Assembly (NCBI GenBank): GCA_963169045.1
Contig: CAUJDF010000103.1
Span: 62,001-126,000 of the forward strand
Direction of reading: 5' to 3'
Origin: Myxococcota bacterium
GTDB lineage: Bacteria > Myxococcota_A > Bradymonadia > UBA7976 > UBA1532
Length of the DNA stretch: 64,000 bases
This document shows, in pieces, positions 1 through 64,000 of this stretch (position 1 is its first letter; each line of letters begins with the position of its first letter). Made by a program: the position numbers and the translations under genes. The notes under the pieces are model-generated. The model had not been told where the DNA came from. It worked only from the letters and a program-made list of their open reading frames with translations, and made no database searches.

Positions 1-661
1 CCATGAAGCGGCCGCGGCAGTCCACGTCGGTGTTGCGCTCGCAGGTGCCATCCTGCTTGCAGCAGGCGCCGACCTCGGGCTGCCGGCACGGGTTCGGCTC
101 GCACATGACGGCGTCGCCCATGAAGGTGTTGCCGTCGCGGCACCGCACGCGGTCGATCACGCGGCAGTTGCCCTGCGGCGTGCAGCAGGCGCCGACCTCG
201 ACCGGTCCGCACGGGTCCGGATCGCAGGTCAGGTCCGCGCCCTGCCACGTCCAGTTCTCGCGAGCGCACTGGACGCGGTCGCGGATCTCGCAGGCGCCGA
301 GCGGCGAGCAGCAGGCGCCGGTCTCGGGCGCGCCGCAGAGGCCCACGCTGCACTGGCTGCCCGGCCCGCGGAAGTCGCCGCCCGCGGAGAGGCAGGCGCC
401 GGCCTCGCGCGCGGCGCACATGCCGTCGGCCGCGCAGCAAGCGCCGATCTGGCCGCGATCGCAGGGGTCCGGGTCGCACGACGCCGCGCCGTTGAAGAGG
501 CCGCCCCGGTCGGAGCACTCGAAGGCGGTCGACAGGGAGCAGCCCTGCGCGCAGCAGGCGCCCACGACGCCGCCGTCGGCGCCGTCCGCGCTGTCGGGCG
601 TGCTGTCGCAGGCGGCGAGGACGGCGAGCGCCGCCAGCGTGAAGATGCGGAAGTTCCTCAT
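1..661 (-). CDS. Cys-rich tandem-repeat lipoprotein (3' end beyond left edge)
   Basis: The open frame reads leftward from an ATG at 661 and runs off the window with 220 codons visible. The N-terminus is a short signal peptide ending in a lipobox (VLAAC), so the product is probably a membrane-anchored exported lipoprotein. The rest is at least five copies of a roughly 40-residue unit that opens with GACC and has regularly spaced cysteines, usually closing in a xPC motif (DPDPC, PNPC). Units of this GACC type recur in exported proteins of Myxococcota and Planctomycetes, but no function is known to me. The opposite strand is also open here but lacks any recognisable product. The gene is divergent from the cytochrome gene at 804. 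Confidence 0.8.
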   Translation of the reverse strand, partial: MRNFRIFTLAALAVLAACDSTPDSADGADGGVVGACCAQGCSLSTAFECSDRGGLFNGAASCDPDPCDRGQIGACCAADGMCAAREAGACLSAGGDFRGPGSQCSVGLCGAPETGACCSPLGACEIRDRVQCARENWTWQGADLTCDPDPCGPVEVGACCTPQGNCRVIDRVRCRDGNTFMGDAVMCEPNPCRQPEVGACCKQDGTCERNTDVDCRGRFM

Positions 662-803
662 GGTTTCGGGAGCATAGCGGATCGGCCGCCGGAGGCGACT
701 CCTCGCCGGCGAGGCGGCGCGCCGCGCTGGCCAATTCCGTTTGGTTTCGGGAGGATGGCCGCCGTTCGCGCGACAGTGCGTCGTCGAGGCGGGAAGGCGG
801 AGC
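662..803. promoter_or_regulatory. Divergent intergenic region with a 14-bp palindrome
   Basis: This 142-bp gap separates two divergent lipoprotein genes and must carry both promoters. It holds a perfect palindrome CCTCGCCGGCGAGG at 701-714 and two direct copies of GGTTTCGGGAG near its two ends (about 662 and 744). No convincing -10/-35 pair was identified. An operator role for the palindrome is only a possibility, because GC-rich palindromes are common in this DNA. Confidence 0.25.
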
Positions 804-1952
804 ATGCGCCGGGTGCTGGGATGGGTGGTCGCGCTGGCCGCGGGCTGCGGCGGGGACGCGGGCGATGGCGCGCCGTCCGACGCAGGCGCCCCCGACGCCG
901 CCGTCGACGCGCGCGGTCCCGACGCGGAGGCCGCGCCGCCGGACGCCGCGCCGCCGGACGCCGCGCCGCCGGACGCCGCGCCGCCGGACGCCGCGCCGCC
1001 GGACGCCGCGCCGGATGCAGCCCCCCCCTGGGCTCCGCCCGTCGTCCGGTACCCGGGCCGCGACGACGGCCGCGAGTTCCGGCTCTCCGAGACGGGCCTC
1101 TACCGCGACCCCGCCGCGGGCCAGCTGGCGCCGGATCTCGTCGAGTTCACGCCGGCGTTCGCGCTGTGGTCCGACGGGAGCCGCAAGACCCGCTGGCTGC
1201 GAGTGCCCGCCGGCGCCCGCATCGACACGAGTGAGATGGACGACTGGCGGCTGCCGGTCGGCGCCATGCTCTTCAAGGAATTCCGCCACCCCGACGGACG
1301 GCGGCTCGAGACCCGCCTCGTCGCGCGCATCGGCCCCGGCGAGCGGGATTACTGGTTCGGCGCGTTCGTCTGGACGGACGACGAGGCCGACGCCGTCTTC
1401 GCCCGCGAAGGGGCGACGAACGTGCGCGGCACGGACCACGACGTGCCGAGCGCGAAGCAGTGCGGCACGTGCCACAACGGCGAGCCGGGGCGAGCGCTCG
1501 GCCTCGCGGCCATCCAGCTCGCCACGGCGGAGGGCGGCCTCGAACGCCTCGCGCCCCTCATGACCGCCCCGCCGTCGGTCGGCGGCATCCCCGGACCGCC
1601 CGGCGATGCGGCGACCGCCGCGGCCCTCGGCTACCTGCACGGCAACTGCGCGCACTGCCACAACCCGCGCGGCGCCGCGCGGCCCGACACCGACATGGAC
1701 CTGACGCTGGCGGTCGGCGATCGCACGCCGGAGGCGACGGCCATCTTCCGCACCACCGTCGGCGTGCCCACGCAGAATTTCATGGACGCGGAGCGGCCGA
1801 TCCGCGTCGTCGCCGGCGATGCCGGGCAGAGCGCGCTCGTCTACCGCATGGCGGAGCGCGGCCCGCGGACGCAGATGCCGCCGCTGGCGACCGAGGTGGT
1901 GCACGAGGAGGGGGTGGCGACGGTGCGCGCCTGGATCGACGCGCTCCGCTGA
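804..1952 (+). CDS. Diheme c-type cytochrome-like lipoprotein
   Basis: The 382-aa product starts at ATG 804, preceded by GGAAGG, rather than at the frame's first possible start 21 codons upstream, because 804 begins a clean signal peptide with lipobox (ALAAGC). A low-complexity Pro-Asp-Ala linker follows. The mature part contains two haem c sites, CGTCH at residue 220 and CAHCH at residue 282. The block before the first haem (LWSDGSRKTRW, then a Trp-rich stretch ending in a Lys-Glu-Phe motif) matches the HNE_0200/SO2930-type family of predicted diheme proteins. A periplasmic or outer-membrane electron-transfer role is inferred. The gene converges with the minus-strand cytochrome gene, the two stops being 4 bp apart. 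Confidence 0.85.
   Translation: MRRVLGWVVALAAGCGGDAGDGAPSDAGAPDAAVDARGPDAEAAPPDAAPPDAAPPDAAPPDAAPPDAAPDAAPPWAPPVVRYPGRDDGREFRLSETGLYRDPAAGQLAPDLVEFTPAFALWSDGSRKTRWLRVPAGARIDTSEMDDWRLPVGAMLFKEFRHPDGRRLETRLVARIGPGERDYWFGAFVWTDDEADAVFAREGATNVRGTDHDVPSAKQCGTCHNGEPGRALGLAAIQLATAEGGLERLAPLMTAPPSVGGIPGPPGDAATAAALGYLHGNCAHCHNPRGAARPDTDMDLTLAVGDRTPEATAIFRTTVGVPTQNFMDAERPIRVVAGDAGQSALVYRMAERGPRTQMPPLATEVVHEEGVATVRAWIDALR
931..1005 (+). repeat. Five perfect copies of a 15-bp unit encoding a Pro-Pro-Asp-Ala-Ala linker
   Basis: The unit CCGCGCCGCCGGACG is repeated five times without a mismatch inside the lipoprotein linker. It keeps the reading frame and lengthens an unstructured tether between the lipid anchor and the haem domain. 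Copy number is likely to vary between strains through slippage. Confidence 0.9.
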
Positions 1953-1956
1953 AGCC

Positions 1957-3192
1957 TCACATGCCGACGGGCAGGCTGCACATGTCCATCACCTCGTTGT
2001 CGCCGGCGGGGATGGACTTGAGGAAGTGCGCGATGTCGGTGGCGTCCTCGTCGGTGAGGTTCGCGAAGGCGCCCATCGGGCCGGAGGGCATGGGCGGGCA
2101 GATGCCTTCGCCCTCGGCGTCGACGCCTTCCTTGAGGGCGCGCACGATCTGCTCGATCGTCCACTCGCCGGTGCCGAACTCGGGGTGGGGCGTGAGGTTG
2201 GCCGAAACCGGCGTGCCGAACGGCGGTCCGATCGGGAACTCGCGCCCGCCCTGGAAGGCGCGGCTCCAGTCGCGGGGCTCCATCGCCGGCGGCATCGTCT
2301 CGGGCGTGTGGCACTCGAGGCAGGCGCCGATGTTGGCGGCGATGTAGCGGCCGCGCTCGGCGCGCTCGCGCTCGGGGTAGTCGGCGGCCGGCGCCGGGAG
2401 GATCGCGAGGTCGACGACCGGGACGGGCATCGGGAAGGCCGCGAACGGCGGCTGGCTCGGCGGCACCTGGTTGTCGACGCCGGGCACCGTCCGCAGGAAC
2501 GCGACGACCGCGTCGGCGTCTCCGGCGCTCATGTTGCCGAAGACGAAGTAGGGCATGAACGGGTGCAGCGCGGTGCCATCGGGGCGCACGCCGCGCAGGA
2601 ACATGTCCTTGATCTCTTCGTCGGAGCGGTTCGCGAGGCCCGTGGCGTCGTTCGTCAGGTTCGGCGGATTGACGCAGCCGACCTGGTCGTTCGCCGGGTC
2701 GATGTCGACGAGGCAGGTCGTGCCGGCGAGGTAGCGGGTCATGTCGGGGACGCCCATGTCGGTGGGCGTGTGGCAGTCGGTGCAGACCGCGAGCACGTTG
2801 ACGATGTACTCGCCGCGCTCGATCAGCGCCTGACCGCCCGCGCCGCCCGCGCCGCCCGCGCCGCCGGCACCGCCCGCGCCGCCCGCGCCGCCCGCACCGC
2901 CCGCGCCGCCGGCACCGCCGGCGCCGCCCGCACCGCCCGCGCCCCCGGCACCACCCGCGCCGCCGGCACCGCCCGCGCCACCCGCGCCGCCAACGCCGCC
3001 GGCACCACCCGCGCCACCCGCGCCGCCCGCGCCGCCGACGCCACCTTCGCCGCCGGCACCACCTGCGCCGCCCGCGCCGCCTTCGCCGCCGACGCCACCG
3101 GCGCCGCCCGCGCCGTCATCGTCGTCGCCGTCGTCGTCGCACCCCCAGGCCGCCAGGGCCAGGACCAGCACCGCCCAACGCACCACGCGCAT
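1957..3192 (-). CDS. Diheme cytochrome c lipoprotein with long Gly-Gly-Ala linker
   Basis: The 411-aa product begins at ATG 3192 with a signal peptide and lipobox (LAAWGC), an Asp-rich stretch, then about 95 residues of GGA/GGV/GGE triplets. Two cytochrome c domains follow, with haem motifs CTDCH (residue 137) and CLECH (residue 291), each preceded by an RGxYI motif typical of the diheme cytochrome subunits associated with alcohol or aldehyde dehydrogenases. It probably transfers electrons at the outer face of a membrane. No dehydrogenase partner lies beside it, so the donor is unknown. Larger open frames extending upstream of 3192 are out-of-context read-through with no signal sequence. Confidence 0.88.
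   Translation of the reverse strand: MRVVRWAVLVLALAAWGCDDDGDDDDGAGGAGGVGGEGGAGGAGGAGGEGGVGGAGGAGGAGGAGGVGGAGGAGGAGGAGGAGGAGGAGGAGGAGGAGGAGGAGGAGGAGGAGGAGGAGGQALIERGEYIVNVLAVCTDCHTPTDMGVPDMTRYLAGTTCLVDIDPANDQVGCVNPPNLTNDATGLANRSDEEIKDMFLRGVRPDGTALHPFMPYFVFGNMSAGDADAVVAFLRTVPGVDNQVPPSQPPFAAFPMPVPVVDLAILPAPAADYPERERAERGRYIAANIGACLECHTPETMPPAMEPRDWSRAFQGGREFPIGPPFGTPVSANLTPHPEFGTGEWTIEQIVRALKEGVDAEGEGICPPMPSGPMGAFANLTDEDATDIAHFLKSIPAGDNEVMDMCSLPVGM
2833..3114 (-). repeat. Degenerate 9-bp tandem tract encoding Gly-Gly-X
   Basis: About 280 bp of GGC/GCC-type triplets code for a Gly-Gly-Ala/Val/Glu linker in the diheme lipoprotein. Similar tracts occur in the lipoproteins at 3970-5664 and 33534-36362, so this is a recurrent linker style in the genome rather than a mobile repeat. 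Confidence 0.85.
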
Positions 3193-3287
3193 GTCGCTCC
3201 CCTCTCCGCCGCGGCCCGGCGCCGCGGTCCACGTCGTCCGTCTCACGGGTGAGGAGATGGAGGGCGAGCGGCGGCAGTTTCGGGCGT

Positions 3288-3986
3288 TCAGCGCGCGGGC
3301 GCGTCGTCGCACGCGTCGCCGCGCCCGTCGAGGTCGGTGTCGATCTGGTCCCAGTTGCGCGCGCGCGGGCAGTTGTCGTGGACGTTGGCCACCTCGTCGC
3401 CGTCGAGGTCGTCGTCGCACGCGTCGCCGGCGCCGTCGCGGTCGGTGTCGTCCTGGGCGGGATCGGCGTCGAACGGGCAGACGTCGCGCGCGTCGGTCAC
3501 GCCGTCGCCGTCCCCGTCCGGTCCCGCGGCGGCGACGACGGGCCCGGCGTCGCTCTCGCCGACCCCACCGTCGGCGACGTGGTCGACGGCGGCCCAGACC
3601 CGCCCGTCCTCGCCCCACTGCAGCCACTTGCCGACCTTGTGCCCGCGCTCGTAGACACCCTCTTGCGCCTTCTGGCCCGTGGCGTACCAGCGCGTCCAGC
3701 GGCCGTGCTTCTCGCCGTCGAGGTACTCGCCCTGCTCGCGCGGCAGCCCGCTCTCGAACCAGCGTCGCCACGGCCCGTGGCGCACGAAGTCGTCGTCGGG
3801 GCCGAGGCGCTGGCACCACTGCCGCGTGCCCTGCGGCGGACCGAGCCCCGTCGGCTCGGCGCCCTCCGGGCACGCGAGGCCCGGCGCCCGCCGCATCGCC
3901 CACCAGGTGGCGACGCCGCCCGCGGCCGCGCCCGTCAGCAGTCCTGCGATGAGCCCCGCGACGAACCGGCTAGAGGGTGCAGGCAT
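3288..3986 (-). CDS. Membrane-anchored YwqK/MORN-like and TSP3 repeat protein
   Basis: The 232-aa protein starts at ATG 3986, 17 bp inside the end of the preceding gene, so it is probably translationally coupled to it. It has an N-terminal hydrophobic segment (residues about 8-28) serving as signal or anchor. Residues about 60-120 carry a repeat of the type HGxWxxW...G, as in the YwqK family also annotated as antitoxins, here more likely a structural repeat. The C-terminus has two Asp-rich, Cys-containing units (DxDxDG...DxCP) of thrombospondin type 3 character, expected to bind calcium. An extracytoplasmic surface role fits the neighbouring genes. Confidence 0.75.
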
Positions 3987-5664
3987 CACCGATGCCGTCG
4001 CCGTTCGTGTCGCGCTGGTCGGGGTTGGAGAGCAGCAAGCAGTTGTCCACGGCGTCGCCGGCGCCGTCGCCGTCCACGTCGTCGACGCAGGCATCGCCCA
4101 CGGCATTGCCCTCGGCCATCTCCTGGCCGGGGTTGGCCACGAGCGGGCAGTTGTCGAAGTCGTTGGCCACGCCGTCGTCGTCCGCGTCGCCCTCTTCGCC
4201 GCAAGCGGCCGGATCCTGGTCGGAATTCGGGAAGGCCGGGCAGTTGTCGAAGCACGCGTCGCGCTGGCCGGCCTCGCAGGGCAGCACGTCGGGCAGGAAG
4301 TCGGGCACGCCGTCCCCGTCGCTATCGAGCACGCCGCGATCGCCCCCGTCGCACGCGTCGCCCGCGCCGTCGCCGTCGCCGTCGGCCTGCCCCGGGTTGG
4401 GCGCCTCGGGGCAGTTGTCGCGCTCGTTCACGACGCCGTCGCCGTCGCGATCGGCGTCACACGCGTCGCCGCGCCCGTCGGCGTCGGTGTCGAGCTGCGA
4501 GAAGTTGGCGGCCTGCGGGCAGTTGTCGCGCCCGTTCAGCACCTCGTCACCATCGACATCGTCGTCGCACGCGTCGCCGTCGCCGTCGCCGTCGAGATCC
4601 GCCTGGTCGCGGTTGGCGTCCTGCGGGCAGTTGTCGTCGGCCTCCTCGACCCCGTCGCCGTCTTGATCGAGACAGATCGCCTGCTGGTCCGCGTTGCTGA
4701 TGAAGGGGCAGTTGTCGTCGTCGTTCTCGACGCCGTCGCCGTCGATGTCGTCGTCGCACGCGTCGCCCAGGCCGTCGCGATCGGCGTCGGCCTGGTCGGC
4801 GTCGACGACGCTCGGGCAGACGTCGTCCTCGTCGAGCACGTCGTCGCCGTCGGCGTCGGGATCGCAGACGTCGCCGACGCCGTCCTCGTCGAGATCCGCC
4901 TGGTCGCCGTTGGAGACGGCGCGGCAGTTGTCGCCCTCGTTCGGCACGGCGTCGCCGTCGAGGTCGTCGTCGCACGCGTCGCCCGCGCCGTCGCCGTCCT
5001 CGTCGTCCTGGCTGGGGTTGCGCACCTGCGGGCAGTTGTCGGCGTCGCCGGCCAGGCCGTCGCCGTCGGCGTCGCCCATGTCGACGGGCGGCGGCTCGCA
5101 GGCGTCGCCGCGCGCGTCGCCGAACGTGTTCGTCTGGTCCGCGTTGGCGTCGCGCGGGCAGTTGTCGAGCGGATCGTCGATGCCGTCACCGTCGGGATCG
5201 GCGTCGCAGACGTCGCCCTCGCCGTCGGAGTCGAGGTCCGCCTGGTCGGCGTTGCCCTGGAACGGGCAGTTGTCGTCGGCGTCGAGCAGGCCGTCGCCGT
5301 CATTGTCGCCCGGCGGGTTCATCCCGCCGGCGCCGCCGGCGCCGCCCACGCCGCCCGCGCCGCCCATGCCACCGGCGCCGCCTTCACCGCCGGCGCCGCC
5401 CATGCCACCCGCGCCGCCCATGCCACCGGCGCCGCCCATGCCACCGGCGCCGCCTTCGCCGCCAGCACCGCCGGCGCCGCCCTCGCCGCCGGCACCGCCC
5501 TCGCCACCGCCGCCGCCGCCGCCGCCTTCGCCACCGGCGCCGCCCTCGCCGCCCATGCCGCCGGCGCCGCCACCGGCGCCGCCGCCGCCGCTCTCCCCGC
5601 CGCATCCCACGAGGAGGCCGGCCGCCGCCACCGCCACGACGATCCATCTGCTGCCGAACATCAT
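3970..5664 (-). CDS. Calcium-binding TSP3-repeat lipoprotein
   Basis: The 564-aa product has a signal peptide with lipobox (LLVGC), a Gly-rich linker of about 90 residues, then roughly 12 thrombospondin type 3 units (DGDGxxDxxDNCPxxxNxDQxDxDxDGxGDxCD). In known proteins such repeats wrap calcium ions into a rigid rod. A stalk-like surface protein is the natural reading. Two adjacent ATGs (5664 and 5661) follow the purine-rich GAGAGGG; either could start translation. It lies 28 bp after the collagen-like gene and overlaps the next gene by 17 bp, which suggests one transcript from 8953 to 3288. The length of the gene is entirely repeat-driven. Confidence 0.88.
5323..5591 (-). repeat. Gly-Gly-Ala/Met/Glu-coding tandem tract
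   Basis: A triplet-periodic tract of GGC/GCC-type codons forms the linker between the lipid anchor and the TSP3 rod. Short sub-blocks ([12 protein letters not shown]) recur several times, consistent with expansion by slippage or unequal exchange. Confidence 0.85.
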
Positions 5665-5692
5665 CCCTCTCGCGCGGGCCCGGGGCGCCCGC

Positions 5693-8600
5693 TCACAGGC
5701 TCGTGATGAGCTTCACGCCGTTCTTGCCGTCGGGGCCGCGCCGCCCGCCGCCGCCGCCCGCGGTGAACTGGCGGCCGTTGCCGCCGTTGCCGCCGTCGCG
5801 GCCCGGCGCGTTGCCGCCGGGCACGTTCTCGTAGGTCACGCCGCCGGTGGTGAACTGATGGCAGAACGGGCCGGGCGCCGGCGGCGGAGGGGCGATCTGG
5901 CCGCCCTGGTTCGCGCCGCCGGGCAGGTTCTTCTGCAGGCCGCCGCCGCCGCCGCCGCCCCCGACCGCGCCACCGCGGCCGGCGCAGGGCGCCCGTGTGA
6001 TCGAGCTCGGGAAGGAGCCGGCGTTGTTGCCGTTGAAGATCTGGCACGCGGTGGTGTCGTCGTGAAGGTCCTGCTCCGCGCCCGCCTGGCCGGCATGTCC
6101 GCCCGCCGCCGGGTCCGACCAGCCGGCGACCACGCCGCAGCCGGTCTGGCGCGTCACGAGCCCGGGGCCGCCGCCGCCGCCGTTGGGGCCCGCGCCCGCG
6201 CCGCCGACACCGCCGTCGCCCGAGCCACCGCCGCCGCCGCCGCCGCCGCCGGCGCCACCGCTCACGTCGATGTTCGCGGCGCCGATCTGGCGCACGTTCG
6301 CGCGGATCAGCACCACGCCGCCCCCCGCGCCACCGCCGCCCGCGCCACCGCCGCCGCCGCCGATATAGTAGGTGCCGCCGCCGCCGCCGCCCGCCGCGCC
6401 GCCCGTGCCGCCGGCGGCCTTGATCGTGACGCCGTGGTTGGCGACGACCGTGTCCGCCCAGATGAGGACGATCCCGCCGCCGTGTCCACCCGAGGTGCCG
6501 TTGCCGCCGGGGCCGCCGCGGAAGTTGGGCTGGTCGCTCGGGCAGGACAGCGAGCCGGCCGCGCCGCCGAGGCCGTCCTGACGGCCCGGGGTGCCGCGGC
6601 ACGTCGTGTTGCCGCCCGTCGTCCAGTTGCCCGCGCCGCCGCCGCCGCCGCCGTTCGCCCCGCCGCCGCCGAGGTAGATGCGGCCGGGCGCGCCGGCGGC
6701 GGTCGTGAGCTGACTGCCGGGATTGCGCGGCGCGCCGCCGCCGCCGCTGCGCATGTAGGTGCTGTTGGAGTTCGAGTTGCACATCTGCCCGGCGGCGCCC
6801 GCCTGACCGGCGACGCCGGCCGCGAGCGGGTTCACCACCGGCACGCGCGCGGGACAGGTGCCGCCATTGCCGCCGCGGCCGTTGGCGTCGGGCGTGCCGC
6901 CGCCGTTCTGGAGACTGCCGTTGCCGCCGCCGGCGGTCACGAGGCCGTCGTAGTTGTCGGCCTGCCCCACCGTCGTCGGCGGAAGGATGCCGGCCGCCGG
7001 GTTGGGCGCCGCCGCCGACCGGGCGCCGCCGAAGCCCTTCTCCGACATGTCGATGAGGCCGCCCTCTTCGATCGTCAACGTGCCCACGGCCCGGAAGGCG
7101 AGCACGCCGCCCTGCGTCCCGTTCCACCCCTCGGCCGTGAGCACGCCGCCGTTGCGGATGGTCACGTGCCGGTACGTGGGCACGCGCTGGACCATCACGC
7201 GGTCGCGGACGCCGTCGTAGTAGTAGCGCAGGCCGCGCTGCAGGACGACCTGCGTGTTGTTGATGGCCTCGAGCTGCACCACCTCGTAGCGGCCGATATT
7301 GCTGGCGTTCGGCGAGGTGTTCTTCTTGAGCGCGATCACCAGCAGCTCGTCACCGGGGGTCAGGTCCGCCGGCACGCGGTCCAGCGTCATCGTCGTCGCG
7401 AGCGCCGACACCGTGTTCGTGAGCCGATACTGTGGCGCGTCGGCCACACCGAAGCTCACCCCGTGCGCGGCGTTGTTGATGTTGCGCGTGTTGAGCATCG
7501 GGGGGTTGTCCGGCCCCTCTTCGACCTCGGGATCGAACGACGGGTTCGGGAACGGCACCTCGAGATCGGCGAGGTTGCACACGTCGACGTCGACGTCGCG
7601 CAGGCAGTCGGGATCGTTGCAGTCGACGACGTTGTCGCCGTCGTTGTCGACGCCGTCCTGACAGCGATCGTTGGTGTTCTCGTCGATGCGGCAGTAGTTC
7701 AGCCACGGGCGCTGCGGGTCGGGCACGATCAGCCGCGCCGGCTCGAAGCACTGCTTCGTCAGGCAGGCGCTCCAGACGTCGTTCTCTTCGTCGTACTCGT
7801 ACTGGCCCCAGCCGTTGGCGACGTTGCACGGGATCGGAATTCCGCAGCCGGCGAGCGCATTTCCGGCCTCCTGGCACAGGATCTGGCCGTTGTCGGCCAC
7901 GCCGCGGAACGCCTGCCCCGCCGGGCACTGGTTGCCGGCGAGCGGGTTCGCGTTGGGCACCCAGCGCCCCTGGTTGTCGATGATCTGCCGCGGCACGCCG
8001 TTCGCGTCGGCGACGAACACCCCGCCCTGCATCACCGTGGAGCCGGTCGTCACCACGTTGCCGGCGAACCGCGTCGCGCCGCGCAGCTCGATGCGCCGGT
8101 CGTTGGCGTTGGCGCCGCGGCGCCCGGCGATGACGAGCGCGTTGGCCTGCGCGTCGTTGCTCACCACCGCCGTGCCCTGCACCTCGCCGATGCGGTCGCG
8201 CGCGTCCGTCGACTTGAACACCACCGTCGACTTGTCGATGGTCAGGCCGCCGTTGGCGATGTCGACACCCGACTCCGACTTCGCGAGGTACGCGTTCGGC
8301 AGACGGCCGCCGAGCCGGTCGGCGTCGGCGGCGCGCTCGACGGTGAGCTCGAGCGGCGGCGCCAGCTGCTGCAGCTTGGCGAGGATCTGCTCGGGCGTGT
8401 CGGCGACACCGCCGCCTCCGTTGCCAGCGGGCCCCGGCGGGCCCTGGGGACCGGCGGGACCGACCGGCCCCTGGGGCCCCTGCAGCCCCGCCGGGTTGCC
8501 GACCCACCGGCCGTTGGCGTCGATCACCACGTTGCCGCCGACGGCGACGGTCACCGCGTCGACGGCACCGCCGCGCAGGCTCTGCGCCACGAGCGCATAG

Positions 8601-8953
8601 GGCACGGCCGCGAGGCGCGTGCGCGGCTCGAGCCGGTCGCCGTCGACCTCGAGCTGCAGGTACTGGGCGCCCGAGACGACCGCCGGCGTCAGCGGGACGG
8701 TCGCGCCGAGCAGGACGCTGTAGTAGCCGCCCTGCAGCGCGACGCCACGGTGCGTCTCGGACCAGATCGGCGCGCCGCCCTGCGCCTGCGCGTACAGCGC
8801 GAAGCCCAGGTCGACGTCGCCCTCGATCGGCAGCCCGTCCTCGTCGACCAGGAGTCCCTCCTGATTGACGAGTCCGGGGACCTGCGCCTGCGCCGCGCCG
8901 CCGATCGCGACGAGCAAGGCCACGAGCGCCGCACGTCGGAGATACGTCCCCAT
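5693..8953 (-). CDS. Large exported collagen-like and glycine-rich surface protein
   Basis: The 1086-aa protein starts at ATG 8953 behind a strong GGAGGGGGA site. A signal peptide (cleavage near AQA-QV, residue 23) precedes a module of about 100 residues (VNQEGLLVDEDGLPIEG...) often found at the head of bacterial phage-tail-like or collagen-like surface proteins. A short collagen-like Gly-X-Y run (about 8 triplets, near residue 155), an assembly-like region with WVGNP/RWVPN motifs, and a Cys/Asp segment containing QDGVDNDGDNVVDCNDPDC as in MopE-like proteins follow. The final 400 residues are extremely Gly-rich (runs of 6-11 Gly). It is first in the 8953->3288 gene run. A fibrous surface or matrix role is inferred; no enzyme domain was seen. 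Confidence 0.85.
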   Translation of the reverse strand: MGTYLRRAALVALLVAIGGAAQAQVPGLVNQEGLLVDEDGLPIEGDVDLGFALYAQAQGGAPIWSETHRGVALQGGYYSVLLGATVPLTPAVVSGAQYLQLEVDGDRLEPRTRLAAVPYALVAQSLRGGAVDAVTVAVGGNVVIDANGRWVGNPAGLQGPQGPVGPAGPQGPPGPAGNGGGGVADTPEQILAKLQQLAPPLELTVERAADADRLGGRLPNAYLAKSESGVDIANGGLTIDKSTVVFKSTDARDRIGEVQGTAVVSNDAQANALVIAGRRGANANDRRIELRGATRFAGNVVTTGSTVMQGGVFVADANGVPRQIIDNQGRWVPNANPLAGNQCPAGQAFRGVADNGQILCQEAGNALAGCGIPIPCNVANGWGQYEYDEENDVWSACLTKQCFEPARLIVPDPQRPWLNYCRIDENTNDRCQDGVDNDGDNVVDCNDPDCLRDVDVDVCNLADLEVPFPNPSFDPEVEEGPDNPPMLNTRNINNAAHGVSFGVADAPQYRLTNTVSALATTMTLDRVPADLTPGDELLVIALKKNTSPNASNIGRYEVVQLEAINNTQVVLQRGLRYYYDGVRDRVMVQRVPTYRHVTIRNGGVLTAEGWNGTQGGVLAFRAVGTLTIEEGGLIDMSEKGFGGARSAAAPNPAAGILPPTTVGQADNYDGLVTAGGGNGSLQNGGGTPDANGRGGNGGTCPARVPVVNPLAAGVAGQAGAAGQMCNSNSNSTYMRSGGGGAPRNPGSQLTTAAGAPGRIYLGGGGANGGGGGGAGNWTTGGNTTCRGTPGRQDGLGGAAGSLSCPSDQPNFRGGPGGNGTSGGHGGGIVLIWADTVVANHGVTIKAAGGTGGAAGGGGGGTYYIGGGGGGAGGGGAGGGVVLIRANVRQIGAANIDVSGGAGGGGGGGGGSGDGGVGGAGAGPNGGGGGPGLVTRQTGCGVVAGWSDPAAGGHAGQAGAEQDLHDDTTACQIFNGNNAGSFPSSITRAPCAGRGGAVGGGGGGGGLQKNLPGGANQGGQIAPPPPAPGPFCHQFTTGGVTYENVPGGNAPGRDGGNGGNGRQFTAGGGGGRRGPDGKNGVKLITSL

Positions 8954-9033
8954 CGCTGATCCCCCTCCCCTGAGGGGAGAAGATAACCAGCGCGCGTCCA
9001 GCCATGGCAGAAAAAGTTACGGCGGACGTAAAT

Positions 9034-11889
9034 TCAGTCGGTCGAACCGCGATGGGCGCGGGCGAGCAGCTCCGCGAGGTGCGTGGCGCGCCGGTCGGTG
9101 CAGCCGTGAATCTGCTCGCGACACGAGAAGCCATCGGTGACGATCGTCGTGTCGGGCGCCGCGGCGCGCACCGCGGGCAGCAGCACGCGCTCGCCGATGG
9201 CGACGGACACGTCGTAGTGCTCCGCGTGGAAGCCGAAGCTGCCCGCCATGCCGCAGCAGCCGGCGTCGGGCGCGTCCACCTCGAGGCCGGCGGCGCGCAG
9301 GAGCTCCACGTCGGCCTCGGTGCCCATGATCGCCTTCTGGTGGCAGTGGCCGTGGAACAGCACGCGCCCCTTCATCTTCGGGGGCACATATCCCTGTTTC
9401 TTCAAGAATTCCGCGAGTGTGAACGTGTTGCGCGACAGCTTGCGGGCCGTCTCGTCGTCGGGAAAAAGGTTGCGCAGCTCGTCGCGGAAGACGGCGACGC
9501 AGCTGGGCTCGACGCCCACCACGGCGACGCCGGCGTCGACGTGCGGGCGCAGCGCCTCGAGGATGTCGGCGAGCTGCGCCCGCGCCTGCTTCAGCAGCCC
9601 GAAGTCGTAGAGCGGGCGCCCACAGCACAGGGGGCGCTCCGGCAGCATCGGCGCGAAGCCGGCCGCCTGAAGCACGTCGGCGGCCGCCTCGAGCACCTGC
9701 GGCTGGAAGTGGTCGTTGAAGGTGTCCGGCCACAGGATGACGCGCTGCCCGAGCGCCTTGGGCCGCTTCCGGAACACGCGCCGGAACGGCTTCTTCGCGA
9801 ACCGCGGGAACGCGCGCTGCGGCGCCATGCCGGCGAGCTTGCGCGCGAGCGTCGACAGGCCCGGTGCGTTGACCGTCGCGTTGGCCAGACCGGGGGCGAG
9901 CGCGGCGAGGCGCGACCAGCGCCGGATCTGCCCGAACGCGTGCGCCTGCCGCGGACGGAAGCGGCCCTCGTAGTAGTGCGCGAGGAACTCGGCCTTGTAG
10001 GTGGCCATGTCGACCCCGGCCGAGCAGTCCTTCTTACAGCCCTTGCACGACAGGCACAGCGACAGCGACTCGCGCACGCCCTCGTCCTGCCAGCGCTCGG
10101 GCAGCGAGCCGTGCGCCATCTCGTAGAGCAGCTTCGCGCGCCCGCGGGTGGAGTGCTGCTCCTCGTGCACGGCCATGTAGCTCGGGCACATCGTGCCGCC
10201 GCCATCGCGCCGGCACTTGCCGATGCCGGTGCATCGGCCCACCGCGCGGCCGAACAGACCGTCGTCGTCCGGGTACTGGAAGAACGTGTCGAGCTTCGGG
10301 TGCGCGAAGCCGGGCCCCAGGCGCAGGTTCTCGTCCATGCGGTACGGATCGACGACCTTGCGCGGGTTCATCTTGCCGTGCGGATCCCATACCTTCTTGA
10401 AGTCGGCGAAGGCCTGGACCAGCTCCGGACCGAACAGCTTCGGGTACAGCTCGGCCCGGCTCTGACCGTCGCCGTGCTCCCCGGACAGCGATCCGCCGTA
10501 GGACACGCACAGATCGGCCGCCTCTTCCATGAACCGGCGGTACTTCTGCACCCCCTCGGCCGTGACCAGGTCGAAGTCGATGCGCGAGTGGATGCACCCC
10601 TCGCCGAAGTGGCCATAGATGGTGCCGAAGTAGCCGAACCTGCGCAGGAGCTCTTTGTAATCGCGCAGATAGCCGCCAAGGCGCAGCGGGTCGACCGCGG
10701 CGTCCTCCCAGCCGGGGAACGTGCTGCGGCCGTCGGCGAGGCGCCCGGTGGCGCCGACCGCGGCCTTGCGCGCGTCCCACACCATCTTCTGCGCCTTGGG
10801 GTCCTCGAGCAGGCGCGTCGGCCGGCCGCCGAGCTCGGCCTGCAGCGCGCGCGCCTTCGCCGACGCCTCGGCCACGGTGTCGCCGCCGAACTCGACCAGC
10901 AGCCAGCCGCCGCCCTCGGGCAGCAGCGCGAGGCCCTTCGCCTCGAGGCCCTTGGCGCGCATCGTGTCGACGAGCCCGGCGTCGGTGCCCTCGAGGCCGA
11001 GCGGGCGGTGGGCGGCGACGCGCGGCACGTCCTCGGCGGCGAGCGCGACGTCGGGGTAACCGACGAGCAGCGCCACGCGGTGCTTCGGCCACGGCACGAG
11101 CCGCAGCGTCGCCTCGAGGATGGTGACGCATGTGCCCTCGGTGCCGACGAGCGCGCGCGCCACGTTGAAGCCGTTCTCGGGCAGCAGCTCGTCGAGGTTG
11201 TAGCCGGAGACGCGCCGCGGGATCTTCGGGAACCGCTCGCGCACGAGGTCGGCGTAGCGGTCGCGCACGGTTCGCAGGCCGCCGTACACGTCGGCGCGCG
11301 GTCCCCCGGCGGCGAGGATGGCGCGCAGCTCCTCGTCGCTCGTCGGCCCCACCGTCAGGCGCAGGCCGTCGTACGTGACGACCTCCATCGAGATCACGTT
11401 GTCGGAGGTCTTGCCCGCGAAGATGGAGTGCTTGCCGCAGGCGTTGTTGCCGAGCATGCCGCCCAGCGTGCACCACTGATCCGTCGACGGATCGGGCCCC
11501 CACGTGAGCCCGTGCGGCTCGACCGCGCGGCGCAGGTGCTCACAGATGACGCCGGGCTCCACACGCACCTGACGCCGCTGCAGATCGATATCGAGAATGG
11601 CGTTCAGATGGCGGGAGACGTCGAGGATGACCGCGACGTTGCAGCACTGACCGGCGAGGCTCGTGCCGGCGCCGCGCGTGAGCACCGGAGCGCCGTGCTC
11701 GTGACACACCTCGAGCGCCGCGATCACCTCGTCCGTCGAGCGGGGGACGACGACGCCGATGGGCATCTGGCGGTAGTGCGACGCGTCGGCCGCATACATC
11801 GCCCGCGCGTCGACGTCGAAGCGCACCTCGCCCTCGAGGCGCCTGCGCAACGCACGCTCGAGGTCCAACGCGTCCACCTTCGTCGCCAC
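9034..11889 (-). CDS. FAD-linked oxidase fused to Fe-S (CCG-domain) reductase
   Basis: The 951-aa protein starts at GTG 11889 behind GGAGGA. The first half is a PCMH-type FAD-binding domain plus FAD-oxidase C-terminal domain (residues about 40-470; motif TRGAGTSLAGQ contacts FAD in this family). The second half has two clustered Fe-S motifs (CxxxxxCRRDGGGTMCP near 550 and CLSCKGCKKDC near 610) and two CCG-type domains (CCGRPLYDFG near 755, CCGMAGSFG near 878) as in GlcF/LdhE-type subunits. This YdiJ-like fusion oxidises a D-2-hydroxyacid such as lactate, glycolate or 2-hydroxyglutarate and passes electrons on. The substrate cannot be read from sequence. Its 5' end overlaps the preceding reading frame by 166 bp. 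Confidence 0.93.
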   Translation of the reverse strand: MATKVDALDLERALRRRLEGEVRFDVDARAMYAADASHYRQMPIGVVVPRSTDEVIAALEVCHEHGAPVLTRGAGTSLAGQCCNVAVILDVSRHLNAILDIDLQRRQVRVEPGVICEHLRRAVEPHGLTWGPDPSTDQWCTLGGMLGNNACGKHSIFAGKTSDNVISMEVVTYDGLRLTVGPTSDEELRAILAAGGPRADVYGGLRTVRDRYADLVRERFPKIPRRVSGYNLDELLPENGFNVARALVGTEGTCVTILEATLRLVPWPKHRVALLVGYPDVALAAEDVPRVAAHRPLGLEGTDAGLVDTMRAKGLEAKGLALLPEGGGWLLVEFGGDTVAEASAKARALQAELGGRPTRLLEDPKAQKMVWDARKAAVGATGRLADGRSTFPGWEDAAVDPLRLGGYLRDYKELLRRFGYFGTIYGHFGEGCIHSRIDFDLVTAEGVQKYRRFMEEAADLCVSYGGSLSGEHGDGQSRAELYPKLFGPELVQAFADFKKVWDPHGKMNPRKVVDPYRMDENLRLGPGFAHPKLDTFFQYPDDDGLFGRAVGRCTGIGKCRRDGGGTMCPSYMAVHEEQHSTRGRAKLLYEMAHGSLPERWQDEGVRESLSLCLSCKGCKKDCSAGVDMATYKAEFLAHYYEGRFRPRQAHAFGQIRRWSRLAALAPGLANATVNAPGLSTLARKLAGMAPQRAFPRFAKKPFRRVFRKRPKALGQRVILWPDTFNDHFQPQVLEAAADVLQAAGFAPMLPERPLCCGRPLYDFGLLKQARAQLADILEALRPHVDAGVAVVGVEPSCVAVFRDELRNLFPDDETARKLSRNTFTLAEFLKKQGYVPPKMKGRVLFHGHCHQKAIMGTEADVELLRAAGLEVDAPDAGCCGMAGSFGFHAEHYDVSVAIGERVLLPAVRAAAPDTTIVTDGFSCREQIHGCTDRRATHLAELLARAHRGSTD

Positions 11890-13043
11890 GGCGTCCTCCT
11901 TCGCGGATGCACGCCGGGGGTCCGCGTGCGCGCACGCCGATCTACCGCGGGCGCGCCGCCGTTTCCACGACCGAGACGCCACAGGCCGAGCGCGGCGAGT
12001 GCGAACGCGGGCGCCGCCGGCCCGGGGACGTCGGGCGCGGCGTTGCAGAACCACGCGCGGATGGGCTCCGTCGGCTCCTCGCGCGCGAGGTCCAGCCAGC
12101 GCGCGTCGCAGTAGTCGTTCGCCGGACCGCAGCCCTCGCGCGCGGCGAACAGCGGCGTCGCGGTCCCGTCGAGCGCGCCCCGCGGATAGTCGGGCCGCTG
12201 CATGCCCTCGCCGGCCGCGGCGAGCACGGCGGCGGTCGCGCGACGGGCCGCCGCGAACCGTTCGGCGTCCTCGGCGCTCTCGCCGACGTTGCAACGGTCG
12301 AGGCGCGCGGAGTGGGCGATCCCGTCGCGCATCTCGTGAAGGCCGCCCTGGATCGCCTCGACGAAGTTCGCCACGCCGGTCGCGCGCAGCTCGGCGTCGC
12401 GCAGGACGTGGGTGAACGCGTCCTGGACGGTGTGCGCCATCTGCCCGAGACGGAAGGCGGGCCCGAACACCTCGACCTCTTGCTCGCCATAGAACGCGAA
12501 CGTCCAGCGCGCGCCGCGCACCGGATCGCCACGGTCGTTCCAGAGCGCGTGGGCCGCGGCGAATCGCGCGATCAGCACCGCGTGGGCCTGGTCGAGGGCC
12601 ACGCGCATGCCGGACGCGTCGTCGTCGCCGGATCGGCGCAGCGCGTGCTCCGCCTGGTAGGCTTCGTCGATGTGGGTCTCGCGCGTCTCGTTGAGCTTGA
12701 CCGGCGAGAAGCCGCGCGTGTCCGGCTCGCGCACGCCGGCGACGAGCGAGGCGAGCACGAACCGCCGCGCCGCCGGCAGTTCGCCAAGGCCGAAGCGTTC
12801 GGCGACCGCGTCGATGAATGCGCGCGTGGCGCGGTCGCCCGGAACGCCGAGCGCCTCGGCCCGCGCGGCCATCGCGTCGAGCAGCGGCGCCAGCGACGCG
12901 TCGTCGTCGGCGGACCACGGCGCGCCGATGGCATCGAACGCCGCCAGCGTGAGGCGCTCGTGGCACGGATCGGCCGAAGTCGCCTCGATCTCCCAGGCCT
13001 GCGCCCCCACGGGCAGCAGCAGCGCGAGCAGCGCCCCCCTCAT
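11724..13043 (-). CDS. Exported protein with phospholipase C-like His motifs; C-terminus probably frameshifted
   Basis: The 439-codon frame starts at ATG 13043, overlapping the stop of the upstream gene as ATGA. It has a signal peptide (LLPVGAQA). His/Asp-rich motifs (PCHERLT, THIDEAYQ, MAHTVQDAFTHVLRD) resemble zinc-dependent phospholipase C/P1-nuclease-like proteins, which is a weak assignment. Near residue 365 there is a Pro-Gly-Pro then hydrophobic segment (VPGPAAPAFALAALGLWRLGR) that looks like a C-terminal sorting anchor. After it the frame continues for about 70 Arg/Thr/Ser-rich residues that overlap the FAD oxidase gene and look non-coding. A one-base shift would reach a TAG at 11944-11942, a far more natural end. 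The start is well supported, the end is not. Confidence 0.65.
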   Translation of the reverse strand: MRGALLALLLPVGAQAWEIEATSADPCHERLTLAAFDAIGAPWSADDDASLAPLLDAMAARAEALGVPGDRATRAFIDAVAERFGLGELPAARRFVLASLVAGVREPDTRGFSPVKLNETRETHIDEAYQAEHALRRSGDDDASGMRVALDQAHAVLIARFAAAHALWNDRGDPVRGARWTFAFYGEQEVEVFGPAFRLGQMAHTVQDAFTHVLRDAELRATGVANFVEAIQGGLHEMRDGIAHSARLDRCNVGESAEDAERFAAARRATAAVLAAAGEGMQRPDYPRGALDGTATPLFAAREGCGPANDYCDARWLDLAREEPTEPIRAWFCNAAPDVPGPAAPAFALAALGLWRLGRGNGGAPAVDRRARTRTPGVHPRRRTPWRRRWTRWTSSVRCAGASRARCASTSTRGRCMRPTRRTTARCPSASSSPARRTR

Positions 13044-13705
13044 GGCACGCTCCACTCGATCCCGACGAGCGTCTGGTAGGTGAACACGGTCAGCGGGATG
13101 CCTTCGATCACCGGCACCGCGACGTCGAGCGAGAGCGGCGTGAGCTCGAAGGCGAGCCGGTCCGAGAGCGCCCAGCGCAGCCCCGCCGGGCGCACGTCCA
13201 CGAACCATCCGACCTCACCCGCCTCGTCGATCGCCGTGTCCGAGAGGAGGACGCTCGCCCCCACGGCGATCGACGTGCGCACGTGCCCCAGGAAGTTCAA
13301 CAGCTCGACGCCCGCGCCCACGTTCAGCATGTCGAGGCGCTGCGTCTCCACGGTGAGGTCGAAGACCTGGTCCAGCTCGACGAGCCCGTAGCAGCCGAGG
13401 CGCGAGAAGCGGTAACCGCCATACAGGCCCGGGCTCCAGCGGCCGACCACGACGTTGCGCGCCGTGTCGTACACGCTGCCGCCGACGTGCAGTTGCAGCC
13501 ACGGCGCGTTCTCGTTCGTGACCGAGTCCAACAGGATCGCGTCGCCGGGCACCGGCAGCTTCTCCCGCGGGTCCTCACCCTTCTCGACGGGCACCACGAT
13601 CACGTCGGGCGGCTTGTCCGGGTCCTGATCCTGCCCTGCACGTGCAGGCGCCATCCCCAAGAGAAAGCAGAAGGCCACCACGTCGACGCGGACGCTCATC
13701 ATCAT
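13040..13705 (-). CDS. Exported predicted beta-barrel protein
   Basis: The 221-aa product has a signal peptide (GMAPARA) and alternating hydrophobic/polar strands rich in aromatic residues (LYGGYRFSRLGCYGLVELDQVF, split by charged turns), as in small outer-membrane barrels. Three consecutive ATGs (13705, 13702, 13699) offer possible starts, none with a good ribosome binding site. Its stop overlaps the next start (ATGA at 13043-13040), so the two exported proteins are co-translated. No specific family was recognised. Confidence 0.7.
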   Translation of the reverse strand: MMMSVRVDVVAFCFLLGMAPARAGQDQDPDKPPDVIVVPVEKGEDPREKLPVPGDAILLDSVTNENAPWLQLHVGGSVYDTARNVVVGRWSPGLYGGYRFSRLGCYGLVELDQVFDLTVETQRLDMLNVGAGVELLNFLGHVRTSIAVGASVLLSDTAIDEAGEVGWFVDVRPAGLRWALSDRLAFELTPLSLDVAVPVIEGIPLTVFTYQTLVGIEWSVP

Positions 13706-13880
13706 GCCGACGTTCGCGCACGGCCCGTGGATTCGCCCCGTTGGGCGTCCCCCCATGGCCCCCCCCTCTCTCCCCCCATGCTCATGGGATGGATCTGCCC
13801 CCGCACTTCCCGTAAAGATCCGCCGTGCGTCGACCGATTGACTGGTCGCGGCGAAGAAGCAACGTGGGAGGAGCTGCGAG
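13706..13880. other. Divergent intergenic region
   Basis: This 175-bp gap between divergent genes must hold both promoters. It contains C-runs, an imperfect stem CGACC...GGTCG around 13829-13846 and a possible CDS-proximal GGGAGGAG ribosome binding site for the plus-strand gene. No clear -35/-10 pair was found. Confidence 0.3.
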
Positions 13881-14624
13881 ATGGTGCGTGCGAACGAGCT
13901 GGTGATCACCTTGATGGCGGCCCTGGCCCTGAGCGCCTGCGGCGACGACGGCGGCGGCGGCGGCGGCGATCCGGAGCCGGTGACCGACCAGAACACGCTC
14001 AACCTCGCCAAGACGTCGGCCCAGAGCACGTCCTCGCTGGCGGGCATCCAGGCCGGCGCCGACGCCTCGGCGGCCCAGACCCCGGTGAGCACGGTCGGCA
14101 ACTCGGTGATGGCCCTCGCCAACCAGTACCGCGCCGTGAAGCTGCAGGCCCAGGCGATGTCGCAGGGGCTCTCGGCCGCCGTCCTCGAGCAGGCGCAGGC
14201 CGCGGGCGACAACGGCACGATCACCTTCGAGAACAACCACCTCTCGGCCAACCTGCACTACGCGCAGAACACCGGCGCCGGCGAGTCGATCATCGATTAC
14301 GTCGCCGAGATGGACATCATCCCGATCGACGGCGGCGGCTGGACGTTCGACGGCACGTTCGGCATCGCATACTCCGGCACGACCAGCGGCTACGACATCG
14401 ACTACGACTACGACGCGGAGTACAGCGGCCTGAAGCTCGACGCGACGAACTGCGCCGTCGCCGGCTCGATCTCGGTCGACTACGACCTCAGCATCAGCGG
14501 CGGCGCGCTCGACCAGCTGCCGGCGGCGCAGCGGGCCCAGATCGCCGACCAGATCGGCGGCGAGGGCAACATCACGTTGAACTTCGGCCCGAACTGCGGC
14601 GACGTCACCGCCGAAGGCACCTGA
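13881..14624 (+). CDS. Hypothetical lipoprotein
   Basis: The 247-aa protein starts at ATG 13881 behind GTGGGAGGAG. It has a signal peptide and lipobox (LALSAC), a Gly-rich spacer, an Ala/Gln/Ser-rich helical region (residues about 35-100), then a strand-rich part with repeated Tyr-Asp pairs (GYDIDYDYDAEYSG) and two cysteines (residues about 194 and 240) that could pair. No known domain was recognised. It is probably an envelope protein of unknown role. Confidence 0.75.
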   Translation: MVRANELVITLMAALALSACGDDGGGGGGDPEPVTDQNTLNLAKTSAQSTSSLAGIQAGADASAAQTPVSTVGNSVMALANQYRAVKLQAQAMSQGLSAAVLEQAQAAGDNGTITFENNHLSANLHYAQNTGAGESIIDYVAEMDIIPIDGGGWTFDGTFGIAYSGTTSGYDIDYDYDAEYSGLKLDATNCAVAGSISVDYDLSISGGALDQLPAAQRAQIADQIGGEGNITLNFGPNCGDVTAEGT

Positions 14625-14700
14625 TCCGCACGCGCGCCCTGCCGTAAGCTCCGCTCCGTTGCGTCGTCGGGTGGACCGTCCACGCACGATCGGAGCTCCC

Positions 14701-16896
14701 ATGAACACCCGCTGGATCGCCCTCACCTGCCTGCTGGCCACGGCCTGCGCCGAAGACGACAAGAACGCCTCGACGCAGCCGCCGCCCGACCCGGGCGCGC
14801 CGGTGAACGTCGCCCCGCCCGAAGGCATCGCCCAGGTGCACGCGCTCGTCGAGCAGGCGCGCGCCATCGACGCCGACGGCCTGCTCGCGCGCTACAACCC
14901 CGAATTCGTTGCGGATCTGGCGTTCGACCCCGCCGACGCCGCGGGGCTCGACCTCGTGCAGGCCTCGCCCGTCTCGCTGAACGAGGCGGAGCTCGCGCGG
15001 CTCGGCGCGAAGGGTTTCGTGATCGCCGACCGCCACCAGTTCCCGTCGTTCGCCTACGGGTACGAGACGATCTACATGGCGGACCTGCCGCTGTTCGTCT
15101 CGGCCGACTCCGTGCTCGAGGCGGTGCACCGCTCCTACGACGACCTGCTCGCGCGCATCGAGGTCGAGGCGCTCGTGCCCGCGCTCGATCTCATGCTCGT
15201 GCGCATGCGCTCGCGCCTGCAGGCGGGCGCCGCCGACGCGTTCGGTGAGGCGACGGTGCGCGACGTCGACGAGTACCTGGCCGTCGCGCTGTCGCTGCTG
15301 CGCGGCGAGGCGGTGGCGACGGTGGCCGGCGGTGCCGACGGCACGGTCGAGGCGTTCGTCGAGAAGGCCCTGGCCGCCGACGGCCTCCAGCAGGTCGGCC
15401 TGTTCGGCACGTCGCGCCAGATCGACCTGTCGCAGTTCACCCCGCGCGGGCACTACGTCAACGAGGAGCAGCCGCAGCTCGCGCACTACTTCCGCGCGAT
15501 GATGTGGCTCGGGCGCATCGACATGCGGCTCGTCGAGACGATGCCCGACGGCGCGCGCGTCTTCCGGCGGCGCCAGGTCGAGGCGGCGCTCGCGCTGCGC
15601 GCGACGATGGACGACGAGGCGACGCGCGCCTTCCGCCGCGTCGACGACACGGTGCGCGCCTTCGTCGGCGAGTCCGACAACATGACGCTCCCCCAGCTCG
15701 AGGCCTTCGTGGCCGACCTCGGCGGCGGCGATCCGGCGGCGGCGCTCGCCGCGCGCGACGACGCGGCGCTGGCGGCGCTCATCCTCGAGAAGGGCTACGG
15801 CGCGCAGAAGATCCTCGGCGAGTTCATGTCGAACCCGAACGGCGGGCAGACGCTGCCGCTCCACGCGACGTTCCTGCTGCTCGGGCAGCGCTACGTCGTC
15901 GACTCGCACGTGTTCTCGAACGTCGTCTACGACCGCGTCGGCGCCGGCACGGTGATGCGCATGATGCCGGACCCGCTCGACGCGGCCTTCGCGGCGCTCG
16001 CCAACGACCAGGCCGCGCAGCTGCTCGAGCCCGAGCTGCGCAAGTACCCATACGCGCCGGACCTCAACGCGATGCGCGTCCTCGTCGACGCGCACGGCGA
16101 GCAGTTCTGGTCGGCGAACCTCTACAACCTGTGGCTCGGCGCGCTCCGGGCGCTGTCGCCGGGCGAGCCGCTGCCCTCGGTGTTCGGCACCGAGGCGTGG
16201 GGCCGGCGCGTGCTCAACGCGCAGCTGGCGTCGTGGGCGGAGCTGCGCCACGACACGCTGCTGTACGCGAAGCCGTCGTACACGAGCGGCGCCGGCTGCG
16301 AGTTCCCCGACGCCTACGTCGATCCCTACCCCGCGTTCTGGGCGGCGCTCGAGCGCTTCGCCACCCACGGCCAGCAGGTCGTCGACGGCCTGGCCGACGT
16401 GCCGGCGGCGCAGTCGGCGCGCCGCTGGTTCACGACGCTCGGCGAGGTGAGCGCCACGCTCGGCGACATGTCCGAGCGGCAGCTGCGCGGCGAGCCATTC
16501 AGCGAGGAGCAGATGGCGTTCATCAACCGCGCCGTCTTCGTCGAGCAGGGCTGCGGCTCGCCGATCGGCGTCGACGGCTGGTACGGCGACCTGTTCTTCG
16601 ACGGACCCAGCGGCGCCGAGTACGACCCGACGATCGCCGACGTCCACACGCAGCCCACGGACGAGGGCGGCGCCGAGGTCGGGCGCGTCCTGCACGTCGC
16701 CACCGGCAGCCCGCGCGTGATCGTCGTGACCGCCGAGACGTGCAACGGGCCGCGCGCCTATGTCGGCCTCGTCTCGTCCTACAACGAGGTCGTCACCGAG
16801 CAGTTCGAGCGCCTCACCGACGCCGACTGGGTCCGCCGGCTCGACGCCGACCGCCCGCCCGAGGTCCGCTGGATGCAGGACCTCGTCGTTCGCTGA
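14701..16896 (+). CDS. DUF3160-like lipoprotein
   Basis: The 731-aa product starts at ATG 14701 (GGAG seven bases upstream) with a signal peptide and lipobox (LLATAC). The mature protein has the hallmarks of the DUF3160 family: a GFVIADRHQ...GYETIYMADLPLFVSADSVLEAVH block near residues 105-145 (shown here with gaps) and a C-terminal part describing a compact, conserved domain with EYDPTIADVHTQP and YVGLVSSYNEV motifs. Proteins of this family are exported and of unknown function, common in Myxococcota and some Archaea. It ends 8 bp before the alkylation repair gene, so the two are probably co-transcribed although unrelated in function. Confidence 0.82.
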   Translation: MNTRWIALTCLLATACAEDDKNASTQPPPDPGAPVNVAPPEGIAQVHALVEQARAIDADGLLARYNPEFVADLAFDPADAAGLDLVQASPVSLNEAELARLGAKGFVIADRHQFPSFAYGYETIYMADLPLFVSADSVLEAVHRSYDDLLARIEVEALVPALDLMLVRMRSRLQAGAADAFGEATVRDVDEYLAVALSLLRGEAVATVAGGADGTVEAFVEKALAADGLQQVGLFGTSRQIDLSQFTPRGHYVNEEQPQLAHYFRAMMWLGRIDMRLVETMPDGARVFRRRQVEAALALRATMDDEATRAFRRVDDTVRAFVGESDNMTLPQLEAFVADLGGGDPAAALAARDDAALAALILEKGYGAQKILGEFMSNPNGGQTLPLHATFLLLGQRYVVDSHVFSNVVYDRVGAGTVMRMMPDPLDAAFAALANDQAAQLLEPELRKYPYAPDLNAMRVLVDAHGEQFWSANLYNLWLGALRALSPGEPLPSVFGTEAWGRRVLNAQLASWAELRHDTLLYAKPSYTSGAGCEFPDAYVDPYPAFWAALERFATHGQQVVDGLADVPAAQSARRWFTTLGEVSATLGDMSERQLRGEPFSEEQMAFINRAVFVEQGCGSPIGVDGWYGDLFFDGPSGAEYDPTIADVHTQPTDEGGAEVGRVLHVATGSPRVIVVTAETCNGPRAYVGLVSSYNEVVTEQFERLTDADWVRRLDADRPPEVRWMQDLVVR

Positions 16897-16904
16897 GGAG
16901 TCGC

Positions 16905-18002
16905 GTGGAGCCGTTCAAGAACCTGTTCAGCGTCACGGTGATCGAGCAGATGGCCGACCATCTGCGGCGCGCGTGGCCGCCTTTCGATCGCGACGGCTTC
17001 GTCGCCGCGGCGAGCGCCGGCCTCGACGCGCTCGAGCTGTCGGCGCGTTCGCGGCAGATCCAGGCGGCGCTCGGCCGCTTCCTGCCGCCCGACTTCCCGA
17101 CGGCGGCCGACGTGCTGCTCGCGGCGCTGCGACCGCCGGAGGGCGGCGAGGGCGTCGCCGGGATGGCCCTCCTGCCGATGACCCACTACGTCGGCGAGCA
17201 TGGCATCGGGCACTTCGATCGCGGCCTCGACGCGCTGCGCGAGATGACGAAACGCTTCTCGGCGGAGTTCGGCATCCGCGCCTTCCTGCTCGCCGACGCG
17301 CCGCGCTGCCTGAAGACGCTCGCGACGTGGGCGCGCGACCCGGACGAGCGCGTCCGCCGCCTCGTGTCCGAGGGCACGCGGCCGCGGCTGCCGTGGGCGA
17401 CGCGCCTGCCCGCGTTCATCGCCGATCCGTCGCCCGTGCTGCCGCTGCTCGAGGCGCTGCGCGACGATCCGTCCGAGGACGTGCGCCGCTCGGTGGCGAA
17501 CCACCTCAACGACATCGCGAAGGACCACCCGGACCTCGTCGTCGACCTCGCCGCGCGCTGGCTGCGCGACGCGCCGCCCGCGCGCGAGCGCCTCGTGCGC
17601 CACGCGTGCCGCACGCTCGTGAAGAACGGCCACCCGGGCGCGCTCGCGGCGCTGGGCCACGGTCGCCCCGTCGTGCGCCTCGATCGCCTCGACGTGCGCA
17701 CGCCGCGGGTCCGCCTCGGGGAGGCCCTGGTGTTCTCCGTCTCGATCGCGTCCGAGGCCGAGACGCCCCAGGACCTCGTCATCGACTACGTCATCCACCA
17801 CCGCAAGGCCAACGGCCGCACGTCGCCCAAGGTCTTCAAGTGGAAGCGACTCCGGTGCGCGGCCGGCGAGGCGCACACCGCCGAGCGACGCCATCCCATC
17901 CGCCCGATCACCACCCGCGCGTACTACCCGGGCGAACACTTCGTCGAGGTGCAGGTGAACGGCGAACCGCTCGGCCGGGCGAGCTTCGAGCTCGTGATGT
18001 GA
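16905..18002 (+). CDS. DNA alkylation repair protein (HEAT-like glycosylase family)
   Basis: The 365-aa cytoplasmic protein starts at GTG 16905 behind GAGGAG. Its sequence matches the HEAT-repeat DNA alkylation repair family (AlkC/AlkD type, PF08713): EPFKNLFS at the start, the conserved block RRLVSEGTRPRLPW near residue 155, and DPSEDVRRSVANHLNDIAKDHP near residue 190. These enzymes excise alkylated bases by cradling DNA in the HEAT solenoid. The last 100 residues form a beta-rich domain (DYVIHHRKANGRTSPKVFKWK) that is found in AlkC-type members. No adaptive-response regulator lies nearby. Confidence 0.9.
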   Translation: MEPFKNLFSVTVIEQMADHLRRAWPPFDRDGFVAAASAGLDALELSARSRQIQAALGRFLPPDFPTAADVLLAALRPPEGGEGVAGMALLPMTHYVGEHGIGHFDRGLDALREMTKRFSAEFGIRAFLLADAPRCLKTLATWARDPDERVRRLVSEGTRPRLPWATRLPAFIADPSPVLPLLEALRDDPSEDVRRSVANHLNDIAKDHPDLVVDLAARWLRDAPPARERLVRHACRTLVKNGHPGALAALGHGRPVVRLDRLDVRTPRVRLGEALVFSVSIASEAETPQDLVIDYVIHHRKANGRTSPKVFKWKRLRCAAGEAHTAERRHPIRPITTRAYYPGEHFVEVQVNGEPLGRASFELVM

Positions 18003-18076
18003 TCGGGACGCGCCGAACCGCCGTCCTTCGACGCGCATCCGAATTCGTGAAGGGGGAGGTCCCCGCGGGACGCGTC

Positions 18077-18373
18077 ATGACCATCACCCACAAGCCGACT
18101 CGCGACGAGCTCATCATCCAGCTGCTGCGCCCGCTGCGCCGCAAGGGCAAGTTCGGACGCAATCACACGACGCCGTTCGAGAACGTGTACGTCCACGGCG
18201 TGCCGCCCCACGAGCGGGGGCACGCGCGCGACCTCGCGCTCGAGCTGGTGCACGACGGCTGCCTCGCCGAGAAGCCGAGCGGCGGCCGGCGCCACGTCTG
18301 GCTCACCCGCAAGGGCCTCGCCGAGCTCGCGCGCGCCGAGGCCGCGCTGCTGCACGACGCGCACGCGGCCTGA
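18077..18373 (+). CDS. Small hypothetical protein, winged-helix-like
   Basis: The 98-aa protein starts at ATG 18077. A GTG about 30 bp upstream, with a nearer GGGGGAGG, is a possible alternative. The sequence is compact and basic (LIIQLLRPLRRKGKFGRNH) and closes with HVWLTRKGLAELARAE, which resembles the wing and last helix of small winged-helix DNA-binding proteins. That likeness is weak. It follows the alkylation repair gene by 74 bp on the same strand. Confidence 0.55.
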   Translation: MTITHKPTRDELIIQLLRPLRRKGKFGRNHTTPFENVYVHGVPPHERGHARDLALELVHDGCLAEKPSGGRRHVWLTRKGLAELARAEAALLHDAHAA

Positions 18374-18489
18374 TCACGGCCGCGCGACCGCGACACATCC
18401 CGGACGCTCAGACGACACACGGGGCCGCCCGGAGGGCCGGGGCGCCCTGCCACCACGCGCCGTTGCCCACGGCGAAGGAGGGGTCGTCG

Positions 18490-20114
<1,625 letters not shown>

Positions 20115-20118
<4 letters not shown>

Positions 20119-21221
20119 AGAGCGTCGAGACGAAGTACATGGAGGCGCGCGAGGGGCTCCTTCGCTCGCTCCACAACATGGACCGGCGCACCTTCTTCAA
20201 GGTGTCGGCCGCCGCCGCCGGCGCGGCGCTCGCGAAGGGATTGCTGCCGCCGCACACCTTCCAGCTCGTCCGGGTGGCGCAGGCCGCGCCCGCGAGGGCA
20301 CCGTTCTCGTTCGCCTACATCAGCGACTCGCACCTGTACGAGAAGAAGGTCAACGAGCGCTTCATCCGCGCCATCCTGCGCGCCATCGACGACGTGAACG
20401 CCCTCGATCCGCAGCCGGACTTCGTGCTGTTCGGCGGGGACCTCGCCCAGCTCGGCCAGGCCGCCGAGCTCGAGCTCGGCGCGCAGCTCCTGAAGGAGGT
20501 GAAGGCGCCGGTCAGGATGATGGTGGGCGAGCACGACTGGTTCCTGGACATGGGCGAGAAGTGGCGGGCGCTCTTCGGTCCCGACTTCTACTCGTTCGAC
20601 CACAAGGGCGTGCACTTCGTCGTCGTCAACTCCATCAACGAGAAGGACTTCTGGACCGCCCGCAAGATGACGCCGATGGAGCGCATGAACACGGTCGCGG
20701 GCCTCGACAACCCCATCCAGTCGCGCTTCGAGGTCGGAGAGGCGGGCCGCGCGTGGCTGAAGGCGGACCTCGCGAAGGTGTCCCACGACACGCCGCTCGT
20801 CGTCTTCTCCCACTCGCCGCTCTACAAGTACTACGAAAACTGGAACTTCTGGACGGCGGACGCCGATGAGGTGCAGGCGCTCCTCAAGCCGTTCGACCAC
20901 GTCACGGTCATCCACGGGCATACCCATCAGCTGCTCACCCATCGCATCGACAACATCCACTTCCATGGCATGTTGTCGACGGCCTGGCCCTGGCCGTACG
21001 CGCCCGAGGGCCTGCCGCCGCTGACGGTGCAGATGAACCGCGCCGATCCCTTCAGCCAGCACGACGGCTGCGGCGACGGTCGGGTCGTCGTCCATCCCGA
21101 GGGGGTGGTCGACAAGATCTACTCCCTCTGGGAGCGCAATCCGGTGACCGTGAAGCACACCTATCTGGCATCCGGCGGTCAGAAGGACCGCCCGGCGGCC
21201 ACCACGTTGCCGACGTACTGA
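20115..21221 (+). CDS. Tat-exported calcineurin-like metallophosphoesterase
   Basis: The 368-aa protein overlaps the preceding stop by ATGA (20115-20118). After a 22-residue leader comes a twin-arginine motif DRRTFFK and a hydrophobic run ending in AQAAPA, so a cofactor-loaded enzyme is probably exported by Tat. The calcineurin-like metal site is visible as SDSH (near 74), GGDLAQL, GEHDWF (Glu-His-Asp where Asn-His-Asp/Glu is usual), FSHSPL and GHTHQ. The substrate is unknown. Co-occurrence with a di-haem peroxidase and a cytochrome suggests an extracytoplasmic redox-linked pathway rather than cyclic nucleotide turnover. The GEHD variant is worth noting because the Asn normally positions phosphate. 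Confidence 0.9.
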
Positions 21222-21235
21222 AGGAGGAGGACGCC

Positions 21236-21973
21236 GTGACGCGAGCAATGTGGCACGCCATCCGATGGACGGCGCCGGGCGCGGTGGTCCTCGCCCTGGC
21301 GACGGACGTGGCCTCGCAGACGCACGAGCTGCCCGCGCCGCAGCAGGGCGGGGTCGTCGTCGGCCTGTGCGACGGCGAGACCGCCCTCGAGGTGCCCGGG
21401 GTGACCGCCGAACAGATGACCGGCGAGCAGGCGAAGCGGGTGGCCGACCGGCTGATGGCCGAGTGGCGCCGCAAGAACCCGGACGCGAACTGGCAGGACG
21501 CGGTGGCGCAGGGCCGCCCGCCGAACGTCCCGCAGGACACGGGGGCGCCCGGCGCGGTGCAGGCGCCGAAGGTGGTGGAGGGCGAGGCGGGGGCGCCCGT
21601 CGTGCGTCCGCCCGTCCAGCAGGGCACCTACTCGAACTACACGAAGCGCGACGAGCTCATCTGGGCCGAAGAGACGAAGAAGTTCGTGGTCGAGGGCGAC
21701 GCCGTCTTCCACGACGCGAAGAAGCTCGGCAGCACCATCGCCATGAGCTGCGACATGTGCCACCCGAACGCGGCGAACACCCACCCGGAGACCTACCCGA
21801 AGTACCAGGTGCAGCTACAGCGCGTGGCGCTGCTGCGCGACATGGTCAACTGGTGCCTCGAGAACCCGCTCAAGGCGCCGGCGATGGCCGACGACGATCC
21901 GCGCCTGCGCGCCATCGAGGCCTACATCATGGCCCAGCGCAAGGGCGTCCCCATGGAGTACGGCAAACACTGA
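21236..21973 (+). CDS. Exported monoheme c-type cytochrome
   Basis: The 245-aa protein starts at GTG 21236 behind AAGGAGGAGG. It has a signal sequence (residues about 10-27) and a Pro/Gln-rich middle. One haem site CDMCH (172) is followed by NAANTHPETYPKYQ and NWCLENPLKAPAM...LRAIEAYIMAQRKG. That C-terminal pattern is reminiscent of SoxA-type and similar class I cytochromes. It is the third gene of the peroxidase-phosphoesterase operon, 14 bp after the second, and is the likely electron carrier for the peroxidase. No sox genes are present. Confidence 0.88.
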   Translation: MTRAMWHAIRWTAPGAVVLALATDVASQTHELPAPQQGGVVVGLCDGETALEVPGVTAEQMTGEQAKRVADRLMAEWRRKNPDANWQDAVAQGRPPNVPQDTGAPGAVQAPKVVEGEAGAPVVRPPVQQGTYSNYTKRDELIWAEETKKFVVEGDAVFHDAKKLGSTIAMSCDMCHPNAANTHPETYPKYQVQLQRVALLRDMVNWCLENPLKAPAMADDDPRLRAIEAYIMAQRKGVPMEYGKH

Positions 21974-21998
21974 CGCCGCCGCCGGAGCCTGCTACAAC
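21970..21998 (+). promoter_or_regulatory. Candidate leaderless promoter of the 22006 gene
   Basis: CTGACG (21970-21975), 17 bp, TACAAC (21993-21998), then exactly 7 nt to the ATG at 22006. No Shine-Dalgarno sequence precedes the start, so transcription probably begins at or next to the ATG. The same geometry occurs before 43396, 50447 and 60397. Confidence 0.4.
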
Positions 21999-22005
21999 CG
22001 CAGGC

Positions 22006-25000
22006 ATGGCGAGGCGCGCGCGCGGGGGACTGCCCGACGTCGAGGACGTCCTCGACGGGCGGGTGACGGCCGACTGGCCGACCCTGGTCCACCTGATCCA
22101 CTCCGTGAACCCGACGGCGCGCGGCCTGCCCGCCGAGGTGGAGCGCGCGCGCTACGCCCTGAAGGCGCGGCTGCAGAGCCTGCTCGTGCGGCGCTTCTCC
22201 GATCGCATGGAGGCCGTGCGCGATCCACTGTCGGCGGGCGCGGTCTCGCTGCGCGTGCGCGGCGGTCCCGACGCCGGTCACACCAAGGTCGAGGAGCTCG
22301 AGGCCGACGCGCGGTCCTGGGTGGTGCTGCAGCTCGACCTGGCCGAGGCGCCGGCGCCCGCGCCCGTCGCGGCGCCCGTCGTCGAGGTCGCGCCGTTGTC
22401 GATGCTCGCCCGCGGCCAGCAGGCGCTCGCGGCCTACGACTTCGACGAGGCGCGGCGCTGCTTCGCGCTGGCGCTGGGCCAGGGCGACGCGGAGGCCGGG
22501 CGCGCCCTCGTGGAGCTGCTCGTCGACCACCTCGCCGACGACTCTGCCGCGCTGGCGCTGACGCTGCCGGCGGCGGCGCGCGAGCACCCCGAGGTGCGGC
22601 TGCTGCTCGGCCTGGCGGCGGCCCGCACCGGGCAGCGGGGACGAGCGGCGTCGTTGCTCGATGGGGTCGTCGATCCGCGCGCCGCCGACGGCTGGGTCCT
22701 GCTGTGCCGCGCGGCGATCGCCGCGGAGGCCCTCGACGAGGCCCGCCAGGCGGCCGCGGCGGCCCGCAGGCTCCAGCCCGCTTCGACCCACGTGCGCGCG
22801 CTCGACGAGGCGCTCGCGGCGGCGCAGGCCGGCCGGCGGGCCCCCGACGAGGCGCAGCTCCAGGGCATGCTCGACGCGCGCGCGCCGCTCGAGGCGATCG
22901 AAGCCGCGGCGGAGCGGATCCGGGCGCAGTGGCCCGACAGCGAGGTGGCCGGCCGCGCCCTGCGCGCGGCGGCGGCGCGGCGGCGGTTGATGGCGGCGGA
23001 CGAGGCGCGGTCGCGCGCCGAGGAGGCCTTCGCCCAGGGCGCGTGGAGCCGCGCGGCGACGCTGTACGCCGAAGCCGAGGCGCTGGGCGCCGACGTGGGC
23101 GCGCGCCGCCGGGATGCAGAGGCGCGAGCCCGCGCGGCGCGGGGCTCCGAGCAGGTCCAGCGCGTGCTCTCGGCGCTCGGCGCCCGGGTCGACGAGGCGG
23201 CGCTGCTGGCGTGGCTCGAGCTCGACGCCGAGGCGCGCGACGTCGTGGCCGCGCTCCTCCGCGGCGCCGCGCCGCCGCACTTCGCGTGGCTCGCCGACGC
23301 GCCGGCTTCCGGCCAGCGCGCCAAGGAGGCCGTACGCGCCGCGCTGGCGATGGGTCAGGTGCGCGTCGACGAGGCGCCCGAACGCGTCGTCGCCCTGCTC
23401 GAGCCGCACATGCGCACCCTGCCCGCCGCCGCGGCCGCCGTCGCCACCGCGCGCGCCCGCGTCGACGCCGCCCGCCGGGCCGAGGCGGTCGCCTTCGTCG
23501 CCGTCGCCGAGCGGGCCGCGGCCTTCGCGGAGCTCGACGACGCCGACGAGGCCGCCGCGCGCCTTCGGGCCTTCGCCGGCGACGACGCGCGCCGCCGCCG
23601 CGCCTTCGCCGCCATCGTCGGCGAGCGGCCCGCGCCGCGCCCCGAGGCGGCGCCCGCCGGTCTCGGCGACGCCGCCGCCCGCTGGGAAGGCGCGACGGCC
23701 ATGGCGCGCCGCGCGCGGGCGCTCGAGGACGTGGCGCTGCGCATCGAGCGCCAGGAGGTCCTGCACGCCTCGTGGCTCGACGGCGAGCAGCGCCGCCGGC
23801 TCGCCGCCGTATGCGCCACCCTGCGCGGCGCCGTGGAGTACGCCGAGCTGCGCCGCTGGCTGCACCTGCACCACCTGCGGCGAAATCCAGAGTTGTTCCG
23901 TGCTCTTGCGGCGCAACTCGGCGAGCGCCCCGACGAGCCGGCGCGCGCGCGCTCGGCGCGGTGGCTCGAGGCGCGACAGCAGGTGACGCGCGGCCTCGAG
24001 CTGACGCCCCACGCGCACCGCCTCGACTGGCTCGAGGTCGACCGCGACGTGGAGGGCGAGCTCGGGACCTGGTTCCGCGCGCTGGTGCTCGATGGCGACG
24101 AGGCGGCGGCGCTGCGCTACGACGACGCCGCCGCCGAGATCGCCGCCGGCGAGGCGGCGGGGTGGCTCAACGCGGGGGGCGACGTGGCCCTCGTGCCCGT
24201 GAGCCACGGCGAGTGGCTGTTCCTGCGCTGGGTCGAGGTCGCCACCGGCCGCGTCCGCCGCGCCGTCTCGCTGCGCCTGCGCGGCGGCGCGGTATGCGCC
24301 ACGCTCGTCGAGCCCGAGCGCGTCGCGCTCATGACCGAGTACGGCGACATCGTGCACCTCGCCCCCAAGGGGGACCTGGTCGTCGCCTGGCATCCGCACG
24401 CGCTCCACGACACGCGCCCCGTCGACGACGGCCTGCTCCTGCCGGGCGGGCGCCACGCGTGGTTCGCGCGCGCGCGGCGCGGCGAGGCCCGCGGGGCGCT
24501 GTACGTGGTCGAGACGGGCCGCAAGCGCGTCGCGGCGACGCACGACGCCGGCGTGATGGCCTTTCTGCCCGACGACGGCGAGGGCCGGGTCGCCCGCGTC
24601 GCCGCCGATCGAGGCATCGCGCTCCATGCGCCGAGCGGCCGCCCGCTCGGGCCGGCCGCCGGCGCGCGGGAGCTCGCCGCGCTCGGCGACGTGCGGAACA
24701 TCGCCGCCTCGCCCGACGGCCGCGGCTTCGTGCTCCTCGTGCGGGTCGACGACGGCATCGCCGCCTTCGGCCTGGACGAGGCGGGGCGCGGCGTGCCGGG
24801 ACCCGCCCTCCGCGGCGCCAGCCCGCAGCGCACCCACGCGGTGGCGACGTCGCGCGCCCACGGCTGCACGTTCACCGTCCACCGCCCGATGTTCGGCCAA
24901 TATGCCGAGATCACTGCGCTCCTGCCCGAAGCGGGCGAGCTGCGCGCGGCGTGGTCGCAGCGGGTCGACGAGCGCACGGCGCTGCTGACCGACGCCCACG

Positions 25001-25464
25001 GCCGGCACGTGGCGGCGCTCTGCTTCGAGGCGCGCGGGGCGGCCATCGCGGCGCTGCGCCCCGACGAGCGGCCGGCGCTGCGCGCGATCATCGGCGAGGT
25101 GCCGTGGGAGGCGGCGCTGGCGGCCGACGCGGCGGCGCGCTGGCGAGCGCTCGAGCGCGCCGAGCTCGCCCGCGCGCGCGGCGACTGGTCCGCCGTCGTG
25201 GGCTCGCTCGACGCGCCCGCCCCGTGGCGCCACCCGCGCGACCAGGAGCTCGGGCGCCTCGCCGAGGCCTGGCTCGAGCGCGGCCCGGGGACCGACGCCG
25301 ACCGCTTCCGCGCGCGCCTCGCCCTCGCCGCGCTCGTGCGCCTCGCCGACGCGCCGCGCGGCGACATCCCGCCGGCGCCGCCCATCCCCGCGAACCTCGC
25401 GTGGAGCGACGCCCGCGTCGCCGCCGTCGTCGAGCGCGCCCGCGCCTGGCTCGACGCGGAGTGA
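22006..25464 (+). CDS. Large cytoplasmic helical-repeat and propeller-like protein, function unknown
   Basis: The 1152-aa protein has no signal peptide. Residues 1-110 form a small conserved-looking head (VEDVLDGRVTADWPTLVHLI). Residues about 130-620 are Ala/Arg/Glu-rich helix pairs typical of TPR-like repeats (RGQQALAAYDFDEARRCFAL). Residues about 650-1050 are strand-rich with recurring VALVPVSHGEWLFL, GLLLPGGRHAWFARAR and NIAASPDGRGFVLLV segments that look like blades of a beta-propeller. A scaffolding role is the usual meaning of such a build, but nothing specifies a partner. The cytochrome operon ends 32 bp upstream, and the start has its own promoter-like sequence. Confidence 0.75.
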   Translation: MARRARGGLPDVEDVLDGRVTADWPTLVHLIHSVNPTARGLPAEVERARYALKARLQSLLVRRFSDRMEAVRDPLSAGAVSLRVRGGPDAGHTKVEELEADARSWVVLQLDLAEAPAPAPVAAPVVEVAPLSMLARGQQALAAYDFDEARRCFALALGQGDAEAGRALVELLVDHLADDSAALALTLPAAAREHPEVRLLLGLAAARTGQRGRAASLLDGVVDPRAADGWVLLCRAAIAAEALDEARQAAAAARRLQPASTHVRALDEALAAAQAGRRAPDEAQLQGMLDARAPLEAIEAAAERIRAQWPDSEVAGRALRAAAARRRLMAADEARSRAEEAFAQGAWSRAATLYAEAEALGADVGARRRDAEARARAARGSEQVQRVLSALGARVDEAALLAWLELDAEARDVVAALLRGAAPPHFAWLADAPASGQRAKEAVRAALAMGQVRVDEAPERVVALLEPHMRTLPAAAAAVATARARVDAARRAEAVAFVAVAERAAAFAELDDADEAAARLRAFAGDDARRRRAFAAIVGERPAPRPEAAPAGLGDAAARWEGATAMARRARALEDVALRIERQEVLHASWLDGEQRRRLAAVCATLRGAVEYAELRRWLHLHHLRRNPELFRALAAQLGERPDEPARARSARWLEARQQVTRGLELTPHAHRLDWLEVDRDVEGELGTWFRALVLDGDEAAALRYDDAAAEIAAGEAAGWLNAGGDVALVPVSHGEWLFLRWVEVATGRVRRAVSLRLRGGAVCATLVEPERVALMTEYGDIVHLAPKGDLVVAWHPHALHDTRPVDDGLLLPGGRHAWFARARRGEARGALYVVETGRKRVAATHDAGVMAFLPDDGEGRVARVAADRGIALHAPSGRPLGPAAGARELAALGDVRNIAASPDGRGFVLLVRVDDGIAAFGLDEAGRGVPGPALRGASPQRTHAVATSRAHGCTFTVHRPMFGQYAEITALLPEAGELRAAWSQRVDERTALLTDAHGRHVAALCFEARGAAIAALRPDERPALRAIIGEVPWEAALAADAAARWRALERAELARARGDWSAVVGSLDAPAPWRHPRDQELGRLAEAWLERGPGTDADRFRARLALAALVRLADAPRGDIPPAPPIPANLAWSDARVAAVVERARAWLDAE

Positions 25465-25480
25465 CGACGGGTCGTATAGG
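25451..25480 (+). promoter_or_regulatory. Candidate promoter of map
   Basis: TCGACG (25451-25456), 18 bp, TATAGG (25475-25480), lying partly in the end of the preceding gene. A transcript starting about 25487 would keep the GGAG ribosome binding site before the ATG at 25514. This is a visual match only. Confidence 0.3.
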
Positions 25481-25513
25481 ATGGGCCGCGAAAATGGCGG
25501 AGAGGAGCCGGAG

Positions 25514-26257
25514 ATGACGATCGAGACGGACGCCGACGTCGAGGGCCTCAAGCGCATCGGGCGCATCGTGGCGAGCGTGTTGCGCGACATGCAGGCGCAG
25601 TGCGAGCCGGGCATGACCACCCGGGAGCTCGATCAGATCGGCGAGCGGCTGCTGGATCGGCACGGCGCGCGCTCGGCGCCGCGCGCGACTTACGGCTTCC
25701 CTGGCGCGACGTGCATCAGCGTCAACGAAGAGGCGGCCCACGGCGTGCCCGGCGACCGCGTCATCCAGGCCGGCGACGTGGTCAACGTCGACGTGTCGGC
25801 GGAGCTCGACGGCTACTGGGCCGACACCGGCGGCTCGTTCGTGGTGCCGCCGAGCACGCCCGCCCTCGACGGCCTGTGCGCAGCGACGAAGACCGCCCTG
25901 CGCGAGGCGCTCGAGGAGGCCTCCGCCGGGCGTCCCCTGAACCGCATCGGCCATGCCATCGAGCGCGTCGCGAAGCGCGCTCGCCTGCGCGTCGTGCGCA
26001 ACCTGGGCAGCCACGGCGTCGGCCGCAAGCTGCACGAGGAGCCGACCTTCATCCCCGGGTATTACGAGCCGCGCGACCGGCGCGTGCTGCGCGAGGGCAT
26101 GGTCATCACGATCGAGCCGTTCCTGTCGACACGCGCGACGAACGTGCACGAGGCCGGCGACGGCTGGACGCTGAAGGGACCGAAGGGCAGCCGCACGGCG
26201 CAGTACGAGCACACGCTCATCGTCACGCGCGGCCGCCCCATCGTCGTCACGGTGTGA
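25514..26257 (+). CDS. map: Methionine aminopeptidase, type I
   Basis: The 247-aa enzyme removes the initiator methionine from new proteins in the cytoplasm. ATG 25514 follows GGAGCCGGAG. The two-metal site ligands of the pita-bread fold are all recognisable: the Asp of NVDVS, the Asp of WADTGGSF, the His of SHGVG, the Glu of TIEPFL and the Glu of QYEHTL, with the substrate His in EEAAHGV. The usual GHG before the third ligand is SHG here. There is no N-terminal extension, as in type Ia enzymes. Its last 11 bp overlap the end of the convergent lipoprotein gene. Confidence 0.95.
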   Translation: MTIETDADVEGLKRIGRIVASVLRDMQAQCEPGMTTRELDQIGERLLDRHGARSAPRATYGFPGATCISVNEEAAHGVPGDRVIQAGDVVNVDVSAELDGYWADTGGSFVVPPSTPALDGLCAATKTALREALEEASAGRPLNRIGHAIERVAKRARLRVVRNLGSHGVGRKLHEEPTFIPGYYEPRDRRVLREGMVITIEPFLSTRATNVHEAGDGWTLKGPKGSRTAQYEHTLIVTRGRPIVVTV

Positions 26258-28193
26258 GGTCGATCGAGAGGAACATCAGGTCGGCGTCGGGCGGCGAGCC
26301 GTCGTGCTTGTCCGCCGCCGGCTGGAACGGCACGCCGGACGCGTCGGTCCAGCTCGCCGCGGGATCGGTGCCCTCACCGACGTCCTTGCTGAACCCGGTC
26401 TCGTTCACCGCGTCGCCCACCTGGGCGATCGTCGCCTGCGCCGCGTCGACGGCGAGCCCCTGGAAGTCGGTGACCTCGCCGAGCCCGTCGTACCAGTAGC
26501 CGCTGTAGCGCACGCCGTTCATCGTCCCCGTGTAGACCTGGACGCCGAGGATGAGCTTGTCGCCGGCGAGCGCGACGCCCTTGATCCGGTGCTCGGCGAG
26601 GTCGGTGTTGCCCTTGCCGGTGTAGTAGTGGGCCGAGAAGCGCTCGGCGCCGTCGGCGGCGTTCAGGACGACCAGGTTGCCGTCCCCGGCCTGCGTGTCG
26701 AAGCCGTCCTGTAGCGTGCGGCCGCCGACGAAGACGCGGTCGCCGGACACGCGGATCGTGTGCGCGTTGTGCGCGTCGCCGCTCGGCCCCGCGTACCCCT
26801 TCGCCCAGCGCAGCGCGCCGGACGGGTCGAAGCTGCCGAAGCCGAAGATGGTGTTCGCGCCGCGCACGTCGAGCACGGTGTAGACGTTGCCCTGGGCGTC
26901 GACGTCGAGGTCGTTGACGCCGCCGCCGGGTCCGAGGCCGATGCGCCGCGCCCACTCCACGGCGGGGTTCGCGCCGTCGGCGCCGGTGATCTTCATCAGC
27001 AGGCCGGCGTTGCCCGCCGTCTGGCCGCCGATGTAGAGCACGCCGCCGCCGGCGTACTTCACGGTGTAGCCGCGGTCGTTGCTGCCCGCGGCGATCTCGA
27101 TCTTGCGCGCGAAGATCGGCGCGCCGTCGGCCTTGCTCTGGGCGAGCAGCAGCACCTGGGCGTCGCCCTCGGTCGTGCCGACGACGAAGACGCGGTCGTC
27201 GGCCGTGGCATCGATGGCGTACGGCGTCGAGCTGTGGCGCGCGATGGAGATGCCGTCGGCCGAGCTCCAGAGCTTCGACCAGGCCAACGCGCCGTCGGCG
27301 GCGCCGACGCGGGCCGTCCACACGTAGAAGGTGTTGTTGCTCGAGGCGGACGCGAACGCGCCGGTCACGTACAGCCCGCCCTCGCCCCCGAGCGCGATCG
27401 CGCGCGCGGCGCCGCCCGTCTCGCTGTTCTGGCCCGGGTCGATCTGCCGGTCGCTGAAGGGGCCGTCGAAGCGGCGCGCCCACACGCGCTCGCCGCTCGC
27501 GTCGAGGTGGCCGACGAGGATGGCATCGTTCGCCGTCTCGTGGTTGGCGCTGAACCACGACTTGCCGCTGGCATCGGCGATGAGCGCGCCGAACTGCTCG
27601 TCCTCGCCGGGCTGCCCCATCAGGCGCTCGAACCCCGGCGTGCCATGCGAGAAGAACGTGGCATCGGGCGATCCCTGCCCCTCGAGCGCGAAGGCGTATG
27701 TCTCACCGCCGTTGTAGCGGATGGTGACCTGCGCCTTGCGCGGCGTGCCTTCCACCGGCATGAAACGCGGGTAGAAGTCGAGCCTGCCGCCCGGCGCCAG
27801 CTCCACGCCGGCCGCATCGAGCGGCGTGGGCTGGATGTCGGTCGTCTCGAGCCGCCACTCCTCGGGCCGTGCGTTGCCCTCGCCCTCGACCGTCACGGCG
27901 TCGAGCGTCACCGGCGCGGCGCTGTCGTTGCGGATGGTCATGATCTCGCCGGGATGCTCGCTGAAGAGCGGGATGGTGTTGCCCGGCGCGTTGATCGGCG
28001 TGAAGTACGAGCCCTGGTCGGGGATGGTCGTTCCCGCCTGGTGGACGCTGATCGGATGGTCCTGCGGGCCGCCGCCGGGCCCGCCCCCGGGCCCGCCCAC
28101 GCCGCCGTCGGCTCCGCCGCCGCTGCTGCCGCACGCGGCGAGGAGCGCGGCCGCGCCCCACACCGATCCGCGGCGGATCTGTTCCGTTGCCAT
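26247..28193 (-). CDS. Beta-propeller-like lipoprotein
   Basis: The 648-aa product starts at ATG 28193 behind GGAGGGGGA. Signal peptide and lipobox (LLAAC) are followed by a Gly-rich spacer, an Ig/ASPM-like segment (residues about 45-175, TIRNDSAAPVTLDAV), then four to six blades with SBBP/delta-60-like wording (DAILVGHLDASGERVWARRF, GLYVTGAFASASS, RVFVVGTTEGDAQ, NVYTVLDVRGAN). Such proteins are exported and of unknown ligand. The gene converges on map and both stops fall inside the 11-bp overlap, so 3' ends of the two mRNAs are complementary. Confidence 0.82.
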   Translation of the reverse strand: MATEQIRRGSVWGAAALLAACGSSGGGADGGVGGPGGGPGGGPQDHPISVHQAGTTIPDQGSYFTPINAPGNTIPLFSEHPGEIMTIRNDSAAPVTLDAVTVEGEGNARPEEWRLETTDIQPTPLDAAGVELAPGGRLDFYPRFMPVEGTPRKAQVTIRYNGGETYAFALEGQGSPDATFFSHGTPGFERLMGQPGEDEQFGALIADASGKSWFSANHETANDAILVGHLDASGERVWARRFDGPFSDRQIDPGQNSETGGAARAIALGGEGGLYVTGAFASASSNNTFYVWTARVGAADGALAWSKLWSSADGISIARHSSTPYAIDATADDRVFVVGTTEGDAQVLLLAQSKADGAPIFARKIEIAAGSNDRGYTVKYAGGGVLYIGGQTAGNAGLLMKITGADGANPAVEWARRIGLGPGGGVNDLDVDAQGNVYTVLDVRGANTIFGFGSFDPSGALRWAKGYAGPSGDAHNAHTIRVSGDRVFVGGRTLQDGFDTQAGDGNLVVLNAADGAERFSAHYYTGKGNTDLAEHRIKGVALAGDKLILGVQVYTGTMNGVRYSGYWYDGLGEVTDFQGLAVDAAQATIAQVGDAVNETGFSKDVGEGTDPAASWTDASGVPFQPAADKHDGSPPDADLMFLSIDLTP

Positions 28194-28407
28194 TTCCCCC
28201 TCCTCCCCTGCACTGTCTCGCGCAACCTGCGATCGCGGACTGTAACGGATTTCTTCGCGCGCGAAATGAGCCCGCGGCGGCGACGAGCGCCGCCTTCTCC
28301 GCGACGTCGCGCGAGACACCTTGCGCATCCTCCATTCACGCCGTTATTTTCCATTGCCGGCGGACGGCGAGCGCCGCGACCGTCGTGCAGACACCAGGGG
28401 GTCACCA
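28194..28407. promoter_or_regulatory. Divergent control region with inverted 10-bp motif
   Basis: The 214-bp gap separates divergent genes. TGTCTCGCGC at 28214-28223 recurs inverted at 28309-28318, and a palindrome TTCGCGCGCGAA sits at 28254-28265. A plus-strand promoter-like pair TTGCGC (28321-28326), 17 bp, TTATTT (28344-28349) lies 59 bp before the collagen-like gene. The longer form CACTGTCTCGCGC (28211-28223) is also found exactly at 39042-39054, just before the cyclase gene, which hints at a shared regulator. Confidence 0.35.
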
Positions 28408-29256
28408 ATGTCATTCCTTCTTTCGACGCGAGGCCTGCTCGTCGCCGGCTGCGCCCTGACGGGGCTGGCGACCGAGGCGGGCGCCCGGACGATCGAGGCC
28501 TGCGCCAATCCGGCCGGGCAGCTGCGCCAGGTGCGGGCCGGCGAGGCGTGCCGGCCGAACGAGACGCGCCTGACGTGGAACATCACCGGCCCGCAGGGAC
28601 CGCAAGGCATCCCCGGCCCGATGGGTCCCGAGGGTCCGCGCGGGCTGCCGGGCCTCAACGGAGAGCCCGGGCCGGCCGGGCCGCAGGGGCCGCAGGGACC
28701 GCAAGGCATTCCGGGTCTGGACGGGCCGCTCGGCGCCGACGGCCCGCCCGGACCCCAGGGGCCGCGGGGGCCGCAGGGCCCGCCCGGGCCGCAGGGCCCC
28801 GCAGGCCCGACCTCCCACGACTTCTACTTCGACAGCAGCCGCCCGCCCCTCTTGCTGCCGTCGACCGCCTCCTTCGAGCCCCAGCCCGTCTTCCGCTGGA
28901 CGCCGCCGCCGGGGCTCTACACCGTCACCGTGAAGTTCCGGGCGAACGACTCCGAACCCTTGGGCTCGCAGTCGACCCCGCCGACGACGGGCAATCTGCA
29001 GTGCTCCGTCACGACGAGTCCGGGCGGCTTCTCGGCGCCGGCCCCCCTCCTGGCCCTGAACAGCGGCAACCTCTACACGATCACGAGGGGCGTCCAGGTG
29101 GTCGAGGGCGGCGGCATCTACCTCAATTGCTACAACGGTCTTCGCAAGCAGGCGACGAACGAGCCCTATCCAGTCCGGATCGAACTGTCCTGGTTCGAAG
29201 CACGCCTCGATACGCCCCTGCCGGCGACCCCCCTCCTGGAGCCGGCGCCCTACTGA
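28408..29256 (+). CDS. Secreted collagen-like protein
   Basis: The 282-aa product starts at ATG 28408. A signal peptide ends near residue 26 (EAGARTIE). The mature head [18 protein letters not shown]...ETRLTWN is the motif that usually precedes bacterial collagen-like domains. It is followed by 25 uninterrupted Gly-X-Y triplets (residues 61-135, rich in GPQ and GPP) expected to form a trimeric triple helix. A C-terminal domain of about 145 residues ([18 protein letters not shown]) with two cysteines may be a trimerisation or adhesive head. An extracellular matrix or adhesion role is inferred from architecture. Confidence 0.88.
28588..28812 (+). repeat. Collagen-like Gly-X-Y coding tract, 25 triplets
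   Basis: Seventy-five codons with Gly at every third position and no interruption, dominated by GPQ, GPP, GPR and GIP. GC-rich 9-bp periodicity is evident at DNA level. Confidence 0.9.
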
Positions 29257-29319
29257 TCGTCGCCGGGGCTTGACGCCCGCCGCCGGGGCGCGCGAGCGTG
29301 GGCCGCAGCGGAGGGAGCG

Positions 29320-30699
29320 ATGAGCGACGCCCCGGAGTGGCCCGGACCGCGCGTGCGCGAGGCGCTGCGGCGCGGCGCCTTCGACATGCAGGCGATCTAC
29401 CGCGCGCTGGTGTTCGACGAGGCGCGGAGCCATGGCTGCCGGCTCGTCGACCTCGACGGCCGCAAGTACCTGGATCTGTTCTCGAACTTCGCGCTCGGCG
29501 CGCTCGGGTACAACCACCCGGCGCTGCTCGACGTGGCGCGCTCCGAGGCGTTCGCCCGCGCGGCGGTCAACCCGACGTCGACGCCATTCGTGACGGCGCC
29601 CGGCTGGTTCGACTACGTCGAGGCGCTGCAGGCGCGGTACGCGCCGCCGGGCATGGCGAAGGTGTTCTGCGTCGACGGCGGCGGCGAGGGCGTCGACGCG
29701 GCGCTCAAGGCGGCGTTCATCGTGCTCGGCGAGCGGCGGCGCGTGGCGGCCGGGCTGCCGGCGAACCCGCTCGAGCTGCCGACGGACGCGCAGCGCGCGA
29801 TGCTCGAGAACGCGGGCACCGACGCGGTGGTGGTGAGCTTCGAGGGCGGCTTCCACGGGCGCGGCCTCGGCCCGCTCTCGGCGACCCACAGCAAGGCGAT
29901 CCACAAGGCGGACCAGCCGGCGTTCCCGTGGCCGCAGGTGCCGTTCCCGGCGAACCGCTTTCCGCGCGACCAGTTCCTCGAGACGAACGCGCGCGCCGAG
30001 GCGACCGCGCTCGACGCGCTCGCTCGCGTCCTCGACCAGCACCGCGACCGGGTGGCGGCCGTGCTCGTGGAGCCGATCCAGGGCGAGGGCGGCGACCGGC
30101 ACGCGAGCGCGGCGTTCTTCCGCGGCGTACAGGCGCTGGCGCAGCAGGCCGGCGCGGCGTTCGTCCTCGACGAGGTGCAGACCGGCGCCGGCCTCACCGG
30201 CACGCTGTGGGCCCACGAGCAGCTCGCGCTGCCGTCCCCGCCCGACATGGTCGTCTTCGGCAAGAAGATGCAGCTCGGCGGCTTCTTCGCGACGGCGGCA
30301 TACGACATCCGGCAGTTCGGGCGCATGTACCAGACGCGCAACGGCGACCGGGCGCGGGCGATGCTCGGGCTTGCGGTGCTCGACACGATCGAGGCCGAGG
30401 GGCTGCTCGAGTACGTGCGGCGGACGGGCGCGTACTTCCTCAGCCGGCTCGAGGCGCTGTGCGAGGCGCATCCGGACCTGGCGACCGAGCCCCGCGGACG
30501 CGGCTTCATGCTCGCCTTCGACCTGCCGACACCGGCGCTGCGCGACGACTTCCTGAAGCGCGCGCTGCGCCGCGGCGTTTTCGCGAGCTACACCGGTACG
30601 CGCTCGGTGCGCCTGCGGCCGCACCTCGTGACCAGCGTCGCCGAGGTCGACGAGGCCTGCGACGCCTTCGACGCCGTGCTGGGCGAGATGCGCGCGTGA
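29320..30699 (+). CDS. Class III PLP aminotransferase (lysine 6-/GABA-aminotransferase-like)
   Basis: The 459-aa cytoplasmic enzyme starts at ATG 29320 behind GAGGGAGCG. The fold-type I signature is complete: FEGGFHGR, VEPIQGEGGDRH, DEVQTGAG with the PLP ring Asp, and the Schiff-base lysine in FGKKMQLGG. The EPIQGEGGD/DEVQTG combination groups it with eukaryote-type GABA transaminases and L-lysine 6-transaminases, which act on omega-amino groups. The donor cannot be named from sequence. It is translationally coupled (GTGA) to the GNAT gene and, through it, to a second aminotransferase of the same class, an unusual arrangement. Confidence 0.9.
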   Translation: MSDAPEWPGPRVREALRRGAFDMQAIYRALVFDEARSHGCRLVDLDGRKYLDLFSNFALGALGYNHPALLDVARSEAFARAAVNPTSTPFVTAPGWFDYVEALQARYAPPGMAKVFCVDGGGEGVDAALKAAFIVLGERRRVAAGLPANPLELPTDAQRAMLENAGTDAVVVSFEGGFHGRGLGPLSATHSKAIHKADQPAFPWPQVPFPANRFPRDQFLETNARAEATALDALARVLDQHRDRVAAVLVEPIQGEGGDRHASAAFFRGVQALAQQAGAAFVLDEVQTGAGLTGTLWAHEQLALPSPPDMVVFGKKMQLGGFFATAAYDIRQFGRMYQTRNGDRARAMLGLAVLDTIEAEGLLEYVRRTGAYFLSRLEALCEAHPDLATEPRGRGFMLAFDLPTPALRDDFLKRALRRGVFASYTGTRSVRLRPHLVTSVAEVDEACDAFDAVLGEMRA

Positions 30700-31436
30700 G
30701 GATCGAGCCGGTCGGCGCGGACGGCTTCGATGAGGCCTATGCGCTGCTCGACGCGGAGTTCGGGCCGCGCGGCGAGCTCGAGCGGCGCGACGTGCTCGCC
30801 GCGTGGCTCGCCGACGGCGAGCGCCGCGCCGGCGACCTGCGCATGCGCTACCACCTGCTCCTCGCGCGCGACGACGAGGGCGCGCCGGCGGGCGTGCGCG
30901 ACTGCTACGTGACCTGGACCGAGCGCGTGTGCGTGGTCTACCTCGCGCACGTGCTGGTGCTGCCGCCGTACCGCCGGACGGGCCTCGCGCGGCGCCTGCG
31001 CGCGACGCCGGTCGAGCTCGGGCGGGCGGCGGCGCCCGGCGCGGACCTCGTGCTCGCCGCCGAGATGGAGCCCCCCGACGAGCGCCCCGAGACGCGCGTC
31101 CGACTGCTCGCCTACGCGAGCGACGGCTTCGCGGCGATCCCGTGGGCCGTCGTGCCGTACCACCAGCCCGACTTCCGCGACCTCGACGCGCTCGGCGCCG
31201 CGCCCGCGCCGCTGCCGTTGCTGCTCGTCGTGAAGCACGTCGGGCACGAGGCGCGCGGCTGGCTGCCGGCGCCGCTCGCCGCGGCCTGCGTCGAGCACCT
31301 GTACGCCGTCTTCGCGACCCACTGCCGGCCGCGCGACCTCGAGGCGCCGCGGCGGCGCGCCCTCGACGCGCTCGCCGCGAGCGGCCTCGAGCGCGTGCCC
31401 CTGCTCGACCTCGCCGCCCTTTCGGAGGCCCCATGA
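30696..31436 (+). CDS. GNAT-family N-acyltransferase-like protein
   Basis: The 246-aa protein starts at GTG 30696 inside the preceding stop (GTGA) and ends inside the next start (ATGA). The GNAT core is visible: a strand YLAHVLVLPPYR leading into the acyl-CoA pyrophosphate loop RRTGLA (matching R/Q-x-x-G-x-G/A). After it come motifs LAAEMEPP, LLAYASDGFAAIPW and YHQPDFRDL, followed by a C-terminal helical part with ATHCRPRDLE. The protein at 36453-37676 shares this whole layout, so the two are paralogues. Position between two aminotransferases suggests it acylates an amine or amino acid handled by them; this is inference. Confidence 0.8.
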   Translation: MRIEPVGADGFDEAYALLDAEFGPRGELERRDVLAAWLADGERRAGDLRMRYHLLLARDDEGAPAGVRDCYVTWTERVCVVYLAHVLVLPPYRRTGLARRLRATPVELGRAAAPGADLVLAAEMEPPDERPETRVRLLAYASDGFAAIPWAVVPYHQPDFRDLDALGAAPAPLPLLLVVKHVGHEARGWLPAPLAAACVEHLYAVFATHCRPRDLEAPRRRALDALAASGLERVPLLDLAALSEAP

Positions 31437-32815
31437 TCCCCGACGAGCCCACGCACGCGGTCGTCCGCACCGCCGTCCCCGGCCCGGCCAGCGAGGCGCT
31501 GCGCGCGCGCCACGGCCGCTACCAGGACGCGCGCACCGTCCACGTGTACCAGGACGCGCGCAAGAGCCGCGGCAACTACCTGGTCGACGTCGACGGCAAC
31601 GTCCTGCTCGACGTGTACACGCACATCGCGTGCGTGCCACTCGGCTACAACCACCCGGATTTATTGAAGTCCTGGCACGACGGCCGCTTCGACTGGGCCG
31701 CGGGCTTCCGGCCCGCGCTCGGCGTGGCGCCGCCGCCCGAGTACGTCGACCTCGTCGAGCACACGCTGATGCGCATCGCGCCGGCGGGGATGAGCCACGT
31801 GGTCACGGTGACCACCGGCACCGAGGCGGTCGAGAACGCGCTCAAAGCGGCTTTCATCGCGTTCATGCGCCGGCGCCGCGGGGGCGCGCCGCCCACACCC
31901 GAGGACCTGGCCGCGTGCCTGCTGAACCGGCAGGCGGGCACCGCCGCCCTGAAGGTCGTCTCGTTCGAGGGCGGCTTCCACGGCCGCACGCTCGGATCGC
32001 TGTCGGCGACGCGCTCCAAACCCGTGCACAAGCTCGACTTCCCGGCGTTCGACTGGCCGGTGGTCCCCTTCCCCGCCAGCCGCTTCCCGCTCGACGCGCA
32101 CGCCGACACGAACCGCGAGGCCGAGGCGCGCTCGCTCGAAGCCGTGGAGGCCGCGCTGCGCGCCGGCGACGTGGCGGCGCTGATCGTGGAGCCGATCCAG
32201 GGCGAAGGCGGCGACCGCCACGCCAGCGCCGACTTCTTCCGCGCGCTGCGCCGGCTCACGAGCGAGCACGGCTGCGCGTTCATCGTCGACGAGGTGCAGA
32301 CGGGCGGCGGCGCCACCGGGCGCTGGTGGGCGCACGAGGCCTGGGGCCTCGCCGAGCCGCCGGACCTCGTGACGTTCTCCAAGAAGATGCAGATCGGCGG
32401 CTACTACTGCCGCGAGGTGTTCCACCCGGCGGAGCCGTACCGCATCTTCAACACGTTCCTCGGGGATCCGCTGCGGACGGCGCAGCTCGGCGTGGTCGTC
32501 GAGGTGGTGGAGCGCGACGGGCTCCTCGACCGGGTGCAACGGAGCGGCGCGCGACTGCTCGCGGGGCTGCACGGGCTGACCGCGCGGCATCCCGAGGTGT
32601 TCTCGGCGCCGCGCGGCGTCGGCACCTTCGCCGCCATCGACGTGTGCGACGCGTCGACGCGCGACCGCGTGCTCTTCGCGGCGCGCCAGATCGGGCTGGA
32701 AGCGGGCGGCTCCGGCGACCGGTCCATCCGCTTCCGCCCGGCGCTGGTCCTCGCGGACCGTCACGTGGACGAGTGTCTCGACCTGCTCGAGCGCGCCGCC
32801 GTGTCGCTGCCGTAG
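31433..32815 (+). CDS. Class III PLP aminotransferase, eukaryote-type GABA transaminase-like
   Basis: The 460-aa enzyme starts at ATG 31433 (ATGA overlap). It carries FEGGFHGRTLGSLSATRSK, VEPIQGEGGDRHAS, VDEVQTGGGATGRWWAHE and the PLP lysine in FSKKMQIGGYY. The stretch PYRIFNTFLGDP is characteristic of animal/fungal-type 4-aminobutyrate transaminases, closer than typical bacterial GabT. Probable reaction: transfer of an omega-amino group to 2-oxoglutarate. No succinate-semialdehyde dehydrogenase gene accompanies it. Its stop is one base from the stop of the convergent gene at 32817. Confidence 0.9.
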   Translation: MIPDEPTHAVVRTAVPGPASEALRARHGRYQDARTVHVYQDARKSRGNYLVDVDGNVLLDVYTHIACVPLGYNHPDLLKSWHDGRFDWAAGFRPALGVAPPPEYVDLVEHTLMRIAPAGMSHVVTVTTGTEAVENALKAAFIAFMRRRRGGAPPTPEDLAACLLNRQAGTAALKVVSFEGGFHGRTLGSLSATRSKPVHKLDFPAFDWPVVPFPASRFPLDAHADTNREAEARSLEAVEAALRAGDVAALIVEPIQGEGGDRHASADFFRALRRLTSEHGCAFIVDEVQTGGGATGRWWAHEAWGLAEPPDLVTFSKKMQIGGYYCREVFHPAEPYRIFNTFLGDPLRTAQLGVVVEVVERDGLLDRVQRSGARLLAGLHGLTARHPEVFSAPRGVGTFAAIDVCDASTRDRVLFAARQIGLEAGGSGDRSIRFRPALVLADRHVDECLDLLERAAVSLP

Positions 32816-32816
32816 G

Positions 32817-33392
32817 CTACTTCTCGTCCTCGGGCACGTTCGTGTTCGTCGTGTCGCGCATCTCCTCGATCACGCGGTCGCCGGGACCCGGCTCGGTCGT
32901 GCCGCGGATGTCGTCCTCGACGCTCTCCACGTCGTCTTCGAGGTCGTCGTCGCGCTCCTCGGGACCACCGCCGCGCACCGGCTGAATCTCGCCGAAGTCC
33001 AGCTCGAGCGCGCGCGCCGTCTGCAGGTCGAGGCGCGTCGTGACCTTGCCGCCCTCCGCCTTCTGGAAGGCGCCGAGGGCGCCGTACGTCAGCGGGCCGA
33101 CGATGCCGTCGATCTCGCCCTCGTAGTAGCCGCGCTCCTGGAGCGCCTTCTGCAACTCGCGGATCTCGTTGCGGTTCAGCGCGGAGAGCTTCATCTGCTC
33201 GACCTGCGGCTCTTCGGCGCGGGCCTGCTTCGCCTCGACCGTCCGCGCGCGCTCCTCGGCGCGGTGCTGCTGCTGGTCCATCTGCTGCTCGCGGCGGGCG
33301 GTGTCGTCGTCGACGCCGGTCGCCATCGCCATCGGGGCCGCGCCGCAGACGAGCGCCGCGGCGCACAGGAGCCTGAGCATCTTGCGGGTCAT
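32817..33392 (-). CDS. Exported peptidoglycan-binding-domain protein
   Basis: The 191-aa product starts at ATG 33392 behind GAGGAGGTG; an ATG 14 codons upstream lacks such a site. A signal peptide ends near AMA (residue 24), followed by a Gln/Glu/Arg-rich helical segment, likely coiled coil (residues 28-65). One PG_binding_1 domain comes next (IRELQKALQERGYYEGEIDGIVGPLTYGALGAFQ). The tail is acidic and disordered. The protein probably attaches to the cell wall in the periplasm. No catalytic domain is present. Confidence 0.88.
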   Translation of the reverse strand: MTRKMLRLLCAAALVCGAAPMAMATGVDDDTARREQQMDQQQHRAEERARTVEAKQARAEEPQVEQMKLSALNRNEIRELQKALQERGYYEGEIDGIVGPLTYGALGAFQKAEGGKVTTRLDLQTARALELDFGEIQPVRGGGPEERDDDLEDDVESVEDDIRGTTEPGPGDRVIEEMRDTTNTNVPEDEK

Positions 33393-33533
33393 GGAACACC
33401 TCCTCGGGGCTTTCAAGGAGGGAGGCAGCATCATCCGTGCCGCGACCCGCGGCCACCCATCGGGGGTTCACCGGGGGTCGGGGTGGGGCAGAACGCCGCA
33501 GGCGGGGGCGACGCAGGCGTCCGCGCCCGTGGA

Positions 33534-36362
33534 TCAGCGGCCGCGCCGGCGGGGTCGGAGGGCGAGGAGGCCGAGCATCAGCGCGGCGAACGCGCCGCCA
33601 CCGCCCGGAGTGGTCTCGCAGTCGCAGCCGCCGTCGTCGACGTCGCCTTCGGTCTCGAGGGGGCCGTCGTCGCCGCCCGAGCCGGCGTCGTCGCCACCCG
33701 AGCCGGCGTCGACGCCGCCGCCCGCACCGCCACCGCCGGGGCCCGCGCCCGGGCCGCCGCCGGGACCCGCGCCCGGGCCGCCGCCGGGACCCGCGCCCGG
33801 GCCGCCGCCGGGACCCGCGCCCGGGCCGCCGCCGGGACCCGCGCCCGGGCCGCCGCCGGGACCCGCCCCCGGACCCGCGCCCGGGCCGCCGCCGGGGCCC
33901 GCGCCCGGACCCGCGCCCGGGCCGCCGCCGGGACCCGCCCCCGGACCCGCGCCCGGGCCGCCGCCGCCGCCCGCGCCGCCCGCGCCGCCCGCGCCGCCCG
34001 CGCCGCCCGCGCCGCCCGCGCCGCCCGCGTCCGCGGGCACGCCCGCGTCCACCACCGGCGCGTCCTCGTCGCACGCGTCGCCCACGCCATCGCCGTCGGT
34101 GTCCGCCTGGTCGGCGTCCGCCACGTCGGGGCACAGGTCGTCGTCGTCGGCCACGCTGTCGCCGTCCCGGTCGCCCTCGCAGGCGTCGCCGGTGCCGTCC
34201 AGGTCGCGGTCGCCCTGGTCCGCGTTCGCCCGCCCCGGACAGTTGTCGATGGCGTCGGGCACGCCGTCGCCGTCGTCGTCGTCGCACGCGTCGCCGCGCC
34301 CGTCCCCGTCGGCATCGCGCTGGTCCGGGTTGGCGAGCGCCGGGCAGTTGTCCACGTCGCCGCACACGCCGTCCTGGTCGGCGTCGCCGGCCTCGTCGGC
34401 GGGACAGTCGTCGCAGGCGTCGCCCAGCTCGTCGCCGTCGGCGTCCGCCTGGTCCGCGTTCGGCGCGCCCGGGCAGTTGTCGGCCGAGTCGCCGAGCCCG
34501 TCGCCGTCGGCGTCCACCTCCCGGATCTCGATGGTGTCGGTCGCGGTGAGGCCGCTCGCGTCGGTCGCGGTGAGGACGACGCGGAAATAGGTCGTGGATC
34601 CGCGCCCATGGGACTCGTAGACGAGGTCGGCGGACGGCCCGTCGGCGGCGAGCCACGGGTGCTCGTGCTCGTCGTGGACCAGCACGCCCTCCCAGCGCAG
34701 CGCGGCCACGCCGTCCTCGGCGTCGATGCCCTCGCCGCGCAGCTCGACCACGTCGCCGACGCGGAAGCGGTCGCCGGGGCTCGGGCTGAGGATGCGCGCC
34801 ACCGGCGGCGTGTTGTCGACGGTGACGAGGACCTCGGCGGTGTCGCTGCTCGCGCCGTCGCTCACCGTCAGCCGCGCGACGTAGTCGCCGCCCGAGGCGT
34901 ACACGTGCACCGGGTCCGCCGCGTCGCTGCCCTCGCCGTCGCCGAACGCCCAGCGGTACGTCAGCTCGTCGCCGTCGGGATCCGCCGAGGCGCTGCCAGT
35001 GAACTGCACGCGCAGGGGCGCCGCGCCGCTGATGGGATCGGCGCTCGCGACCGCCACCGGCGGCACGTTCTCGCCCCCGGGGAAGCGGATGCGAAAGACC
35101 GCGCCGTCCCACAGCGACGGGTACAGCAGGTCGCCGTTGACGGGGTCGGTGGTGAGGTCGACGGGCGACCCCATGTCCGTGGCGAACGGGATGACCTCGG
35201 TCACGCGGTCGTTCTCGTCGACCCGGGCAGCGTGGATCCATTGCTGGCCGTAGTCGGCGACGAACATCGCCCCCCGGAAGCGCGCCGGGTAGCCGCGCCC
35301 GGTGTAGAACGCGATGCCGCCGAGCGCGTTGGCCATCAAGCCATGGCCGCGGGGCTCCCAGTGGTGGAACTCGAGGATGCCGCGCACGAGCGCGCCCTCG
35401 TCGAGCTGCTGGCAGCGATTGCCGGCTTCCCAGTAGGCGGGCCAGCGGTCGGGCCCCTCGCGGCACGGCCAGCCGAAGTTCTCGCCGCCGCGCGCGACGT
35501 TGACCTCCTCCCACGTGCCGTGACCGACGTCGCCGATGTAGAGCCGCCCCGTCCCCGGCCGCACCTGGAACCGGAAGGGGTTGCGCAGACCGTCGGCCCA
35601 GACCATCGAGGCGACGTCGCCGGGATCGCCGGTGAAGTAGGGGTTGCCGGGCACGCCCGCCGCGCGGTCGCCGTCGACGTTCAGGCGCAGCACCTTGCCG
35701 CCGCGGCTGTCGAGGAGCTGCGAGCGCCAGGCGCCGACGTCGTGGGCGTCGCCGAAGAGCTCGGCGCAGCGCGGGTCGTACTCGGTCGTGTCCTGACCGT
35801 AGTCGACGAGGTCGTAGTGCGCGCCGTCGCCCGAGCCGGCGAACAGCGTGCCGTCGGGGGCGAACCGGATCGAGCCGATGGCGTGGCTCGAGTGGCAGTG
35901 CGGAAAGCCGGAGCGCGCGTCCTGGCCGACCAGCACCGTGCGCGAGCCGGGATCGGCGCGGTCGTCGACCACGCGGTAGCGGACGAGCCGACCGAACGAC
36001 GCCGTCACCGACGGCTCGTCCGGCGCGCCGAACACCGGGTCGACCACGTACAGGAAGAAGATCAGGCCGTTGCGGTCGAAGTCGGGGTGCAGCGCCATGC
36101 CGACGAAGCCGCGATCGCCGGCGTCCCCGGCCTCGTCGCTGAGGTCGATGACCGGCCCCGCCACCCGCCGCCCGTCGCGCACGAGCCAGACGGTGCCGCG
36201 CTTCTCGGCCACGAACAGGTCGCGGCCGTCGCGCGTGAACTCGAGGGCGACCGGCTGGTTGAAGCCGTCGGCCTCCACGGTGCGGACGAACCCCTCCGGC
36301 AGCGCCTGCGCGCCTGCCGTGGCAGCCGCGAGCACGCCGAGGAGCGACATGAATCGCTTCAT
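33534..36362 (-). CDS. Sugar dehydrogenase-like (GSDH), PKD and TSP3 protein with MYXO-CTERM tail
   Basis: The 942-aa product starts at ATG 36362 behind GGGAGAGG. Order of parts: signal peptide (to about residue 20); a glucose/sorbosone dehydrogenase-type propeller (21-430; GFVGMALHPDF, HCHSSHAIGSIRFAPDG, GLRNPFRF, NFGWPCREG); a PKD domain (about 435-515; YRWAFGDGEG); an Ig-like domain (515-615); about six TSP3 units (615-770); a Gly/Pro/Ala linker; and a C-terminal CDC then hydrophobic segment and RPRRRGR. The tail matches the MYXO-CTERM sorting signal, so the protein is probably lipid- or surface-anchored after processing. PQQ is the usual cofactor of this propeller family. The substrate is unknown. 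Confidence 0.9.
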   Translation of the reverse strand: MKRFMSLLGVLAAATAGAQALPEGFVRTVEADGFNQPVALEFTRDGRDLFVAEKRGTVWLVRDGRRVAGPVIDLSDEAGDAGDRGFVGMALHPDFDRNGLIFFLYVVDPVFGAPDEPSVTASFGRLVRYRVVDDRADPGSRTVLVGQDARSGFPHCHSSHAIGSIRFAPDGTLFAGSGDGAHYDLVDYGQDTTEYDPRCAELFGDAHDVGAWRSQLLDSRGGKVLRLNVDGDRAAGVPGNPYFTGDPGDVASMVWADGLRNPFRFQVRPGTGRLYIGDVGHGTWEEVNVARGGENFGWPCREGPDRWPAYWEAGNRCQQLDEGALVRGILEFHHWEPRGHGLMANALGGIAFYTGRGYPARFRGAMFVADYGQQWIHAARVDENDRVTEVIPFATDMGSPVDLTTDPVNGDLLYPSLWDGAVFRIRFPGGENVPPVAVASADPISGAAPLRVQFTGSASADPDGDELTYRWAFGDGEGSDAADPVHVYASGGDYVARLTVSDGASSDTAEVLVTVDNTPPVARILSPSPGDRFRVGDVVELRGEGIDAEDGVAALRWEGVLVHDEHEHPWLAADGPSADLVYESHGRGSTTYFRVVLTATDASGLTATDTIEIREVDADGDGLGDSADNCPGAPNADQADADGDELGDACDDCPADEAGDADQDGVCGDVDNCPALANPDQRDADGDGRGDACDDDDGDGVPDAIDNCPGRANADQGDRDLDGTGDACEGDRDGDSVADDDDLCPDVADADQADTDGDGVGDACDEDAPVVDAGVPADAGGAGGAGGAGGAGGAGGAGGGGGPGAGPGAGPGGGPGAGPGAGPGGGPGAGPGAGPGGGPGAGPGGGPGAGPGGGPGAGPGGGPGAGPGGGPGAGPGGGGAGGGVDAGSGGDDAGSGGDDGPLETEGDVDDGGCDCETTPGGGGAFAALMLGLLALRPRRRGR
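33735..34029 (-). repeat. 24-bp-based tandem tract encoding Gly-Pro-Gly-Ala linker
   Basis: The block carries repeated GGGACCCGCGCCCGGGCCGC-type units of 24 bp and shorter 12-bp variants, followed by GCC-CGC triplets. It encodes the GPGAGPGG/GGA linker just before the sorting tail. The regular sub-structure implies recent expansion. Confidence 0.88.
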
Positions 36363-36452
36363 GAGCCTCTCCCGCCAACAGCCGTCCGATGCGGGAGCGC
36401 GCCATCGGGGTTGCCGGCGATCGGGCTTGCCAGGGCGGGCGGCGGACCGCCG

Positions 36453-37676
36453 TCAAGTGCTGCCGAAGCGGTCCGTGAGCTCGAAGTCGATGGTGTCGTT
36501 GTCGCCGGGCAGGGCGTCCGGCTCGGGCGGGATGGGCTCGCCGTCCCAGGCGAACTCGCGGTCGCGGTTGCCGTAGACCCAGTGCGGACGGTTCTCGAGC
36601 TCGGCGGCGATGCGGGCGAGCTCCTCGTCGAGCAGGCGCGGGTTGCGCGCGATGCGCTCGCGGACGCCGCTCTGCAGATACTCGCGCACGTCGGGGACGT
36701 CGGGGTAGTAGCGCGAGTAGACGAACGGCCGGTACAGGCGCTTGAGGCGGTGCAGGTCGCGCGGACCGGTGGGCAGGGGCAGCAGGCGGACGGCGTCCTT
36801 GCCGGCGGCGGCGCGCTGCTCGAGGCGCCGCACCACCAGGTCGAGGCTCGACTGCAGCAGCTCCGGCTCGCAGTGGCAGCGGAACTCGTCGTAGAGCAGC
36901 CGCATGACCGCCTGCGCTTCTTCGATGGGCAGCAGCGCCTGGCGCTCGCGTCCCATGCGACGCAGCAGGATCGCGAACGGCACCGGGCGGTTCCCCGTCT
37001 GCCTGATCTCCTCCGGTGGCCGGAAATCCGGCTGCAGGTAGGGAAAGTAGCGCGGGTCGATCGCGTCGAAGCCGCCGCGCCCATAGAACAACAGGCGCTG
37101 CCACGAGGCGCGCAGCTCGGGCGCGAAGTACTCCATCTCCGCGCAGAGGTTGAGGCGCATCCCGAAGTGCCTGCCCGGCGCGTCGGGGAGCGGCAGCTGC
37201 ACGCAGCCGCGCGCGCCGAGGTCGGCCAGGTAGCGCACCGCCAGCTCCACCGGCGCGATGCGCAGCCAGTACGAGAGCACGGTGCCGCGCGCCTCCGGCA
37301 GGATGTAGATGTGCGAGAGGTAGACGAGGCACAGGTCCGCGTCGTAGGACGGGTTCACGAGCACCGTGCCGTCGCGCACGCCGCGGATGTCGCCCTCGGG
37401 GCCGCGCGCGACGAGCAGGAAGTAGCGGTAGTAGGTGCCGTTGGCGTCGGGCGTGAACGGGTCGTCGCGCAGGAAGCCGCGGATGACCTCCTCGCGCTCC
37501 ATCTCGCCGTGGCCGCCGAAGGCGTCCCACAGGAACTGGAAGGCCAGGTGGAAGTCGGGGTCGTCCGGGTGCTCGATCGACCAGAGCTCGTACTTGCGGG
37601 TCTCGCGCTCGATCATCTCCACCACGTCGAGGTGGTAGAGATCGCGAAGACAGAGGCGGATCCGCTGGCGACTCAA
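36453..37676 (-). CDS. GNAT-like protein with degenerate acyl-CoA loop and extra C-terminal domain
   Basis: The 407-aa protein starts at TTG 37676, with GGAG 7-10 bases upstream; no ATG gives the full N-terminus. It has the same order of motifs as the GNAT protein at 30696: YRYFLLVARGPEGDIRGVRDG, LVYLSHIYILPEA, LCAEMEYF, LFYGRGGFDAID and PYLQPDF. The loop that binds the CoA pyrophosphate reads RGTVLS instead of the canonical RxxGxG/A, so both glycine positions are altered and acetyl-CoA binding may be lost. A further 150 residues at the C-terminus are absent from the shorter paralogue. Only 38 bp separate its start from the divergent FAD oxidoreductase gene. Confidence 0.7.
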   Translation of the reverse strand: MSRQRIRLCLRDLYHLDVVEMIERETRKYELWSIEHPDDPDFHLAFQFLWDAFGGHGEMEREEVIRGFLRDDPFTPDANGTYYRYFLLVARGPEGDIRGVRDGTVLVNPSYDADLCLVYLSHIYILPEARGTVLSYWLRIAPVELAVRYLADLGARGCVQLPLPDAPGRHFGMRLNLCAEMEYFAPELRASWQRLLFYGRGGFDAIDPRYFPYLQPDFRPPEEIRQTGNRPVPFAILLRRMGRERQALLPIEEAQAVMRLLYDEFRCHCEPELLQSSLDLVVRRLEQRAAAGKDAVRLLPLPTGPRDLHRLKRLYRPFVYSRYYPDVPDVREYLQSGVRERIARNPRLLDEELARIAAELENRPHWVYGNRDREFAWDGEPIPPEPDALPGDNDTIDFELTDRFGST

Positions 37677-37714
37677 GAGAGCTCCACGGCGCGCCGGCGC
37701 CGGTTCTTCCGAGA

Positions 37715-39016
37715 ATGCCAGAGCGAATGATCGATATCGACGACAACCGCTCGCCGTGGGTGGCTGACCTGCCGCCGTACGCGCCGCGGCCCGCGCTGGC
37801 CGGCGAGACGCGCGCCGACGTGGCGATCATCGGCGGCGGCTTCACCGGCGTGTCGACGGCGCTGCACCTCTCGCGGCGGTTCCCGGAGCGGCGCGTGGTG
37901 CTGCTCGAGGCGCGGCAGCTCGCCAACGGCGCCAGCGGGCGCAACGGCGGGCACGTCCTCAACTTCTTCAACGGGGCGGAGCCTTCCGACCCCGCGCGCA
38001 TGCGCCGGCTCTACGAGGTGACGAACGGGGCGATCGACGACATCGCGGCATTGGCCGGCGCCGACTTCGCGCGCGAGGGCAGCCTCGAGGTCTACACGTC
38101 GGCGCAGGGGGCGGAGGCGGCGCACGCGCGGGCGGAGCGGCACGCGGCGGCGGGCGTGCCGCTGCGCTACCTCTCGGGCGGGGAGCTCGCGTCGCGCCTG
38201 AACCTCTCGGGGGCGGTCGGCGGCGTGCTCGACCCCGGCGCGGGGCGCATGAACGGCGCGGCGTTCCTGCGCGGGCTGCGGCCCGTCCTGCTCGAGCGCG
38301 GGGTCGACGTGTACGAGAACACGCCGGTGCTCGCCGTGCGCGAGGGGCGGGTGATCGAGCTCGACACGCCGGGCGGCACGGTGAAGGCCGACGCGATCGT
38401 GCTGGCGACGAACGCGTACACGCCGCGGCTCGGCTACTTCCGCGGGCGCGTGCTGCCGCTGCACTGCCACATGATCGGGACCGAGAAGCGCGACGCGGCG
38501 ACCTGGGCCGCGCTCGGCTGGGGGCGCGTCTCGTCCTTCAGCGACGACAGCGACCGCATCGCGTTCGGGGCGCTGACCGAGACGGGGCGGCTCGTGTTCG
38601 GCGGCGGCTGCAACGCCGCCTACGCATATCGCTTCGGCGGGCGCGCCGCGTGGCCCCCCGAGAGGACGCGCGGCCACGACGCCGTCCACGGTCGCCTGCG
38701 CCGCTACCTGCCCGGCGTGGCCGACATGCCGATCGAGCATCGCTGGACGGGCGCCGTCGCCCTCACGCTCGACCGCCAGCCGACGATCGGCGTCCGCGGC
38801 AACGTGTACTACGCGCTCGGCTACAGCGGGCACGGCGTGACGCTGGCGAACCTCGCCGGGCGCGTGCTCGCCGATCTGTACGCCGGCGAGGGCGAAGCCT
38901 GGCGCGACCTGCCCTGTTTCGAACGGCGGCCGCCGTACATGCCCCCCGAGCCGTTCACGTGGCTCGGCTACACGTTCTGGACGACGGTGACGGGGCGCTC
39001 GCCGCGCAAGCGCTGA
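37715..39016 (+). CDS. FAD-dependent amine/amino-acid oxidoreductase (DAO family)
   Basis: The 433-aa protein starts at ATG 37715; a second in-frame ATG at 37727 is possible. The FAD site ADVAIIGGGFTGVSTA has the GxGxxG pattern (GGGFTG) and is followed by LLEARQLANGASGRNGGH, typical of DAO-family enzymes such as gamma-glutamylputrescine oxidase. A conserved C-terminal motif YYALGYSGHGVTLANLAGR closes the FAD site. Likely reaction: oxidation of a C-N bond of an amine or amino acid with FAD. The nearby aminotransferases and spermidine-synthase-like gene make an amine substrate plausible but do not identify it. Confidence 0.9.
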   Translation: MPERMIDIDDNRSPWVADLPPYAPRPALAGETRADVAIIGGGFTGVSTALHLSRRFPERRVVLLEARQLANGASGRNGGHVLNFFNGAEPSDPARMRRLYEVTNGAIDDIAALAGADFAREGSLEVYTSAQGAEAAHARAERHAAAGVPLRYLSGGELASRLNLSGAVGGVLDPGAGRMNGAAFLRGLRPVLLERGVDVYENTPVLAVREGRVIELDTPGGTVKADAIVLATNAYTPRLGYFRGRVLPLHCHMIGTEKRDAATWAALGWGRVSSFSDDSDRIAFGALTETGRLVFGGGCNAAYAYRFGGRAAWPPERTRGHDAVHGRLRRYLPGVADMPIEHRWTGAVALTLDRQPTIGVRGNVYYALGYSGHGVTLANLAGRVLADLYAGEGEAWRDLPCFERRPPYMPPEPFTWLGYTFWTTVTGRSPRKR

Positions 39017-39041
39017 CCCGCCCCCGGCGACGCGTCGTGTA

Positions 39042-39054
39042 CACTGTCTCGCGC
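39042..39054 (+). promoter_or_regulatory. 13-bp motif shared with the 28211 region
   Basis: CACTGTCTCGCGC lies 8 bp before the cyclase ATG and is identical to 28211-28223. The overlapping TACACT at 39040-39045 could be a -10 box. If so, the motif spans the transcription start; if not, it may be an operator. Confidence 0.3.
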
Positions 39055-39062
39055 CCGAGACC

Positions 39063-42000
39063 ATGACCCATCCCCTCCCCGCCATCGCCGCCTTCCTGCC
39101 CGCCGGTGTCCTGCACGCGATGGCCGGGTCGCCGGCGCGCCTGCCGCTCACCATGACCCACGAAGGGGCGGTGCTCCTGGCCGATCTCGCCGGCTTCACG
39201 CCGCTGGCCGAGGCCCTGGCCCAACGCGGCGCCCGCGGGGCCGAAGAGCTGACCACCCTGCTCAATGGGGTGCTCGGGGCGTTGATCGCGCGCATCGAGG
39301 CCGATGGAGGAGAGGTGGTCAAGTTCGCGGGCGACGCGTTGCTCGCGACGTGGACCGGCGAGGACCCCGTCGCGGGCGCCCGGAGGGCCACGGCCTGCGG
39401 GCTGGCGCTGCACGCGGTGACCACCGAGGCGGCGGCGGCCTGCGGGGTCGACCTGCAGCTCACCGTCGGCATCGGCGCCGGTTCGTTCCAGGTCATGCTC
39501 CTGGCCGGCTCGCGGCAGCGCTGGGAGCACCTCCCGCTGGGCCCGCCGCTGGCCCAGGTCGCGCGGGCGGGCCACCTGGCGGGGCGTGGCGAGACGGTGC
39601 TCTCCTCCGAAGCCGCCGCGCTGCTCGGCGCGGATCTGTCGGGCGAGGCCCGGCCGGGAGGCGACGTGGCGGCGCTCGCGCTGCGCGGCCCGGTCCCCCC
39701 GCCCGCCGCGCGCCCGCCCACGGCGCTCGCGGGTGCCGATCGGCTGCTCCCCTTCCTGCCGCCCGCCGTGCGCGGTCGACTGGACGCGGGCGCGGCGTGG
39801 ATCAGCGAGCTGCGACGCGTGAGCGTCCTCTTCGTGCGGCTGGACCTGGGCGAGGGAGAGGACCTCGGCCGACTGGAGGGCGCCTTCGCGACGCTCTGCG
39901 CGGTCATGGACAGGGCCGGGGGCGCCGTCGACAAGCTGACGATGGACGAGAAAGGCGTGCTCTGCCTCGCGGCGATGGGCCTGCCGCCGCGCTCGCACGC
40001 CGACGACCCCTCCCGGGCGCTGAGGGCCGCCATCGAGCTCGAAGGCGACCTGCGCGCCCAGGGATGGCGGGTCGGCATCGGCGTCGCCACGGGGCGGGTC
40101 TTCTGCGGCGTCGTCGGCAGCGAACGACGGCGCGAATACACGGTCATCGGCGACACCGTGAACCTCGCGGCCCGCCTGATGCAGCACGCCGGCGAGGGCG
40201 TGCTCTGCGACGAGGCGACGGCGGCGGCGACCCGGGCGGAGGTCGGCTTCCTGCCGCCCCGGATGCTCCGCCTGAAGGGCAAGGCCGCCGAGGTGCCCGC
40301 GTTCGTGCCGACCGGGCCGGGCGCGCCGCCGATCCGGGGCGACGACCCGCTGCGAGGCGCGGAGCTGACCCTCCTCCGCGGGGCCCTCGACGCCCTGCGG
40401 GCCGGTCGCGGGGGCGTGATCTTCATCGAGGGCGAGGCGGGGCAGGGCAAGTCGGTGTTGCTGGGCCGGCTGCTCGGCGAGGCGCGCGCCGCGGGGGTCA
40501 CCGTCCTGTCGGGCGGCGCCGAGGCCCTCGACCGGGAGGTGCCCTACCTTGCGTGGCGGCCGGTGGTCACCGGCCTGCTCGGCCTCGAGGCGGCGAGCGA
40601 GGCCGATACGCGCGTCGACCGCCTGAACGCCCGCCTGTCGGCCGACCCGTGGGCCCGGGAGCGGCTTCCCCTCCTGGCCGAGGTCCTCGGCCTCTCCCTG
40701 CCCGACAACGACCTCACCGCCGAGATGAGCGGCGAGGTGCGGGCCTTCAACACGCAAGACCTGCTCGTCCACCTGCTCGGCGCCGCGACCCGCGGCCCCA
40801 CGGCACGCCCGCTGCTCATCGCCCTCGACGACGCCCACTGGCTGGACTCGGCCAGCCTCGGTCTGTTGCGCGAGCTGGCCCGGCAGCTCCCCGGGGTCCT
40901 GATCCTCCTCGCCGGGCGCCCGAGCGAAGAGGGCCGGGCGCCCGCCGTTCTCGAGGGCGCGCGCCGCATCACGCTCGGGGCGCTCGGCCCCGAGGACACC
41001 GCAGACCTGCTCGCCCGCCTGCTCGGTGCGGTGCCCGAGGCCCGCCTGGGCGAGGCGATCCACCAACGTGCCGGCGGCAACCCCTTCTTCACCGCCGAGC
41101 TGGCCCGCACGCTCCGCGAGGACCGCCGCATCGCCGTCGTGGACGGCCAGGCGCGGCTGATCGAGGGCGACGAGCTGCGGCTCCCCGACAGCGTGCAGGC
41201 CGCGATCCTCGCGCGCATCGACCGGCTCGAACCGGTCGGGCAGCTCATGATCAAGGTGGCCAGCGTCATCGGGCGCACCTTCCCTTGGCCGCTCCTGTAC
41301 CAGGTCCACCCCGTCCCCGAGCACAAGCCCCAGCTCCGTGCGCACTGCCAGGAGCTCGTCCGGGCCGAGCTGACCGAGCCCGAGGCCGCCGAGGGGGACG
41401 ACGCCTGGCGCTATCGGCACGAGACGACCCGTGAGGTGGCCTACGAGCTGTTGCTGTTCGCGCAGCGACGACAGCTTCACGAGGCGGTGGCCGAGGCGAT
41501 CGAAGCAGCGGACGGTTCCGCCCGGCCCCTGGCGAGGCTCGCCGCGCACTGGGAGCAGGCGGAGCGCCCCGATCGCGCCCTCCCCTGGCTCTTGGCCGCC
41601 GGCGACCAGGCGCTGCGCGAGGGTGCCTACGCGGAGGCGGTCCGGGCCTTCCAACGGATCGAGGCGATCGCGCCGCACGACGGTCTCCCCGCCGATCGAC
41701 GGGCCCACTACGCCCTGCAGTACGGCGAGGCCCTGCTCGGGGCCGGGCGCCTCGCCGAGAGCCGCCAGGCCCTGGAGCGCGCGGTCGGCCTGCTCGGCTT
41801 CCCGGTCCCGCGGGGGCGGCTGGCGACGGCGATCGATCTGGGCGGCGGACTGCTGCGTCAGCTCCGCCTCCGGCTGTTCCCGAAGGCCGGCGCGGCCCTG
41901 TCCCCTGCCGACGACGAGCGCCACCGCAAGGCCGCGCGCGCGAGCCTGCGCATCGTCGAGACCTGCTTCTTCCTCGCCACCCCGGTGGAGACCCTGCACG

Positions 42001-43037
42001 CGGCCCTGCGCGCCCTGAACATCGCGGAGCGGGTGGGCCCGTCCCCCGAGCTGGCCCGCGCCCAGGTGCTCTTCGGCTGGATCCTCTCCATGGTCCCGCT
42101 CTTCCGGGCGGCCGATCACTACCTCGCCCTGGCCAACGCCCTGGCCGACCGGCCCGAGGCCCTGCAAGCCCGCCAGCCCGTCCGGTTCTTCACCGGCTTC
42201 ACCCGGACGGCGACGGGGCGCTTCGCCGAAGCCTCCGCAGCGCTCGGCGAGGCCATCGAACTGGCGCATGCCATGGGTGACAAGCGCCGCTGGATCGAGG
42301 CGGTCTGCGGCATCTGTTCGCCGCTGCACTACCAGGGCCATTACGAGGAGCGGATCCAGCTCGGCAAGGGCGTCCTGTACACGGCGGCCCGCCGCCACGG
42401 GGACCGCCAGGCCGAGGCGTGGGGCATCCTCGACCAGCTCGAGAGTCTGTTGCCGCTGGCCGACGAGGCGCGCATCCGGCCGCTGCTCGACGAGCTGCGG
42501 CCGTACCTCGGCCAGCCGATCGGGCGGTCCGAGCAGGTCTGGGGCCATGGCGTGATGGCGCTGGGCCTTTTCATCTGCGGAGAGCCGGCGGCGGCCCGGG
42601 AGCAGGCGATCCTGACGAACCGCGCCGCCGAGGCCATCGATCCGGTCGCGGTGTATGTGTTCGAAGGCCACGCCTCGGCCTGCGAGGTGCTGCTCGAGCT
42701 GCGCCGCCGTCACCCGGCCGACGAAGCGCTGGCGCGGGAGCTGCGGGCGGCCGTTCGCCAGCTCGGCCGGTATGCCCGGGTGTTCCCCTTCGCGCGGGCG
42801 CGGTGGTGGTGCTGCCGGGCCCGGGCCCATCCCCGTCCTCGGGCGCTCGCCGACGTGCGGCGCGCGGTGGACGAAGCGCGACGCCTGGGGATGCCCCTCG
42901 AGGAGGGGATCGCCCGGCTGACGCTGGCGGAGCTGGGCGGCGACGCGGAGGCCCGGGCCGCCGCGCGCGCCCTCTTCCAGTCCATCGGGGCCAAGGCCTG
43001 GGCCGCGCGGGCCGACCGGGAGGTCTCCAACCCCTGA
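39063..43037 (+). CDS. Soluble adenylyl cyclase-like protein: two class III cyclase domains, STAND-type ATPase, TPR
   Basis: The 1324-aa protein has the layout of animal soluble adenylyl cyclase (ADCY10). The first cyclase domain (residues about 30-220) has both metal Asp residues, D41 in LADLAGFT and D91 in KFAGDALLATW, at nearly the spacing seen in the human enzyme. The second (about 255-425) is the non-metal half, with VSVLFVRLDL and the block GVATGRVFCGVVGSERRREY then TVIGDTVNLAARLM, very close to the mammalian C2 domain. A Walker A GEAGQGKS (457-464) and DDAHWLD Walker B follow, then about 600 residues of TPR-like helices. Predicted product cAMP, possibly bicarbonate-responsive. Arg and Ala codon choice (more CGG, GCC) looks somewhat different from neighbours. 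Confidence 0.9.
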   Translation: MTHPLPAIAAFLPAGVLHAMAGSPARLPLTMTHEGAVLLADLAGFTPLAEALAQRGARGAEELTTLLNGVLGALIARIEADGGEVVKFAGDALLATWTGEDPVAGARRATACGLALHAVTTEAAAACGVDLQLTVGIGAGSFQVMLLAGSRQRWEHLPLGPPLAQVARAGHLAGRGETVLSSEAAALLGADLSGEARPGGDVAALALRGPVPPPAARPPTALAGADRLLPFLPPAVRGRLDAGAAWISELRRVSVLFVRLDLGEGEDLGRLEGAFATLCAVMDRAGGAVDKLTMDEKGVLCLAAMGLPPRSHADDPSRALRAAIELEGDLRAQGWRVGIGVATGRVFCGVVGSERRREYTVIGDTVNLAARLMQHAGEGVLCDEATAAATRAEVGFLPPRMLRLKGKAAEVPAFVPTGPGAPPIRGDDPLRGAELTLLRGALDALRAGRGGVIFIEGEAGQGKSVLLGRLLGEARAAGVTVLSGGAEALDREVPYLAWRPVVTGLLGLEAASEADTRVDRLNARLSADPWARERLPLLAEVLGLSLPDNDLTAEMSGEVRAFNTQDLLVHLLGAATRGPTARPLLIALDDAHWLDSASLGLLRELARQLPGVLILLAGRPSEEGRAPAVLEGARRITLGALGPEDTADLLARLLGAVPEARLGEAIHQRAGGNPFFTAELARTLREDRRIAVVDGQARLIEGDELRLPDSVQAAILARIDRLEPVGQLMIKVASVIGRTFPWPLLYQVHPVPEHKPQLRAHCQELVRAELTEPEAAEGDDAWRYRHETTREVAYELLLFAQRRQLHEAVAEAIEAADGSARPLARLAAHWEQAERPDRALPWLLAAGDQALREGAYAEAVRAFQRIEAIAPHDGLPADRRAHYALQYGEALLGAGRLAESRQALERAVGLLGFPVPRGRLATAIDLGGGLLRQLRLRLFPKAGAALSPADDERHRKAARASLRIVETCFFLATPVETLHAALRALNIAERVGPSPELARAQVLFGWILSMVPLFRAADHYLALANALADRPEALQARQPVRFFTGFTRTATGRFAEASAALGEAIELAHAMGDKRRWIEAVCGICSPLHYQGHYEERIQLGKGVLYTAARRHGDRQAEAWGILDQLESLLPLADEARIRPLLDELRPYLGQPIGRSEQVWGHGVMALGLFICGEPAAAREQAILTNRAAEAIDPVAVYVFEGHASACEVLLELRRRHPADEALARELRAAVRQLGRYARVFPFARARWWCCRARAHPRPRALADVRRAVDEARRLGMPLEEGIARLTLAELGGDAEARAAARALFQSIGAKAWAARADREVSNP

Positions 43038-43039
43038 CG

Positions 43040-43338
43040 TCGCGCCGCACCGGTCCGTCGGGCGCCGGCGTCGCCCGCGCGGGGAGGCCACGCCCCAGCT
43101 CGACCTGTCGCTCGCCACGGCCGAGGCGAGCTGTGCCCTGGTCGGCCGGGCCTCCGCCCAGGACGCGACGCGCCTCCTCGTGGAGGCGGGGCGCCCCGAC
43201 GCCTCGTCGCTGCTCGCCAATCGCACCGGCGCCGAGGGCATCGACGGCACGCCCATGCCGCCGCCGGCGGGCGGCCTGTCCGAGGACCGCCTCGAGGCCG
43301 TCCGCGCGTGGATCGCCGGCGGCGCGCCGTGCGACTGA
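43040..43338 (+). pseudogene. 3' remnant of a haem-region/cytochrome-like gene
   Basis: The 358-bp stretch between the cyclase and the next intact gene contains an open frame with no start codon. It reads TPQLDLSLATAEASCALVGR, later GIDGTPMPPPAGGLS, and ends in AWIAGGAPCD with TGA at 43336-43338. This is the normal C-terminus of secreted cytochrome-like proteins (order: a GLDL motif, a LxVPS-like strand, MPPP, then WI-x-GAP). The N-terminal part, including any CxxCH haem motif, is missing. The upstream break point lies a few bases after the cyclase stop, so arrival of the cyclase gene or a deletion probably destroyed it. The remainder to 43395 holds only the promoter of the next gene. Confidence 0.7.
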
Positions 43339-43359
43339 CCGCGCCGCGGTGTGCGGGCC

Positions 43360-43388
43360 TTGTCGCTGCCTCGCGCGCGTGTTACCGC
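43360..43388 (+). promoter_or_regulatory. Candidate leaderless promoter of the 43396 gene
   Basis: TTGTCG (43360-43365), 17 bp, TACCGC (43383-43388), then 7 nt to the ATG at 43396, with no Shine-Dalgarno sequence. The geometry equals that before 22006, 50447 and 60397. Confidence 0.4.
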
Positions 43389-43395
43389 TGCGAGC

Positions 43396-43797
43396 ATGTC
43401 CGAGTGGAACCCGACGCGACGCCAGGTCCTCGCGCTGGCCGGCGCGGCGCTCGCCGCGGCCGCGTGCCAGCCGACGGAAGACGAGGGCGTCGACCTCGGG
43501 GGCGAGCCGCCCGCGGAGCGCGTGGTCCCGCGCCGCGACGGCAGCCGCCCGGGAAACGTCGAGCGCCTCTACACGACCGGCCCCGACGGCGTCGCGTACC
43601 CGACGCGCTGGGTGCGCGGCGCCGGCGGCCGCGAGCTGGTGCTCGCGCTCGGCGAGGCGCCCGAGGTGCGCGTCGACAGCGTCTACGGCGACGGCGGCGC
43701 CTTCGCGCCCGACGCGGTCGACGAGGACGCGGTGCGCCGTCTGTTCGGCGACGAGGTTCTCGACGAGCTGCGGGCCGCGCTCGCCGTCTTCACCTGA
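43396..43797 (+). CDS. Small Tat-type lipoprotein, unknown function
   Basis: The 133-aa product begins MSEWNPTRRQVLALAG and has a twin-arginine motif followed by a hydrophobic run and lipobox (AAAAC), so it is probably exported folded and lipid-anchored. The mature part is short, acidic and strand-rich (GNVERLYTTGPDGVAYPTRW, then ELVLALGEAPEVRVDSV) with no recognised domain. It follows the cytochrome-like remnant and may once have formed a unit with it. Confidence 0.65.
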   Translation: MSEWNPTRRQVLALAGAALAAAACQPTEDEGVDLGGEPPAERVVPRRDGSRPGNVERLYTTGPDGVAYPTRWVRGAGGRELVLALGEAPEVRVDSVYGDGGAFAPDAVDEDAVRRLFGDEVLDELRAALAVFT

Positions 43798-43817
43798 TCC
43801 ATCGAGGGAGACGCCCC

Positions 43818-44300
43818 ATGGCGCTCAACGCCTATCTGAAGCTGCGCGCCCAGCGCTCCGGCGAGGTCCGCGGGTCGAGCACGCAGCGTGGTCGCGAGAA
43901 CCTCAACCCGGTGATCGCGATGTCGCACGAGATCGTCTCGCCGCGCGACGCGTCGTCGGGGCTGCCGACGGGCAAGCGCCAGCACCGCCCGCTCGTGATC
44001 ACCAAGGAGGTCGACCGTGCCTCGCCCATCCTCGCCAACATCCTCGTGAACAACGAGAACATCAGCGAGTGGGAGCTGAAGTTCTTCAAGCCGTCGGCGA
44101 ACCGCGGCGTCGAGACGCACTACTACAGCATCAAGCTCACCAACGCGTCGATCGCGTCCATTCGCACCGAGATGCTGAACAACGCGTACCCCGAGAACGC
44201 GTCGCACGCCGTGCGCGAGCACATCGCGTTCACGTACCAGCGCATCGAGTGGACGTTCCTCGACGGCGGCATCACCGCCATGGACGACTGGGAAGCCTGA
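43818..44300 (+). CDS. hcp: Hcp family type VI secretion tube protein (orphan)
   Basis: The 160-aa protein starts at ATG 43818 behind GAGGGAG. It is a full-length Hcp: the beta-rich core MSHEIVSPRDASSGLPTGKR, the conserved RPLVITKEVDRASPILA, HYYSIKLTNASIASI, and the C-terminal AFTYQRIEWTFLDGG...DDWEA are all in place. Hcp hexamers stack into the inner tube of the T6SS and carry or bind effectors. No sheath, baseplate, VgrG, ClpV or membrane-complex gene is in the window, so it must work with a T6SS encoded elsewhere, or act as an exported effector carrier. No effector domain is fused to it. Confidence 0.9.
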   Translation: MALNAYLKLRAQRSGEVRGSSTQRGRENLNPVIAMSHEIVSPRDASSGLPTGKRQHRPLVITKEVDRASPILANILVNNENISEWELKFFKPSANRGVETHYYSIKLTNASIASIRTEMLNNAYPENASHAVREHIAFTYQRIEWTFLDGGITAMDDWEA

Positions 44301-44406
44301 AGCCCATGGTCCATCGCGGCGGATCACCTGCGATTCTCCGCGTGGATGTTGATCCCCGCCGCGCCCTCGGATTCCATGGGGCCTTCCCGCACCGGAGCAG
44401 GTCCCG

Positions 44407-46830
44407 TTGAGTGAGCCGACGCGCCGACGCGAGCTGGTCGTCCCCGCCGTTCTCTTCTTCCTCTCGGGCGCCACGGGCCTCGTCTTCGAGGTCGTCTTCG
44501 GCCGGCTGCTGAAGCACGTCTTCGGCAGCACCGCCTACGCGACCAGCACCGTGCTGGCCGCGTTCATGGGCGGGCTGGCGCTCGGCGCGGTGGTCTTCGG
44601 GCGCGTCGCCGACCGCGTGCGGCGCCCGCTGCTGGTCTACGGCTTCATCGAGCTCGTCGTGGGCGCGTACGTCCTCGTGGCGCCGAAGCTGCTCGACGTC
44701 CTGACGGGGTTCTACGTCGACCTGCACCAGCGCTGGGACCTCGACCTGTCGACGGTGACGCTCGTCCGGTTCGTGGCGTGCTTCGCGGTGATCTTCGTGC
44801 CGACGTGCCTGATGGGCGCGACGCTGCCGCTGCTCGCCCGCCACATCACCCGCGGGCGCGCCGGGCTCGGCGAGCATGTGTCGCGGTTGTACGCGGTCAA
44901 CACGTTCGGCGCGGCGTTCGGCACGCTGCTCGCCACCTTCGTGCTGCTCGAGCAGCTGGGCGCGCACGGCACGCTCGTCGCGGTGGCGCTCGTCGACGTC
45001 GGCATCTTCGCCGTGACCCTGTTCGTAGCGCGCGACGTGGCGCCGGAGCCCTCGTCCGCCGGCCCGCGGGCGCCGCGCGTCCCGCTGCCGGCCCTGCTCC
45101 TCGTCGGCGCCTTCCTCTCCGGCTGCCTGTCGTTCATGTACGAGGTGGTCTTCACCCATCTGCTCGCGCTGCTCGCCGGTCCGAGCGTCTATGCCTTCGG
45201 CTCGATGCTGTTCGTGTTCCTCTGCGGCCTGGCATGGGGGGCGCGCATCGCGGCGCGGCTGCTCGCCCGCGGGGCCGACGCGATGCAGTCGTTCGGCCTG
45301 TTCCAGCTGGCGGTGGCGGCGGTCGTGGTCGCGCTGCTCCCCGTCTGGCCGTACGTGCCCTGGCTCTACACCGCCGTCGGCAAGCTGGACCCGGGCTTCG
45401 CCCTGCGCGTGGGGACGCAGCTCGTCGCGGTGGCGCTGGTGCTGCTGCCGCCGGCGGTCCTCCTCGGCGTCGGCTTCCCGCTCCTGCTCTCGGTCGTCGC
45501 GCGCGACCGCGCCACGCTCGGCGACTCGGTGGGGCGGCTGCTGTTCGCCAACACCCTCGGCGCCATCGCCGGCGCGACGGCGGCCGGCTTCGTGCTCATC
45601 CCGGCCATCGGCGCGCAGGACGCGCTGCGCGTGCTCGCCGGGGCGAGCCTGCTGCTCGGGCTGACCTTCGCCCTGCCGCGCCTCGTGGCGAGCGTGCGAC
45701 CGCGCTACGCCGCCGGCAGCTTCGCCATCGTCGCCGCCGCGGCCTTCCTGCCCGACTGGAGCGCGCGCTCGCTCTTCTCGAGCCAATGGCTGTACTTCGG
45801 CGGCGCGCGGACCGTGGAGCGCGTGCTCTTCCAGCACGAGGACACGCTCGGCGGCTTCACGACCGTCATCGAGACGCGCGAGAAGGACGGGCGTCCCAAG
45901 CGCACGCTGCTGACCAACGGCAAGTTCGAGGGGAACGACGCCCAGGAGATGGACGCCCAGCGCGCCTTCGCCCACGTGCCGATGCTGCTGACGCCAGAGA
46001 CCGGCAAGGCGCTGGTCGTCGGCCTCGGCACCGGGGTGACGGTGAACGAGATCGCGCGGCACCCCTTCGATCGGATCGACGTGGCGGAGCTCGCGCCGGG
46101 CATCGTGCGCGCCGCGCGCGAGCACTTCGCGCACGTGAACGGCGGCGTCCTCGACCGCGATCCGCGCGTGCGCCTGCTGATGAACGACGGGCGCAACCAC
46201 CTGCTGCTGACCGAGGAGCGCTACGACCTCGTCACCATCGAGATCACGAGCATCTACTTCGCGGGCGCGGCGAGCCTGTACAGCACCGACTTCTTCGAGC
46301 TGGTGCGCGACCGCCTCGCGCCGGGCGGCGTGCTGCAGCAGTGGGTGCAGTTCCATCACATCTCGCGGCTCGACATCGCGCGCGTGATCGCGTCGATGCG
46401 CGAGGTGTTTCCGCACGTGCAGCTGTGGGTGTCGGGCGGGCAGGGCCTGCTGACGGCGTCGATGCACCGCGCCACCTTCGACTACGACCGCATCGTGGCG
46501 GCCGAGGGCGAGGCCGGCGACCTGCTGCCGCTGTTCGGCGATCTGCTGCTCCACGGGCCGGCGCTCGAGGACGCGCTCGAGGCCGTCGACGCGCAGCCGG
46601 GCGTCGACGAGGGCGACCTGCTCAACACCGACGACATGCCGGTGCTCGAGTACTCGTCGCCCCGCGGCTACGCGCTGCGCGACGCGCAGCCGCAGAACGT
46701 CGCGTTCTTCGCCGGCTTCCGGCGGCCGGGCCTGCCCCCGTTCACGCGCGCGCTCACGGCGGAGGAAGAGGCGCGGCTTGCCGCCGCGATGGAGAAGCGG
46801 CGCGCCGACACGGCGCACCACACCCGCTGA
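44407..46830 (+). CDS. Multi-spanning membrane protein with C-terminal spermidine synthase-like domain
   Basis: The 807-aa protein starts at TTG 44407 behind GGAGCAGG. The first 480 residues contain about 12-14 predicted transmembrane helices with SGATGLVFEVVFGRLLKHVFG, a signature of the membrane-bound spermidine synthase-like family. The C-terminal 300 residues form a Rossmann methyltransferase-like domain: ALVVGLGTGVTVNEIA, VAELAPGIV, LLMNDGRNHLLLTEERYDLV and a STDFFELVRDRLAPGGVLQQW motif. The aminopropyltransferase active-site Asp pair is not obvious, since the LVTIEITS stretch stands where DLIxxDSxDP is normal. Polyamine synthesis should not be assumed. The gene stop is 2 bp from the convergent yaeQ stop. 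Confidence 0.85.
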   Translation: MSEPTRRRELVVPAVLFFLSGATGLVFEVVFGRLLKHVFGSTAYATSTVLAAFMGGLALGAVVFGRVADRVRRPLLVYGFIELVVGAYVLVAPKLLDVLTGFYVDLHQRWDLDLSTVTLVRFVACFAVIFVPTCLMGATLPLLARHITRGRAGLGEHVSRLYAVNTFGAAFGTLLATFVLLEQLGAHGTLVAVALVDVGIFAVTLFVARDVAPEPSSAGPRAPRVPLPALLLVGAFLSGCLSFMYEVVFTHLLALLAGPSVYAFGSMLFVFLCGLAWGARIAARLLARGADAMQSFGLFQLAVAAVVVALLPVWPYVPWLYTAVGKLDPGFALRVGTQLVAVALVLLPPAVLLGVGFPLLLSVVARDRATLGDSVGRLLFANTLGAIAGATAAGFVLIPAIGAQDALRVLAGASLLLGLTFALPRLVASVRPRYAAGSFAIVAAAAFLPDWSARSLFSSQWLYFGGARTVERVLFQHEDTLGGFTTVIETREKDGRPKRTLLTNGKFEGNDAQEMDAQRAFAHVPMLLTPETGKALVVGLGTGVTVNEIARHPFDRIDVAELAPGIVRAAREHFAHVNGGVLDRDPRVRLLMNDGRNHLLLTEERYDLVTIEITSIYFAGAASLYSTDFFELVRDRLAPGGVLQQWVQFHHISRLDIARVIASMREVFPHVQLWVSGGQGLLTASMHRATFDYDRIVAAEGEAGDLLPLFGDLLLHGPALEDALEAVDAQPGVDEGDLLNTDDMPVLEYSSPRGYALRDAQPQNVAFFAGFRRPGLPPFTRALTAEEEARLAAAMEKRRADTAHHTR

Positions 46831-46832
46831 CG

Positions 46833-47363
46833 CTACGCGAGCGTCAGCCGCCGCAGCGCGCCCTCGTACGTCCGGCTCCCCACCGTCACGTACAGCGCGC
46901 CCTCGGTGTGCACGACCGTCCAGTCGTTGTGGCGCTCGACGGGCACCGACAGGATCGAGCGCGGGATCGACACGAGCTCGATGTGTTCGGCGCGATGGAT
47001 TCGGTGTCCCTGCAGGCTGCGCAGAAACACATCCACGTCCTTATAAGTATAGATGCACATCCGGCCGCTGGCCTTGCTCGCCTTATGGATGCGCTCGGGC
47101 GAGGGGCTGCCGACGTCGATCCACAGGCGCGTGCCACCCATGGGATCCGGGACGTGCAGCGCGGGCTCATCGCCGACACACACGCCGGGTCCCATCTGCA
47201 GGCCGTCCTCGAGCTCGAGGCAGTATGCGATCACCCGCGTGACGAGCGAGTCGACGGTCTCGGACGGGTGCTGCGCCACGCGCAGGTCGAGGCGCTCGTA
47301 GACGCCGCGGTCCACGTCGGAGAGGTCGATCGTGAAGCGGTGCAGGGTGGGGGTCAGGGCCAT
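46833..47363 (-). CDS. yaeQ: YaeQ family protein
   Basis: The 176-aa cytoplasmic protein starts at ATG 47363. It matches YaeQ along its length: an N-terminal IDLSDVDRGVYERLDLRVAQ, AQHPSETVDSLVTRVIAYCL, GDEPALHVPDPMGG, LWIDVGSPSPERIHKASK and a closing TVGSRTYEGAL. YaeQ has a restriction-endonuclease-like fold and was first reported as a suppressor of RfaH loss; its biochemical role is unsettled. Its start lies 10 bp inside the end of the kinase-FGE gene, so its translation is coupled to that gene. Confidence 0.92.
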   Translation of the reverse strand: MALTPTLHRFTIDLSDVDRGVYERLDLRVAQHPSETVDSLVTRVIAYCLELEDGLQMGPGVCVGDEPALHVPDPMGGTRLWIDVGSPSPERIHKASKASGRMCIYTYKDVDVFLRSLQGHRIHRAEHIELVSIPRSILSVPVERHNDWTVVHTEGALYVTVGSRTYEGALRRLTLA

Positions 47364-49999
47364 TCGTCTCGCTCGCCGAGGTAGCCGCGCGCGAGGCGCA
47401 CCCCGATGAAGACATTGCGGTAGTTGGGGACGAGGCTGCTGCGCGCGGCGGCGCGGATGTTGTTCGCCTGGGCGCGCCACGAGCCGCCGCGCACCGCGCG
47501 CGCCGCCTGGGGGTAGGCGACGGCCTCGTCGACGGCATCGGGGACGATGGCGTGGCCCTCGACGACGAGCGGGCCGGCGGCGTTCCAGCGGTCGAGGCAC
47601 CAGTCCTTCGAGTTGCCGGCGAGGCCGCGCACGCCGTAGGGGCTGCAATCGACGGGGTGGTCCTCGACGGTGGCGGGGAAGCGGCGGCCCGGCGCGCTGT
47701 CGCCCATCGAGCACCACGTCGGATCGGCGAAGTCGCCCCACGGGTACCACCGGCCGTCGGCGCCGCGCGCCGCCTTCTCGCGCTCGAGCTCGGCGGCGAG
47801 ACGCCACGGGCGGCCGGTCTGGGCCGCCGTCCACGCGGCGCAGGCGACGGCGCTGAACCAGTCGACCATGTAGATGGGCCACCCGAGGTCCCACATGTCG
47901 CCGTCGGCGTCGGGGCGCAGGTGGAAGTGCCCGGACGCGTCGCGGCCGAAGATGATCGCGTTGCGGTGGTCGGCGTCGCCGGCGCGCTCCCGCGGCGCGA
48001 ACATCACCGCCTCGCCTTCGCGGCCCTCGTCGACGAGGCCGTTGAGGAAGTCGAGGTACTCCGCCACCGTCACCGGGAAGCGCCGGATCACGAACGGGCG
48101 CACCCAGACGCGCCCGGCGGGCAGGCTGAAGTCGGCGCGCGCGTCGCCGCCGCACTGGAACCACCCCGCGGGCACGTAGCAGTCGTCGGGGTCGAGCGCG
48201 CCGAGCCGCGGCAGGTGGATGGGGAACGGCTCGCGCGCGCCGGGCGGGATGCCGTCCCAGTGCTCGAGGCGACCGATCTGCACCGGGTAGCGCACCTCGC
48301 GCCGGCCCGGGGCGCGCAGCACGACGAGGTAGCTGCTCGGCGGCAACGTGACCATCGAGAGCGGGGTGCGGCCGAGCGCGCGCACGAAGCGCGGCGCGAG
48401 GCGGCGCCCCTCGACGTCGTAGCGGTACAGGTCGGCCTCGGCGCCCGGCGGATCGGTGACGAGCGTGAGCGCGCCCGTGCCGAGCAGCCAGGCGGAGTGG
48501 CGCGCGCGCGCCGGCGACTCGCTCGGCAGGGCGTCCACGTGGCGGCGCAGGAGCACCTCGCTGCGGGCGGCGGCGCGCAGGTCGCGCGCGCGCTCCGCCT
48601 CGGCGTGGGCGGCGCGGTGGCGGGCGGCGAGCGCCTCGTGGGCCTCGGGCAGGTCCGGCGCGTGCGTCAGCGCGCCGCGCAGCTGCGTCTCGGCGTCGAG
48701 ATCGAGCAGATCCGCCTCGCGATCGAGGTCCGCCGCCTCGTCCTCGAGCGCCCAGAGCGGCGCCTTGTCGGCCTCGGGCGCCCACAGCGGCAGCTTCGCC
48801 AGCGCGGCGGCGGCCTCGGCGCGCAGCGCGGCGGCGCGCGCCCGCCGGGCCGTGACGTCGGGCCCGATCGCCGCCGCCGCGGCGACGAGATCGAGCGCGC
48901 GCGAGCGCCCGCTGTCGCCGTCGAGCCACGCCCCGATCTCGTCGCACAGCACGTCGGCCGCCTGCGGGCGCGCCTCGGGATCGGCGGCCATGCACCACGC
49001 CGACAGCCGCGTCAGCTCGACGGGGAGCGGCGGCCCCGGCCGGTCCGGCCGCGGCGCGTTCATGCCGAGCGGCGTCGGCGGGCCGTTGAGCACCTGCATC
49101 ACGATGCTCATCGCCGACGGTCCCACGTACGGCGGCCGTCCCGACAGCAGCTCGTGCAGGATGGCGCCGAGCGCGTAGACGTCCGTGCGCTGGTCGACGC
49201 GCGTGCCGCGGGCCTGCTCCGGCGCCATGTAGGCGGGCGTGCCGGTCACGCGGCCGGCCAGCGTCATGCTCGGATCGCTGGCGGAACGGCTGATGTTGAC
49301 GCCGGGGCCGGTCGTGCCGGTGCCGGCGATGCGCGCGATGCCCCAGTCGAGGACGAGCACCTCGCCGTACGCGCCGAGCATGACGTTGTCGGGCTTGAGG
49401 TCGCGGTGGACGACGCCGCGCGTGTGCGCGTAGGCCACCGCCTCGCACACCTTCTTGAAGGCCTCGACCACGCGGCGGAACGTCCAGCCGTCCTCGGACG
49501 GGCGCCAGCTGTCGCCGGCGGAGGCCTCGTGCAGGCCGCGCACGACGTCGCGCAGCGTGCGGCCGCGCACCTCCTTCATGGTGAAGTAGACGCGCCCGTC
49601 GTCGAGCACGCCGATCTCGTGCACCGGGACGATGCCGGGGTGCTGCAGCTGCGCCGTCGCCTGCGCCTCGCCGCGGAACCGCCGCAGCACGTGCGGCCCG
49701 GTGACCGCCTCGGGCCGCAGGATCTTCATGGCCATCTCGCGGCGCAGGTCCGGATCGCGCACGCGCCGCACTTCGCCGGTGCCGCCGCGCCCGATGAGGC
49801 CGAGATCTTCGTACCGGCCGAGCATCGCGCCCGGCGGCTGAATCTCGTTCATCGTCGCGTCGGGCGACGACTCGTCGACGATGGCCATGGTGTCGGTGCC
49901 GCCGCTCGCGACGAGCGCCTCGACGAGCGCCCGCAGCGCGCGCGCGTCGTCGGGGCTCAGGCCCCGATCGCGTGCGAAGGCGGCGAGGGCGTCGTCCAT
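47354..49999 (-). CDS. Serine/threonine kinase fused to formylglycine-generating-enzyme-like domain
   Basis: The 881-aa protein starts at ATG 49999 behind GGGGGA. Residues about 63-350 are a Hanks-type kinase: Gly loop IGRGGTGEV, ATP lysine K92, catalytic loop HRDLKPDN (D200), the metal motif DWG (218-220, in place of DFG), and GTPAYMAPEQARG. Residues 350-600 are Ala/Arg-rich helical, including an ADL-rich coiled region and a PEGA-like strand segment (TPLSMVTLPPSSYLVVL). From about 605 comes an FGE-sulfatase (SUMF1-like) domain ending in RAVRGGSW...RAAARSS and FIGVRLAR. No transmembrane helix is evident. Such fusions are common in Myxococcota and Planctomycetes and may modify or bind partner proteins. 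Confidence 0.92.
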   Translation of the reverse strand: MDDALAAFARDRGLSPDDARALRALVEALVASGGTDTMAIVDESSPDATMNEIQPPGAMLGRYEDLGLIGRGGTGEVRRVRDPDLRREMAMKILRPEAVTGPHVLRRFRGEAQATAQLQHPGIVPVHEIGVLDDGRVYFTMKEVRGRTLRDVVRGLHEASAGDSWRPSEDGWTFRRVVEAFKKVCEAVAYAHTRGVVHRDLKPDNVMLGAYGEVLVLDWGIARIAGTGTTGPGVNISRSASDPSMTLAGRVTGTPAYMAPEQARGTRVDQRTDVYALGAILHELLSGRPPYVGPSAMSIVMQVLNGPPTPLGMNAPRPDRPGPPLPVELTRLSAWCMAADPEARPQAADVLCDEIGAWLDGDSGRSRALDLVAAAAAIGPDVTARRARAAALRAEAAAALAKLPLWAPEADKAPLWALEDEAADLDREADLLDLDAETQLRGALTHAPDLPEAHEALAARHRAAHAEAERARDLRAAARSEVLLRRHVDALPSESPARARHSAWLLGTGALTLVTDPPGAEADLYRYDVEGRRLAPRFVRALGRTPLSMVTLPPSSYLVVLRAPGRREVRYPVQIGRLEHWDGIPPGAREPFPIHLPRLGALDPDDCYVPAGWFQCGGDARADFSLPAGRVWVRPFVIRRFPVTVAEYLDFLNGLVDEGREGEAVMFAPRERAGDADHRNAIIFGRDASGHFHLRPDADGDMWDLGWPIYMVDWFSAVACAAWTAAQTGRPWRLAAELEREKAARGADGRWYPWGDFADPTWCSMGDSAPGRRFPATVEDHPVDCSPYGVRGLAGNSKDWCLDRWNAAGPLVVEGHAIVPDAVDEAVAYPQAARAVRGGSWRAQANNIRAAARSSLVPNYRNVFIGVRLARGYLGERDEWP

Positions 50000-50019
50000 T
50001 CCCCCATGATGGAGCGCGT

Positions 50020-50274
50020 TCAGCGGGGACGCCAGATTCGAGCCGCGGCACGGCGGGCGTAGGCGAGGCGGGCGGCCGGGCCCTGACGGGGAGGCTCGCC
50101 GCCGCAGAGTCTGCGGCTTCGCCTCGGGTAGCGCCGCACGAACCAGCGGATGAGCTCGAGGCGCTGCGCCTCCTCTTCGGGCGTCGGCGGGACGGCGAGC
50201 GCGGCCTCGAACTCTTCGGGCGAGAGCACGCGGTTGGCGTCGGCTTCGATGCGGGCGCGGCGGTCGTCGGTCAT
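50020..50274 (-). CDS. Small hypothetical protein
   Basis: The 84-aa protein starts at ATG 50274, overlapping the stop of the tiny upstream frame (ATGA). Sequence VLSPEEFEAALAVPPTPEEEAQRLELIRWF, split here, is amphipathic helical, followed by WFVRRYP and a basic tail with RLAYARRAAARIW. The segment between (RRSRRLCGGEPPRQGPAA) looks like an insertion. I do not recognise the family. The pair with 50271-50387 has the size and coupling of a two-component small module, of toxin-antitoxin type at most as a guess. Confidence 0.5.
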   Translation of the reverse strand: MTDDRRARIEADANRVLSPEEFEAALAVPPTPEEEAQRLELIRWFVRRYPRRSRRLCGGEPPRQGPAARLAYARRAAARIWRPR

Positions 50275-50387
50275 TCGCCGAACGCCCGGCGGATGCTCTC
50301 GAGGAGGCGGATGTCTTCGACATCCTTGGCGCGGTGGGCGAATCGCTTCGTCGCGATGTCGAATTCGCTCGCCTCCATGGCGGCCAT
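50271..50387 (-). CDS. 38-codon ORF, probable C-terminal remnant
   Basis: This frame runs from ATG 50387 (or 50378) to TGA 50273-50271 and is coupled by ATGA to the next gene. The product EFDIATKRFAHRAKDVEDIR with LLESIRRAFGE is well formed for a protein C-terminus, and the AKDVEDIRLLE element resembles the end of small nucleotidyltransferase-like proteins that carry a K-D-x-x-D motif. No upstream coding part survives before the divergent CHAT gene at 50447. It may be a decayed gene or a real short peptide. Confidence 0.35.
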   Translation of the reverse strand: MAAMEASEFDIATKRFAHRAKDVEDIRLLESIRRAFGE

Positions 50388-50410
50388 GGCGCCACGGGGT
50401 GCCGTGGAAC

Positions 50411-50439
50411 TCGACCGCGCGGGCGGCGTCGCGTACGGA
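50411..50439 (+). promoter_or_regulatory. Candidate leaderless promoter of the CHAT operon
   Basis: TCGACC (50411-50416), 17 bp, TACGGA (50434-50439), then 7 nt to the ATG at 50447. No Shine-Dalgarno sequence is present. Same geometry as before 22006, 43396 and 60397. Confidence 0.4.
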
Positions 50440-50446
50440 TGACGCG

Positions 50447-53152
50447 ATGCGACTCCTCGTGCTGGCGCTGCTGTGCTGCGCGGCGTGCACGCCCGAGCGG
50501 GCGGCGGCGCCGGACGCGGCCGTGTCGGCGCCGCCGCCGGACATGGTGCTGCTCGGGCACCGCGCGCTGCGCGACGAGGGCGGGACGCTCGTCCCGGTGT
50601 TCGACGCCGAGTCGATGCCGGTGGTGCGCGTCGAGGGCGCGGCGACCCGCCTCGCGCTCGATCCCGTCGCGCCGTTCGACGCGGAAGTGCGCGGAAAGTG
50701 GACGTTTCTCCGCGCACGGGGCGCGGCGCCGCCGCCGGGCGCCGGCACGCTGCGCGTGCTCGCCGGCGGGCGCGTGCTGAAGACGTGGCCGGTGCGATGG
50801 GCGGCCGCGCCCGAGACGCTGCCGGCGCTCGCGCCGATCGCCGGGCTGCGGCGCGCGAAGAAGTCGAGGGAGGCGCTCCAGGCGCTCGACACGGCGCTGC
50901 CGGCGATGGACGCCGAGGCGCGGCACTGGGCGCTGGCGGAGCGGGCGCGGCTGCTCTGGGCGCTGGACGCGGGCGAGCGGGCGACCGAGGCGTGGGCGGC
51001 GGCGGCGGACGCGGCGCGCGCCGCGAGCGTGCCGTCCGAGGAGAGCCGGCGCCTGAGAGCCGCGGCCTACACCGCGCTCATGCGTCGCCAGCTCGCGACG
51101 GCGCGCCAGCTGCTGGCCCGGGCCGAGCCCGTGGAGGCCGGTCTCGACGACCCGCGCGGCCGCGCCCGCCAGGACTACTACGCCGGCCTCCTCGCGCAGA
51201 AGCTGGGGGACTACCGCGAGGCTTCGCTGAGGCTCGAGCGCGCGGTCCGCCTCGCCACCGAGACCGGCGCCGACGCCGACCGGGTGATGTTCACCGAGAT
51301 CCTCGCCGACCTGTACCAGGAGCTCGGGCGCCACCTGGACGCGCTGCGGCTCATCGGCGAGCTTCAGCGCGAGGGAGCGGCCGGCGTCGAGGATCCGGCC
51401 ACCCACGCGCGGTTCCTGTTCAACCGCTGCTGGATCGAGATGCGCGCCATGGCCGAGGGCGCGATGCCCGCGGACTGGCCGGGCGTCCGGGGGCGCCTCG
51501 AGTCGGTGCTCGAGCGCGCGCGCGCCGCGAAGGATCGGCTCACGGAGGCCGAGACGATCGTCAACCTCGCCGAAGCGGCGCGCCTGGCGGGCGACGTCGA
51601 AGAAGCGCGGCGCTGGCTCGCCTCGTTCGAGTCGCTGAACGACCGCGCCGACCGCAGCTCGCGGCTCTTCGCGCTGGCGCTCGGCGCCGAGCTGCTCCTG
51701 GCCGGGGGCGAGACGAAGCATGCGCGCGACCGCTTCGAGACGGTCCTCGCCCTCGACAGCGACGCGTCCGACGCCACGTGGCGCGCCTGGTACGGCATCG
51801 GCCGCGCCCTGCGCGCGGACGGGCAGGCGGCGCGCGCCCTGGACGCGTTCCGGCGGGCGCTCGCCGAGCTCGACCGCCTCGGGCGCCGGACCGGCGTCCA
51901 CCGCGCGCGCGCCTCGTTCTTCGCCGACCGGCGCGGCCTCGTCCAGGACACCGTCGCGCTCCTGCTCGAGCGGGGGGACGTCGCCGGCGCCTTCGCGACG
52001 GTGGACGCCTCGCTGTCGCGGACCGTCCGCACCGTGGAGCGCCCGCTGCTGGCCTCGGGTCTCGACGACGCCCGGGCGGCGCGCTGGTCCGCCCTGTCCA
52101 CGGCCTACCTCGCGCGCCGCGACGCCTGGGAGGCCCTCGAGCGCGAGGCCGGGCTCTCCGCCGGGAGCGCCCGCGAGGCGGTGGAGGCGAGGGTGGAGGC
52201 GGCGCGGAGCGAGGCGGCGCGGTCGCTCGACGAGGCCCTGGTGTTCCTCGAGTCGACGGCGCCCGCCCCCTCGGCAGCCGTCGACGTCGGCGCGCTCGGG
52301 CGCGCGCTCGGCCCGGACGAGGCGCTCGTCGAGTTCGGGCGGATCGGCGAGCGACACGTCGGGTTCTGGGTGCAGGGGGGCCGCGTCGAGCACGCGTTCG
52401 TCGCGCCCGACGCCCCGCTCGCGCCCTGGGCATCGCGCACGGACGGCCTCGCGCACCTCTACGTCGTCGACGGCCTGCTGCCGGAGGCGGCGACCCTCGG
52501 CGCGGCGCCCGGCGTCGGCGGGGTGCCGCTGGCCGCGCGCTTGTCCGTGAGCCATCTGCCGCACGCGGCGCTCCTCCTGCGTCCGGGCACGGCGGCGCCC
52601 GGCGCGCCGCTCGTCGTGGCCGATCCCGGCTTCGACCTGCCGCACGCCCGCCTCGAGGGGCGCGACGTCACGGAGCGCCTGACCGGCGCCCGGCTGCTCT
52701 CCGGCGCCGACGCCACCCGGGCGCGCGTGCTCGAGCAGGCCACCGGGGCGCGGGTCTTCCACTTCGCCGGTCACGGGGTGCTCGACCCCGGGCAGCCCTG
52801 GGACGCGCACCTGCGCCTCGCCGGCGACGAGCGCCTGACGCTCGCCGACGTCCTCGTGGCGCGCCTGCCGCTCGGCGTGGTCGTGCTCAGCGGCTGCGAG
52901 ACGGGCCGCGCCGCCGCGCTCAGCCGTGTCGAGTCGCTCGGGCTCCCCGCGGCCTTCCTCGTCGCCGGCGCCCGCGCCGTCGTCGCGACCGATCGCGAGG
53001 TCCCCGACGACCAGGCGCGCCGGTTCGTCGCGCGGTTCTACGCCGCCGGCGGCACGGAGCGGCCCGGCCCCGCCTTCCGGCAGGCCGTCGCCGAGACCCA
53101 CGCCGCCGGCGAACCCGTCTGGAGCGCGTTCCACCTCTTCGGCCGACCCTGA
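50447..53152 (+). CDS. TPR-CHAT caspase-like protease lipoprotein
   Basis: The 901-aa protein starts at ATG 50447 with a signal peptide and lipobox (LALLCCAAC), so it acts outside the cytoplasm. Residues about 130-540 are TPR-like helix pairs (RQDYYAGLLAQKLGDYREAS, ADLYQELGRHLDAL). The last 330 residues are a CHAT domain (clan CD peptidase, separase/caspase fold) with the catalytic His in FHFAGHGVL (H776) and Cys in VVVLSGCETG (C817), followed by GLPAAFLVAGARAVVAT. The protease is expected to cut target proteins after sensing through the TPR part. It is first in a unit with an anti-sigma-like protein, a subtilase and a sigma factor. Confidence 0.92.
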   Translation: MRLLVLALLCCAACTPERAAAPDAAVSAPPPDMVLLGHRALRDEGGTLVPVFDAESMPVVRVEGAATRLALDPVAPFDAEVRGKWTFLRARGAAPPPGAGTLRVLAGGRVLKTWPVRWAAAPETLPALAPIAGLRRAKKSREALQALDTALPAMDAEARHWALAERARLLWALDAGERATEAWAAAADAARAASVPSEESRRLRAAAYTALMRRQLATARQLLARAEPVEAGLDDPRGRARQDYYAGLLAQKLGDYREASLRLERAVRLATETGADADRVMFTEILADLYQELGRHLDALRLIGELQREGAAGVEDPATHARFLFNRCWIEMRAMAEGAMPADWPGVRGRLESVLERARAAKDRLTEAETIVNLAEAARLAGDVEEARRWLASFESLNDRADRSSRLFALALGAELLLAGGETKHARDRFETVLALDSDASDATWRAWYGIGRALRADGQAARALDAFRRALAELDRLGRRTGVHRARASFFADRRGLVQDTVALLLERGDVAGAFATVDASLSRTVRTVERPLLASGLDDARAARWSALSTAYLARRDAWEALEREAGLSAGSAREAVEARVEAARSEAARSLDEALVFLESTAPAPSAAVDVGALGRALGPDEALVEFGRIGERHVGFWVQGGRVEHAFVAPDAPLAPWASRTDGLAHLYVVDGLLPEAATLGAAPGVGGVPLAARLSVSHLPHAALLLRPGTAAPGAPLVVADPGFDLPHARLEGRDVTERLTGARLLSGADATRARVLEQATGARVFHFAGHGVLDPGQPWDAHLRLAGDERLTLADVLVARLPLGVVVLSGCETGRAAALSRVESLGLPAAFLVAGARAVVATDREVPDDQARRFVARFYAAGGTERPGPAFRQAVAETHAAGEPVWSAFHLFGRP

Positions 53153-53210
53153 AAAGGATCGCCGGGCGCCTTGCGTACGAAGCGAAAGAAGAGGTAGGAG
53201 CGGAACGCCG

Positions 53211-53984
53211 ATGACTGCCGACCCGCCCGATCCCGACGGCATCGACCGCGTGCTGGCCGGGTTGCCGACACGCGCGCCGCCGCCGGACGAGCCGCACGGC
53301 GACGACGGCGAGCTCGTCGCGCTGCGGGCGGGCACGCTTTCGCCCGACGCCGCCGCCCGCCTCGAGGCGCACCTGGCGCGGTGCGCCGAGTGTCGCGCCG
53401 TCCTGCGCGCGCTGGCGCGGCCCGTCCCCGACGCGATGCTCACCCGCGCCGAGGGCGCCGTCCTGCGCCGGCGCCGCTGGCCGTACGCCGTGGTGGGCGG
53501 CCTGCTCGCCGCGGCCGCGGCGGCGGCGATCGTGCTCGTCGGGCCCGACGTCGCCGACCGACCGCTTCCGCCCGAGTACGGGCTCACCGTCAGCGGAGGT
53601 CTGCGCGAGAGCCGCAGCGACCGTCCGGCGTCCCTCCGCTTCCTGCCCGACAGCCGCGTGCGGATCGATCTGGCGCCAGCGGCCGAGCTGCGCGGCGAGG
53701 CGCCGTCGGTCGCGGTGTTCGTCTCGGTGCCCGGCGGTCCGCTCCAGGCCGTCGAGGCGAGCGTGCAGCGCGGCGGCGGCGGCGCGCTGCGCGTGGAGGG
53801 GGTCGCACGCGACCTCTTCGGCGAGACGCCGGGGCCGCGTACGCTGCACGTCGCCCTGGCGAGCGAACCGGCGGCGCTGCGGGACCTCTCCGGCCGCGCG
53901 CCCGAGGCGGCGCCCGGCGTGCGGTGGCTCGAGGCGAAAGTCGAATACTTGCGGGACGTTCCCGACGCGGAGGTGCCCCGATGA
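53211..53984 (+). CDS. Zinc-finger transmembrane anti-sigma-like protein
   Basis: The 257-aa protein starts at ATG 53211 behind AGGTAGGAG. Its cytoplasmic N-terminus has the zf-HC2/ZAS signature H54-x3-C58-x2-C61 (AHLARCAEC) found in anti-sigma factors that mask ECF sigma factors. One transmembrane helix (residues 90-111, WPYAVVGGLLAAAAAAAIVL) leads to a strand-rich outside domain of about 145 residues (ESRSDRPASLRFLPDSRVRI). That topology allows an outside protease to trigger release of the inside sigma factor. Its stop overlaps the next start as ATGA, coupling it to the subtilase gene. Confidence 0.85.
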   Translation: MTADPPDPDGIDRVLAGLPTRAPPPDEPHGDDGELVALRAGTLSPDAAARLEAHLARCAECRAVLRALARPVPDAMLTRAEGAVLRRRRWPYAVVGGLLAAAAAAAIVLVGPDVADRPLPPEYGLTVSGGLRESRSDRPASLRFLPDSRVRIDLAPAAELRGEAPSVAVFVSVPGGPLQAVEASVQRGGGGALRVEGVARDLFGETPGPRTLHVALASEPAALRDLSGRAPEAAPGVRWLEAKVEYLRDVPDAEVPR

Positions 53985-56347
53985 CGCGGGCGGTGGGACT
54001 GTTGTGCGCCGCGCTGGCGCTGGGTGGCTGCGAGTGGCTCCGCGGGGGCGGACGCGACGAGGGCGACGGCGAGCCGCCCGACCCGGGGCCGTCCGTCGAG
54101 GCCGTCGTCGAGCCGGTGCTCTCACCGGAGGCCGGCGACGGGCACCAGCGCTTCTACGAGGTGCGCTTCGTCCAGCGCCGGGAGGATCCGCGCATCGGCG
54201 GCGTCGACGGCCAGTTCCCCGCGCCGGCGCTCCCGCTGCTCGACGTCTGCCGCAACGACCGCTTCTTCGTGCACTTCGCCGAGGACGAGTGGCCCGCCGA
54301 GGTCCTCGCCGCCGACACCTTCGACGAGCAGCTCGCGGCGCTCCTCACGCGCGCGGTCGAGCCGAACGTCGGCGAGTGGTTCGACCGTCCGGCGCCGGGC
54401 GACGAGACGCTGCACGTCGACGCGGCGTTCCTCTGCGAGGCGGTGGGCACGATCGCCGACGACTCCGAAGACGCCTACGTCGCGCTCACGGGCAGGGCCG
54501 GCGAGCTCAACGGCCGCCGCATCCGGGTCGGGCGCGTGTGCGGCTTCGGCCCGCAGGCGGTCGAGGGCGCCGCCGGTCCGGTCGTCGACGCCGGCCCCCT
54601 GCTGCGCCGGTGGCACCTGATCCGGGCGGGCGCCGAGGTCGTCGACCCGCCGGCGTTCGCCGCCGCCGACGTGCTGCTCGTCGACACCGGCGTCGAGCCC
54701 GGGGTCGCCGCGGCGCTCGAGGTCGAGACGCTCGGCGCCGCGCCGGGGGCCTCCGTCCACCACGGCACGGCGATGGCCCTGCTGCTGCGCCAGCTCGTCC
54801 CTCCGGGCGCCGGTCGCCTCGTCTCGCTCCCGGTGTTCGACGCGTCGGGCCAGAGCACGCCCACGGTGCTCGCGCGCGCCCTCGAGCGCGGGATGCGCTC
54901 GCTCGGCGACAGCGGGCAGCCGCTCATCGTCAACCTCAGCCTCGGCTGGCCGCCCGAGCTCTCGCTGCCGCGCGTCCTCTGGGCCGGCGACCCCAAGGCG
55001 CCCGCCTGCCAGGTGCTCGAGGACGGCATCGGCGAGGAGGTGCGCTACGCGCTCGCCCACGCCGCGGAGTGGCTGGGCCGCCCCGTGCTCTCCGTCGCCG
55101 CGGCGGGCAATCGCCCCGGCGGCCACGCCGTCGGCGCGGGCATGTTCGGGAGCGGGTTCGCCGTCGACGCGGCCGCGGCGACGACCTGCGCGCCCGGCGG
55201 ACCGTCGCCGCGCTGGTTCTTCCCCGGCCAGTGGGGTCTCGACACCGCCGGCGCCTGCCCCTGGGGTCGCCGTCCGGGCCCGCTCGCGCTCGCGGTGGGC
55301 GCCGTCGACGCCGACGATGCGCCCTCGACGCTCTCCGTCGACGCCGAGCCGCCGCTCGTCGCGCCCGGCCAGAACGTGATCGCGTGGAGCGACCGGGTCG
55401 CGCCCGCGCCGGCGGCGCTCCCCGCCTGCGGTCCGGCCGACACGGACGCGCCCGACCTCGTGCGGCTGCCGATGACCGTCTCCGGGACGTCGGTGGCGGC
55501 GGCGCTGACGAGCGGCGTCGCCGCGCTGGTGCAGGCGGAGGCGATCGAGCGCCTCGGCGCGCCGCTCGAGGGCGACACGCTGGCCCGGCTGATCGGCCTC
55601 ACCGCCACGCCGCTCGGCCGTCCGGGCATCGGGGGCGCGAGCGTGCAGCGCGTGTCGCTGTGCCGCGCGCTGACCGCGCTGCGCGCCTGCGCGCCGCTCG
55701 TGGCGTGCGTCCGGGCCGGCGGCGACTGCGACGTCGAGCTCGACACGTGCTCGTTCCAGCCCTGCCCGGAGCTTCAGCCGTTCCCCACCGAGCTCGAGGC
55801 GGACCCGCTCGCGGCGCCGGCCTGCCGGGCCGACGACGTCTCGCCGATCGACGTCGCGCCGCTCGCCGCGCCCGACTGCCACGGAGCCGATCCGGCGCGA
55901 TGCCCGTACCTCACGAGCGAAGCGGGGCCCGTGTTCGACCGCTACTCCGTGGGACACCTGGGACCGCAGCCGGCGCTGCCCGGTTGTCCGGATTGCTACA
56001 TCTTCTGCAACAGCGGCGGCAGCCTCGACCTGTACCTGCGGCTCAACACGTCGCTGCCCACGACGACGCGCTTCCGCGGCGCATGGCTGCTCACCAAGAA
56101 CAGCGCGGGGGTCTCCTCGACCCTGACGCTCGCCGCCCCCGGCGTCGCACCCGCGCTCACGGACCTCCGCACGTGGCGCCCCGGCGCGATCATCAAGATC
56201 ACGGGCATCGCCGGCTCGCGCACGTCGCTCGCGCCGATCCCCGGCGGCTGCTTCGGCGGCCAGGGCACGCTGATCACCGAGCTCTCGACGACCTCGAGCC
56301 TCACCTACGTACGCGACTACTCGGCCCTGAACGTCGTCCGGCGCTGA
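53981..56347 (+). CDS. Subtilisin-like (S8) serine protease lipoprotein
   Basis: The 788-aa protein starts at ATG 53981 (ATGA overlap) with signal peptide and lipobox (LALGGC). A 210-residue N-terminal part without clear match could be a sensor or prodomain. The S8 triad is D235 (DVLLVDTGVE), H261 (VHHGTAM) and S504 (SGTSVAAAL), with the oxyanion Asn in AAAGNRPGG. The D-H spacing is shorter than in subtilisin, and long inserts rich in Cys lie between His and Ser. The final 170 residues form a strand-rich Cys-containing domain. It ends with TGATG, its stop sharing one base with the sigma factor start. Confidence 0.88.
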   Translation: MTRAVGLLCAALALGGCEWLRGGGRDEGDGEPPDPGPSVEAVVEPVLSPEAGDGHQRFYEVRFVQRREDPRIGGVDGQFPAPALPLLDVCRNDRFFVHFAEDEWPAEVLAADTFDEQLAALLTRAVEPNVGEWFDRPAPGDETLHVDAAFLCEAVGTIADDSEDAYVALTGRAGELNGRRIRVGRVCGFGPQAVEGAAGPVVDAGPLLRRWHLIRAGAEVVDPPAFAAADVLLVDTGVEPGVAAALEVETLGAAPGASVHHGTAMALLLRQLVPPGAGRLVSLPVFDASGQSTPTVLARALERGMRSLGDSGQPLIVNLSLGWPPELSLPRVLWAGDPKAPACQVLEDGIGEEVRYALAHAAEWLGRPVLSVAAAGNRPGGHAVGAGMFGSGFAVDAAAATTCAPGGPSPRWFFPGQWGLDTAGACPWGRRPGPLALAVGAVDADDAPSTLSVDAEPPLVAPGQNVIAWSDRVAPAPAALPACGPADTDAPDLVRLPMTVSGTSVAAALTSGVAALVQAEAIERLGAPLEGDTLARLIGLTATPLGRPGIGGASVQRVSLCRALTALRACAPLVACVRAGGDCDVELDTCSFQPCPELQPFPTELEADPLAAPACRADDVSPIDVAPLAAPDCHGADPARCPYLTSEAGPVFDRYSVGHLGPQPALPGCPDCYIFCNSGGSLDLYLRLNTSLPTTTRFRGAWLLTKNSAGVSSTLTLAAPGVAPALTDLRTWRPGAIIKITGIAGSRTSLAPIPGGCFGGQGTLITELSTTSSLTYVRDYSALNVVRR

Positions 56348-56988
56348 TGCTGTTCGCGCTCCTCGCCGTCCTCGCGGCGGCGCTCCTCGCCGCCGACGAC
56401 CCGCTCGCCTTCGTCCGCCGCGCGCTCGGCGGCGACGGCGGCTCGCTGCGGGCGCTCGTCCGCCGCCTCGTCCCCGTGATCAAGGCGCGCACCGACGTCT
56501 TCCTCGCCGCGCGCCCCGGCCGCCGCATCGGACCGCACGGCGCCGACGACCTCGTGCAGGACGTGTGGCTCGCGCTCATCAAGGACGGCGGCCGTCTGTT
56601 GCTCGCCTGGGACCCGGCGCGCGGCATGACGCTCGAGGGCTACGTCGGGCTCGTCACGAAGCGCGAGCTCTGGGGCCGCGTCCGCCAGGAGACCGCCGGC
56701 AAGCGCGGCAGCGGTCTGCGCGCCGTCGACCTCGACGACGTCGACGCGCCGGCGGCGCACGACGTCGAGGCCGAAGCCATCGGCCGAGACCTCGCCCGCA
56801 GCCTGTCCGACCACCTCGAACAGCAGCTCCCGGAGCGCGGCCGCCTCGTCATGCGCTACCTCTACACCGACCAGTGCTCGCCCGCCGAGGTCGCCGACCT
56901 GCTCGGCGTGAACCTGCAGGTCGTCTACAACTGGCAGCACAAGATCCGGCAGCTCGCCCACGCCTTCCTGAGCGCCTCCGCGGCCTGA
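56347..56988 (+). CDS. ECF-type sigma factor with hydrophobic N-terminus
   Basis: The 213-aa protein starts at ATG 56347 within TGATG. Region 2 is seen in RRALGGDGGSLRALVRRLVP and DDLVQDVWLALIKDGGRLLL (the DLVQDVW motif is diagnostic), with YVGLVTKRELW completing it. Region 4 is QQLPERGRLVMRYLYTDQCS, then PAEVADLLGVNLQVVYNWQ, a helix-turn-helix. It belongs to the group of ECF-like factors common in Myxococcota. The first 17 residues (MLFALLAVLAAALLAAD) are strongly hydrophobic, which is odd for a cytoplasmic sigma factor. No GTG, TTG or ATG gives a shorter start before region 2. Confidence 0.88.
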   Translation: MLFALLAVLAAALLAADDPLAFVRRALGGDGGSLRALVRRLVPVIKARTDVFLAARPGRRIGPHGADDLVQDVWLALIKDGGRLLLAWDPARGMTLEGYVGLVTKRELWGRVRQETAGKRGSGLRAVDLDDVDAPAAHDVEAEAIGRDLARSLSDHLEQQLPERGRLVMRYLYTDQCSPAEVADLLGVNLQVVYNWQHKIRQLAHAFLSASAA

Positions 56989-57090
56989 AGAGAAAAACGC
57001 GCGCCGAAAAAAGGACGGAGACCCGCCTGCGTAAAGGGCCGCCGACGACGCCACTCACGGCGTCTCGCACCACCCACGCAGGAGTGTGTC

Positions 57091-60000
57091 ATGCGCACGA
57101 AAGGTCGCATTGCGCTCGGCGCCATCGCACTGATGGCATGTGATCCCACAACGAGCACGGATGAGTCGCCCGCCACCGGGACGCTCGAGGCGAACCTGCG
57201 CCTCCCCGACGACGTCTCGATCGGAGGCATCCGCCTCGACGTGTACGACGGCGCGCTCGTCGTCGAGAGCCGCACGCTGACCCCGGAGCGCCAGCCCATC
57301 CCGGGCACCGGCGACGTCACGATGGGCGGCGATGTGTTGATGGCGCTGCCGCCGGGCACCTACCGGGCGGTCGCCACGGCGCTCGACGACCGGGGCGAGC
57401 CGAGTGAGATGTGCCGCCCCGCGTCGGCCGAGGCGGAGGTCCGCGCCGGCGCCACGAACGAGATCGTGCTGCTCGTCCCGTGCACCAGCGACGGCACCGG
57501 CGGCCTCGACGTCGTCGTCGGCGTCGACCGCGCGCCGGTCATCACCGATCTGCGCGTCGTGCCCAGCAAGTTCACGCAGACCTGCCGCGCCGTCAGCATC
57601 TTCGCCCCCGCGACCGACCCCGACGGGCAGCCGCTCGACTACACGTGGGAGATCGTCTCGTCGCCCGAAGGCGCGACGGGGCGCCTGCGCGGCGCGGACG
57701 GCGTCGCCCAGTTCGGCACCCAGGATGCCGGCGACTACACGCTGCGCGTCTCGGTGCAGGGGCCGTCCGGCGAGCCGGCGTCGCTCGAGTTTCCCATCCA
57801 CGTCGAGAAGGGGGAGGGCGACTGCGACGCCGACCGCGACCAGGACCAGGTGCCCGACCTCGTCGACAACTGCTCGCTCCTGCCCAACCCGGACCAGGCC
57901 GACAGCGACGACGACGGCATCGGCGACGTCTGCGCGGAGGGCCCGCTCCGCATCTCGTTCGCCGTCAATCCGCAGCTGCGCCCGGCCCGCGACGTCGTCG
58001 TCGACGGCAACCAGCGCCAGCGCCCCGTCGCGCGCATCATCGGCCCCGAGGCCGGCAGCGCCGACTTCATCGCCGACGAGGTCGTGCTCGCCGGGGCCAC
58101 CCAGGGCCAGCTCGATGCCTTCCTCGCCCGCTGGAACGGGCAGGTCGTCGGCAAGCTCGACCTGACCGACCTCGGCGCGCCGAACGCCGGCCCGTTCTAC
58201 CTCGTGCGCGTCGACGCGGCGGCCGCCGATCCCGCGGAGCTGCCCGCGCTCGCGCGCAAGGCGGACCGCCTCGGCCGCGGCGCCCACGAGGTGTCGAGCG
58301 AAGAGGGCCTGCGCCTGCTCACCGTCGCGGCCAAGGCCACGGTCGAGGACGGGCTGACCGTCGCCGCCAACTGGCTGCTCGAGGGCGACGACGTGTGGGG
58401 CCGCTCCACGGCCGAGGCGCCCGCCGGCCCCGGCGGCTACACGCCCGACGCGTTCGGCTGGCCGTTCCTCTCCCGCGGATCCACTCAGGATTTCGGCGTC
58501 GCCGAGGCCTGGCGCCTGCTCGAGGCCAGCGGCCGCGACGCCAACCGCGTGAGCATCGCCGTGATCGACGGCGGCTTCGTCGCCAACCCGGACCTGCCGA
58601 CCGCGCGCATCTTCCCCGCCGGCGCGTTCGGCCGCCCCAACAGCTATGACTGCTCGGGCGGCAACCCGTGCCCCTGGCACGGCACCACCGTCGCCGCCAC
58701 CGCCGCCGCCGTGCCCGACAACGGCTATGGCATCGCCGGCTCGGGCGGCCTCGTCGCGGATCCCATCCTCATCCAGACGCCTGCGCCCGACTTCTTCGAA
58801 TACATCCGCTTCGCCGTCTCGACGCTGCCCGCGGCGGCCGGCGCGGGACCGCGCATCCTCAACATCAGCGCCTCGGCGGACATCCCGGCGGTCCCCTGCG
58901 CCTTCGCCTGCCCCGCGCTCGACCTCGTCTCGATGGGCCTGCGCGCGGCCGGTGTGCTGACCGTGGCGTCGGCCGGCAACAATGGCCGCGACGTGGACCG
59001 CCGCGACTGCCTCTGGCCGTTCGGCTGCTGGGAGTCGGTCGGCGTCGTGCCCTGCGAGCTCAACAGCGTGATGTGCGTCGGCGGCCTCGCCTGGGACAGC
59101 AACGACCGCGACGAGAACTCCGCCTATGGCACCGAGGCCGGCGGCGGCACGGTCGATGTGTTCGGTCCCTACACCGTCTGGACGATCCTGCCGAACGCGG
59201 ATGGCAGCGGCCCGCCGAACCAGGCCGTCACGCGGAGCGGCACCAGCTACTCGTCGCCGTTCGTCGCCGGCTGCGCCGCGCTCACCTGGGCCGCCAACCC
59301 GCGCCTCGACGCCAGCGGCGTGGAGCGCCTGATCCAGAGCAGCGTCCGCACCCGCGGCCTCGGCAACGACGCGCGCAACAAGGTCGACTGCCACGGCGCC
59401 GTCCGCGCGGCGCTCGGCGGCGACGCGCCGCCCTTCGTCCGGATCAACAACCCGGTGGACGGAGACCGCTGGCTGCGCGACGGCCGCGCCCTCGCCCTCA
59501 CCGGCCTCGCCCACGACGAGGAGGACGGCGTCCTCACGCCCGAGTGGCGCAGCGACCGCGACGGCGCGCTCGGCCGCGGGGTCACCGTCCTCGTGCCGCG
59601 CCTCTCGATCGGTCGCCACGTGATCACCGCCACCGTGCGCGACAGCCGCGGCTGGCGCGTCAGCGACCACGTCACCATCGACGTCGGCGTGGCCGCTCCG
59701 CCGGTGTCCATCGTCTCGCCCGCCGAGGGCGCCGCCATCCCGGTGAGCCAGCGCGTCTTCCTCGACGCCAACTCGAGCGACTTCGGCCGCATGCCCCCGC
59801 TGCCCGACGCCAGCCTCGCCTGGTACGTCGACGCCCGCGGCGGCGCGCCCGTGGCCCGCGGCCACCGCGCCGAGATCCCGGGCGACCGCCTCGCGCTCGG
59901 CGCGCACACGCTCATCCTCGTCGCGACGTACGAGGGCGGCGAGGTCGAGGTGCGACGCAACATCCGCACCATCGCCAACCCGGCCAACCGCCCCCCCGAG

Positions 60001-60309
60001 GCGCGCATCCTCGCGCCCGCCGACAGCAGCATCGTGTGGGGCGACCTGTACATGCGCGACGGGACCTACGCCGAGGTCGAGCTGCGCGGCGAGGCCCGCG
60101 ACGCCGAAGACGGCGCCGTCCCCGACGCGTCGGTCGTCTGGACGGACACCATCGACGGCCGCGCGCCCGTCGAGATCGCCCGCGGCCGCAGCGCCACCGT
60201 CCGCCTGCGCACCGGCGTGTTCCACACGCTGACGCTGACGGTGACCGACGCGAACGGCAACGTCACGCGGACGAGCGTGCGCGTGTTCGGCGCCGACATC
60301 CCCTACTGA
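57091..60309 (+). CDS. Large subtilisin-like serine protease lipoprotein with TSP3 unit and Ig-like domains
   Basis: The 1072-aa product starts at ATG 57091 after CAGGAG. Signal peptide and lipobox (ALMAC) lead into an Ig/carboxypeptidase-regulatory-like domain, a PKD-like domain (about 150-245), one TSP3 unit ([14 protein letters not shown]), then a prodomain-like segment (about 290-420). The S8 domain (about 465-780) has the Asp in SIAVIDGGF, the His in [10 protein letters not shown] and the Ser in [13 protein letters not shown], so it should be active. Three Ig-like domains follow. It lies 102 bp after the sigma factor gene on the same strand and may be co-transcribed or a regulon member. 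An inverted repeat CCTGCGT/ACGCAGG (57026, 57076) overlaps its ribosome binding site. Confidence 0.9.
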
Positions 60310-60359
60310 TCCCGCCGTCGAGCGCCGCGCCCCGCTCCCCGCCCCCGCTGCTCGTCCCT

Positions 60360-60389
60360 TTGTCGCCGTCACCCCGATGCGGCTAACCT
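60360..60389 (+). promoter_or_regulatory. Candidate leaderless promoter of the 60397 gene
   Basis: TTGTCG (60360-60365), 18 bp, TAACCT (60384-60389), then 7 nt to the ATG at 60397, with no Shine-Dalgarno sequence. Confidence 0.4.
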
Positions 60390-60396
60390 CTCGCCG

Positions 60397-62853
60397 ATGA
60401 ACAGGCTCCCTCTCTGGTTTGTGTTGGTGGTCGTCGGCTGCGACTCGGGCGGCGGCGATGGCGGCGGCGGCTGCGTCGAAGGCGGAACGACCGCGTGCGA
60501 CTGCGAGGACGGCGCCCGCGGCGTCCGCGTGTGCGGCGCCGACGGCGAGGCGCGCTGCGCCTGCGACGGCGGAGTCGTCGAGACCGACGGCGGCGTCGGG
60601 GCCGACGGCGACGTCGGCTGCGTGCCCGACTGCGTCGGCCGCGCGTGCGGCGCGGATGGCTGCGGCGCGACCTGCGGGTCGTGCGCCGCCGCCGAGGTCT
60701 GCGACCAGGCGGGGCAGTGCGCGGCGCCGCCGGCGGCGTGCGGCGACGGCGCCTGCGGCGACGACGAGGACTGCGGCACCTGCCCGGCGGACTGCGGCGC
60801 ATGCTGCGGCGACGGCCACTGCGCCCGCGGCGAGGACTGCGCGACCTGCGCCGCCGACTGCGCCTGCGCGATGGGGCGCGTCTGCAGCGCCGGCGCCTGC
60901 GAGGTGCGGGCGTGCGAGGGCGCCGACTGCGGCGCGCCGCCGCGCATCCTCACCTTCAACGTGAACACCCGCCGCCTGACCGACGGCGAGCAGATCACCT
61001 TCTCGGCGGTGGTCACCGATCCCGACGGGGTCGCCGACCTCGTCGGCGGCCTGCTCGAGGACGCGGGCGGCGCCGCGTACGGCGCCTTCGTCGCCGCTGG
61101 CGAGGCAGGCGCGTACCAGATGGCGCTCGGCTGGGATGCCATCCACGCGGTCCGTCCCATCGAGTTCGAGGGCGAGGCGACGCGAGACTTCGTGGCGGTG
61201 TTCTTCGACCAGGCCGGCAACCGCGTCACCGAGACGCTGCAGATCGCGCTGCACTGCGACGCGGCCGGCGGCGTCGCCTGCGCCGGCCGCTGCACCGACC
61301 TGAACGAGGCCCGGCACTGCGGGGCCTGCCGCGCCGCCTGCGACGGTGTCTGCCGCGACCGGCAGTGCGCCTGCGCGGACGGGCTCATGCGTTGCGGCGG
61401 GGGCTGCGTCGACACGGGCGCCGACGCCGCACACTGCGGCGGCTGCGACCGCGCCTGCCCCGGCGCCGAGGGTGGGGCCCCGGTCTGCGTGGACGGCGGC
61501 TGCGGCGATCCCTGCCTCGCGAGCGCCCGCACGACGTGCGGCGGCGCGTGCGTCGACACCGACGCCGATCCCGCCCACTGCGGCGACTGCGGTCACGCTT
61601 GCGAGGCGCCAGCCGGCGGCACGGCGACGTGCGGCGGCGGCGAGTGCGGCGTCCGGTGCGCGGCGGGACGCGCGATGTGCGGCGGGCAGTGCGCCGAGTG
61701 CCCCGGCGAGCCCGCCACGGAGGTCGCCTGCGCCGGCGACCGCTGCGTCGCCGTCGCCTGCGAGGACGGTGCGCGACTCTGCGACGGCGCGTGCACCGTG
61801 TGCCCGAGCGAGGGCGTCGCGCAGGCGGACTGCGTCGGCCGACGCTGCCTCGCCACGGCGTGCCGCGAAGGCTTCCACGTGTGCGCCGAGGGCTGCTGCC
61901 CCTGGCGCTTCGGCGACGTCGCGCCCGCCGCGAGCTTCGCCCTGGCCCTCGACGGCGCCGGCCGCCCGCACGTGGTCCTCGGCACGCGCGAGCGCGTCCG
62001 GCTCGCCCGCCTCGACCCGGCCTCCGGCGAGTGGGACGCCGCGGAGGTGGCGCCGCTCGCCCCCGAGGTGGCGTTCGCGCCGGACGTCGCGCTCGCCTTC
62101 GCCGGCGAGACGCCCTATGTCGCCTACAGCTGGTTCACGCCCGCGCCGCCCGAGGGCGTCTCGGCGGGCGAGCTCCGCTTCGTGCGCCGCGACGGCGCGG
62201 GCTGGGCCGAGCTCGGCAGCCGCCGCGACTCGGGCCTCGACCTCCCCCGCGGACCGACCCTGGCCACCGACGACCGCGGCGCAGTGCACGGCTGCTACGA
62301 GAACAACCGGCTGTGGTGCGGCCCGCTGGTCGACTTCGCGCCCGTCCAGGTGACCGACGTCCGGGCCCAGGCGCCGCACCTGGTCTTCGACGGCGCCGTC
62401 CCGCACGTGACGTGGCGGAACTTCGCCGGCGGCGCCGTGGGCCATGCGACGCGCGGCGACGCCTGGCAGGTCGCCATCGCCGACCACGCGCGCGCGAGCC
62501 AGCCGCCCCGCCTCGCGGTCACCGCCGAGGGCCCGGTGCTCGTCCATGCCAACGAAGCCAACGAGCTCGCGTGGACGCGCCGCGTCGCGAACGTGTGGCG
62601 GACGGAGCGCGTCCTGGCCGATGCCATCTTCGGCGCCGACTTCGACGTCGCCGCCGACGCCGCCGGAGCGCCCGTCGTCTGCGTCGGCACGGCTCGCGGT
62701 CTGCTGCTGCTGCGCCGCGACGGCGCACGCTGGCGCGAGGCGCCGGTCGAACGCCAGGCGACGAGTCGGTGCCGCATCGCCGTGTCGCCCGAAGGCGCGA
62801 TCCACCTCGTCTACGTCGACGTCGGCCGGAACGTCATTCGCGCCGCGCGCTGA
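60397..62853 (+). CDS. Cysteine-rich lipoprotein with C-terminal propeller-like region
   Basis: The 818-aa product has a signal peptide and lipobox (LVVVGC). Residues about 25-185 and 285-500 are packed with cysteines in repeats such as CGGGCVDTGADAAHCGGCDR and CVDTDADPAHCGDCGHAC, a repeat class frequent in myxobacterial exported proteins. Between them sits a strand-rich domain (VFFDQAGNRVTE). The last 310 residues have four or five related blades (PHVVLGTRERVRLARLDP, AVHGCYENNRLWCG, PHVTWRNFAGGAVGHATRG) resembling a propeller. No catalytic motif was seen. It is probably a surface-exposed binding protein. Confidence 0.82.
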   Translation: MNRLPLWFVLVVVGCDSGGGDGGGGCVEGGTTACDCEDGARGVRVCGADGEARCACDGGVVETDGGVGADGDVGCVPDCVGRACGADGCGATCGSCAAAEVCDQAGQCAAPPAACGDGACGDDEDCGTCPADCGACCGDGHCARGEDCATCAADCACAMGRVCSAGACEVRACEGADCGAPPRILTFNVNTRRLTDGEQITFSAVVTDPDGVADLVGGLLEDAGGAAYGAFVAAGEAGAYQMALGWDAIHAVRPIEFEGEATRDFVAVFFDQAGNRVTETLQIALHCDAAGGVACAGRCTDLNEARHCGACRAACDGVCRDRQCACADGLMRCGGGCVDTGADAAHCGGCDRACPGAEGGAPVCVDGGCGDPCLASARTTCGGACVDTDADPAHCGDCGHACEAPAGGTATCGGGECGVRCAAGRAMCGGQCAECPGEPATEVACAGDRCVAVACEDGARLCDGACTVCPSEGVAQADCVGRRCLATACREGFHVCAEGCCPWRFGDVAPAASFALALDGAGRPHVVLGTRERVRLARLDPASGEWDAAEVAPLAPEVAFAPDVALAFAGETPYVAYSWFTPAPPEGVSAGELRFVRRDGAGWAELGSRRDSGLDLPRGPTLATDDRGAVHGCYENNRLWCGPLVDFAPVQVTDVRAQAPHLVFDGAVPHVTWRNFAGGAVGHATRGDAWQVAIADHARASQPPRLAVTAEGPVLVHANEANELAWTRRVANVWRTERVLADAIFGADFDVAADAAGAPVVCVGTARGLLLLRRDGARWREAPVERQATSRCRIAVSPEGAIHLVYVDVGRNVIRAAR

Positions 62854-62981
62854 CGCCCTGCCTCATCGCCTGTCCCCTCGAAGCGGCGCGTGACATGCGC
62901 TCCCACGCATGCCAGGATGCGAGACGGGCGGGGCGCCCGGCGGCGTCCCGGCAGGCAACGACCACGCGGGAGCGAGACATC

Positions 62982-63170
62982 ATGGCACACCTGAGCGCTT
63001 GTCCGAAATGCGGCCGGACGCTGAAGAAGTCGACGTTCGGCGGCTCGCACTTCCCCGTCTACACGTGCGGGAAGTGCAGCCAGAAGTACTGCAAGGAGTG
63101 CGGAGACAACGCCTGCCCGAAGTGCGGCTCGACATCGCGCGGGCAGTTCGACGAGGTGTACGCCCGCTGA
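62982..63170 (+). CDS. Small zinc-ribbon protein
   Basis: The 62-aa protein starts at ATG 62982 (GGGAGCGAG upstream). Four CxxC knuckles (CPKC, CGKC, CKEC, CPKC) spread over 45 residues can form two treble-clef or ribbon-type zinc sites. No other domain fits in this length. It could bind nucleic acid or a protein partner. It ends 58 bp before the stop of the convergent reductase gene. Confidence 0.75.
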   Translation: MAHLSACPKCGRTLKKSTFGGSHFPVYTCGKCSQKYCKECGDNACPKCGSTSRGQFDEVYAR

Positions 63171-63177
63171 CGGCGGG

Positions 63178-63193
63178 TCGACGCGCGCGTCGA
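63178..63193. terminator. 16-bp perfect palindrome between convergent genes
   Basis: TCGACGCGCGCGTCGA lies between the stops of two convergent genes and could fold as a short stem on either strand. No T-run follows, so intrinsic termination is uncertain. Confidence 0.25.
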
Positions 63194-63228
63194 GCGGACG
63201 GCGCGCCTGCCGCGACGGATGTGGAGGC

Positions 63229-64000
<772 letters not shown>

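Follow-up and report, generated by a model that had tools for sequence, protein, structure and literature searches.

Here, we describe a recurrent four-gene module of Myxococcota that encodes an exported TPR-CHAT protease, a membrane anti-sigma factor, an exported S8 subtilase and an ECF-type sigma factor, and which we propose, with a probability of about 0.5, to be a proteolysis-gated ECF sigma switch of a split DdvA type, in which the CHAT protease would cut the anti-sigma factor and the subtilase would act as an accessory. The module lies in a 64,000-nucleotide stretch of DNA from a Myxococcota bacterium (hereafter the window, meaning the whole stretch analysed) and joins themes known from DdvA, Craspase and ECF54 in a new arrangement. 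It is real, conserved and little studied, and its genes are strongly linked; we infer the cleavage, its position and the part played by the subtilase, whereas the genes themselves, their recurrence, the invariant catalytic residues, the export signals, co-divergence of the partners, a fold link to DdvA and Csx29, an invariant basic residue in a loosely ordered loop of the anti-sigma factor and a hydrophobic leader on the sigma factor are directly observed.

The four genes occupy one strand (Table 1), with a 58-bp gap between CHAT and anti-sigma genes, a 4-bp ATGA overlap between anti-sigma and subtilase genes and a 1-bp TGATG overlap between subtilase and sigma genes. Gene prediction from codon usage, with the window as training set, gave these four genes again. 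An initial annotation of this DNA had been exact in their coordinates, strand and junctions, and each set of motif residues that it named (H55-x3-C59-x2-C62, H776/C817 and D235/H261/S504) was confirmed. The host genome, at 9.0 Mb, encodes 15 CHAT domains. Directly downstream of the sigma gene, at 57091-60309, lies another exported subtilase, and the kinase matches upstream of the unit are of the generic protein-kinase type. Upstream of module genes we found no shared promoter motif, as pair counts were no better than shuffles and AAC-type -35 elements were not enriched. PADLOC matched none of the four proteins, nor the subtilase encoded downstream, which leaves the suggested tie to defence without support from that search. 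The exact quartet did not appear in the literature searched, which did not include the principal publication on the Myxococcus sigma/anti-sigma pair behind a CRISPR system.

Table 1. Genes and sequence features of the four-gene unit (positions within the window).
Feature	Position	Strand	Evidence
TPR-CHAT lipoprotein, 901 aa	50447..53152	+	Pfam CHAT 4.8e-26; AlphaFold pLDDT 90.6; best solved folds DdvA, separase, Csx29
CHAT catalytic His776	52772..52774	+	Invariant in 25/25 first-set and 32/32 wider-set CHATs
CHAT catalytic Cys817	52895..52897	+	Invariant in 25/25 first-set and 32/32 wider-set CHATs
Membrane anti-sigma factor, 257 aa	53211..53984	+	zf-HC2 above cut-off; AlphaFold pLDDT 86.5; profile matches
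Zinc motif H55-x3-C59-x2-C62 (HLARCAEC)	53373..53396	+	Sequence; lost in about half of relatives
R135-S136, candidate cleavage site in a loop ~25 residues outside the membrane	53613..53618	+	Conservation and low pLDDT; putative function
Exported S8 subtilase, 788 aa	53981..56347	+	Pfam S8 above cut-off; family profile matches subtilisins and mycosins; invariant columns
Subtilase triad and oxyanion residue D235, H261, N377, S504	54683..55492	+	Kept in 21/21 relatives
ECF-type sigma factor, 213 aa	56347..56988	+	NCBIfam sigma70-ECF 9.4e-8, below cut-off; family profile against solved ECF sigma 8.6e-13
Hydrophobic sigma leader, residues 2-16, LFALLAVLAAALLAA	56350..56394	+	No other start before codon 43; charge statistics
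Near-invariant sigma region 4 segment Q191-R201 (QVVYNWQHKIR)	56917..56949	+	Alignment A1, invariant and nearly invariant columns

A family-profile scan of fetched neighbourhoods found all four families together in at least 21 loci from many genera of Myxococcota. Four of these full modules belong to the host genome (the window, L051, L012 and L014); others are L041, L042, L085, L043, L044, L050, L072, L087, L091, L045, L086 and L127, with L095, L098, L110 (an Archangium MAG), L115 and L119 more distant. CHAT, anti-sigma, subtilase and sigma genes follow one another in this order on one strand in five loci (the window, L085, L087, L095 and L098), and the remaining copies are rearranged, some of them divergent. 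The number 21 is a lower bound, as the family-wide S8 HMM missed the subtilases of L112, L118 and L120, which the A2 profile puts beside CHAT. Conserved synteny, on which the initial annotation had made its idea depend, was thus found, with five loci in the window's order. Catalytic residues stay invariant at about 22-54% identity to the window proteins, and together with the recurrence this places the four-gene set far beyond chance. In single-sequence searches (38 relatives), the sigma, anti-sigma and subtilase families were almost confined to the window's own taxonomic family; in a phylum-wide sample of 284 genomes, the anti-sigma profile had matches in 33 and the S8 profile in 17. Scanning GTDB contigs with the sigma family gave 19 loci, labelled Myxococcota, Polyangia, Myxococcales, Archangium or just 'bacterium'.

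To see how the module is built up, we counted proteases beside 28 sigma/anti-sigma pairs of the window's taxonomic family, found via those two proteins alone; one pair (L088) was excluded because it ends inside a TPR-CHAT-like gene at a contig edge. CHAT and subtilase were both present in half of the pairs (14/28), CHAT without subtilase in 6 (L017, L018, L073, L074, L081 and L083), and neither protease in 8 (L075-L080, L082 and L084), and no pair of the 28 had a subtilase without CHAT. By a hand calculation uncorrected for relatedness, all 14 subtilase modules would fall among the 20 CHAT modules with a chance of ~0.001. None of the neighbours tested at pairs lacking both enzymes was another protease; they were cytochromes, kinases, a histidine kinase and regulators. 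These counts and neighbours indicate that the sigma and anti-sigma factors are the core, that CHAT comes next, and that the subtilase is an addition to CHAT modules.

The CHAT protein consists of a lipobox signal ending at C14, an Ig-like domain (33-118), a TPR solenoid (~129-480) and a CHAT domain (~614-901) that scores 92.3 bits in Pfam against a cut-off of 24. With a His/Cys dyad placed in a CHAT fold, sequence and AlphaFold model together predict an active CHAT protease. A fold search with the model returned DdvA as the top solved match, followed by separase and Csx29, and DdvA is also the best CHAT match by sequence, with His and Cys kept at the aligned positions. Assignment to Csx29 itself was rejected (20.4 bits against a cut-off of 300). 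Both window proteases start with lipoprotein-type signals, and export signals are general among relatives; a lipobox-like site was scored in 21/34 CHATs and 18/38 subtilases with a crude rule, which presupposes that the start codons are right. The CHAT protein is probably attached to the outer membrane or the surface, from where a target in the inner membrane might be out of reach.

In its AlphaFold model, the anti-sigma factor has a cytoplasmic helical anti-sigma domain, a single transmembrane helix (92-110) and an outer Ig-like domain (123-246), with ~147 residues outside. It scores 26.7 bits for zf-HC2 (Pfam cut-off 22.2), and its family profile matches the anti-sigma domains of 3hug and ChrR and, weakly, DdvA. 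A search for a known sensor fold in the outer domain gave only weak generic Ig-like matches, and that assignment was rejected. The window protein has the features of a ZAS-type membrane anti-sigma factor, as annotated: H-x3-C-x2-C within the helical domain, then one transmembrane helix and an outside domain. The zinc motif is nevertheless no defining feature of the module, because about half of the relatives have lost it.

Within the outer domain, residues 131-140 are the least ordered stretch (mean pLDDT 72, flanked by blocks at 96 and 95). Of 40 relatives, 38 have R and 2 have K at position 135, and in every one the next residue is S, G, A or D. In the caspase-like clan, separase and gingipain R are examples of enzymes that cleave after a basic residue, which makes R135-S136 a natural candidate site. 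Csx29 cuts the anti-sigma factor Csx30 in a small flexible loop, where no essential Csx30 residue was found and no particular residue is thus needed (PMC10028731). The alignment of the 40 relatives revealed no second conserved loop site near the membrane. R135 is equally conserved in the eight modules whose neighbourhoods lack both proteases, so the residue may be structural or may serve a protease acting in trans.

The solved relatives of the CHAT protein bear on what it may do to the anti-sigma factor. In the DdvS-DdvA system of Myxococcus xanthus (PDB 8ROT, 8RW5), an ECF sigma factor is held by a transmembrane anti-sigma factor whose TPR-CHAT part has the same fold as that of the window. 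A single DdvA polypeptide combines the anti-sigma domain, the transmembrane helix and the TPR-CHAT part, whereas the window divides them between two genes, makes the TPR-CHAT a lipoprotein and adds a subtilase; despite the matching fold, it is therefore not a single-chain DdvA-type protein. We take DdvS-DdvA to be the Myxococcus pair with a CRISPR system under its control. DdvS is active once DdvA is inactivated or removed (PMC4374960), and a review describes one Myxococcus ECF/anti-sigma pair driving a type III-B CRISPR-Cas system (PMC8156234). In type III-E Craspase (Csx29, Csx30 and CASP-sigma), made of the same kinds of parts, a TPR-CHAT protease acts on an anti-sigma factor controlling an ECF-type sigma factor (PMC10028731). 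Craspase is a cytoplasmic system under the control of Cas7-11 with target RNA, whereas the window's CHAT has an export signal and its anti-sigma factor is a membrane protein. The connection drawn at the outset between TPR-CHAT and anti-sigma control is thus well founded, as the anti-sigma factor DdvA is the best solved match and Csx29 cleaves an anti-sigma factor (PMC10028731).

Since the CHAT part is fused within the anti-sigma factor in DdvA, the CHAT protein of the window may, by analogy, be only a sensor. A doubtful but possible alternative accordingly gives TPR-CHAT the role of a sensor or co-inhibitor: it would bind the anti-sigma factor, much as the CHAT part fused into DdvA may do, and release the sigma factor through a shape change, with any proteolysis aimed elsewhere. 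The DdvA architecture, the co-divergence of anti-sigma and CHAT proteins described below and the conservation of R135 where no CHAT lies nearby all speak for such a role. It leaves unexplained why the H/C dyad, needless for pure binding, is invariant in 32/32 CHATs, and the solved relative of the same fold that acts on Csx30 is an active anti-sigma protease.

The subtilase scores 31.9 bits for Peptidase_S8 (Pfam cut-off 21.8). Its S8 domain with Asp/His/Ser triad and oxyanion Asn marks it as an S8 subtilase with activity predicted from sequence, and in its C-terminal domain a PxP...CPxC motif is invariant among relatives. The window copy carries a lipobox; export is conserved among relatives, and lipid anchoring is not. 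Of the earlier description of two lipoprotein proteases with intact active sites, the invariant residues and the lipoprotein-type signals in the window hold for both enzymes, but the lipid anchor of the subtilase is not a conserved property.

We determined whether the four proteins diverge together by comparing distance matrices. Partners from the same module correlate (r 0.69-0.83), and re-pairing within genomes reached the observed correlation 0 or 1 times in 2000, in agreement with synteny that the four genes are a functional unit, as first proposed. Partial correlations over 19 complete modules were 0.50 for anti-sigma/CHAT, 0.52 for CHAT/subtilase, 0.10 for anti-sigma/subtilase and 0.46 for sigma/subtilase. 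Except for the last value, they would fit a chain running from subtilase to CHAT to anti-sigma factor, a pattern that is only suggestive.

The same data weigh on the model of the initial annotation, in which CHAT and subtilase each cut the anti-sigma factor directly at different sites and either cut gives the alarm. As that model would have it, both enzymes are exported with their active sites intact, and their genes lie in operons together with that of the anti-sigma factor. Yet six modules have CHAT only and none the subtilase only, the anti-sigma/subtilase co-divergence vanishes given CHAT and sigma, and a second loop site near the membrane was not seen, which makes action of both proteases at the same step very improbable.

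Another reading reverses the direction of control: the proteases would be outputs of a sigma factor freed by another route, and linked to it only via a self-regulated operon. Modules without a protease imply that the sigma/anti-sigma pair can work alone, the sigma/subtilase co-divergence (0.46) exceeds what the other pairs account for, and the gene at 57091-60309 is one more exported subtilase. We consider this distinctly unlikely, given that CHAT/anti-sigma co-divergence persists once sigma and subtilase are accounted for, that CHAT, being fused to the anti-sigma factor in DdvA, belongs there to the signal input, and that module genes had no shared upstream promoter motif.

As a single sequence, the sigma factor falls just under the Pfam cut-offs (Sigma70_r2 20.9 against 24; r4_2 21.3 against 25.7), and the family profile match to a solved ECF sigma factor, which spans both regions 2 and 4, the only two present, identifies it as an ECF sigma factor. 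Its N-terminus reads MLFALLAVLAAALLAADD. Residues 2-13 are without charge in 15/23 close relatives, compared with 2.3% of segments elsewhere in the same proteins, and the distant module sigma factors L095, L096, L110, L112 and L115 have no such leader. An alternative start that would remove the leader was sought and rejected. The leader lacks the basic start typical of an export signal, and hence probably tethers the protein to the membrane over a short stretch, with its sigma domain on the inside. The pro-sigmaK of the pro-sigmaK/SpoIVFB system has a hydrophobic leader at its N-terminus and is located at the membrane (PMC11486902); in its leader the window sigma factor is pro-sigmaK-like, although pro-sigmaK is not an ECF sigma factor. 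A more elaborate scheme, which we regard as unlikely, has the sigma factor doubly locked by its leader and the membrane anti-sigma factor: outside the cytoplasm the subtilase would activate CHAT and CHAT would cut the anti-sigma factor after the conserved Arg/Lys, and intramembrane proteolysis would free both proteins.

Returning to the split, proteolysis-gated switch that we favor, the cytoplasmic domain of the anti-sigma factor would, by analogy with its family, hold the sigma factor at the inner membrane, and the hydrophobic leader would keep the sigma factor docked there until release. The exported TPR-CHAT protein would sense an envelope signal via its Ig and TPR domains and cut the outer domain of the anti-sigma factor, most likely after the conserved R135. 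An M50 site-2 protease encoded in the genome (such proteases are present, none linked to the four-gene unit) would then finish the anti-sigma factor and free the sigma factor. The subtilase would be an accessory that works on CHAT or by way of it, activation of CHAT being one example, and would not rank as an equal second cutter of the anti-sigma factor. In the RseA and RsiW systems, the outside part of a single-pass anti-sigma factor is cut first. The order proposed here would parallel RseA/DegS/RseP and RsiW (PMC8103513), whose first cutters, DegS and PrsW, are unrelated to the window proteases and which have neither CHAT nor subtilase. For ECF54 sigma factors (e.g. in Geodermatophilus), which have a conserved subtilase and CHAT gene context and are reported to lack an anti-sigma factor, regulation by proteolysis has been proposed (PMC8999054); the window has subtilase and CHAT genes too, but a membrane anti-sigma factor is encoded beside its sigma gene.

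These results give the CHAT family a new point of entry. Many CHAT proteases occur outside CRISPR systems, and most of them have, to our knowledge, no known substrate. With an exported CHAT encoded beside a membrane anti-sigma factor that has a conserved basic residue in a loosely ordered loop, the recurrent operon offers a concrete candidate. If the proposal is true, it would extend the CHAT-to-anti-sigma logic of Craspase to envelope signalling, would explain the presence of a CHAT domain in DdvA, and would widen the known modes of sigma control by a two-protease cascade and by the tethering of an ECF sigma factor through its leader.

The H-x3-C-x2-C zinc motif is gone from about half of the anti-sigma family, with the remainder of the protein kept, as in two complete modules (L042 and L085). 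Because of this pattern, zinc binding is dispensable for the module.

Upstream, the CHAT gene of the window is divergent from a gene for a Ser/Thr kinase fused with an FGE-sulfatase-type domain, to which the PADLOC kinase matches are generic. In the 447-bp gap before CHAT, the minus strand contains short reading frames, one of them beginning MTDDRRARIEADANRVLSPEEFEAAL. These resemble genuine small proteins but had no Pfam family match. Directly downstream of the module, after a gap of 102 bp, a further exported subtilase is encoded, which carries PKD-like and thrombospondin-3-type repeats. Its S8 domain has a relative next to another module in the same genome (L012).

Coordinates of features in and around the modules
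Feature	Locus	Position
Kinase fusion	window	47354-49999
Gap entry	window	50003-50446
PxP...CPxC motif	window	55964-55996
Downstream subtilase	window	57091-60309
S8-domain relative	L012	2-1081
Anti-sigma lacking zinc motif	L042	11520-12281
Anti-sigma lacking zinc motif	L085	8866-9645
Second TPR-CHAT gene	L044	339-3050

In the complete module of L044, a second TPR-CHAT gene sits 992 bp from the sigma gene, and two CHAT proteases are therefore possible in one module. The module subtilase family carries an invariant PxP...CPxC motif in its C-terminal domain, which is unassigned. Relatives of this subtilase occur in two neighbourhoods (L046 and L048) with no anti-sigma or CHAT gene nearby, and the family is thus present outside modules too.
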